From Lachnospiraceae bacterium (GTDB lineage Bacteria; Bacillota; Clostridia; Lachnospirales; Lachnospiraceae), in NCBI GenBank assembly GCA_017518185.1, contig JAFWWB010000028.1:1-36877 (forward strand): a stretch of DNA of 36,877 nt. Direction: 5' to 3'. The translations under genes and the position numbers were made by a program. Under the pieces are notes generated by a model. That model was not told the origin of the DNA. It saw only the letters and a list, made by a program, of their open reading frames with translations, and did no database searches. How positions within the stretch are numbered: the stretch's first letter is position 1; every line of letters begins with the position of its first letter. Below are positions 1-36,877 of this stretch, in pieces.

Positions 1-52
1 GTTGAAACCGTGTGTTTTTTATTTGAAACGACAAAAAAGAGAGGTAGGGAAA

Positions 53-3000
53 ATGAAGAAAAGAAACAATAGGATAATGGCATGGCTGCTCACGTTGACG
101 TTGTTGACCCCGGAATTCCAAGGGGTACGTGTGTATGCTGCTGAGCCGGAGTATAATTCTGAAGCTGAGGATACGGATGCTGAAACAGATAAGATTGAAG
201 AAGAGTTTCAGGATACAGACACTTCAGAGCCGGAAAAGGATGATACTGTTTTTTATGAGGATGAAGACAAAGATGCTTTCGATGAGGCAGAAGAAGCAGA
301 GGAAGCTCTGGATGAGGAATACGAGGAAGAGGAAACCCTTTCCGTGTATGTTGCTTCGGAAGATATTGAGAACGAAGCAGAAGAGATCGTAGAAAAAGAA
401 TCTGATCCGGATCAGAATGCGGAGCAGACAGGAGAATCTGATTCTTTTGTTTTTGTACCAGGATATGTTGAGAGCCCGGATAAAAAGCCGGCCAGTATTG
501 CGGCGGACTATGTTACATATGCGGATACAATAAACGATCTGGTTGACGGGGATGATGATAGCATCCAGAATGATTCTGCAGTTGCTACAGATTCTGCTTT
601 TCCGTATTCTTACACTGAAACAGAAGCTCTGAAAAGCTATTTCCAGCAAAAGTATCCTGAAATAAGGGATCAGGGGGCTTATGGAACATGTTGGGCTCAT
701 TCAGCTATAGCCATGGCAGAGTTTTATGCGATCAACCATGGAATGGCTGATGCAGATGTGGATTACAGTGAGATGCATCTAGTGTATTGGACAAATATGC
801 AGGGAACTCCATCTATCGCTGGATATACTGGGGACACAGTCAGTTCCGATGGCGTTATTGCACTTGAAACAGGACATTCCTATGAGGATTCTTCTTATAC
901 ATTGATAAAACAAAGAGGAGTAGCGTTGGAAAGCACAGTTCCTTATTCGTTTGCTTCAAGTTTCGAGACAGGAAAAAAACTGGATCCTGCAACTGAAAGG
1001 CAGGATGAGATATGTTTGACAAATGCCAAAGAGATAAGCATGAAGAATACGGAACTTATAAAGGAGGCTATTGTAGCCAATGGATGTGTAGGTGTGGGTT
1101 ATTATGCAGATATAGCAGGATATGCGTATTCAGGTAAGTATTATAGTTCGTATTATAATCAGGCAAATAACTGTTATTATTATGATGGAAAGCAATTCAA
1201 TAATCATGCTGTTGTAATTGTCGGCTGGGATGATGATTTTCCTAATACTAATTTTGTCTCAGATCACAGACCGGAGAAGGATGGAGCGTGGCTGGTACGA
1301 AACAGTTATGGGGGAAATGGTGAAAATCTTTTTGGGGGATTAGGATATTTTTGGCTGTCGTATGAGGATAAGGCTCTAAACTATTTAATTTTGAATTATG
1401 ATAATTCTGCGTGGGTATATGAGTTCGTTCAGGCCGAAGATATTCCAGATAATCACTATTACTATGATTCTCAGATGCATAATTCAGTGGGGTATTACTG
1501 GCATAATTGGGCAGCCAATATTTTTAAGGCTCAAGGAGATTCTATATTGGAAGAAATTAAGGAAGTTGGGTTTGAAATTGATAACGTGGCTTCTGCAGGA
1601 ACAAAGTATTCCATACATATTTATACAGATGTAGATCCGGAGCTCGGTCCTATTTCTGGTAAAGAGGTTACAGAAGCATACACGGAAGGAAAAGTATATC
1701 TGGATGGGAAATATACGATCAAGCTGAAAAAACCCGTACAGGTTAGGCATGGTGAATATTATTCTGTTGTGATATATAGGGATGGGGAATATGGGATTTG
1801 TTATGAGTATGCTTCATTAGAGCAGAGCAACGAAAAAACCATGTATATGGTTGATCTTGAAAGAGGGCAGAGCTTCTATTCTCGTGACGGTAAATCGTGG
1901 TTAGATCAGTTTGGTGAATCAAATGCAAAGTTTAAATATGGAAATGTAATAATATCCGCGTATACTGATAATGTAGATACATCCAACATGGATCTGAGCG
2001 GGGTTTCTTTGCGTGAGGATGAAATAAACTTAACAAAATACGAGCAGGAATATACCATTAATCCAAAGGTATATAAGAAAGATGGTACTCTAGATATGAA
2101 TCCGAAGTTAACATTCAGCAGCAGTAATCCTGATGTGGCACCTGTTACTGAAGATGGAGTTATTAAGGCTGTTGATGATGGCGTGAGTATTATCTCGGTG
2201 AGTTGCGGAATGCTTTCGGCAAATTGCATTGTTAAGGTATCAATTCAAAAAAAGGTGGAAATCAAGTACGCAGGCTCAGCGATACAAGAATTATCATTCA
2301 ACGCCTTAAAATATGGTGAGAAGAATGTAACAATTACAGTTTATGATGAAAAAGGAGAGCGTGTAAAAGTTGATTCTATAAGTATTAATCTATCAGATCC
2401 GAAGATTGTTTCTTTCGAGAATCAGATAGATTACACGTATTTTATTACTATGGATATTGTTCCACATAGAAATGGAACTGCCTTATTAACAGTTAGTTGT
2501 CCGGAGGCCAAACCTGTGGTGTGCAAAATGACTGTACAGGTACAGGAGGTTGCAAAGCCTGTTATCACGGCCAGTCGGGAAGGGACTCTTGTACCGGGAG
2601 ATACTATAAGCATAAGCTGTGAGACCAAAAACGCAGAAATATACTATACTCTTGATGGTTCAGAACCCAGTACTGAATCTGAGAAATGTAAAAGCGGTAA
2701 AGTGATAACTATTGAAAAGGAAGATGCAGAAAAAGAGATCATCCTGAAGGTGCTTGCGGTAAAGGATGGGTATTCGCCAAGTGAGTCGGAAAAGAGTTTT
2801 GTGGTGGGAAAGTTTGAGCCGATAGCTACTACTATGGATATTGATCCTAAAGCGTGGACATTTACAGAACAGGATGAAACAAAGCAACTTCTTGTAAAGG
2901 TTCTTGATCAGTATGGTGACGAGATAACCAATCCGGAAATAACGTATAATATCGCGGATGAGAAGGTTGCAGTTGTAGAGTCTTCCGGACTGATCAAGGC

Positions 3001-4897
3001 GGTCAAAAATGGTAAAACTCGTGTGACTGTATCCTGCGACAAGATTAATGGTTACTGCAATGTTGAGGTTAACATTCCTGAAAAGGGGCACACTGCTGTT
3101 CCGCAGGCGGATCCTGTAAATGGAAGCAGACTGAAAACCGGAGACAGTATACGGCTATATTGTTCGTCGGAACAGGATGCTACGATATACTATACATTGG
3201 ATGGCAGCGATCCGACGGATGAGAGTGATGTGTTCAATAAAGCTATCGTAATAACTGATGAGATGGCCGGGACTACGATTTCAGTGAATGCCATGGCGGT
3301 AGCTGGAGATAAAGAACCAAGTGATATTGTATACTTTACTTACGAGATTGAAGAACCTCAACATATACATGTCTGGATGAAGGATTCTGTAAGCTGGAAC
3401 GGTAGTTATGAAGAGACACCATCGGAAGCTGTTTTTAATCTTGTATGTGAGGAGGACGAGGCACATACTGAGAGCCTTCCGGCTGATAAGATAGAACCTG
3501 TATCGCTGAATGAGGCTCAGAAAACCTATAAAGCAACACTAACCTATGAAGGTCAGGTTTTTGAGGATACAAAAGTTTTTGATGTAGAGGGAAAGGAACA
3601 GGATTGGGAGTTCACCGGATTTGACTGGACAGGTACCACCAGCGAAAACGGTGTGGCAAAGGCGGTATTCAGCTGCGCAGACTGCACGGAAGTGAAGGAA
3701 GTGGCAGCGACCGTGACGGAAAAGAACCGTACGAAGAATAGTGTGATCTGGCATGCAGAACTTACGGGACCGGACGGTAAAACGTATACCGAAGATCACA
3801 GCGTTAGCTGGACACCGTCAGGCGGAGATGATCCTTCCGGCGGAAAGATCGTCCTTGACGGAAAGGAAGTCACCAGCCTGAAGGATGCCTTTAAGTCAAT
3901 GAATAACAGCGGCAAAGATTATGCTATCGAGCTGAATGCGGATGTGACGGGAGAGAAGAACCTCACTATTCCGAAGACTGCGAAGAGCGTTACCATCATA
4001 GGAAACGGCCACAGCATCGAGATAGTGGGAACGAAGCTTACGGCTAATGCACCGCTGATACTTGAAGATGTTAAGTTCGTTGCAAAGACAAAGAAGAACG
4101 CTCCGGCGAAATTCACTCTGTATGCAAAGAAAGGACTGACAGTGAATGACGGACTGAGCTTCTCGGCAAAAGCTTCGACGGTTAAATCCGGAACGGATAT
4201 TCTGCTCTTCGGTGAGCTTGCAGCCGATGTTGTCAATTGCAAGGGACTGGCGCTTATGGATGGCGGAAACCTGAAGGCGGCGGCGAACAGCAAGATAACA
4301 GTAAATGGAAATGTCTCCGGAATGGGCGGAAGCATAGAGCTTTTGACGGGATTCAATAAGCCCATAGTCATAAAAGGCGTAGTGACCGGAATAGTGAGGG
4401 TCACCGGTGCGCATCAGGCCGACGGTACACAGGTCCTTAAGACTTCCGCCAAGAAAATAAACCCTGTATCGCTCAAAGCAAGTTTTGACGTGAGCGATAT
4501 CACGGAAAACGCTGTCGATACACATCTGTATTATCTCAGCAGCGGCAAAGCATGCATCTTCGGTGAGGCCATTGAGTTCAACGGTAACAGCTACGGTCTC
4601 TGGAAGGATGCGGTTGCTGCAATGAACGATGTTGTGAAGAGCGGAACGAAGGAGCTTACCCTGAATATAGAGGGAGATGTCAATATCAAGGGCAAGTTCC
4701 TGCTCCCGAAGAAGGGCTATGACAAGCTGGTGATAAGCGGTGCCGGAAAGATCACATTTACCGGTGATATCAGCCTTACGGGAAATACGGTCATTGACGA
4801 GGGCGTAGAGCTCTGCAAGGTCAATGCGAAGGGCGCTAAGATGAGCGGAAAGGTCAAAGCCGGAAAGTACAGCTACACCGGACCTGCTGTGTTCTGA
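53..4897 (+). CDS. Large secreted papain-like (C1 family) protein with Ig-like and chitobiase-type C-terminal domains
   Basis: A 1614-residue exported protein. The ATG at 53 is preferred over an in-frame TTG at 2 because GAGGTAGGGA lies just upstream and a signal peptide follows (basic start, hydrophobic core, likely cleavage after VYA near residue 29). A long acidic Asp/Glu linker leads into a papain-fold domain at about residues 195-440, with Cys213 in QGAYGTCWAHSA, His385 in NHAVVIVGW and Asn417 in WLVRNSYGG, so the catalytic set is intact. A lectin-like segment follows, then at least two Big_2-type Ig-like repeats (VSC motifs) and two chitobiase C-terminal-like modules (IYYTLDGSEP, IYYTLDGSDP). 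The last ~430 residues look like a repetitive beta-helix. No LPXTG anchor is seen. The first ~3.6 kb is clearly AT-rich, the rest host-like. It probably acts on the cell surface or outside the cell; its substrate is unknown. Confidence 0.85.
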   Translation: MKKRNNRIMAWLLTLTLLTPEFQGVRVYAAEPEYNSEAEDTDAETDKIEEEFQDTDTSEPEKDDTVFYEDEDKDAFDEAEEAEEALDEEYEEEETLSVYVASEDIENEAEEIVEKESDPDQNAEQTGESDSFVFVPGYVESPDKKPASIAADYVTYADTINDLVDGDDDSIQNDSAVATDSAFPYSYTETEALKSYFQQKYPEIRDQGAYGTCWAHSAIAMAEFYAINHGMADADVDYSEMHLVYWTNMQGTPSIAGYTGDTVSSDGVIALETGHSYEDSSYTLIKQRGVALESTVPYSFASSFETGKKLDPATERQDEICLTNAKEISMKNTELIKEAIVANGCVGVGYYADIAGYAYSGKYYSSYYNQANNCYYYDGKQFNNHAVVIVGWDDDFPNTNFVSDHRPEKDGAWLVRNSYGGNGENLFGGLGYFWLSYEDKALNYLILNYDNSAWVYEFVQAEDIPDNHYYYDSQMHNSVGYYWHNWAANIFKAQGDSILEEIKEVGFEIDNVASAGTKYSIHIYTDVDPELGPISGKEVTEAYTEGKVYLDGKYTIKLKKPVQVRHGEYYSVVIYRDGEYGICYEYASLEQSNEKTMYMVDLERGQSFYSRDGKSWLDQFGESNAKFKYGNVIISAYTDNVDTSNMDLSGVSLREDEINLTKYEQEYTINPKVYKKDGTLDMNPKLTFSSSNPDVAPVTEDGVIKAVDDGVSIISVSCGMLSANCIVKVSIQKKVEIKYAGSAIQELSFNALKYGEKNVTITVYDEKGERVKVDSISINLSDPKIVSFENQIDYTYFITMDIVPHRNGTALLTVSCPEAKPVVCKMTVQVQEVAKPVITASREGTLVPGDTISISCETKNAEIYYTLDGSEPSTESEKCKSGKVITIEKEDAEKEIILKVLAVKDGYSPSESEKSFVVGKFEPIATTMDIDPKAWTFTEQDETKQLLVKVLDQYGDEITNPEITYNIADEKVAVVESSGLIKAVKNGKTRVTVSCDKINGYCNVEVNIPEKGHTAVPQADPVNGSRLKTGDSIRLYCSSEQDATIYYTLDGSDPTDESDVFNKAIVITDEMAGTTISVNAMAVAGDKEPSDIVYFTYEIEEPQHIHVWMKDSVSWNGSYEETPSEAVFNLVCEEDEAHTESLPADKIEPVSLNEAQKTYKATLTYEGQVFEDTKVFDVEGKEQDWEFTGFDWTGTTSENGVAKAVFSCADCTEVKEVAATVTEKNRTKNSVIWHAELTGPDGKTYTEDHSVSWTPSGGDDPSGGKIVLDGKEVTSLKDAFKSMNNSGKDYAIELNADVTGEKNLTIPKTAKSVTIIGNGHSIEIVGTKLTANAPLILEDVKFVAKTKKNAPAKFTLYAKKGLTVNDGLSFSAKASTVKSGTDILLFGELAADVVNCKGLALMDGGNLKAAANSKITVNGNVSGMGGSIELLTGFNKPIVIKGVVTGIVRVTGAHQADGTQVLKTSAKKINPVSLKASFDVSDITENAVDTHLYYLSSGKACIFGEAIEFNGNSYGLWKDAVAAMNDVVKSGTKELTLNIEGDVNIKGKFLLPKKGYDKLVISGAGKITFTGDISLTGNTVIDEGVELCKVNAKGAKMSGKVKAGKYSYTGPAVF

Positions 4898-4930
4898 GAC
4901 TGCTGAAACAGTACATATTTGTCTATGATG

Positions 4931-4958
4931 CAGGGCTCCCGAAGGGAGCCCTGTTTTT
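4931..4958 (+). terminator. Rho-independent terminator after the papain-like protein
   Basis: A perfect 10-bp stem (CAGGGCTCCC with GGGAGCCCTG) around a GAA loop is followed by TTTTT. It lies 33 bases after the stop codon and separates this gene from nfnAB. Confidence 0.9.
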
Positions 4959-4982
4959 CCACTGTTTTCCCATCGCTTTATC

Positions 4983-5011
4983 TTGATTTACACTGCTGTT
5001 TATGCTAATAT
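4983..5011 (+). promoter_or_regulatory. Sigma-A type promoter for nfnAB
   Basis: The -35 TTGATT and -10 TAATAT are separated by 17 bp, and a TGC extended -10 precedes the -10 box. A strong ribosome binding site (AGGAGGGA, 5032-5039) and the nfnA ATG at 5045 follow. No operator is evident. Confidence 0.7.
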
Positions 5012-5044
5012 TTTGAAGGTTGAGTCTTTTTAGGAGGGATCAAT

Positions 5045-5884
5045 ATGTTTCGCATCAAAGAAATGGATTATCTGAATCCCACCATTTTCAGGATGGTGGT
5101 GGAAGCCCCCATGGTAGCAAGAAGCTGCCAGCCGGGGCAGTTCGTCATAGTACGGGCCGATGAAGAGGGAGAGCGTATCCCCCTTACTATCTGCGACTAT
5201 GACAGGGTTGCCGGGACCGTGACCATAGTCGTACAGGTCATCGGAGCAGGCACCACGCTTATGGGAAGGATGAAGAAGGGCGATATGCTGGCGGATTTCG
5301 TCGGCCCCCTGGGACAGCCTTCCGATCTGGTCACCGACGATATCGCAGAGGTCAGGAACAAGAAGATCGTCTTTATCGCAGGCGGTCTGGGAACAGCTCC
5401 CGTTTATCCCCAGGTCAAGTGGCTAAGGGATCACGGCATCAGCGCGGATGTCATCATCGGCGCCAAGAGCAAGGATATCCTTATAATGGAAGATGAGTTC
5501 AAGGATGTGGCCGGCAATCTCTATATCACCACCGACGACGGTTCCTACGGCCGCGAAGGCATGGTCACGAAGTGCCTTGAGGATCTGGTGACAAAGGAAG
5601 GCAAGATCTACGATCACTGTGTTTCCATAGGTCCCATGATCATGATGAAGTTTGTCTGCCAGCTTACCGAAAAGCTGGGCATCCATACGGTGGTCTCCAT
5701 GAACCCCATAATGGTGGACGGCACCGGGATGTGCGGCGCATGCAGATGTACCGTGGACGGAGTTACAAAGTTTGCATGCGTGGACGGGCCTGAGTTTGAC
5801 GGACATAAGGTTGACTGGGACGAGGCTATGAGACGTTCCGGCATGTACAGAGATTGGGAAGCGGAAAAGAGGGCAGCGGTATGA
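5045..5884 (+). CDS. nfnA: NADH-dependent ferredoxin:NADP+ oxidoreductase, small subunit (NfnA)
   Basis: 279 residues, the usual size of the NfnA/PyrK-like FAD/NAD(H)-binding family. With NfnB it couples reduced ferredoxin, NADH and NADP+ by flavin-based electron bifurcation in the cytoplasm. The N-terminal half is a ferredoxin-reductase FAD domain (RIPLTICDYD), the middle binds NAD(H) (FIAGGLGTAPVYPQ). The C-terminal cluster site has Asp225, Cys230, Cys233 and Cys245. The spacing 5/3/12 matches my recollection of the unusual one-Asp, three-Cys [2Fe-2S] site in Thermotoga NfnA, which favours NfnA over a dihydroorotate dehydrogenase electron-transfer subunit. Its stop overlaps the nfnB start (ATGA), so the two are translationally coupled. 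Confidence 0.9.
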   Translation: MFRIKEMDYLNPTIFRMVVEAPMVARSCQPGQFVIVRADEEGERIPLTICDYDRVAGTVTIVVQVIGAGTTLMGRMKKGDMLADFVGPLGQPSDLVTDDIAEVRNKKIVFIAGGLGTAPVYPQVKWLRDHGISADVIIGAKSKDILIMEDEFKDVAGNLYITTDDGSYGREGMVTKCLEDLVTKEGKIYDHCVSIGPMIMMKFVCQLTEKLGIHTVVSMNPIMVDGTGMCGACRCTVDGVTKFACVDGPEFDGHKVDWDEAMRRSGMYRDWEAEKRAAV

Positions 5885-7272
5885 TAGAAGTAGATGTTTT
5901 AAAGAAAGTCCCGGTAAGGGAGCAGGCTCCGGCTGAAAGAGCAAAGAATTTCAAGGAGGTCTGCCTGGGCTACGATAAGGAAGAGGCAATGGCCGAGGCT
6001 ACGCGCTGCATCAACTGCAAGAATGCGCGCTGCATCACGGGCTGCCCCGTATCCATCAATATTCCTGCATTCATCGAGCAGGTGAAGGAAGGAAATATCG
6101 AAGGGGCATATAAGATCATCAGCGAATCCAGCGCACTGCCCGCAGTATGCGGACGTGTCTGCCCCCAGGAGAGCCAGTGCGAAGGCGTCTGTGTAAGAGG
6201 CGTTAAGGGAGAGGCGGTCTCTATAGGAAAGCTGGAGCGTTTCGTTGCAGACTGGGCAAGAGAGAACGGCATCAGGCCCGAGCCCGCAAAGGTTAAGAGA
6301 GGCAAGAGAGTGGCAGTCATCGGTTCAGGCCCCGCAGGCCTTACCTGCGCAGGGGATCTGGCAAAGTACGGCTATGACGTGACCATCTACGAAGCACTTC
6401 ACAAGGCAGGCGGCGTTCTGGTATACGGTATACCCGAGTTCCGTCTTCCCAAGGATGCGGTCGTTGAGAAGGAGATCGAGAATGTCCGTTCACTTGGCGT
6501 GAAGATCGAAACGGACGTGGTCATCGGAAAGTCCATTACCATCGATGAACTGCTGGAGCAGGAGAAGTTTGATGCGGTGTTCATTGGTTCCGGTGCAGGA
6601 CTTCCCAAGTTCATGGGTATCCCCGGAGAGAATGCTAACGGTGTCTTCTCAGCAAATGAGTACCTTACCAGGAGCAACCTGATGAAGGCCTTTGATGAAA
6701 ATTCAAGGACCCCCATAATGAAGAGCAAGAAGGTGGCAGTCGTGGGCGGCGGAAACGTTGCCATGGATGCCGCAAGAACCGCGCTGAGACTGGGCGCAGA
6801 GGTGCATATCGTATACCGCCGCAGCGAGGCTGAGCTTCCCGCCCGTGTGGAGGAGGTGCATCATGCTAAGGAAGAGGGCATAATCTTCGACCTTCTCACC
6901 AACCCTACCGAGATTCTTGAGGATGAGAAGGGCTGGGTCTGCGGCATCAAGTGCGTGCGCATGGAACTGGGCGAGCCGGATGAGAGCGGCAGAAGACGCC
7001 CCGTGGTGGTGCCGGACAGCGAGTTCGTCATCGATGTGGATACTGTTATCATGAGCCTGGGCACCAGCCCCAACCCTCTTATCAGCAGCACGACAAAGGG
7101 GCTTGAGGCAAATAAGCACGGCTGCATAGTTGCAACCGAGGATACCGGAAAGACCAGCAGGGACAGCGTATATGCCGGCGGCGATGCCGTTACCGGCGCA
7201 GCCACCGTTATCCTTGCCATGGGCGCCGGCAAGTCTGCCGCGAAGGCTATCCACGAGCAGCTGAGCGCGTAA
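5881..7272 (+). CDS. nfnB: NADH-dependent ferredoxin:NADP+ oxidoreductase, large subunit (NfnB, GltD-like)
   Basis: 463 residues from the ATG at 5881, which overlaps the nfnA stop; a longer in-frame start at 5854 would lie inside nfnA and is not favoured. The N-terminal ferredoxin-like domain holds two cysteine clusters (CINCKNARCITGCP and CGRVCPQESQCEGVC) for [4Fe-4S] centres. The FAD motif is GSGPAGLTCAGDLA and the NADP(H) motif GGGNVAMDAARTALRLG. The C-terminal YAGGDAVTGAATVILAMGAG stretch closes the FAD site. The family is shared with the small subunit of NADPH glutamate synthase, but no large gltB-type gene is present and the partner is NfnA, so bifurcating transhydrogenase is the better call. 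gdhA, an NADPH consumer, lies 2.5 kb downstream. Confidence 0.9.
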   Translation: MIEVDVLKKVPVREQAPAERAKNFKEVCLGYDKEEAMAEATRCINCKNARCITGCPVSINIPAFIEQVKEGNIEGAYKIISESSALPAVCGRVCPQESQCEGVCVRGVKGEAVSIGKLERFVADWARENGIRPEPAKVKRGKRVAVIGSGPAGLTCAGDLAKYGYDVTIYEALHKAGGVLVYGIPEFRLPKDAVVEKEIENVRSLGVKIETDVVIGKSITIDELLEQEKFDAVFIGSGAGLPKFMGIPGENANGVFSANEYLTRSNLMKAFDENSRTPIMKSKKVAVVGGGNVAMDAARTALRLGAEVHIVYRRSEAELPARVEEVHHAKEEGIIFDLLTNPTEILEDEKGWVCGIKCVRMELGEPDESGRRRPVVVPDSEFVIDVDTVIMSLGTSPNPLISSTTKGLEANKHGCIVATEDTGKTSRDSVYAGGDAVTGAATVILAMGAGKSAAKAIHEQLSA

Positions 7273-7303
7273 GATATAGTTAACAAAAGAAAAGATCAAA
7301 AAG

Positions 7304-7349
7304 GCCGGTGGGCCGGATCATTCCTGATAGATCCGGCTGCCGGCTTTTT
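7304..7349. terminator. Bidirectional terminator between nfnB and the DUF202-like gene
   Basis: The interrupted stem pairs GCCGG (7304-7308) and GCCGGATC (7312-7319) with GATCCGGC (7330-7337) and CCGGC (7340-7344). T5 lies on the right and A5 on the left, so it can end transcripts from both sides. The last codons and stop of the minus-strand gene are inside the hairpin. Confidence 0.85.
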
Positions 7350-7689
7350 CTGCCAGGGCGTTCTTTTCCTTTTCCATCTCTTCGATCTCTTTCTTAAGCC
7401 TGGGATAGGTGGTGAGATCCTTGGCTATGAAATATATGGCAGCAGCAAAAAGCGCTGCGGCGAGGGCGGTGCTGAAGCGGTCCGATACACCTATGGCCGG
7501 CAGGGCCTTATAGACCGTGGCCGCGCTTCCCACCAGTGAGACTATGGTGCGGAGAAAAGAGAGGTGGGTCTGCTCCACTGAAAGTTTGGTATTGTTAAAG
7601 GCCAGGTTGGTGCGTATCACCGAAAGAGCGGTGCGCTCATATGAGAGTTCGGTGCGCTCCAGGGCCAGTTCCTGTTCTGTGTGTTCCAT
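7318..7689 (-). CDS. Small DUF202-like membrane protein with six heptad repeats
   Basis: 123 residues; start chosen for the AAGGAGA site 10 bases upstream. Residues 8-49 are six tandem seven-residue units of pattern L-[AS]-x-x-x-T-x (LALERTE, LSYERTA, LSVIRTN, LAFNNTK, LSVEQTH, LSFLRTI). The last unit runs into a hydrophobic segment (about 45-66). A second membrane segment (about 73-91) and a basic/acidic coiled tail follow. DUF202 proteins usually carry one L-x-x-E-R-T-x-L-x-x-x-R-T block before the first membrane helix, so the family call rests on that block and the two helices. The function is unknown. It is monocistronic, converges on nfnB, and its predicted promoter lies partly in a palindromic repeat. 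Confidence 0.7.
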   Translation of the reverse strand: MEHTEQELALERTELSYERTALSVIRTNLAFNNTKLSVEQTHLSFLRTIVSLVGSAATVYKALPAIGVSDRFSTALAAALFAAAIYFIAKDLTTYPRLKKEIEEMEKEKNALAEKAGSRIYQE

Positions 7690-7710
7690 GGCGGGTTCTC
7701 CTTACTTAAT

Positions 7711-7739
7711 ATAATAAGATCCCTCGACTGCGCAGGCAA
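7711..7739 (-). promoter_or_regulatory. Predicted promoter of the DUF202-like gene, -35 inside a repeat
   Basis: Read on the minus strand: TTGCCT (7739-7734), 17 bp, TATTAT (7716-7711). The -35 lies in the palindromic repeat and the -10 just outside it. The start codon is at 7689, so the leader would be short, beginning close to the ribosome binding site. Confidence 0.45.
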
Positions 7740-7762
7740 AGCCTGCTCCGCTCGGGATGACA
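7718..7762 (-). repeat. Palindromic interspersed repeat, truncated copy plus a decayed second copy
   Basis: The sequence runs from GATCCCTCGAC to GCTCGGGATGACA, the same outer ends as the copies at 19681, 19751 and 23044. The centre is a short inverted pair (GCAGGC/GCCTGC). A degraded half copy with the same AGGCAAGGCCTGCTCC core continues to about 7798. The rest of this 258-base intergenic region holds the two flanking promoters. Confidence 0.75.
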
Positions 7763-7879
7763 ATGAGCGCAGGCAAGGCCTGCTCCACTCGCTATTACAT
7801 TGGTGCGGCCTTTGTCTGGAATGAGCATAACCCATCCGGGGAGGCGGCGTCAAGAAAAAAAGAGACCGGTGCGGAACAG

Positions 7880-7908
7880 TTGCGCTCGGGGAGGTTTATG
7901 ATTATAAT
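7880..7908 (+). promoter_or_regulatory. Predicted promoter of the HD-GYP gene
   Basis: TTGCGC and a perfect TATAAT are separated by 17 bp. Transcription would begin near 7915, about 33 bases before the ATG at 7948. Confidence 0.55.
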
Positions 7909-7947
7909 GTGTAAGATATTAATTTTTTGGGCAGGAAAAATACGGGC

Positions 7948-9660
7948 ATGGTGATAGCTTTTTACGGCGTATTGCTGGTTTTATCCTTTATATTTGCCGC
8001 AGCTTATATTTTTATGTGGCACAAGCATTTTGACGTGAACCTGAACATGGTATTCACACTGGTGCCTGTTGCCTGTCTGGGTTATGTGCTCAGCGAGCGG
8101 GCACAGGATCTGAATGATGCCCTCGTGGCCCAGCAGGTCATCTATATCGGCGGCTGTTTTTTGCAGCTTTTTATCCTTCTCTGCATCCTGGGACTCTGCA
8201 GGATAGAGGTCTCGAACCGGCAGCGTGCGATCCTGTTCATGCTGTCGGCCTGTATGTATGCGTCGGTCCTTACCATAGGCCAGACAGAGGTGTTTTACGC
8301 CGAGGCTTCCTTTGCCCCGGGGACGGGACTGGTGCGTGAGTACGGTCCGATGCATACGCTGTTCTATGTGGTCATCATCCTGGAATTCCTTGCCGGTATG
8401 CTGGCGATAATCTTTTCGCTCATGCACAAAGAGCAGGTCCCCCGCAGGATCATAACCCTCCTCATCATCCCCGATATCATATGTTTCCTGAGTTATTTTG
8501 TTGGACGCAAGCTTATACATTCGGTGGATATTGTACCTCTGGGCTATGTGCTGGCGGAGGTCGTGTTCCTGCTGATCGTATACAGGCTCAATCTTTATGA
8601 TGTTTCGGACACCGTGATCGATTCAATGATAAAGGAACAGTCGATCGGTTATATCTCATTTGATTTCGACCGCCGTTACCTGGGAAGCAATGAAGTGGCG
8701 AAGGAGATAGTGCCTGAGCTTAAGGGCGTGCTTCCGGATGAGAAGCTGGGAGAAACGGAGTCACAGAAGAAGATAAGGCACTTTCTGGATGAGTTTGAGG
8801 AGTCTTCCGCAAATAACAGCTTCAGATATATCCTGTATGATCCCGAGGGCGATGAGGATAAGGACCGTTTTTTTGCAGTGGAGGTGAGCTTCCTCTACGA
8901 CGGCAGCAGAAAACGCGGTTATATCGTAAGCTTTACGGATGATACCGCAAAGCAGAAGTACATCAGCCTTCTGGATGGCTACAACGAGAACCTGCAGGCG
9001 GAGGTTAAGGAAAAGACAAAGCATATCGAGGAGATGCATGACAATCTCATCATGAGCCTCGCAATGATGGTTGAAAGCCGTGATAATTCAACTGGAGGCC
9101 ATATCAAGCGTACCAGCGAGGGGGTACGTCTTCTGATAGAGGAGATCCTGAAGGAGGGCAGCTGTTCCCTTTCACAGGAGTTCTGCCACGATGTCATAAA
9201 GGCTGCCCCTATGCATGACCTCGGAAAGATCGCCGTAGACGATGCCATACTCAGGAAGCCCGGCCGTTTTACAGACGAGGAATTTGAGAAGATGAAGATG
9301 CATGCGGCCGAAGGCGCCCGCGTGATCCATGAGATACTGCTTAATACCGACGACGAGGCCTTTAAGCAGATTGCGGAGAACGTGGCCCATTACCATCACG
9401 AACGCTGGGACGGTTCAGGATATCCGGAGGGGCTTGCAGGGGAGGATATCCCCTTTGAGGCACGTATCATGGCCATCGCAGATGTGTATGATGCCCTGGT
9501 GAGCAAGCGTGTCTACAAGGAGGCCATGAGCTTTGAGGCGGCGGATGCCATAATCATGAAGGGCATGAGAAGCCAGTTCGATCCGGGACTTGAGAAGGCA
9601 TATATCAATGCAAGGCCCGGACTGGAGGAGTATTACAGTAAGACCACGGCGGCTGTCTGA
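7948..9660 (+). CDS. Membrane-bound HD-GYP domain c-di-GMP phosphodiesterase with 7TM sensor region
   Basis: 570 residues. ATG 7948 is preferred; an in-frame TTG at 7927 lacks a ribosome binding site, while GGGCAGGA precedes 7948. Seven hydrophobic segments fill residues 1-215, resembling the 7TM N-terminal region of some histidine kinases. A PAS-like segment (about 225-340), a short coiled stretch and an HD-GYP domain (about 365-565) follow. His385 (GGHIKRTSEG), His423-Asp424 (HDLGKIAVDD), the HYHHERWDGSG stretch and Gly491-Tyr492-Pro493 are intact, so hydrolysis of cyclic di-GMP is likely. The gene stands alone: no GGDEF cyclase or response regulator is adjacent. The ligand sensed by the membrane part is unknown. 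Confidence 0.85.
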   Translation: MVIAFYGVLLVLSFIFAAAYIFMWHKHFDVNLNMVFTLVPVACLGYVLSERAQDLNDALVAQQVIYIGGCFLQLFILLCILGLCRIEVSNRQRAILFMLSACMYASVLTIGQTEVFYAEASFAPGTGLVREYGPMHTLFYVVIILEFLAGMLAIIFSLMHKEQVPRRIITLLIIPDIICFLSYFVGRKLIHSVDIVPLGYVLAEVVFLLIVYRLNLYDVSDTVIDSMIKEQSIGYISFDFDRRYLGSNEVAKEIVPELKGVLPDEKLGETESQKKIRHFLDEFEESSANNSFRYILYDPEGDEDKDRFFAVEVSFLYDGSRKRGYIVSFTDDTAKQKYISLLDGYNENLQAEVKEKTKHIEEMHDNLIMSLAMMVESRDNSTGGHIKRTSEGVRLLIEEILKEGSCSLSQEFCHDVIKAAPMHDLGKIAVDDAILRKPGRFTDEEFEKMKMHAAEGARVIHEILLNTDDEAFKQIAENVAHYHHERWDGSGYPEGLAGEDIPFEARIMAIADVYDALVSKRVYKEAMSFEAADAIIMKGMRSQFDPGLEKAYINARPGLEEYYSKTTAAV

Positions 9661-9674
9661 GAAAGGGGGATTTT

Positions 9675-11169
<1,495 letters not shown>

Positions 11170-11197
11170 GCCTTAAAAACTCTATTGGTATTATCAG

Positions 11198-11225
11198 CCG
11201 GCGGCCTTGTGAGGCCGCCGGTTTT
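11198..11225 (+). terminator. Rho-independent terminator after gdhA
   Basis: A perfect 10-bp GC stem (CCGGCGGCCT with AGGCCGCCGG) around a TGTG loop is followed by TTTT. The predicted -35 of the next promoter lies in its loop and right arm. Confidence 0.85.
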
Positions 11226-11235
11226 GTGTTATAAT
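11207..11235 (+). promoter_or_regulatory. Predicted promoter of the formate dehydrogenase/Moco operon
   Basis: TTGTGA and a perfect TATAAT are separated by 17 bp with a TGT extended -10. The -35 overlaps the gdhA terminator hairpin. Transcription would start about 25 bases before the ATG at 11267, leaving no room for a molybdenum-cofactor riboswitch. Confidence 0.6.
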
Positions 11236-11266
11236 CATCATCAAAGTGCTGAAAAGGGGGTTTATG

Positions 11267-13108
11267 ATGAACCGAAGATTAGCCAAAAGAGGCAATATGA
11301 ATGATCGTATGGATATTGCTCTCAATAAGTTCCGATCCAGGATGACTTCATATCCGCCCGGAATGTGTCCGCTGGTGATGTACCGGTCGATACTGCAGAT
11401 GTCCATGAACCAGTCCTGCGGAAAGTGTGTGCCCTGCCGCGACGGCCTGGTGGAAGCAGAGAGGATGCTGAGGGATATCCTCAACGGTGATGCATCCGAG
11501 GATATACTGGACAGACTCAAAGCGCTCTGCATCATGATCTCCGAATCTGCGGACTGCGCCGTGGGCGTGGTCGCCGCAAATACCGTTCTGGATAGTTTAA
11601 AAGAATTCGCTGATGAGTACGAAAGCCATATAAAGCACAGGCGCTGCGTAGAGAACACGGAGCAGACCATTCCATGCATGACGCTCTGCCCCGCCCATGT
11701 GGATGTGCCGGGATATATCGCCCTCATCAAGGCAGGCGACTATGCGGGAGCCATAAACATGATAAGGGACAGGAATCCCTTCCCCACCGCCTGTGCAATG
11801 GTATGCGAGCATCCCTGCGAGAAGAAGTGCCGCAGGTCCATAATAGATGCCCCCATCAATATCAGGGGCCTTAAGAAGTATGCGGTTGACCAGGTGTCCG
11901 CCGATAAGGTGGCCACGCCTCCCGCAAACGTTAAGACAGGAAAGACCATAGCGATAGTGGGCGGCGGACCTTCAGGTCTCACAGCCGCTTATTTCCTTGC
12001 CCTCATGGGACACAAGTGCGTGGTCTTTGACGAACATGACAAGCTGGGCGGAATGCTCAGATACGGTATACCCGAGTACAGGCTTCCCAAGGCAAGGCTG
12101 GACGAGGATATCAATGCCATACTGAACGCAGGCGATATAGAGGTACGCACCAACACCAAGGTGGGCCGTGATATCAGCGTACAGGAGCTTAAGGATAAGT
12201 ACGATGCTGTATACCTTGGCCTGGGCGCACAGCTGGGCAACAGGATGCCTGTGGACAACGTGAACTGCAAGAATGTCATTCCCGCAGCTGATTTCCTTCA
12301 GGCCGTGGCAAGGGGCGAAGAGATAGATCTAAGCGGTAAGAGAGTGGCCCTTATCGGCGGCGGAAACGTGGCCATGGATGCGGCCAGGACTGCCGTGCGG
12401 CTTAAAGCCGAGACGGTCCACGTTTTTACACGTAAAAGAGATGATTATACCGCGCTTCAGTCCGAGATAGAGAGCGCCGTGCAGGAGGGTGTGCGTTTCC
12501 GCACGCTGCTGTCCTTCCTTCATCTGGAGGCGGACAAGGAGGATCCCGAAAAGATCGCGGCGGTATGGCTGCAGCCAGAGATAGTGGCGGAATATGACGA
12601 GTTCGGCTTTGTGAAGACTGAGCATTCAAGCAATTACCCTTACCGCTTCAAGTGCGATTATCTGATCCTGGGCGTGGGGCAGCGCTGCGATGTGGCGGAT
12701 TTTGATGCTGCAGGCATTCCTACCGAAAGAGGCAGGATACTGGCGGATGAGACCTGCGCCATAGAGGGGGCCGAGGGTGTCTTCTCCGGCGGAGACTGTG
12801 TAACCGGGCCTTCCACCGCCATCAATGCCATAGCTGCCGGCCAGGTGGCTGCGCATAACATAGACGAGTACCTGGGCTATCATCACAAGATAGTCCGTGA
12901 GGTAGAGGCTCCTCCTGCAAAGCCTAACAGGTGTGTGCCTACGGGCAGGGCAGAGATAGAAGAACGTGATCCCGTGGAGCGCAAGGATGACTTCCTGCAT
13001 GTGGAGGTTCCCATGACTCCGGAGGAGGCTGCAAGAGAGTCCGGAAGATGCCTGCGCTGTGACCACTTCGGCTGCGGCTCCATGGAAGGAGGTAGATGCG
13101 CATGGTAA
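11267..13108 (+). CDS. Formate dehydrogenase-associated flavoprotein: NuoF-tail plus GltD-like fusion
   Basis: 613 residues. ATG 11267 sits 6 bases after AGGGGG; ATG 11264 and ATG 11297 are alternatives. Residues ~25-115 match the C-terminal [4Fe-4S] domain of NuoF/HydB-type subunits (SCGKCVPCRDG, Cys51/54/57 and probably Cys97) without the NADH/FMN domain that normally precedes it. The rest is a GltD/NfnB-like FAD/NAD(P) oxidoreductase: cysteine cluster region (CAMVCEHPCEKKC), FAD motif GGGPSGLTAAYFLALMG, second nucleotide motif GGGNVAMDAARTAVRLK, and SGGDCVTGPSTAINAIAAG. A C-terminal Cys group (CLRCDHFGCGSMEGGRC) may bind another cluster. It overlaps fdhA by 7 bases, so it very probably carries electrons between formate dehydrogenase and NAD(P)H or ferredoxin. 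The carrier cannot be read from the sequence. Confidence 0.8.
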   Translation: MNRRLAKRGNMNDRMDIALNKFRSRMTSYPPGMCPLVMYRSILQMSMNQSCGKCVPCRDGLVEAERMLRDILNGDASEDILDRLKALCIMISESADCAVGVVAANTVLDSLKEFADEYESHIKHRRCVENTEQTIPCMTLCPAHVDVPGYIALIKAGDYAGAINMIRDRNPFPTACAMVCEHPCEKKCRRSIIDAPINIRGLKKYAVDQVSADKVATPPANVKTGKTIAIVGGGPSGLTAAYFLALMGHKCVVFDEHDKLGGMLRYGIPEYRLPKARLDEDINAILNAGDIEVRTNTKVGRDISVQELKDKYDAVYLGLGAQLGNRMPVDNVNCKNVIPAADFLQAVARGEEIDLSGKRVALIGGGNVAMDAARTAVRLKAETVHVFTRKRDDYTALQSEIESAVQEGVRFRTLLSFLHLEADKEDPEKIAAVWLQPEIVAEYDEFGFVKTEHSSNYPYRFKCDYLILGVGQRCDVADFDAAGIPTERGRILADETCAIEGAEGVFSGGDCVTGPSTAINAIAAGQVAAHNIDEYLGYHHKIVREVEAPPAKPNRCVPTGRAEIEERDPVERKDDFLHVEVPMTPEEAARESGRCLRCDHFGCGSMEGGRCAW

Positions 13109-15807
13109 ACATAACCATCAACGGAAAGCAATACGAGGCTAAGGAAGGGACCAAGATCCTTAATTTCTGCAGGGAAGCGGGAATAGAGATCCCCACTCTC
13201 TGTCATCTGAAGGATTACAGTGATATAGGCTCCTGCAGGCTCTGCATGGTGGAGATAGAAGGCTATGACAAGCTTTTTGCGGCCTGCCGGACCAAGGTGG
13301 AAGAGGGCATGGTCATCACCACCGAATCCGAAAGGCTCACACAGTACCGTAAGGAGATGCTCAGGCTCATACTCTCAAACCATGTGGTAGACTGTATGAA
13401 CTGTTCACAGAACGGCCACTGCAGGCTTCAGCACCTCTGCAATATCTACGGCATACAGGATACGCCCTACGCCGGTTCCAGGCGCAAGATCGAGGGGAAG
13501 CTTCCGAAGCTGGATTCCAATCCCTTCTTAAGCTACGATCCCGGCAAGTGCGTACACTGCCAGCGCTGTATAAGCGCCTGTCACAGGGCGGCTGTCAACG
13601 GTGCGATGAACAGCGGCAGGATCGGAGTGTTTCATACCGTAGAGGCTCCCTTCGGTCCTGACTGGAAGAGTTCGGGCTGCGAGTCCTGCGGAAACTGTGC
13701 CGCGGCATGTCCCACCGGTGCCATGACGCTGAAACGCCAGAAGAAATACAGGAACTGGGAAGTAAAGAAGGTGCTCACCACCTGTCCGCACTGCGCTACC
13801 GGCTGCCAGTATTATCTGGTGGTAAAGGACAACAGGATAGTGGATGTGGAGCCGGCAGACGGTCCTTCAAACCATAATCTGCTCTGCGTAAAAGGAAGGT
13901 CGGGAAGCTTTGATTTCGTGCATGCCGATGACCGTATCCGTACGCCGCTCATAAAAAATAAAGAGACCGGAGAGTTCGAGCCTGTCAGCTGGGATGAGGC
14001 GATCTCCTATACTGCAAAGCGCTTCATGGAGCTTAAGGAGAAATACGGCGGGGAAGCCCTGGCCGGCTTTGCCTGCTCCAGATCAGCAAACGAAGACATA
14101 TACATGGTGCAGAAGATGGTACGTACCTGCTTCGGTACCAATAATACGGATAACTGCGCCCGGGTCTGCCATTCGGCAACGGTGGCGGGTCTTGCGAAGA
14201 CCCTGGGGTCAGGCGCTATGACCAATCCCATCTATGACATAACCCATGATGTGGACTGCATACTGCTGGTGGGTTCGAACCCCGAAGAAGCACATCCTGT
14301 GGTTGGCATGCAGATCCGCCAGGCGGTGCAGAAGGGCACAAGGCTCATAGTGGTGGATCCCAGATCGATCGGCCTTTCGAAGGAGGCGGACATACATCTG
14401 AAGCTCCGTCCCGGTACCAACGTGGCCTTTGCCAACGGCATGATACATGTGATGATAAAGGAAGACCTGGTGGATCATGCTTACATAGATGAGTTTACCG
14501 AGGATTATGAAAAGCTTAAGGCGCTGGTGGAGGATTACACTCCCGAGAAGGTGGGAGAGATCTGCCATATAGATCCCGACAAGCTGGTGGAAGCGGCGCG
14601 GATGTACGCCACCGCAAAGAAGGCTCCCATCATCTACTGCCTGGGTGTCACCGAGCATTCCAGCGGTACGGAGGGCGTCATGAGCATGTCCAACATGGCC
14701 CTTATCTGCGGCAAGGTGGGACGCAGCGGCTGCGGCGTGAATCCTTTAAGAGGCCAGAACAACGTTCAGGGGGCCTGCGATATGGGAGCGCTGCCTACGG
14801 ATTATCCCGGCTATCAGAAGGTGGATAACCCTGAAGTGAGAGAGAAATTCGAAAAGGCCTGGGGCGTGAGCCTGAACCCGAATCCGGGTCTTAAGGCTAC
14901 CGATGTTTTCCCGGCAGCCATAGAAGGAAAGATAAAGGGACTCTATATCTGCGGAGAAGATCCCGTGGTGACGGATCCCGATTCGGCCCATATACGCCAT
15001 GCACTGGGATGCCTGGAGTTCTTCGTGATACAGGAGCTCTTCATGACCGAGACCGCAAAGCTGGCGGACGTCATACTTCCCGGCAGGAGCTACGCCGAGA
15101 AGGAAGGTACCTTCTCCAATACGGAGCGCAGGGTACAGCGTATAAGGACAGCCGTTACCGTGGAAGGTGATATGAGGCTGGACACCGATATACTCACGGA
15201 TCTCATGAATGCCATGGGTTATCCCCAGAAGCGCATGAGCGCAGCGGAGATAATGGACGAGATCGCATCCGTCACACCCAGCTTCGCAGGTATATCCCAT
15301 GCAAGACTGGATGCCGGAGAGACTCTGCAGTGGCCCTGCAAGACAAAGGAAGATAAGGGTACGCCCATCATGCACGTGGGCAGGCCGGTCAGAGGGAAGG
15401 CTCTGCTCTATCCCGCTGAGTATAAGCCGGCACAGGAGCTACCCGATGAGGAGTATCCTTTCGTGCTCACCACGGGCCGTATCCTTTATCACTATAATGC
15501 AGCAGCCATGACCTCCAGGGTTCCGGGCCTTGTGGAGATCTCCGGCGAGGGCTTCATAGAAGTGAACTATAAAGACGCGGAGAGGCTGGGGATAAAGAAC
15601 GGCGAGCGTATCGCAGTCAGCAGCCGCCGCGGTTCCATAACGGCAACGGCAAGAGTGGGACGCAAGGTTTCCGAGGGCGAGACCTGGATGCCTTTCCACT
15701 TTACGGATTCTCCGGTGAACATGCTTACCAATGCCGCACTGGATGACTTCGCCCGCATACCCGAGTACAAGGTCTGCGCGGTCAATATCGAGAAGATCAA
15801 AGAATAA
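13102..15807 (+). CDS. fdhA: Formate dehydrogenase, molybdopterin-dependent catalytic subunit (cysteine type)
   Basis: 901 residues. ATG 13102 is 8 bases from AAGGAGGT; ATG 13096 is only 2 bases away. Order of domains: [2Fe-2S] ferredoxin (Cys34, 45, 48, 62), NuoG-type His-Cys3 site (NHVVDCMNCSQNGHC), two [4Fe-4S] sites (CVHCQRCISAC, CESCGNCAAACP), the Mo-proximal [4Fe-4S] (CPHCATGC), the molybdopterin oxidoreductase core and the dinucleotide-binding tail. The active-site position is Cys356 in ARVCHSATVAGL, encoded by TGC where selenocysteine enzymes have TGA, so no SECIS element is needed. It oxidises formate to CO2 or works in reverse. The extra N-terminal clusters fit a soluble NAD(P)- or ferredoxin-linked enzyme. 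A related NuoG-like oxidoreductase is less likely given the RVCH motif and the downstream Moco genes. Confidence 0.9.
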   Translation: MVNITINGKQYEAKEGTKILNFCREAGIEIPTLCHLKDYSDIGSCRLCMVEIEGYDKLFAACRTKVEEGMVITTESERLTQYRKEMLRLILSNHVVDCMNCSQNGHCRLQHLCNIYGIQDTPYAGSRRKIEGKLPKLDSNPFLSYDPGKCVHCQRCISACHRAAVNGAMNSGRIGVFHTVEAPFGPDWKSSGCESCGNCAAACPTGAMTLKRQKKYRNWEVKKVLTTCPHCATGCQYYLVVKDNRIVDVEPADGPSNHNLLCVKGRSGSFDFVHADDRIRTPLIKNKETGEFEPVSWDEAISYTAKRFMELKEKYGGEALAGFACSRSANEDIYMVQKMVRTCFGTNNTDNCARVCHSATVAGLAKTLGSGAMTNPIYDITHDVDCILLVGSNPEEAHPVVGMQIRQAVQKGTRLIVVDPRSIGLSKEADIHLKLRPGTNVAFANGMIHVMIKEDLVDHAYIDEFTEDYEKLKALVEDYTPEKVGEICHIDPDKLVEAARMYATAKKAPIIYCLGVTEHSSGTEGVMSMSNMALICGKVGRSGCGVNPLRGQNNVQGACDMGALPTDYPGYQKVDNPEVREKFEKAWGVSLNPNPGLKATDVFPAAIEGKIKGLYICGEDPVVTDPDSAHIRHALGCLEFFVIQELFMTETAKLADVILPGRSYAEKEGTFSNTERRVQRIRTAVTVEGDMRLDTDILTDLMNAMGYPQKRMSAAEIMDEIASVTPSFAGISHARLDAGETLQWPCKTKEDKGTPIMHVGRPVRGKALLYPAEYKPAQELPDEEYPFVLTTGRILYHYNAAAMTSRVPGLVEISGEGFIEVNYKDAERLGIKNGERIAVSSRRGSITATARVGRKVSEGETWMPFHFTDSPVNMLTNAALDDFARIPEYKVCAVNIEKIKE

Positions 15808-15821
15808 GCAAGGGGGGAGTG

Positions 15822-17027
15822 ATGGAGATAGAAGAGGCTGTTAATGCTCTTACAGGCGCTGTCACTCCGATAAAGGACAGGGAGCTTTTACCTCTGCGGG
15901 AGGCCTTCGGGCGTATCCTGGCGGAAGGGGTGAAAGCCCCTTTTTCCGTTCCCTCTTTTCCGAAATCCGCCATGGACGGATATGCAGTGCGTTCCGCCGA
16001 TGTGGCTGACGCTTCGGGGGATGCGCCTGTCAGGCTGAAGGTTTCGGGCGAACTCCTGGCGGGAGAGGCTTTTTCAAAAGCAGGCTGGAAGGGGACGGAT
16101 ACGGCAGGCACCGCCTTCAGGGTGATGACCGGGGCTGAAGTGCCTGCAGGCTATGACGCCGTGGTGCGGCAGGAGGATACGGACAGAGGTGAGGAAGAGG
16201 TCTCCGTATACAGATCCGTCTCTCCTTATATGAATTACTGCCGTGTGGGCGAGGATATCAGGGAAGGCGAAGAGGTGCTCAGTGCCGGCAGCAGGATAGG
16301 CCGCATAGAGGCGGGAGTGCTGGCAAGCCTGGGTCTTGCGGAGGTAAGCGTGCTCCGGAGGATAAAGGTGCATATCATATCCACGGGAACCGAGCTTACG
16401 GAGCCGGGAAGCGCCCTTACGGAGGGAAAGATATACAACAGCATTGCCTATACTCTTGAAGCTGCCCTGACGGACAGCTGCTATGAAGTGAGTTCGGAGA
16501 TCTGCGGCGATGAGCGTGACGGGATAAAGACAGCACTTGAGGCTGCGCTTAAAGACAGCGATGTGGTGATGACCACCGGAGGCGTATCAGTAGGGAAGGC
16601 GGATCTTCTGCCGGAGGTGCTTGAGAGCATCGGAGCCGTGAAGCTTTTTTCACGGGTGAACATACAGCCGGGGACACCGACCATAGGCAGCGTTAAGGAC
16701 GGAAAAGCGATCTTAAGCCTCTCGGGAAATCCCTATGCCGCGGTGGCAAATTTTGATATATATTTTCCGGAGCTTGCAGCAAAACTTACGGGCTGCGGTT
16801 CATTACTGCCCGTAACGGAAAAGGCTGTGCTGGACAGTCCCTATGAAAAAGTAAATCATATGAGGAGGCTGCTGAGGGCAAAATACCGGAACGGAAGGGT
16901 GAACCTTCCGGTGAAGTCCCATGCTTCTTCGGTACTCAGCAATCTCCTGGAATGCAACTGCTATATAGACCTTCCTGCAGGGACAGCGGTCTCGCCGGGG
17001 GATACCGTCACAGTAAGGATAATGTAA
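15822..17027 (+). CDS. moeA: Molybdopterin molybdenumtransferase MoeA
   Basis: 401 residues, typical MoeA length. It inserts molybdate into adenylylated molybdopterin. The ATG is just after AGGGGGGAG; a GTG three bases upstream is in frame but overlaps the ribosome binding site. Seen motifs are FPKSAMDGYAVRSADV near the N-terminus, VMTGAEVPAGYDAVVRQED, the MoCF-fold motif STGTELTEPG, TTGGVSVGKADLLPEV and LSGNPYAAVANFD. It lies 14 bases after fdhA in the same operon, where it would serve the dehydrogenase directly. Confidence 0.92.
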   Translation: MEIEEAVNALTGAVTPIKDRELLPLREAFGRILAEGVKAPFSVPSFPKSAMDGYAVRSADVADASGDAPVRLKVSGELLAGEAFSKAGWKGTDTAGTAFRVMTGAEVPAGYDAVVRQEDTDRGEEEVSVYRSVSPYMNYCRVGEDIREGEEVLSAGSRIGRIEAGVLASLGLAEVSVLRRIKVHIISTGTELTEPGSALTEGKIYNSIAYTLEAALTDSCYEVSSEICGDERDGIKTALEAALKDSDVVMTTGGVSVGKADLLPEVLESIGAVKLFSRVNIQPGTPTIGSVKDGKAILSLSGNPYAAVANFDIYFPELAAKLTGCGSLLPVTEKAVLDSPYEKVNHMRRLLRAKYRNGRVNLPVKSHASSVLSNLLECNCYIDLPAGTAVSPGDTVTVRIM

Positions 17028-17039
17028 AGCGGAAAACAG

Positions 17040-18128
17040 ATGACACAGCTTTTTGAAAAGCGGAGCTATTCCGTCGGTATACTGGCCGGCGGCAAGAGCA
17101 CCCGCATGGGCAGCAACAAGGCCCTGCTTGAATTTCAGAACGAGACTCTCCTGGGAAGGCTGACAAGACGCTTTGCCGGCTCTGATCTTATGGTCTCCGC
17201 ATCCGGTAAAGGGATTTATGAGGCTGCAGGGGCGCGTTTTGTCTACGATGAGATAAAGGAGACCGGCCCCATAGAGGGTATAAGACAGCTGCTCCTTAAT
17301 GCAAAGGAGGAGTATGTCTTTGTCTGCGCCGTGGATATGCCTTTTGTAGACATTGACGTGGCGGAATATCTGGCGCAGTTCATCTCTTCCGACTATGACT
17401 GTTACGTGCTGGCGGACGAGGACAGGATACATCCCCTCTGCGCCATCTACTCAAAGAAGGCCCTTCCGGCCATAGAAGCCCTCATACGGGAGGGAAAGTA
17501 CTGCCTGCGCGCCATCTTTGACAGGGTGCGCACTAAGTTCATAGATATAAGGCTTTCGGCTCTGGACCGCAAAGCCGTTAAGAACATAAATACCAAGGAT
17601 GAATTCAGGGCATTGAGCCTGCCGGTGATATTCGCAGTCAGCGGTTATCACAATTCGGGCAAGACCTGGCTCATAGAAAGACTGATAAATGAGTTCAAAG
17701 GCGCAGGCTATTCGGTCGGCGTGATCAAGCATGACGGCAATGACCACATTTCAGAAGCAGAGGGAACGGATACGAAAAGGTGTATGGCGGCAGGAGCCGT
17801 CAGCACGGCTGTCTTCTCGGAGTCGGGATACCTGATAAGCTCGCACAGGGCTGTCGATGAGAAGCGGCTTATAGAGCATATGAAGGCGGAAACGCCGCCG
17901 CCGGATATCATCATCCTGGAAGGCTTTAAGCATACGGCTTATCCGAAGCTGGAGCTGGTAAGAAAGGAGATACATCCGGAGAGTGTGGCGGATAAAGACA
18001 GCCTCATATGCCTGGTCAGCGATATCCTTTCCCCCGAGACCGTATCCTGTCCCGTATTCGGGCCGGATGAGGTGAAGGGGATATTTTTATGCCTTCTGGA
18101 TCATTTCGGAATGGAGAAAAACCAATGA
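17040..18128 (+). CDS. mobAB: MobA-MobB fusion: molybdenum cofactor guanylyltransferase with MobB GTP-binding domain
   Basis: 362 residues combining two proteins usually encoded separately. Residues 1-~195 are MobA (GILAGGKSTRMGSNKALLEF nucleotide-binding start and a central CAVDMPF motif), which adds GMP to molybdopterin to give the bis-MGD cofactor used by formate dehydrogenases. Residues ~197-362 are MobB, with Walker A GYHNSGKT at 202-209, VGVIKHDGNDH and ILEGFKHTAYPKLELVR. The join is direct, without a long linker. The start is 12 bases after moeA with only a weak ribosome binding site, suggesting coupling. Its stop overlaps the next start (ATGA). Confidence 0.9.
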   Translation: MTQLFEKRSYSVGILAGGKSTRMGSNKALLEFQNETLLGRLTRRFAGSDLMVSASGKGIYEAAGARFVYDEIKETGPIEGIRQLLLNAKEEYVFVCAVDMPFVDIDVAEYLAQFISSDYDCYVLADEDRIHPLCAIYSKKALPAIEALIREGKYCLRAIFDRVRTKFIDIRLSALDRKAVKNINTKDEFRALSLPVIFAVSGYHNSGKTWLIERLINEFKGAGYSVGVIKHDGNDHISEAEGTDTKRCMAAGAVSTAVFSESGYLISSHRAVDEKRLIEHMKAETPPPDIIILEGFKHTAYPKLELVRKEIHPESVADKDSLICLVSDILSPETVSCPVFGPDEVKGIFLCLLDHFGMEKNQ

Positions 18129-19159
18129 AGCTTATAGACACAAAGGATGCCGCAGGGCATGTGCTCTGCCATGACATAACGCAGATAATACCCGGAGTTT
18201 CCAAGGGACCCGTGTTCAAAAAAGGACATGTGGTCACGGCGGAAGATATACCCGTGCTCCTGTCCGTGGGGAAGGAACACCTGTATGTCTGGGAGAAGAA
18301 GGAAGGCATGCTTCATGAGGATGAAGCCGCGGAGATCCTGAGGGAGATCTGCATGGGAGAGGATCCCTGCATGACCGCGGGAGAGCCTTCCGAAGGGAAG
18401 ATAGAGATCCGCGCTGCCGAAGACGGGCTCTTTAAGCTGGACAGAAAGCGGCTTAAGGCCGTCAATTCCCTGGGGGAGATGATGATAGCCACCATCCACG
18501 GCGATATGCCTGTACATAAAGGTCAGAAGCTTGCGGGCACCAGGGTGATCCCTCTGGTCATCGAAGAGGAAAAGATGAAGAGGGCAAAGGAAGCAGCGGG
18601 AGACAGACCGCTCTTTTCCCTGCTGCCCTTCAGGAAGCTGCGCTACGGACTGGTGGTCACCGGAAACGAGGTGGCGGCAGGACGCATAGAGGATGCCTTC
18701 GGCCCGGTACTCAGGAAAAAGCTTGATGATTATGGCGGGAAATTTATGGGACAGCAGATCCTTTCCGATGACAGGGAAGGGATCACTGAGGCAATAAGAA
18801 AGTTTGCCGGGGACGGCGCGGAGCTTATACTCGTCAGCGGCGGCATGAGCGTGGATCCCGACGACAGGACACCCGGGGCCATAAAGGATACCGGCACGGA
18901 GATCATAAGCTACGGAGCGCCTGTGCTGCCGGGAGCCATGTTCCTTCTGTCCTATCTTAAGACGGAAGGCGGAGAGATACCGGTGCTGGGACTTCCGGGC
19001 TGTATCATGTACGCAAAGCGTACGGTATTCGATCTGGTGCTTCCCAGGATACTTGCGGGAGAACGTCTTTCGGCAGAGGACCTGGCAGACTACGGAGAAG
19101 GCGGACTGTGTCTGGGCTGTGAGGAATGTCATTATCCCAACTGCGGTTTCGGGAAATAA
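18125..19159 (+). CDS. Second MoeA-like molybdopterin-binding protein with Cys-rich tail
   Basis: 344 residues; ATG 18125 overlaps the mobAB stop. The C-terminal half holds a MoCF/MoeA-type molybdopterin-binding domain (VVTGNEVAAGRIEDAFGP, LVSGGMSVDPDDRTPGAIKD, LGLPGCIMYAKRTVFD). The N-terminal part differs from classical MoeA. It ends with a compact cysteine motif, CLGCEECHYPNCGFGK, that could bind a metal or a cluster. Such proteins are seen next to molybdoenzyme genes in clostridia; the exact step is unproven. Candidates are cofactor insertion or storage, or handling of the metal for this formate dehydrogenase. The presence of a canonical moeA in the same operon argues against simple redundancy. 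Confidence 0.75.
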   Translation: MKLIDTKDAAGHVLCHDITQIIPGVSKGPVFKKGHVVTAEDIPVLLSVGKEHLYVWEKKEGMLHEDEAAEILREICMGEDPCMTAGEPSEGKIEIRAAEDGLFKLDRKRLKAVNSLGEMMIATIHGDMPVHKGQKLAGTRVIPLVIEEEKMKRAKEAAGDRPLFSLLPFRKLRYGLVVTGNEVAAGRIEDAFGPVLRKKLDDYGGKFMGQQILSDDREGITEAIRKFAGDGAELILVSGGMSVDPDDRTPGAIKDTGTEIISYGAPVLPGAMFLLSYLKTEGGEIPVLGLPGCIMYAKRTVFDLVLPRILAGERLSAEDLADYGEGGLCLGCEECHYPNCGFGK

Positions 19160-19186
19160 AGAATACGTTTTTTAGGGAGCATATCA

Positions 19187-19678
19187 ATGGACGGTTTTAC
19201 ACATATAAACGAAAAGGGCGAAGCCAATATGGTGGACGTGGGAGGCAAGGCGGAGACAAAGAGATACGCCAGGGCTTCCGGAAAGATAAAGGTCTGCGAT
19301 GCCGTTATGGCTGCCGTAAGCGGTAAAGGAGAGATGTTGAAAAAGGGGGATATCCTGGGCACCGCAAGGGTGGCCGGCATCATGGCGGCAAAGAGGACAG
19401 CGGAACTCATACCCCTCTGCCATACGCTGATACTTGATAAGGTTTCCGTAGACTTTGAAGCTGATGAGGATGAGAAGGAGATCATCTGCAGCTGCGAGGT
19501 GCGGCTGTCCGGAAAGACCGGAGCCGAGATGGAAGCGCTGACGGGTGTGAGCGTGGCTCTGCTCACGATCTATGATATGTGTAAGGCCGTTGACAGGGCA
19601 ATGGTCATTTCCGATGTGAGGCTGGAAGAGAAGGACGGAGGAAAGACCGGACATTTTATAAGGGATCCCGAGGGATGA
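19187..19678 (+). CDS. moaC: Cyclic pyranopterin monophosphate synthase MoaC
   Basis: 163 residues, the usual length. With MoaA it converts GTP to cyclic pyranopterin monophosphate, the first step of molybdenum cofactor synthesis. The conserved signatures are present: ANMVDVGGKAETKRYARASG, LIPLCHTL, EALTGVSVALLTIYDMCKA and EKDGGKTGHF. The ribosome binding site TTAGGGAG lies 7 bases before the ATG. Palindromic repeats follow directly after the stop. Confidence 0.95.
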   Translation: MDGFTHINEKGEANMVDVGGKAETKRYARASGKIKVCDAVMAAVSGKGEMLKKGDILGTARVAGIMAAKRTAELIPLCHTLILDKVSVDFEADEDEKEIICSCEVRLSGKTGAEMEALTGVSVALLTIYDMCKAVDRAMVISDVRLEEKDGGKTGHFIRDPEG

Positions 19679-19680
19679 AC

Positions 19681-19742
19681 TGTCATCCCGAGCGAAGAGC
19701 AAAGAAAGATTCCTCGACTCGCTTTGCTCGCTCGGAATGACA
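19681..19742. repeat. Palindromic interspersed repeat, full copy
   Basis: The 62-bp element has near-perfect inverted ends: TGTCATCCCGAGCGA, an AG bulge and GCAAAG on the left pair with CTTTGC, TCGCTCGG and ATGACA on the right. The loop includes ATTCCTCGACTCG. It sits between moaC and modA in the operon and would form a long stem-loop in the mRNA. Confidence 0.85.
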
Positions 19743-19750
19743 AAACGGTA

Positions 19751-19796
19751 TGTCATCCCGAACGAAGCGAATGAAATGAGCGGAGTTGAGGGATCT
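19751..19796. repeat. Palindromic interspersed repeat, half-length copy
   Basis: It begins TGTCATCCCGAACG and ends GTTGAGGGATCTT, the same form as the last half unit of the array inside moaA. It lies 18 bases upstream of modA. Confidence 0.8.
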
Positions 19797-19813
19797 TAAA
19801 AACAGGAGATAAG

Positions 19814-20647
19814 ATGAAAAAAATAAACAAGTTAGTAACAACACTGTTATACACGGGGATGGTATCATACCTGATCGCCTGCGGGGGAGAGGCAGCTTCT
19901 GCGGAAACACCTGCAGCAGATAACGGCGATGCCGGCAATGCCGCAGCAGAACCCGCTGAACTCACCATACTCGCGGCCGCATCACTTACGGATGTATGCA
20001 GTGAGCTTCAGACTGTCTACAACGAAAAGCATCCGGAGGTCACCCTGACCTTTTCCTTTGCGGGCTCCGGCGCGCTGCAGACGCAGATCGAGGAAGGTGC
20101 ACCGGCAGATATCTTTATTTCCGCTGCAAAGAAGCAGATGAACGCACTTAAGGAAGAGAGCCTTATGAAGGACGACAGCATCGTAGATCTTCTTGAGAAT
20201 AAGGTAGTGCTCATCGTTCCTGCCGACAGCACTCTTGGTCTGTCTTCATTTGAGGATGCAGCCGGAGACAGTGTCACCATGATAGGCATAGGCGAGGTGG
20301 AGAGTGTTCCCGCGGGGCAATATGCAAAGACCGTATTTGAGTCCCTCGGAAGCTGGGAAGTCATAGAAGCAAAGGCAAACTTCGGTACGGACGTAAGGAC
20401 GGTGCTTGGCTGGGTGGAAGCCGGCGAGGTCGACTGCGGCGTTGTCTATGCTACCGATGCTTATACCACCGATAAGGTGAAGATCGTGGCTGAGGCGCCT
20501 GAAGGCTCCTGTGACAAAGTCATATATCCTGCGGGTATTACCGCTTCGGTGGCTGATGAGGCAGTGGCAGCGGACTTTATGAGCTTCCTTCAGAGTGATG
20601 AGGCCATGCAGGTATTTCAGAGCTATGGCTTTGTAAAGGCTGAATAA
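19814..20647 (+). CDS. modA: Molybdate ABC transporter substrate-binding lipoprotein ModA
   Basis: 277 residues. The signal peptide ends in a lipobox with Cys23 (YLIAC), followed by an Ala-rich linker, so the mature protein is a lipid-anchored binding protein outside the membrane. The binding-protein core has the ModA signatures LTILAAASLTDVCSEL, FSFAGSGALQTQIEEGAPAD, ISAAKKQMNAL and the C-terminal YPAGIT segment. It captures molybdate (or tungstate) for ModBC. The start follows CAGGAGA. It begins the modABC block in the Moco operon and follows the repeat pair, which could affect its expression relative to upstream genes. Confidence 0.93.
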   Translation: MKKINKLVTTLLYTGMVSYLIACGGEAASAETPAADNGDAGNAAAEPAELTILAAASLTDVCSELQTVYNEKHPEVTLTFSFAGSGALQTQIEEGAPADIFISAAKKQMNALKEESLMKDDSIVDLLENKVVLIVPADSTLGLSSFEDAAGDSVTMIGIGEVESVPAGQYAKTVFESLGSWEVIEAKANFGTDVRTVLGWVEAGEVDCGVVYATDAYTTDKVKIVAEAPEGSCDKVIYPAGITASVADEAVAADFMSFLQSDEAMQVFQSYGFVKAE

Positions 20648-20656
20648 GGAGGCAAA

Positions 20657-21322
20657 ATGGAGCTTTCACCCCTTTGGATATCTTTAAAAGTTGCGGCTGC
20701 CGCCACACTCATAACTTTTTTTCTGGGTATCGCGGCAGCCTGGGGTGTCACGGGGCTTAAGCGGATAAGGGCAGTGGCGGACGGAGTGCTTTCCCTTCCG
20801 CTGGTGCTCCCGCCCACCGTGGTGGGTTTCCTCCTGCTGATGGCTCTGGGACGGAATTCCGCATTGGGACACTTTCTGGAGGCCATTGGGCTTAAGATGA
20901 TCTTTACCTGGAGGGGAGCTGTGGCAGCCGCTGTGGTTGTTTCCTTTCCGGTGATGTACCGCGGGGCAAGGGGAGCACTGGAACAGGTGGAAGAGGATCT
21001 GATATACGCCGCAAGGACTCTGGGAATGGGGGAGTTTACCATACTCCGGCGCATTATGCTCCCGGCGGCATGGCCGGGGATAGCGGCTTCTGCGGTGCTC
21101 ACATTTGCCAGGGCGCTGGGCGAATTCGGAGCCACACTCATGGTGGCCGGTAATCTGCCGGGAAAGACCCGGACCATGTCCATCGCAGTCTATACGGCTA
21201 TGCAGGGAGGAGACAGGGAACTGGCATTTAAATGGGTGGCTGTGATCACCTGTTTTTCAGTTACCATACTGATACTGATGAACCTTCTGACACAGAAGGG
21301 ATTTAAAAGGAAAGGAAGCTGA
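20657..21322 (+). CDS. modB: Molybdate ABC transporter permease ModB
   Basis: 221 residues with about five to six membrane segments. The central cytoplasmic loop has the ABC permease signature (EEDLIYAARTLGMGEFTIL then LPAAWPGIAASAVLTFARALG), and LPLVLPPTVVGFLLL and GEFGATLMVAGNLPG match ModB. It forms the channel for molybdate uptake. GGAGG precedes the start by 4 bases and modA is 9 bases upstream. Confidence 0.93.
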   Translation: MELSPLWISLKVAAAATLITFFLGIAAAWGVTGLKRIRAVADGVLSLPLVLPPTVVGFLLLMALGRNSALGHFLEAIGLKMIFTWRGAVAAAVVVSFPVMYRGARGALEQVEEDLIYAARTLGMGEFTILRRIMLPAAWPGIAASAVLTFARALGEFGATLMVAGNLPGKTRTMSIAVYTAMQGGDRELAFKWVAVITCFSVTILILMNLLTQKGFKRKGS

Positions 21323-21333
21323 AGGATTTGCTT

Positions 21334-22383
21334 TTGGTAGATATAGAGAAAAATACAGGACAGTTTCATCTTAAGAGCAGCTTTACGACAGGGGAAGGCC
21401 CTCTTGCGCTGCTGGGTGCTTCCGGCTGCGGAAAGAGCATGACGCTTAAGTGCATCGCGGGAGTGGAGAAGCCGGACAGGGGAATGATAAAACTGGGGGA
21501 GAAAGTACTCTTCGACAGTGAAAAGAGGATATGCCTGCCGGCCAGGAAGCGGAGAGTCGGATACCTGTTTCAGAACTATGCTCTTTTTCCGAACATGACG
21601 GTGAGGGACAATATACTCTGTGCCGCGAAAGAAAGAGAATATGCAGACAGCCTCATAGAACGCTTCGGACTGGAAAACGTTGCCGCACAGCGTCCTGCGG
21701 AGCTTTCGGGAGGGCAGAGTCAGAGAACGGCACTTGCGAGGATGCTGGCGGCCCGGCCGGAAGCCATACTGCTGGATGAACCTTTTTCTGCACTCGATAA
21801 TCATATGCGCAGCAGGATGGAGCACGAGATACTGGATATACTCGAGGAATTTGAAGGCCCTGTCGTGCTGGTCACGCATGACAGGAATGAAGCTTTCCGT
21901 CTTGCGGAAAAGATTGCAGTGATGCAGGAGGGGACAGTGGTTGAGACAGCTGAGAAAAAAGCTTTCTTCGATCATCCCGAGACTGTGGCAGCGGCAAGGC
22001 TAACGGGCTGCAAGAACATCACGGCTTTGGAAAAAAAGGGGAGCGGGATCTATGCCAGGGACTGGGGGATAGATATAGCGCTGGACAGAAGAATGCCTGA
22101 AGGCATAACCCACGCGGGATACAGGGCGCATTATTTTACATATACGGAAGATAAGATACAGGAGAATGTGTTCACCTGCCGTTGTGTCAGGGTGATAGAG
22201 GATGTGTTCTCAACTGCCGTATGTTTCAGACAGAAGGGAAACGAAAATGATTCCCCTGATTCCGTGCTGACCTGGATGGTGGATAACGATAAATGGAACG
22301 GGATAAAAGACAGGGTGATGAGCGGGGAGTTCATGCTTAAGCTGGATCCCGGAAGGATGATGCTTTTAAAAGATGCACGATAA
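21334..22383 (+). CDS. modC: Molybdate ABC transporter ATP-binding protein ModC
   Basis: 349 residues from TTG 21334, chosen because GAAGGA lies 7 bases upstream; TTG 21328 is the in-frame alternative and no ATG is near. Walker A GASGCGKS, signature LSGGQSQRTALARML, Walker B AILLDEPFSALD and the switch His in LVTHDRNEAF are intact. The C-terminal ~120 residues are a poorly conserved regulatory region; I do not see a clear MOP/TOBE motif. It hydrolyses ATP to drive molybdate import. The end overlaps moaA by 11 bases, indicating coupling. Confidence 0.9.
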   Translation: MVDIEKNTGQFHLKSSFTTGEGPLALLGASGCGKSMTLKCIAGVEKPDRGMIKLGEKVLFDSEKRICLPARKRRVGYLFQNYALFPNMTVRDNILCAAKEREYADSLIERFGLENVAAQRPAELSGGQSQRTALARMLAARPEAILLDEPFSALDNHMRSRMEHEILDILEEFEGPVVLVTHDRNEAFRLAEKIAVMQEGTVVETAEKKAFFDHPETVAAARLTGCKNITALEKKGSGIYARDWGIDIALDRRMPEGITHAGYRAHYFTYTEDKIQENVFTCRCVRVIEDVFSTAVCFRQKGNENDSPDSVLTWMVDNDKWNGIKDRVMSGEFMLKLDPGRMMLLKDAR

Positions 22384-23602
22384 TACAGACAGCAGAATAC
22401 TGATCGACGGATACGGAAGAAGGATAGATTATCTGCGTATCTCCCTTACCGACAAGTGCAACCTGCGCTGCGCATACTGTATGCCCGCTGAGGGAGTGGG
22501 GCTTATGAGCCACAGTGATATCCTGAGCCTGGAGGAAACGGTCAGGCTTGCGGGGATCATGACGGAAATGGGGATACGCAGGATAAGGCTTACAGGCGGA
22601 GAACCCCTTGTCCGTAAGGGAGTTGTTTCGCTTGTGGAAAAGCTGGGGGCGCTTCCCGCACAGCCTGAGCTTGCAATGACCACCAACGGCGTATTCCTCG
22701 CGGAAAAGCTGGAGGAACTGACCGCCTGCGGGATGCGCAGCTTCAATATAAGCCTGGATACACTTGACAGGGAGTGTTTTCATAAGCTTACCGGAACGGA
22801 TGCTCTCACAAAGGTGCTGGACTCGATAGATAAGGCATTAGAGGCCGGCTGTGAGGTAAAGCTCAACTGTGTGCCGCTGAAGGGCATAAATGACAGGGAA
22901 CTGCCGGCGCTGCTGGCATATGCAGGTGAAAGGGAGATACCGCTCCGCTTTATAGAACTCATGCCCATAGGCTGCGGAAGCCGTCTGGAGGGCATGAGCC
23001 GTGAAGAAGTGCTGGAGGCGCTGGGCGCGGACCTTATACGCCATCCCGAGCAGAGCGCAGAAGACAGGATTCCTCGACTCGCTTCGCTCGCTCGGAATGA
23101 CAATAGAGAGTGTCATCCGGAGCGTAGTGCAGAAGACAGGATTCCTCGACTCGCTTCGCTCGCTCGGAATGACAATAGAGAGTGTCATCCGGAGCGTAGT
23201 GCAGAAGACAGGATTCCCCGACTCGCTTCGCTCGCTCGGAATGACAATAGAGAGTGTCATCCCGAGCGGAGTGAGCGCAGCGAACGAAGTCGAGGGATCT
23301 TCCCTTCCGGCCCTTCCCGCTATCTGCGTTTTAACGGCGCCGACATAGGCTTTATCTCTCCCCTGTCCCATTCTTTCTGCGGGAGCTGCAACCGCATACG
23401 TCTTACCGCAGACGGACAGCTAAAGCTCTGCCTCTGTTATCCTGACGGTCCGGATCTTAAGAAGCTTCTCAGGGAAGGGGCGGCGGACTGTGAAATAGAA
23501 GAGGAGATACGGAAGGCGATTTTGAAAAAGCCGGAGAGACACTGCTTCACTACGGCAGGAAAGGCTGCGGAGGACCGCAGGATGTTTGAGATAGGAGGAT
23601 GA
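22373..23602 (+). CDS. moaA: GTP 3',8-cyclase MoaA with an in-frame repeat-derived insertion
   Basis: 409 residues against a family norm near 325. It is the radical SAM enzyme that starts molybdenum cofactor synthesis with MoaC. The SAM-cluster motif CNLRCAYC (Cys29, 33, 36), LTGGEPLVRKGV, FIELMPIG, the C-terminal cluster cysteines (Cys336, Cys339, Cys353) and the terminal Gly-Gly are all kept. Residues ~224-309 are foreign: three 24-residue copies beginning HPE[QR]SAEDRIPRLAS plus a half copy, encoded by the palindromic repeat array. The insertion falls between the barrel and the C-terminal cluster domain and keeps the frame. The ATG overlaps the end of modC. The enzyme is probably still active because no conserved residue is lost, but this is inference. 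Confidence 0.9.
   Translation: MHDNTDSRILIDGYGRRIDYLRISLTDKCNLRCAYCMPAEGVGLMSHSDILSLEETVRLAGIMTEMGIRRIRLTGGEPLVRKGVVSLVEKLGALPAQPELAMTTNGVFLAEKLEELTACGMRSFNISLDTLDRECFHKLTGTDALTKVLDSIDKALEAGCEVKLNCVPLKGINDRELPALLAYAGEREIPLRFIELMPIGCGSRLEGMSREEVLEALGADLIRHPEQSAEDRIPRLASLARNDNRECHPERSAEDRIPRLASLARNDNRECHPERSAEDRIPRLASLARNDNRECHPERSERSERSRGIFPSGPSRYLRFNGADIGFISPLSHSFCGSCNRIRLTADGQLKLCLCYPDGPDLKKLLREGAADCEIEEEIRKAILKKPERHCFTTAGKAAEDRRMFEIGG
23044..23302. repeat. Tandem array of the palindromic repeat inside moaA
   Basis: Units start at 23044, 23116, 23188 and 23260, a period of exactly 72 bp (24 codons). The first three are nearly identical; the last is a half unit ending GTCGAGGGATCTTCC. Each has TCATCC(C/G)GAGC and CGCTCGGAATGACA ends like the intergenic copies. 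All stay in the moaA frame. Confidence 0.9.
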
Positions 23603-23605
23603 GTT

Positions 23606-24523
23606 ATGGGGCGTATAGTCGCTGTATGCATAAGTGAAAAAAAGGGAACTGTCAAGAAAGATGTGGGAGAGTGCCGGATGATAGAAGACTACGGTCTGGA
23701 AAACGACGCCCACGCGGGGAGCGGAAGACAGGTGAGTCTCCTATCATACGAAAAGGTGGAGGCCTTCAGAAAACGCAGCGGCGGAGCAGTGGAGCTGCCT
23801 CCCGGAGTCTTTGGGGAGAACCTTCTGATAGAAGGTTTTGACCTGAAGAACTGTCCGGTGGGAACCAGGTTTAAAAGCGGGGAAGTACTCCTTGAGATCA
23901 CCCAGATAGGCAAGCAGTGCCACTCCGGCTGTGAGATAATGAAGAAGACCGGAGAGTGCATAATGCCCACAGAAGGTGTTTTTGCAAAAGTCCTGAAAGG
24001 CGGCACTGTAAAAAACGGAGATGAGATAGAAAAGATAAGAGCTCCTTTCAGGGCAGCCATAATAACAGCCAGCGACCGCTGCGCCGCAGGGGAGCGGGAG
24101 GATAAGAGCGGTCCGAAGATAGAGGAGCTGATAACGCAGGCGGGCTATGTGACCGCAGGCACACTTCTTCTTACTGATGATGAGGACGGTCTTGCGGAAG
24201 CACTGATAAGGATCGCGGATGAGGAAAAGCCGGATGTGATCTTTACTACCGGCGGAACGGGCTTTTCGCCAAGGGACCGTATGCCCGAGGCGACCCTCAG
24301 GGCGGCTGAAAGGCAGGCACCCGGAATAGCCGAAGGGATACGGGCGTACAGCTTCGGTATCACGCCGAAGGCCATGCTCTCCAGGGCCGTGAGCGTGATC
24401 AGGGGGAAGACCCTCATCGTAAATCTACCCGGAAGTCCCAAGGCCGTGGAGGAATGTCTGGGCTTTCTGCTCCCGGTGCTGGACCACGGTCTGGAGATCT
24501 TAAGAGGTGAGGGTGACGCCTGA
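23606..24523 (+). CDS. MOSC domain-MogA fusion protein
   Basis: 305 residues in two parts. Residues 1-~147 are a MOSC domain (YGLENDAHAGSGRQVSLLS, PGVFGENLLIEGFDL, QIGKQCHSGCEIM with Cys residues), a sulfur- or molybdenum-handling fold. Residues ~150-305 are MogA/MoaB-like molybdopterin adenylyltransferase (AAIITASDRCAAGEREDKSG, TTGGTGFSPRDRMPEAT, LPGSPKAVEECL). MogA activates molybdopterin with AMP before MoeA adds molybdate. The start is 4 bases after moaA and follows a GGAGG site. It is the last gene of the Moco run; no terminator is evident after it. Confidence 0.88.
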   Translation: MGRIVAVCISEKKGTVKKDVGECRMIEDYGLENDAHAGSGRQVSLLSYEKVEAFRKRSGGAVELPPGVFGENLLIEGFDLKNCPVGTRFKSGEVLLEITQIGKQCHSGCEIMKKTGECIMPTEGVFAKVLKGGTVKNGDEIEKIRAPFRAAIITASDRCAAGEREDKSGPKIEELITQAGYVTAGTLLLTDDEDGLAEALIRIADEEKPDVIFTTGGTGFSPRDRMPEATLRAAERQAPGIAEGIRAYSFGITPKAMLSRAVSVIRGKTLIVNLPGSPKAVEECLGFLLPVLDHGLEILRGEGDA

Positions 24524-24545
24524 AAGATAATATGCAAAAAAAATG

Positions 24546-24574
24546 GTGCAAGAGCGGAAGATCTATTGTAAAAT
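24546..24574 (+). promoter_or_regulatory. Weak promoter candidate before the kinase pseudogene
   Basis: GTGCAA and TAAAAT are separated by 17 bp in the AT-rich 114-base gap after the MOSC-MogA gene. The -35 is poor, so this is tentative. A GAGAGGTGA ribosome binding site precedes the ATG at 24638. Confidence 0.3.
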
Positions 24575-24637
24575 GTAGTGGTAAAAATGTCGGGCCGGAT
24601 GCGCAGGCCTTTACGGAAAAGTTGAGAGGTGAACAGC

Positions 24638-26223
24638 ATGAAAGAAGTCATTGAAAGCGGAAAGACAGCGCTGGGGATCGAGTTCGGATCTACCAGGATC
24701 AAGGCTGTGCTTGTGGATGAAAAAGGCGCCTGTCTGGCCTCCGGAAGCCACGGATGGGAAAACCAATATGAGAACGGCATATGACCTACAGCCTGGATAT
24801 GATCTGGAAAGGACTGCAGGATGCTTATTCCGGACTGGCTGCTGATGTGAAGGAGCAGTACGGTGTTACCCTGAAGAAGGTAGGATCCATAGGTTTTTCC
24901 GCAATGATGCACGGCTATATGGCATTTAATGCCGCCGGCGATCTGCTTGTTCCCTTCCGTACCTGGAGAAATACCATTACCGGGGAAGCTGCCGGAAAGC
25001 TTACAAAGGCACTGGGCTTCAATATCCCCCAGCGCTGGAGTATCTCTCATCTTTACCAGGCTATGCTGAACAAAGAGGAGCACGTAAAGGATATCACCTT
25101 CTTTACCACGCTTGCAGGCTATATCCACTGGCAGCTCACCGGCGAGAAGGTGCTGGGTGTGGGAGATGCTTCCGGTATGTTCCCCATCGACAGCAGGATA
25201 AAGGATTACAATAAGTCTTATATAGAAAAGTTTGACGAGATAGCAGCGCCCTACGGCTTTTCATGGAAGCTTGAGGATATACTCCCGAAGGTCCTTGTGG
25301 CCGGAGAAGAGGCAGGAAAGCTTACAGCGGAGGGAGCAAAGCTCCTGGATGTATCCGGGGAACTTGAGGCAGGCATACTGCTCTGTCCTCCCGAGGGTGA
25401 CGCAGGTACGGGAATGACCGCCACCAACAGCGTGGCAGTGCGTACCGGCAACGTTTCGGCAGGAACGTCGGTCTTCGCGATGGTCGTTATGGAGCAGGCG
25501 CTGAAGGGCGTTCATGAAGAGATCGATGTGGTCACCACTCCCGACGGAAACGATGTGGCCATGGTGCACTGCAATAACTGTACCTCCGAGATCAATGCCT
25601 GGGCCGAGCTTTTTAGGGGTTATTCCGAGGCACTCGGTGCTCCTGTTGATACGGATAAGCTCTATACAACCATGTTTACCGCAGCCTTGAAGGGTGCGCC
25701 GGACTGCGGCGGGCTCATGGGCTTCAATTATTTTTCAGGTGAGCCGGTGACGGGCTTCGCCGAAGGACGTCCCCTTTTCGCAAGATCGGTAAATGCGGAT
25801 TTCTCTTTCGCCAATTTCATGAGGCTCCAGCTCTTCTCCGCACTCAGCACCCTGAAGTACGGGCTTGACATACTGTTCAAAGAGGAAGAGGTAAAGGTTG
25901 ACCGGTTCTACGGACACGGCGGATATTTCAAGACTAAGGAGGCAGGACAGCGCATACTTTCGGCTGCTACCGGCGGCCCCGTGACGGTCATGGAGACTGC
26001 AGGGGAAGGCGGCGCCTAGGGTATCGCGGTGCTTGCGCTTTACATGATGAAGAAGGAAGGCAGAAGCCTGTCGGAGTATCTGAACAGCGTGATCTTCGCC
26101 GGACAGGAGGGCGAGACCCTTACAGCCACGGCTGAAGAGGTGGAAGGCTTTGACCGCTTCATGAAGGCCTTTGTTAAGGCACTGCCTCTTGAGAAGGCTG
26201 CCATCGGGTGTATAGCTGAATAA
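24638..26223 (+). pseudogene. FGGY-family sugar kinase (ribulokinase-like), disrupted by a frameshift and an amber stop
   Basis: Joined, the three pieces give about 528 residues, the length of AraB-like FGGY kinases. Piece one (24638-24784) has the ATP-phosphate motif [19 protein letters not shown] and ends at TGA 24782. The family sequence ...NGIWTYSLD is restored if one G is added (TGGACC has become TGACC). Piece two runs from 24781 to TAG 26017-26019, where GEGGAWGIA would need TGG. Piece three continues in frame to TAA 26221. [29 protein letters not shown] and [11 protein letters not shown] support the kinase family. araD follows, so the likely substrate was L-ribulose or a related ketose. 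A sequencing error cannot be excluded from the sequence alone. Confidence 0.85.
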
Positions 26224-26275
26224 ATATCCTTCCGCAGAAAGAACGGAAGAAACCATCCAGAAAGGAACGGAAAAC

Positions 26276-26968
26276 ATGTTAGAAGAGCTTAAGAGGAAAG
26301 TATATGAGGCAAATATGGAGCTGCCGAAGCGCCACCTGGTGACCTACACCTGGGGCAATGTCAGTGAGATCGACAGGGAGTCGGGGCTCTTTGTAATAAA
26401 GCCCAGCGGAGTGGATTACGATACCATGACCCCGGAGGATATGGTAGTCATGGATCTTGAAGGGAACAGGGTGGAAGGAAGATACAAGCCTTCCTCCGAT
26501 ACCCCCACACATATCGAGCTCTACAAGAAGTATAAGGAGATAGGCGGCGTGGTACACACCCATTCTCCCGAGGCTACTTCCTGGGCACAGGCGGGGCGCA
26601 GTATCCCTCTTTACGGCACTACGCATGCGGACTACTTCTTCGGGAGCATTCCCTGCGCAAGGAGCCTTACTCCTGAGGAGATCGGCGGCGAATATGAGAA
26701 GAACACCGGTCTGGTGATCATAGAGACCTTTGAGGAGCTTAAGATCAATCCCATGTATACACCCGGTGTGCTCTGCACGAATCACGGTCCCTTCACCTGG
26801 GGAAAGGATGCGGCCGAGGCTGTGCACAATGCGGTGGTGCTGGAGGAAGTGGCAAAGATGGCCCGTTTCACGGAGCAGATCAGGCCCGATGTTAAGCCGG
26901 CGCCGGACTGCATCAGGGATAAGCATTTCTTCCGCAAGCATGGCGAAAATGCTTATTACGGACAATGA
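26276..26968 (+). CDS. araD: L-ribulose-5-phosphate 4-epimerase
   Basis: 230 residues, the standard length for this class II aldolase family. It converts L-ribulose 5-phosphate to D-xylulose 5-phosphate. Visible motifs are [35 protein letters not shown] with metal-binding His residues, [13 protein letters not shown] and [19 protein letters not shown]. The start follows AAAGGAACGG. It is intact although the kinase just upstream is broken, so its substrate would have to come from elsewhere. Related enzymes acting on L-xylulose or L-fuculose phosphates are possible but fit less well. Confidence 0.92.
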
Positions 26969-27225
26969 GCGGGATCTGCCGTAAATGTCTTATAGCGGCC
27001 CAGGCGGAGGCGGCGGATGTGGAAGCGGAGATGGACAGCTTCCTTAAGCTGCTTAAGCCGGAGGACCTGGCAGGGGAGGAGCTTTTTTCCGAAAGGATAG
27101 CCATATGCCGGGAGTGTTCATTCCTGCTGGGAGCCACCTGCAATGCCTGCGGCTGTTACGTGGAGTTCCGTGCTAACGTAAAGGACGGGAGCTGTCCGAA
27201 GAAGAAATGGCAGCATCGCGTATGA
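26965..27225 (+). CDS. Small Cys-rich protein, DUF6171-like
   Basis: 86 residues; ATG 26965 overlaps the araD stop (ATGA), so it is coupled to araD. Two cysteine pairs (CRKC near the start, CREC in the middle) and a C-terminal [20 protein letters not shown] stretch suggest a zinc-ribbon fold. The pattern resembles short DUF6171 proteins common in Lachnospiraceae, recalled rather than searched. The function is unknown; it may simply ride on the araD transcript. Confidence 0.75.
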
Positions 27226-27273
27226 GCGGAGGCAGCGGGATATCAAAAAATAAAGGATACGGGGAAAGGAAGC

Positions 27274-28563
27274 ATGAAGAAGTTTATCTACAGTATTTTG
27301 GCCTGTGGACTGGCAGCAGCACTTGCAGCCTGCGGCGGGAAACCGCAGGAAGAGGCTGACGAAGGCTTTGTCCCGGCTCTCGATACGGACAGAGACTGCA
27401 GCATAACCGTTGCCGGAACATATGATAACTTTGAGGCGCTGGAGGCTGAATTTGACAGATTCGGAGAGTATTATCCGAATGTCAAGTTCAGCTATGTGAA
27501 GCTGGATGACTATAATAACATACTTGGAACGGTGCTGGAAGGTGACGGCAGTCCAAACATCTTCTTTTCCTATGCCTGGATGATCGGGAATGAAAAATAC
27601 GAACCCGTATTTGCCCATACGGAAGACCTTTCGGATCCCGCTCTCGGGCTGGACCTCGAATGCATCCGCCCCGGTCTTATCAATCATGACGGAGAGGGCA
27701 GGGTGATGATGATGCCGGTCTTCTCCAGAAGCTATGGCATGCTGGTGAACAACGATCTGTTTGAAAAGGAGGGCCTCAGCGTACCGGCAACCTGGACAGA
27801 GCTTTTGAATGTATGTGATGAGTTCAGGAACAGGGGCTATGCAAGTCCCATGATGGGTTACAGCCTTGAATCCACCAGCTGCTTCATGTATACCGTCGCG
27901 TATCCCCTGTTTACGGCTAACCTTGCCGGAAATCCGGATGCGCTCGCGCTTGCCAACACTCTGGATCCTTCGGCGGGAGAATACATGCGTCCGGCGCTTG
28001 AAACGGTGGAGAAGCTGATCGAGGGCGGCTGCATCGAGCCTGAGGAATGTGATAAGATCGAGGACAATTATACCCAGGTGATACTCCGGTTTTTTGAAGG
28101 GGATGTACCTATGATGATCTGTGCAGCGGATACCGTGTCCGGCACCAGAAAAAGGGAGAGCCAGTCCGAGGCCTTCACCGCAGCTCCTTTTAAGTACACC
28201 TTCTCGCCCATCCCGCTGACTGAGGAAGGCGGTTACTTTATCGACAGCCCTTCAATAGAGTTTTCCGTGAACAAGGACTGCAATGATCTGGATATGACAA
28301 ACGAATTCATGCGCTTCCTGATCTCGGAAAGCGAGCTGAACGAGATGGCTTCCGTGAAGCGTCTCATCTCTCCCGCAGCGGATATGTCCTTTGATCCTGT
28401 CTATGCTCCTCTCGGACAGGTGCCTTCGGAGCGTACCATATCACCGGAGGCGCTTGGCATCACGGATCAGCTGACGGTACAGATCAAGATCGCCGCGTTC
28501 AAGGTCGGAAAAGGGGAGCTCACTGTGGATGAAGCTGTCGCTATGTACGGAAGCTTTGATTAG
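27274..28563 (+). CDS. Extracellular solute-binding lipoprotein (family 1), orphan
   Basis: 429 residues. The signal peptide ends in lipobox LAAC with Cys20. The remainder has the layout of a sugar-type ABC binding protein: an N-terminal lobe with FEALEAEFDRFGEYYPNVKF, MMMPVFSRSYGMLVNNDLFE, and a C-terminal lobe with MMICAADTVSG and SIEFSVNKDC. No permease or ATPase gene is adjacent. The next gene, 17 bases away, is a membrane hybrid histidine kinase, so a role as ligand receptor for that kinase is plausible. A normal transporter with distant membrane genes is the alternative. The ligand is unknown. The start follows GGAAAGGAAG. Confidence 0.8.
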   Translation: MKKFIYSILACGLAAALAACGGKPQEEADEGFVPALDTDRDCSITVAGTYDNFEALEAEFDRFGEYYPNVKFSYVKLDDYNNILGTVLEGDGSPNIFFSYAWMIGNEKYEPVFAHTEDLSDPALGLDLECIRPGLINHDGEGRVMMMPVFSRSYGMLVNNDLFEKEGLSVPATWTELLNVCDEFRNRGYASPMMGYSLESTSCFMYTVAYPLFTANLAGNPDALALANTLDPSAGEYMRPALETVEKLIEGGCIEPEECDKIEDNYTQVILRFFEGDVPMMICAADTVSGTRKRESQSEAFTAAPFKYTFSPIPLTEEGGYFIDSPSIEFSVNKDCNDLDMTNEFMRFLISESELNEMASVKRLISPAADMSFDPVYAPLGQVPSERTISPEALGITDQLTVQIKIAAFKVGKGELTVDEAVAMYGSFD

Positions 28564-28580
28564 GAAAGGGAGAACTGCGC

Positions 28581-31400
28581 ATGAAGAAAGCAACGGTCAT
28601 CATTCCCAATCTCCTTATAATAGGATTCATATTGATTTTTATAATCCGTTATGCGAACTTCAAGGTGGAAGAAAGCAATCAGAATGTTATAGAAGCCTAT
28701 GAGAAGATGACCCTCACGGTAGATCAGATCATCGCCAACTATATTGAGGATGAACAGCATCTGTGCGATATCTGGTCGAATTACATCAACCGCTCTGCGG
28801 AAGCAGGCAGCCCTATGACCGCAGAAGAGGCGGTCTCATATATCAGAAAGGCAAAGATTTCGCCCGAGATATCCGGTCATCTCCTATTCATGGATGAAGA
28901 GGATCTCTCGGGCATTTCCACGGATGAAAACCCGGGCAGTCCCGGCGACTTTTACGTTTCCTACAGGAACATATCCGTTTTTGAAAACCTTGAGAGCATG
29001 GATGATGACGACGGGGCGGTCAATCTTACAAGAGCTTACACGAATCCGCTGAACGGCATACAGTCCATTGCCTTTATGAACTATGTGCAGATCCTCGACC
29101 CGGACGGAGGAGGACTCAGGAAAGGGCTTCTGATGCGGGTGGTACCCTTGAGCCGGCTGGAGCAGAAGCTCGTATTCCTGAAGGGTGAGTATGAGAGCCT
29201 GGAGATAAGTATCATCGACACGGACGGCGATTACGTCATCCGCGGCAAATCCCTGAAAAACAGTAATTTCTATGAATATTTCAATTCCTACAATACTGTT
29301 ACCGCCGAGGAACTCAAGGGTGTTAAGGAGGAGATAACCGGCGGGACAGGATCCATGACCATGCAGAACTCGAGGGGGGAGGAATGCATGATATCATATG
29401 CCCCTTTTGAGTCCCTGAAGGCCTGGTGTCTCCTTGCATATATACCGATGAATGACCTTGTCAGGAGCAGCGTGGTAGACTGGCTTCTTCCCGGGATCGT
29501 TTCCGTTGGCCTGACGATCCTTCTCGTGTACAACTTCGTCATACTCATGATCTACAACCGCAAGCTGTCGGAAGCTGCGGATCAGGCCAATCAGGCCAAT
29601 GAAGCCAAGTCTCTCTTCCTTTCTACCATGTCACATGACATACGGACTCCCATGAACGCCATCCTGGGACTTAATGAAATGGTGCTTAGGGAAAGCCGTG
29701 ATGAAAATATCATCGGTTATTCCGAAAGCATAAGGACTGCGGGTAATACACTGCTCGGGCTTATAAATGATATCCTTGACTTCTCCAAGATCGAAGCCGG
29801 AAGGATGGATATCATCAATGTGGATTACAGCTTTGCGTCCGCACTGAACGATCTTGTGAACATGATCCAGAAGAAAGCTGAGGACAAGGGGCTGGTCATC
29901 AACATTGACGTAGACAGCAGCATTCCGTCGATCCTTCACGGTGATGAGATAAGGATCAAGCAGGTCATAACGAATATCTTATCAAATGCGGTAAAATATA
30001 CAAAGGAAGGTTCCGTTACCTTCTCCGCGGGATTTGAAAAGTCAGCTGACAAGCCCGACACCATAATCCTTAAGATAAGCGTCGCCGATACCGGGATAGG
30101 TATAAAGCCCGAGGATATGGACAGGCTTTTCAGGGCCTTCGAACGCATTGAAGAAAAAAGAAACCGCAATATAGAAGGCACGGGGCTTGGCATGACCATA
30201 GCTCAGAGCTTCCTTGCAATGATGGGGAGCAGGCTGCAGGTCAGCAGCGTTTACGGAGAGGGTTCTGTTTTTTCTTTTGACCTGGAACAGAAGGTGGTCG
30301 ATTGGGAGCCCGTCGGCGATTACGAGGAAGCGTTCAGACGATCCCTTAAGGAAAGACGCAATTACCGGGAGAAGTTCACAGCGCCTCTGGCAAGAGTTCT
30401 TGTTGTGGATGACACTCCCGTTAACCTTACGGTATTCACAAGCCTGTTGAAACGGACGAAGATCAATATCAATACCGCAGACAGTGGCGATGAAGCGGTA
30501 GTGATGTACAAGAACAAGGATTATGATGTGATCTTCCTCGATCACATGATGCCGGAAAAGGACGGTATAGAGACTCTTGCGGAAATGCGTGCTCTCAAGG
30601 GAACTCCGAATGATGAGACTCCCATCATCTGTCTTACCGCCAATGCGGTATCAGGCATGCGCGAAATGTATATAAAGGCGGGCTTTGATGACTATATCAC
30701 TAAGCCCATCGATCCCGACAGGCTGGAATCGATGCTCCTGCAGTATCTGCCGAAGGATAAGATCATGCCGGCTTCGGATGAGGATGAGGAGGAGGACTGT
30801 GTGCTTCCGGACTTTCTCTGTCATCTGGATGCGGTCGATACCGATGCAGGACTGGCTCGCTGCGGAAGCGCAAAGTCCTATCTTGAGACACTTAAGGTCT
30901 GTATTGAAAGCGCCGCCAGGAATGCAGATGAGATCGAAAGGTTCCGTGCTGCGGGAGACATCAGGAATACCACTGTAAAGGTCCATGCCCTCAAGAGTAC
31001 CTCCAGGGTGATAGGAGCGCTTGAGCTCGGAGACCTTGCGGAAAGGCTTGAGGATGCCGGAAACGCAGGTGATACGGAAACACTTGACCGGGAGCTTCCC
31101 GAGCTCCTTATGCAGTACAGAAAGCTGGCTGAAGAGCTGGCGCCGCTGAATGAAGCTGATGATGATGGGGAGGATGAGCGCCCGCTCATAACCCCCGAAG
31201 AACTACAGGAAGTCTATGGGAAGCTTTCAGCCTTCTGCGATGATTTTGACTATGACTGCGTTGTGGATGAAGTAGAAGTCCTGAAAGGCTTCAGGATCCC
31301 GGAAGAAGAGGCGGCGAGAGTGGAAGCCATAATAAACGCCGTCGATGACCTGGATTATGAGCTGATACCGGAGATCATAAGCGGAGAAGCAGCAGAATAG
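28581..31400 (+). CDS. Hybrid sensor histidine kinase with receiver and HPt domains
   Basis: 939 residues. One membrane helix at ~7-25, an extracellular Cache-like sensor region to ~295, and a second helix at ~297-325. The kinase core has the phosphorylation site His352 (STMSHDIRTPMNAIL), N box NILSNAVKYT, and G boxes DTGIGI and GTGLGMTIA. The receiver domain has Asp654 (FLDHMMPEKDG) with VVDD and the conserved Lys in YITKPIDP. The HPt domain has His802 (VHALKSTSRVIGA). An acidic ~100-residue tail follows. All phosphorelay residues are present, but no separate output regulator is nearby, so the final target is unknown. It is probably cotranscribed with the binding protein upstream. Confidence 0.9.
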   Translation: MKKATVIIPNLLIIGFILIFIIRYANFKVEESNQNVIEAYEKMTLTVDQIIANYIEDEQHLCDIWSNYINRSAEAGSPMTAEEAVSYIRKAKISPEISGHLLFMDEEDLSGISTDENPGSPGDFYVSYRNISVFENLESMDDDDGAVNLTRAYTNPLNGIQSIAFMNYVQILDPDGGGLRKGLLMRVVPLSRLEQKLVFLKGEYESLEISIIDTDGDYVIRGKSLKNSNFYEYFNSYNTVTAEELKGVKEEITGGTGSMTMQNSRGEECMISYAPFESLKAWCLLAYIPMNDLVRSSVVDWLLPGIVSVGLTILLVYNFVILMIYNRKLSEAADQANQANEAKSLFLSTMSHDIRTPMNAILGLNEMVLRESRDENIIGYSESIRTAGNTLLGLINDILDFSKIEAGRMDIINVDYSFASALNDLVNMIQKKAEDKGLVINIDVDSSIPSILHGDEIRIKQVITNILSNAVKYTKEGSVTFSAGFEKSADKPDTIILKISVADTGIGIKPEDMDRLFRAFERIEEKRNRNIEGTGLGMTIAQSFLAMMGSRLQVSSVYGEGSVFSFDLEQKVVDWEPVGDYEEAFRRSLKERRNYREKFTAPLARVLVVDDTPVNLTVFTSLLKRTKININTADSGDEAVVMYKNKDYDVIFLDHMMPEKDGIETLAEMRALKGTPNDETPIICLTANAVSGMREMYIKAGFDDYITKPIDPDRLESMLLQYLPKDKIMPASDEDEEEDCVLPDFLCHLDAVDTDAGLARCGSAKSYLETLKVCIESAARNADEIERFRAAGDIRNTTVKVHALKSTSRVIGALELGDLAERLEDAGNAGDTETLDRELPELLMQYRKLAEELAPLNEADDDGEDERPLITPEELQEVYGKLSAFCDDFDYDCVVDEVEVLKGFRIPEEEAARVEAIINAVDDLDYELIPEIISGEAAE

Positions 31401-31406
31401 AAGATG

Positions 31407-31443
31407 AAAAAAAGAAGTCCGTGAAATGCGGACTTCTTTTTTT
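31407..31443. terminator. Bidirectional terminator between the histidine kinase and tRNA-Ser
   Basis: The stem GAAGTCCG/CGGACTTC around TGAAATG is flanked by A-rich sequence on the left and T7 on the right. It can end the kinase transcript on the plus strand and the tRNA transcript on the minus strand. Confidence 0.88.
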
Positions 31444-31447
31444 ACAG

Positions 31448-31537
31448 CGGAGACGAAGGGATTCGAACCCTTGTGCCGGGGTAAACCGACAAACGCATTT
31501 CGAGTGCGCCGCGTTATGACCGCTTCGCTACGTCTCC
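31448..31537 (-). tRNA. tRNA-Ser (anticodon CGA)
   Basis: A 90-base cloverleaf on the minus strand. The acceptor stem pairs GGAGACG with CGTCTCC, with discriminator G. The anticodon arm reads GCGCA-CTCGAAA-TGCGT, giving CGA. A long variable arm typical of serine tRNAs is present, and the T arm has GGTTCGAATCC. CCA is not encoded. Confidence 0.95.
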
Positions 31538-31576
31538 ATGTGCACGGTCTGAGGATCGCTCAATCGTGCCTGGCAC

Positions 31577-31605
31577 ATTATAATTGATATGCAAAAGAAA
31601 TGCAA
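31577..31605 (-). promoter_or_regulatory. Predicted promoter of tRNA-Ser
   Basis: On the minus strand TTGCAT, 17 bp, TATAAT. The -10 lies about 40 bases upstream of the mature tRNA 5' end. It sits just after the stop of the radical SAM gene. Confidence 0.7.
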
Positions 31606-31623
31606 GTGGAAGAATTGCAAGCC

Positions 31624-32694
31624 TTACTCAAAGAGTATTCCCTTCATGCAGACCTTGGGACGGTCGTGATCGTAATCCCAGCTGTGATAGGAGCCTCCCC
31701 GGCACCATTTGGCCTGGGGGCAGGAAGCGCAGGTCTCGTTCCGTTCCGACAGCGGACGGCGGAAGATCTCAAAGCGGTTCTCCCAGATATCAGTGAACTT
31801 TTCTTTTAATATATTGCCCTGTATGGTCCCCGGGCCGTGGGGGATATCCAGGCAGGCTGTGACATCGCCGTTAACCAGGATGCCTGCCACGTAAACGCCT
31901 GCATTGCAGAGGAAATACCAGTCACGCACCTCGGCCTCATATTTCAGCCCCAGGAAATGGCAGCAGGAATACTCCACGGGAAGCTTCTTTGACCGTTTTT
32001 CAAGTATGAACTCCATGAGCCGGCGGTTGTCATCGGCGGTAAGGTGCATTTCAGGAACCTTCTCGGCCCGGCCTATGGGCTCCAGCCCCGTAAGGCGCCA
32101 CACGTTGATATCCATGTTGTCAAAGATCTCAAAGAGCCGGTCCAGTTCATTTATATTCTGATGGTTGACCACTGTGGTGACCATGACATTAAAACAGTCA
32201 AGATCTATCAGGTTCTGTATTCCCTCCATACCCATACGGTACGCTCCGGGAAGGCCCCTGTAGCGGTCGTGGGTCTCCTCGGTGCCGTCTATGCTCAGGG
32301 ATATGGTGCGCATTCCCGCTTCCTTAAGATGGCGCGCGGTCTCCTTATCGATAAGGGTGCCATTGCTGGTCATGCCCCAGCGGAAGCCCTTGTCCCGGAC
32401 GGCTTCCATCAGGGGAAAGAAATCAGGATAGAGCAGGGGTTCACCTCCGGTGACAGCCACGAGGGGCTTCTTCTCGTATCTTTCAGCTACCTCGTCCAGA
32501 ACGCCCAGGTATACCTCGGGGGCCAGACCGTGGGGAAGATCCCCGGCACAGCTGCTGCCGCAGTGGAAGCAGTGCTCATTGCAGCGCAGAGTTAATTCAA
32601 AGAAAAGCTGCCTCAGCTGGGGGGCTTTTCGCAGCTTTTCGTGATATGCAGCCAGGGTGTCCAGATTCCTGGTCTTTATCTCATTCCGTGTCAT
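31624..32694 (-). CDS. Radical SAM/SPASM enzyme, putative modifier of the adjacent VYGPP-repeat lipoprotein
   Basis: 356 residues. The SAM cluster motif is CNEHCFHC (Cys38, 42, 45), followed by AVTGGEPLLYPDFFP, the MTSNGTLID strand and ISLSIDGTEETHDRYRG. The C-terminal SPASM region has many cysteines (FLCNAGVYVAGILVNGDVTAC, then CASCPQAKWCRGGSY and a final KVC) for auxiliary [4Fe-4S] clusters. SPASM enzymes commonly modify ribosomally made peptides. The ATG overlaps the stop of the upstream lipoprotein gene (ATGA), and its ribosome binding site GAGGA is within the last codons of that gene, so both are made together. The pairing recalls the 'rSAM/lipoprotein' systems described mainly in Bacteroidetes; assignment to that family is from memory. 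The chemistry is unknown. Confidence 0.85.
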   Translation of the reverse strand: MTRNEIKTRNLDTLAAYHEKLRKAPQLRQLFFELTLRCNEHCFHCGSSCAGDLPHGLAPEVYLGVLDEVAERYEKKPLVAVTGGEPLLYPDFFPLMEAVRDKGFRWGMTSNGTLIDKETARHLKEAGMRTISLSIDGTEETHDRYRGLPGAYRMGMEGIQNLIDLDCFNVMVTTVVNHQNINELDRLFEIFDNMDINVWRLTGLEPIGRAEKVPEMHLTADDNRRLMEFILEKRSKKLPVEYSCCHFLGLKYEAEVRDWYFLCNAGVYVAGILVNGDVTACLDIPHGPGTIQGNILKEKFTDIWENRFEIFRRPLSERNETCASCPQAKWCRGGSYHSWDYDHDRPKVCMKGILFE

Positions 32695-33146
32695 TGGAAA
32701 TCCTCGGGAGGCCCGTAGACCACGGGAGGTTCATTATCCTCCGGTTCGGGGATGTCCTCAAGTTCATCGGCCGGAGGTCCGTATACGCCTTCGATCTCGT
32801 TGAAGCCTTCATCGAAGTATTCGGGAGGTCCGTAAACATCTTCCAGCTGGTTGTCTTCTTCATCAAAATCCTCGGGAGGTCCGTAGACGTCTTCCAGCTC
32901 ATTATCTTCTTCATCAAAATATTCGGGAGGACCGTAGACCGCCACCGGTTCGTTGTTGTCCTCATCGAAAAACGCCGGAGGTCCGTAGACATCTTCCAGC
33001 TCGTTATCGTCGGCATCAGGCTTCTCATAACGGCCGCGGTTGGGCTGTTCTTCAGCCTGGTTGTTGAAAGCGGTACAGCCTGCGCTCCCGAAGAGGGTGG
33101 AGGCTGCAAGGCCTATGAGCATGATCTTTCTCTTAAAAGGTTTCAT
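32691..33146 (-). CDS. Lipoprotein with six VYGPP repeats, putative radical-SAM-modified substrate
   Basis: 151 residues. A basic start and hydrophobic stretch end in a lipobox-like SAGC with Cys24, so it is probably lipid-anchored outside the membrane. The mature part is very acidic and lacks any globular domain. VYGPP occurs at residues 53, 70, 87, 104 and 121, exactly 17 residues apart, and again at 143. Spacers follow a D-E-x-D-N-[EQ]-x-E-[DG] theme, and an aromatic or Phe residue usually follows the PP (PPEYF, PPEDF, PPAFF). The last repeat ends the protein two to three residues later. No enzyme motif is visible. Translational coupling to a SPASM enzyme suggests that the repeats are modified cores. 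No protease or exporter is adjacent. Confidence 0.8.
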   Translation of the reverse strand: MKPFKRKIMLIGLAASTLFGSAGCTAFNNQAEEQPNRGRYEKPDADDNELEDVYGPPAFFDEDNNEPVAVYGPPEYFDEEDNELEDVYGPPEDFDEEDNQLEDVYGPPEYFDEGFNEIEGVYGPPADELEDIPEPEDNEPPVVYGPPEDFQ

Positions 33147-33186
33147 CTGTCTTCGCTCCCTGCGTATGACGACCTGCTATGCTGAA

Positions 33187-33215
33187 ATTATATGACATAA
33201 AGAGGCATTCTGCAA
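33187..33215 (-). promoter_or_regulatory. Predicted promoter of the VYGPP lipoprotein-radical SAM operon
   Basis: On the minus strand TTGCAG, 17 bp, TATAAT. A consensus TTGACA lies 8 bases further upstream, too far (25 bp) to pair with the -10. It is divergent from the pfkA promoter with about 11 bases between the two -35 boxes. Confidence 0.65.
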
Positions 33216-33226
33216 GTTGTCAATAC

Positions 33227-33255
33227 TTGTTTTTTGCGAATAATGTTGGTACAAT
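33227..33255 (+). promoter_or_regulatory. Predicted promoter of pfkA-dnaX-ybaB-recR
   Basis: TTGTTT and TACAAT are separated by 17 bp with a TGG extended -10. The transcript would have a leader of about 180 bases that includes the 23-bp tandem repeat. Confidence 0.6.
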
Positions 33256-33290
33256 GACAGGTACTGTAGAGAAGGTAGATCCCTCGGCTG

Positions 33291-33403
33291 CGCTCGGGAT
33301 GACAGAGCAAGAGCGCTCGGGATGACAGAGCAAGAGCGCTCGGGATGACAGAGCAAGAGCGCTCGGGATGACAGAGCAAGAGCACTCGGGATGACAGAGC
33401 GGG
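33291..33403. repeat. 23-bp tandem repeat in the pfkA leader, derived from the palindromic repeat family
   Basis: Four exact units of 23 bp (CGCTCGGGATGACAGAGCAA plus GAG) start at 33291, 33314, 33337 and 33360, and a diverged fifth ends at 33403. GATCCCTCGGCTG directly upstream and the CGCTCGGGATGACA core match one end of the dispersed repeat. Unit junctions form the palindrome GAGCGCTC. Confidence 0.9.
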
Positions 33404-33442
33404 ATATGCTGAGGGACGGTATTTTCAGGAGGGCTGAGGAAG

Positions 33443-34516
33443 ATGAAAAGGATAGGAATGCTTACCAGCGGCGGCGACTGCCAGGCTCTGAACGCGGCTA
33501 TGCGCGGTGTTGTCAAAGTACTTCACAACAGCAATGAAGAGGTAGAGATATTCGGTTTCCAGAACGGCTATAAGGGCCTTATCAACAGCGATTTCAGGAT
33601 GCTGACCAACAGGGATTTCTCCGGCATACTGACCAAAGGCGGCACGATCCTGGGCTCCTCCCGCATGCCCTTCAAGGAGATAGATATCCCGGATGACAAG
33701 GGACGCAACAAGATCGAGGAGATGAAGCACACCTACTTCAAGCTGAGCCTTGACTGCATGGTGATCCTGGGCGGCAACGGCACCCACAAGACAGCGAACC
33801 GTTTACGTGAGGAGGGGCTCAATATCATCACCCTTCCCAAGACCATAGATAATGACCTCTGGGGCACGGATATGACTTTCGGTTTCCAGAGCGCGGTGGA
33901 TATCGCCACCAATGTCATAGACTGTATCCATACCACTGCGGATTCCCACGGCCGCGTGTTCATAGTAGAAGTCATGGGCCACAAGGCCGGTTGGCTGACC
34001 CTGAATGCCGGCATGGCCTCCGGTGCGGATATCATCCTCATCCCCGAGATCCCCTATAAGATAGATAAGGTCATCAAGGCCATACGCAAACGTGAAGAGG
34101 GCGGCAGCCGCTTCACCATACTTGCCGTGGCTGAAGGCGCCATCTCCGAAGAGGATGCAAAGCTTTCCAAGAAGGATTACAAGAAGAAGATGGAGAAGTA
34201 TCCCTTCCCCAGCGTTTCCTATGAGGTGGCGGATGCCATACAGCAAAAGACCGGGCTTGAGGTACGTGTCACAGTTCCGGGCCATATGCAGCGCGGTGGC
34301 GCGCCCTGTCCTTATGACCGTGTCTTTGCATCAAGGCTGGGCGCGGAAGCAGGCAAGCTGATACTGCAGGGAGAGTACGGCTTCATGGTGGGCTACAAGA
34401 ACCGGGAGATCGTCAAGGTGCCGCTTAAGGATGTGGCAGGAAAGCTCAAGACCGTTGATCCCGAAGCTACCATAGTGAAGGAAGCAAAGATGCTGGGCAT
34501 CAGTTTCGGCGACTGA
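33443..34516 (+). CDS. pfkA: 6-phosphofructokinase
   Basis: 357 residues, longer than the 320-residue E. coli enzyme and typical of the clostridial group related to PPi-using forms. It phosphorylates fructose 6-phosphate in glycolysis. Seen are MLTSGGDCQALNAAMRGVV, the phosphoryl-donor motif LGGNGTHKTA, the catalytic PKTIDND, VEVMGHKAGWLTL and PGHMQRGGAPCPYDR. Glycine at the position of E. coli Gly104 points to ATP, while the Lys before TIDND is shared with PPi enzymes. Donor choice is therefore probable ATP, not certain. AGGAGGG lies 9 bases before the ATG. dnaX starts 2 bases after its stop. Confidence 0.9.
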   Translation: MKRIGMLTSGGDCQALNAAMRGVVKVLHNSNEEVEIFGFQNGYKGLINSDFRMLTNRDFSGILTKGGTILGSSRMPFKEIDIPDDKGRNKIEEMKHTYFKLSLDCMVILGGNGTHKTANRLREEGLNIITLPKTIDNDLWGTDMTFGFQSAVDIATNVIDCIHTTADSHGRVFIVEVMGHKAGWLTLNAGMASGADIILIPEIPYKIDKVIKAIRKREEGGSRFTILAVAEGAISEEDAKLSKKDYKKKMEKYPFPSVSYEVADAIQQKTGLEVRVTVPGHMQRGGAPCPYDRVFASRLGAEAGKLILQGEYGFMVGYKNREIVKVPLKDVAGKLKTVDPEATIVKEAKMLGISFGD

Positions 34517-34518
34517 CA

Positions 34519-36057
34519 ATGGGATACACAGCATTATACAGAAAATTCAGACCTGCCGTTTTTGATGATGTAAAAGGGCAGGAGCATATAGTCACTACGC
34601 TGAGGAATCAGCTGCTCTCCAACCGTATAGGGCACGCTTATCTCTTCTGCGGCACAAGGGGGACCGGAAAGACCACCGTGGCCAAGATACTGGCAAGGGC
34701 GGTGAACTGCGAGGCCCTGCTGGAGGACGGAAGTCCCTGCGGGGAATGCGCCATGTGCAGGGCAATCTCCGAAGGGCGGAGCCTTAATGTCATAGAGATA
34801 GATGCAGCCTCCAACAATGGCGTGGATAACGTCCGCGAGATCATAGGAGAGCTGGAATATCCTCCGGTAGAGGGGAAGTACAAGGTCTACGTCATGGACG
34901 AGGCACATATGCTTTCGATCGGAGCCTCCAATGCGCTTCTCAAGACTCTTGAGGAACCGCCTTCCTATGCCATCTTCATACTGGCAACAACGGATCCGGC
35001 TAAGCTTCCCATAACCATCTTAAGCCGCTGCCAGAGATACGATTTCAGACGTATCTCCATCGATACCATAGCGGCCAGGATGAAGGAGCTGGTGATGGAG
35101 GAAGGGATCGAGGCCGAAGACAGGGCCATCGCTTATGTGGCAAAGGCCGCAGACGGATCCATGCGTGACGGCCTGAGCCTTCTTGACCGCTGCATAGCCT
35201 TCAATTATGGACATACACTTACTTATGACAGGGTCCTTAACATACTCGGGGCTGTTGACACGGAGGTGTTCAGCAGGCTGATCAGGATAATCGTCTCCGG
35301 GGATATAAGCGCTGCCATGAAGCTGATAGAAGAGGTGGTGATGCAGGGGCGCGAGCTGAACCAGTTCGTGGCCGACCTCATCTGGTATATGAGGAACATA
35401 ATGCTCCTCAAGGCCTCCGACGGCGGCGACATGGAGGAACTCCTCAACGTTTCCTCCGAACACCTGGAGCTTCTGAAGGAAGAAGCAAAGCAGCTTGAGA
35501 TGAGCGAGATCCTCAGGTATATAAACGTATTCTCGGAGCTGTCACAGCAGATGCGGTATTCGACCCAGAAGCGTATCGTGCTTGAGATGTATCTGGTGAG
35601 GATAATGCGCCCTCAGATGGACACGGACCTTTCGGCTCTGCTCCAGAGGGTAAAACAGCTGGAAAAGCAGATCGAAGACGGGATATGCGTGAGTGCGGCC
35701 ATTCCTGCCGCTGCGGCAGAACCGGTGGTGGAGCTTGAAAGGGCCGTTCCGGAGGATATAAAGAAGATAGTGAGGGAATGGCAGATCATCATCGGAAAGT
35801 CAGACAATCTGTTAAAGGCTATCCTGAATGAGGCAAAGCTCTCTCTGGGAGACGGCGACAGGCTGTTCATCTGCCTTGGAGACGGCTTCAAGATAAAGAC
35901 CATGAACGAGCACAGGGACGAGGTGCAGGCTCTGCTCAACGAGCACACCGGCAGGGATGTGCCTTTTGAGATCATGAGCTTTGATACGAAGCGCAGATTT
36001 GATACGCAGTACGCAGACCTTAAAAAGCTGGTACACATAAATATTGAAGAAGAATAG
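34519..36057 (+). CDS. dnaX: DNA polymerase III subunit gamma/tau
   Basis: 512 residues. It is the clamp-loader ATPase of replication. It opens with the typical MGYTALYRKFRPAVFDDVKG, then Walker A GTRGTGKTTVAK, zinc-binding Cys residues in CGECAMC, DEAHML, the sensor region LATTDPAKLPITILSRCQRY, and a helical domain III. The C-terminal ~120 residues are the variable tau-like part. I see no slippery run that would suggest a programmed gamma frameshift. It is cotranscribed with pfkA upstream and ybaB-recR downstream. Confidence 0.95.
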   Translation: MGYTALYRKFRPAVFDDVKGQEHIVTTLRNQLLSNRIGHAYLFCGTRGTGKTTVAKILARAVNCEALLEDGSPCGECAMCRAISEGRSLNVIEIDAASNNGVDNVREIIGELEYPPVEGKYKVYVMDEAHMLSIGASNALLKTLEEPPSYAIFILATTDPAKLPITILSRCQRYDFRRISIDTIAARMKELVMEEGIEAEDRAIAYVAKAADGSMRDGLSLLDRCIAFNYGHTLTYDRVLNILGAVDTEVFSRLIRIIVSGDISAAMKLIEEVVMQGRELNQFVADLIWYMRNIMLLKASDGGDMEELLNVSSEHLELLKEEAKQLEMSEILRYINVFSELSQQMRYSTQKRIVLEMYLVRIMRPQMDTDLSALLQRVKQLEKQIEDGICVSAAIPAAAAEPVVELERAVPEDIKKIVREWQIIIGKSDNLLKAILNEAKLSLGDGDRLFICLGDGFKIKTMNEHRDEVQALLNEHTGRDVPFEIMSFDTKRRFDTQYADLKKLVHINIEEE

Positions 36058-36071
36058 GGAGGAAGAGCGAA

Positions 36072-36410
36072 ATGGCCAGAAGAGGCGGATTCGCCGGCGG
36101 CATGCCGGGAAACATGAATAATCTGATGAAGCAGGCACAGCGTATGCAGCGTCAGATGGAGGAAAAGCAGAAGGAGCTTGAGGAAAAGGAGTATACTGCA
36201 GCATCCGGAGGCGGGGCTGTTGAAGCTACCGTTACCGGAAAGAAGCTCATAACAAAGCTGGTCATCAGCCCGGACGCAGTGGATCCCGATGATGTGGAGA
36301 TGCTGCAGGACATGATCATTGCTGCCGTTAACGAGGCGATCAACCAGGCCGAAGCCGAGAGCGATGAGCTTATGAGGGGGATCTCCTCGGGACTTAACGT
36401 ACCCTTCTGA
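36072..36410 (+). CDS. ybaB: YbaB/EbfC family nucleoid-associated protein
   Basis: 112 residues. A Met/Gly-rich start (GGFAGGMPGNMNNLMKQAQR) leads into the amphipathic helix MQRQMEEKQKELEEKEYTA, then VEATVTGKKLITKLVISPDA and the DVEMLQDMIIAAVNEAI helix typical of the family. It binds DNA as a dimer. It lies 14 bases after dnaX with an AGGGAGGAAGAG ribosome binding site. Its stop overlaps the recR start by one base. Confidence 0.95.
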   Translation: MARRGGFAGGMPGNMNNLMKQAQRMQRQMEEKQKELEEKEYTAASGGGAVEATVTGKKLITKLVISPDAVDPDDVEMLQDMIIAAVNEAINQAEAESDELMRGISSGLNVPF

Positions 36411-36877
36411 TGGAACTGTACAGTAAAGACATACAGTCACTTATCGAAGAGCTGGGCGCCCTACCGGGTATCGGAAAGAAATCCGCAGAGCGCATGGCTT
36501 TTCATATCATAAGCCTTCCGGCGGAACGGGTGCGGAGGCTGTCAGAGGCACTGACCAGAGCCAGGGAGAACGTGCGCTACTGTGAGGAGTGCTGTACCCT
36601 GACCGATTCGGATAAGTGCCCGGTCTGTTCCAATCCAAAGCGGGATCACAGCACCATAATGGTGGTGGAGAATACCAGGGATCTGGCAGCCTACGAAAAG
36701 ACCGGGAAATACGAGGGAGTATATCATGTGCTCCACGGAGCCATTTCCCCGATGAACGGCATAGGTCCCGCGGATATAAAGCTGAAGGAGCTGATCGCCC
36801 GTCTGGAGGGAGATGTTTCGGAAGTCATCATCGCCACGAATTCTTCGCTTGAGGGCGAGACGACGGCAATGTATATA
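36410..36877 (+). CDS. recR: Recombination protein RecR, 3' end cut off by the window
   Basis: The first 156 codons are present and open to the window edge; the full protein is normally about 200 residues. RecR acts with RecF/RecO in recombinational repair. Visible are the helix-hairpin-helix LGALPGIGKKSAERMAFHI, the four-cysteine zinc finger (CEECCTLTDSDKCPVC) and the start of the Toprim domain (IMVVENTRDLAAYEKTG, then YHVLHGAISPMNGIGP). ATG 36410 overlaps the ybaB stop (TGATG). The truncation is only the end of the supplied sequence. Confidence 0.95.
   Translation, partial: MELYSKDIQSLIEELGALPGIGKKSAERMAFHIISLPAERVRRLSEALTRARENVRYCEECCTLTDSDKCPVCSNPKRDHSTIMVVENTRDLAAYEKTGKYEGVYHVLHGAISPMNGIGPADIKLKELIARLEGDVSEVIIATNSSLEGETTAMYI

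Follow-up and report, generated by a model that had tools for sequence, protein, structure and literature searches.

The analysed window, a stretch of 36,877 nucleotides from a Lachnospiraceae bacterium, carries on its reverse strand two overlapping genes. The upstream gene (32691..33146, 151 amino acids plus stop) encodes an acidic YGPP-repeat lipoprotein, which we propose as the substrate of the downstream gene product on the basis of its sequence and of the pairing of the two proteins in relatives. Its signal peptide extends up to Cys24 (33075..33146) with a GSAGC lipobox, and the remainder of the protein has a net charge of -41, counting D, E, K and R. A recount confirmed six VYGPP motifs on the same strand, at residues 53-57 (32976..32990), 70-74 (32925..32939), 87-91 (32874..32888), 104-108 (32823..32837), 121-125 (32772..32786) and 143-147 (32706..32720); the first five start with an exact period of 17 residues, and the sixth lies 22 residues past the fifth. 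A chance origin can be ruled out, since none of 20,000 shuffles of the part following Cys24 contained at least two VYGPP. The codons vary among the copies (GTC/GTT/GTA, GGA/GGT/GGG and CCG/CCC), so the repeats are not a fresh DNA duplication. The lipoprotein could not be assigned to a known family: it had no NCBIfam match up to an E-value of 0.01, TIGR04134 (cutoff 39.8) included, and a single Pfam match, to PhrC_PhrF, which covers the signal peptide and stays below the cutoff with an E-value of 0.044. A search of its own genome with the TIGR04134 profile gave no match either, the controls in the same search being equally silent.

The downstream gene (31624..32694, reverse strand, 356 amino acids plus stop) encodes a radical SAM/SPASM enzyme, as judged from its sequence, profile matches, structural model and position in trees. 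Both features expected of radical SAM/SPASM maturases are present, i.e., a CxxxCxxC cluster motif (CNEHCFHC, residues 38-45, 32560..32583) and a SPASM domain (residues 263-326, 31717..31908), with Pfam E-values of 3.7e-23 for Radical_SAM and 4.9e-08 for SPASM. The nearest NCBIfam model is TIGR04133 ('rSAM_w_lipo'), which the enzyme matches with 266.6 bits, below the curated cutoff of 425; all 16 members of our alignment A1 match this model, with the best E-value of all families. Other models score lower: AhbD (143 bits), MftC (133.7 bits, third best and below its cutoff of 265) and TIGR04103 (112 bits). The AlphaFold model of the enzyme (pLDDT 91.1, pTM 0.89) predicts a single helix ahead of the first strand, and its top PDB folds in Foldseek are SkfB, BlsE, SuiB and CteB. 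As the first-pass annotation had described, the lipoprotein stop and the enzyme start overlap by four nucleotides (ATGA, 32691..32694), and a GAGG located 7 nt before the enzyme ATG (32705-32702), hence within the lipoprotein gene, is the likely ribosome binding site. A tRNA-Ser(CGA) gene and a terminator-like hairpin lie 3' of the enzyme gene. Upstream of the lipoprotein gene is a divergent gene which we take, by eye, to be phosphofructokinase-like. The interval between these two genes (~33270-33400) contains a tandem unit of ~23 nt (gctcgggatgacagagcaagagc), whose translation resembles an element at ~23 kb; there, repeated in-frame HPERSAEDRIPRLASLARNDNRE-type segments (~23040-23350) occur in the MoaA-like protein encoded by ORF 22373-23602 and look as if repeat elements had been inserted in frame.

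A scan of named genomes for relatives of the enzyme yielded 580 confirmed relatives, of which the best 80 were kept; the titles of these 80 include Lachnospiraceae, Ruminococcus, other Oscillospiraceae, Erysipelotrichaceae, Coriobacteriaceae, Eggerthellaceae and others, distant members being under-sampled both by this selection and by scan patterns that derive from these same enzymes. Cultured strains with the enzyme include Butyrivibrio sp. MC2021 (L080) and Ruminococcus flavefaciens XPD3002 (L065). Within the flanks kept, 88 of the 104 collected enzyme loci, which include near-duplicates such as L075 and L076 (L106-L108 were left out as copies), encode a YGPP protein on the enzyme strand, and in 85 of these 88 its ORF ends between 60 nt inside and 400 nt before the enzyme start. 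In total, 120 YGPP ORFs carry 333 YGPP, from one to seven per protein, in line with the earlier suggestion that the copies behave as modules and that the motif is the shared feature; seven and six such ORFs occur near one enzyme in L053 and L066 (Oscillospiraceae/Ruminococcus), respectively. No YGPP was found in 405,697 other residues, a figure biased on the enzyme strand, where every ORF with YGPP was counted as a partner.

The 16 loci devoid of a same-strand YGPP ORF include four (L016, L026, L030 and L105) whose genomes encode YGPP proteins elsewhere (4/4 looked at), and L019, with a YGPAP partner. The partner motifs in L020 and L022 are YGPMP and YGPKP, in proteins that we take, by eye, to be zinc ribbons (as are those of L024 and L149), and the partner motif in L088 is CGYGPS. 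In L028 and L064, which have no YGPP ORF, the upstream sequence is 87 and 134 nt long. No YGPP was seen at the loci of three distant enzymes (L112-L114). In L025, two short lipoproteins (L025:1246-1482 and 3053-3241), one on each side of the enzyme, end with YYGCPNS[RK][RK]VKKLNL. In L021, the enzyme (L021:582-2259) is split over two overlapping frames, and the neighbouring protein carries YAPPP where others have YGPP; this locus possibly corresponds to a decaying copy. Among 35 loci from viral contigs, one close enzyme was found (L149, IMG/VR), 49% identical and located beside a zinc-ribbon protein with CLYGSP. Its neighbours, which look PheS/PheT-like by eye, suggest cellular DNA.

The reverse search, with a 24-column profile of the motif, was run on 299 genomes of the family and 216 of the class, the enzyme and motif searches being taken as covering the same genome draw in each case. 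The enzyme is present (E <= 1e-60) in 18 of the 299 family genomes, and the motif profile matches 12, of which 11 carry the enzyme; the motif was thus detected in 11/18 genomes with the enzyme versus 1/281 without it (Fisher p 1e-14). The lone enzyme-less match, in G250, is at noise level, with an E-value of 0.0095, and its frame of 47 aa runs opposite a long ORF. In the class, the motif was detected in 4/9 genomes with the enzyme (E <= 1e-90) versus 0/207 without it (Fisher p 1.4e-6), and in all nine a YGPP or YGVP protein adjoins the enzyme. The profile overlooks single and variant motifs, which leaves 7/18 family and 5/9 class enzyme genomes unmatched; in six of these seven family genomes, the motif beside the enzyme is variant or single (YGPKP, YGPMP, YGPAP, YGPPP, YYGCP or YAPPP), the seventh corresponding to L023 (see below), and the five class genomes all have YGPP or YGVP. 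Frequent occurrence of such proteins in genomes lacking the enzyme, which the first-pass annotation had named as the observation that would speak against a coupling, was therefore not found in the genomes tested.

The pairing of the enzyme with a YGPP protein is thus real and widespread. The stricter expectation that the two always adjoin each other holds for most loci but not for the four whose YGPP proteins are encoded elsewhere in the genome. Some of the genomes are MAGs, and such 'in trans' proteins could reflect binning; taken as they stand, they argue against a simple operon hitch-hiking. No family of neighbouring proteins (ORFs of at least 60 aa without YGPP, within 3 kb, BLAST 1e-8) recurs in more than five of the 104 loci, a survey that could miss a small diverged protein. 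The reported absence of protease and exporter genes therefore extends to the relatives, and the window differs from a classical RiPP cluster, with its leader, protease and exporter, in having a lipoprotein signal and no recurring neighbour family. Given this co-occurrence, the repeat protein is very probably a substrate of the enzyme.

The consensus of the motif is N-x4-V-Y-G-P-P-E-x-F. The residue before Tyr is Val in 232 and Leu in 64 of the 333 motifs, and Ala, Ile, Met, Thr, Gly, Asp, Cys or Glu are also possible. Spacing between neighbouring motifs ranges from 9 to 185 residues, 17 being the commonest (30/213 pairs), which rules out a fixed repeat architecture. What recurs is a Tyr-Gly pair followed, one or two residues on, by Pro, Y-G-(x)-P, in the forms YGPP, YGVP, YGSP, YGTP, YGMP and YGCP; in YGPMP, YGPKP and YGPAP, only the first Pro fits this core. 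The core is found on unrelated scaffolds. Besides lipoproteins, TIGR04134 members among them, and the zinc ribbons named above, these comprise dockerin proteins of type I (L053, L073), a membrane protein with DUF805 (L126) and a Big_2 protein (L031). One YGPP ORF of L053 is a Pfam dockerin, and the other YGPP ORFs of this locus presumably are similar, as they look alike by eye; likewise, we take proteins of L015, L093 and L233 to resemble the DUF805 protein of L126. The lipid anchor proposed for the substrate is supported in the window by its lipobox and cannot be generalized, since substrates elsewhere need not be lipoproteins. Nor do substrates have to be encoded next to the enzyme. In L023, one of the 16 loci without a same-strand YGPP ORF, the enzyme has lost its radical SAM cysteines to a deletion across the cluster motif and shows AGAEP for TGGEP, while the adjacent acidic protein ends with NINQPRSGPPEMAG, which corresponds to the motif without Tyr. 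This joint decay, a single case, points to the Tyr. Altogether, Tyr-Gly is likely to be the modification site.

The closest described arrangement is that of the TIGR04133/TIGR04134 pairs of Bacteroidota and Treponema, in which the enzyme also adjoins a lipoprotein. The two families are named for each other in NCBIfam, with a hypothetical-equivalog label only. Records of a plasmid collection from Parabacteroides, Phocaeicola and Treponema encode a TIGR04133-type enzyme beside lipoproteins with CEYGSP, CEYGTP or CYGMP, i.e., with Y-G-x-P just after the lipobox Cys, and L218, from the class of the window, has a TIGR04134-scoring protein with MYGPPP beside a TIGR04133-type enzyme. The window pair differs by an enzyme score well below the TIGR04133 cutoff, by a lipoprotein without TIGR04134 match and by six motifs instead of one. 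Over the phylum, TIGR04133 matched 4 of 249 genomes at 1e-50, none above the cutoff, and two of these matches (G605 and G678) belong to the splicease clade discussed below. Our literature searches, which extended to radical SAM enzymes with lipoproteins or dockerins, to DUF1843 and to spliceases with lipoproteins, returned nothing on the chemistry of TIGR04133/TIGR04134, on YGPP lipoproteins or on the present pair; Scott et al. 2022 (Chem) may cover part of this ground.

The chemistry that we tentatively favour, at somewhat below even probability, is a protein splicing of the type catalysed by PlpX, by analogy with its site. PlpX is described as excising tyramine from Xaa-Tyr-Gly and rejoining the chain (PMC11002830), and this motif can direct several splices within one precursor (PMC10373908). 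The leader is dispensable, and a tag of ten residues is accepted both at the termini and internally; the tags include GGPIRP[LG]YGLPI, the loss being C8H9NO (PMC10533398). All six motifs of the window lipoprotein contain such a site, V-Y-G. Moreover, a Nostoc enzyme in our dataset (L188) passes TIGR04103 with 853 bits (cutoff 725), and the Nif11 precursor encoded beside it ends with LYGLPPELF, close to the VYGPPExF consensus. We propose splicing because these features coincide: the Xaa-Tyr-Gly site, the PIRP[LG]YGLPI tags and the end of the Nostoc precursor. There are also points of difference. Of the 16 placements of a tag in the FtsZ table of PMC10533398, only two were modified; both carry GYGLPI, and those with LYGLPI remained unmodified. 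Another tag, GYGVVFP, has no x-Pro. PlpX does not require Val or Leu before Tyr, whereas 296 of the 333 YGPP motifs have one of them, and PlpX was shown to work with PlpY (PMC11002830; PMC10373908). In the window, neither a Nif11 nor an NHLP leader is present, the putative substrate is an entire surface protein and no PlpY-type gene stands next to the enzyme, where a tRNA gene is located instead; a search of the window's genome with a PlpY-type neighbour of the Nostoc enzyme (L188:5251-5463) gave no match, in a search without positive control. The enzyme is not a TIGR04103 member (112 versus 725 bits), and it scores lower against this family than against AhbD and MftC, which speaks against splicing.

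In an unrooted tree of 41 rows, YGPP enzymes group with TIGR04133 enzymes (98/98), and both, together with the splicease clade, are split from the MftC- and AhbD-like rows (98/94). The window enzyme forms a separate branch beside three TIGR04133-type enzymes in the trees. The same split was weaker in two earlier trees (83/54, then 91/79); four long rows and six thinned YGPP rows were dropped before the second of these, and two long rows before the 41-row tree. An AU test on the latter rejected the 29 named rows as a clade because the unnamed L002, L117 and L118 fall inside. Placing the root on the branch to YGPP and TIGR04133 enzymes would undo the grouping with spliceases; we give moderate weight to this apparent phylogenetic link, which depends on the root. 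Residues that might be diagnostic do not help: four alignment columns are common to the YGPP family and the splicease clade only, three to the YGPP family and the other enzymes only, and nine to the splicease clade and the other enzymes while absent from the YGPP family, i.e., there is no excess. The GDL-motif system (TIGR03913 with DUF1843 peptides) also groups with the Nostoc splicease and differs by short peptides without repeats or lipobox; in the 11 DUF1843 partner peptides, a Tyr is always present in the N-terminal region, followed by Gly in six and by Ala or Met in five. Together with YAGP repeats, the latter indicate that Tyr is not always followed by Gly in the splicease clade.

The window's own genome encodes a second radical SAM enzyme of the splicease clade (L002:990-2523, contig C6 of G000 at ~77.7-79.3 kb), for which TIGR04103 is the best model with 239 bits. 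Before it comes a protein with a double zinc ribbon, in which VYGGP occurs once and YAGP three times. Enzymes of this type occur in 10 of 200 family genomes, and 8 of 11 loci, this one included, have partners with repeated YAGP, YAPP/YAAP or KYGYP-type motifs. Proteins with six or seven KYG[YFI]P-type repeats stand beside L002-like enzymes in L230 (2537-3457) and L232 (280-1440), with no Pfam match over the cutoff.

In the mechanism that we propose, the two genes would form a cassette in which the lipoprotein is the substrate and the radical enzyme the modifier. The enzyme would itself recognize the short motif N-x4-V-Y-G-P-P-E-x-F, without a leader peptide, and act once per repeat in the cytoplasm, before export of the lipoprotein. 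A splicease-like excision of tyramine at up to six sites would remove ~135.07 Da (C8H9NO) per motif, or ~810.4 Da for six, and leave a lipid-anchored protein, acidic and flexible, whose backbone would bear as many as six ketoamides. One might speculate that, on the cell surface, these ketoamides are reactive or hinder proteases, a proposal that leans on the statement of one review that beta-residues confer protease inhibition (PMC10373908).

The same pair and the same site could also be subject to another chemistry, with the backbone kept: at Y-G-(x)-P, a crosslink centred on Tyr or an alteration of its side chain, such as a link from the Tyr ring to a Cbeta within Y-G-P, or an oxidation at Calpha or Cbeta. 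We consider this a serious possibility, though short of probable. The fold search, which starts from a predicted model, ranks SPASM maturases forming thioethers or crosslinks first (SkfB, SuiB, CteB), our searches found no tested chemistry for TIGR04133, and the tie to spliceases is root-dependent and finds no support in shared residues. Against it, relatives have Pro, Ser, Thr, Met, Cys or Val following Gly, so that a single partner atom at this position is not conserved, and the known splicease site and tags match the core.

It is unlikely that YGPP mainly serves as a docking site while a neighbouring residue is modified, either the aromatic residue after the motif or the Asn six positions before Tyr. 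An aromatic residue is indeed present at +6 in 173 of the 333 motifs (208 counting +5 to +7), as well as at +6 or +7 in the four TIGR04134-type partners read (4/4), and Asn at -6 in 133. However, the zinc-ribbon and YYGCP partners lack those positions and keep Tyr-Gly, and L023 lost the motif Tyr together with the enzyme cluster. The first-pass annotation had left the site open between the Tyr and the following aromatic residue; Tyr is the likelier target because Tyr-Gly with a nearby Pro is the most constant core, and the aromatic residue, frequent as it is, is less likely.

That the protein is not modified at all, its repeats simply serving in binding or as spacers and the enzyme having another target, is very unlikely. 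Surface proteins often contain acidic Pro-rich repeats, and no product has been seen; this reading is opposed by the co-occurrence of enzyme and motif, substrates in trans included, and by the change of scaffold under the motif while the enzyme stays. Least probable is a chemistry as in mycofactocin (MftA, MftB, MftC), in which Tyr is altered oxidatively and becomes bonded to the Val before it: a SPASM enzyme acts there too on a Val-Tyr pair, Val precedes Tyr in most YGPP motifs and MftC is the third best NCBIfam match, but MftC precursors in our dataset end with GVY, a single C-terminal site where YGPP motifs are internal, many residues besides Val precede Tyr, and MftC, which has an MftB partner, lies across a supported branch from the YGPP enzymes.

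Returning to splicing, we regard it as possible, rather than probable, that a leader- and accessory-free backbone splicing serves generally to modify surface and membrane proteins in Clostridia, Coriobacteria, Bacteroidota and Treponema, via a transferable Tyr-Gly-(x)-Pro tag that would yield one to seven ketoamides per protein, some of them on dockerin proteins. The recurrence of the Tyr-Gly-(x)-Pro core over scaffolds and phyla names the likely site. If this proposal is correct, backbone splicing by radical enzymes would not be confined to small natural products, TIGR04133 and TIGR04134 would gain their missing function, and the enzymes could offer a simpler tool than PlpXY for site-specific ketone labelling of proteins. 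Many gut and rumen bacteria would then carry backbone ketoamides on their surface proteins.
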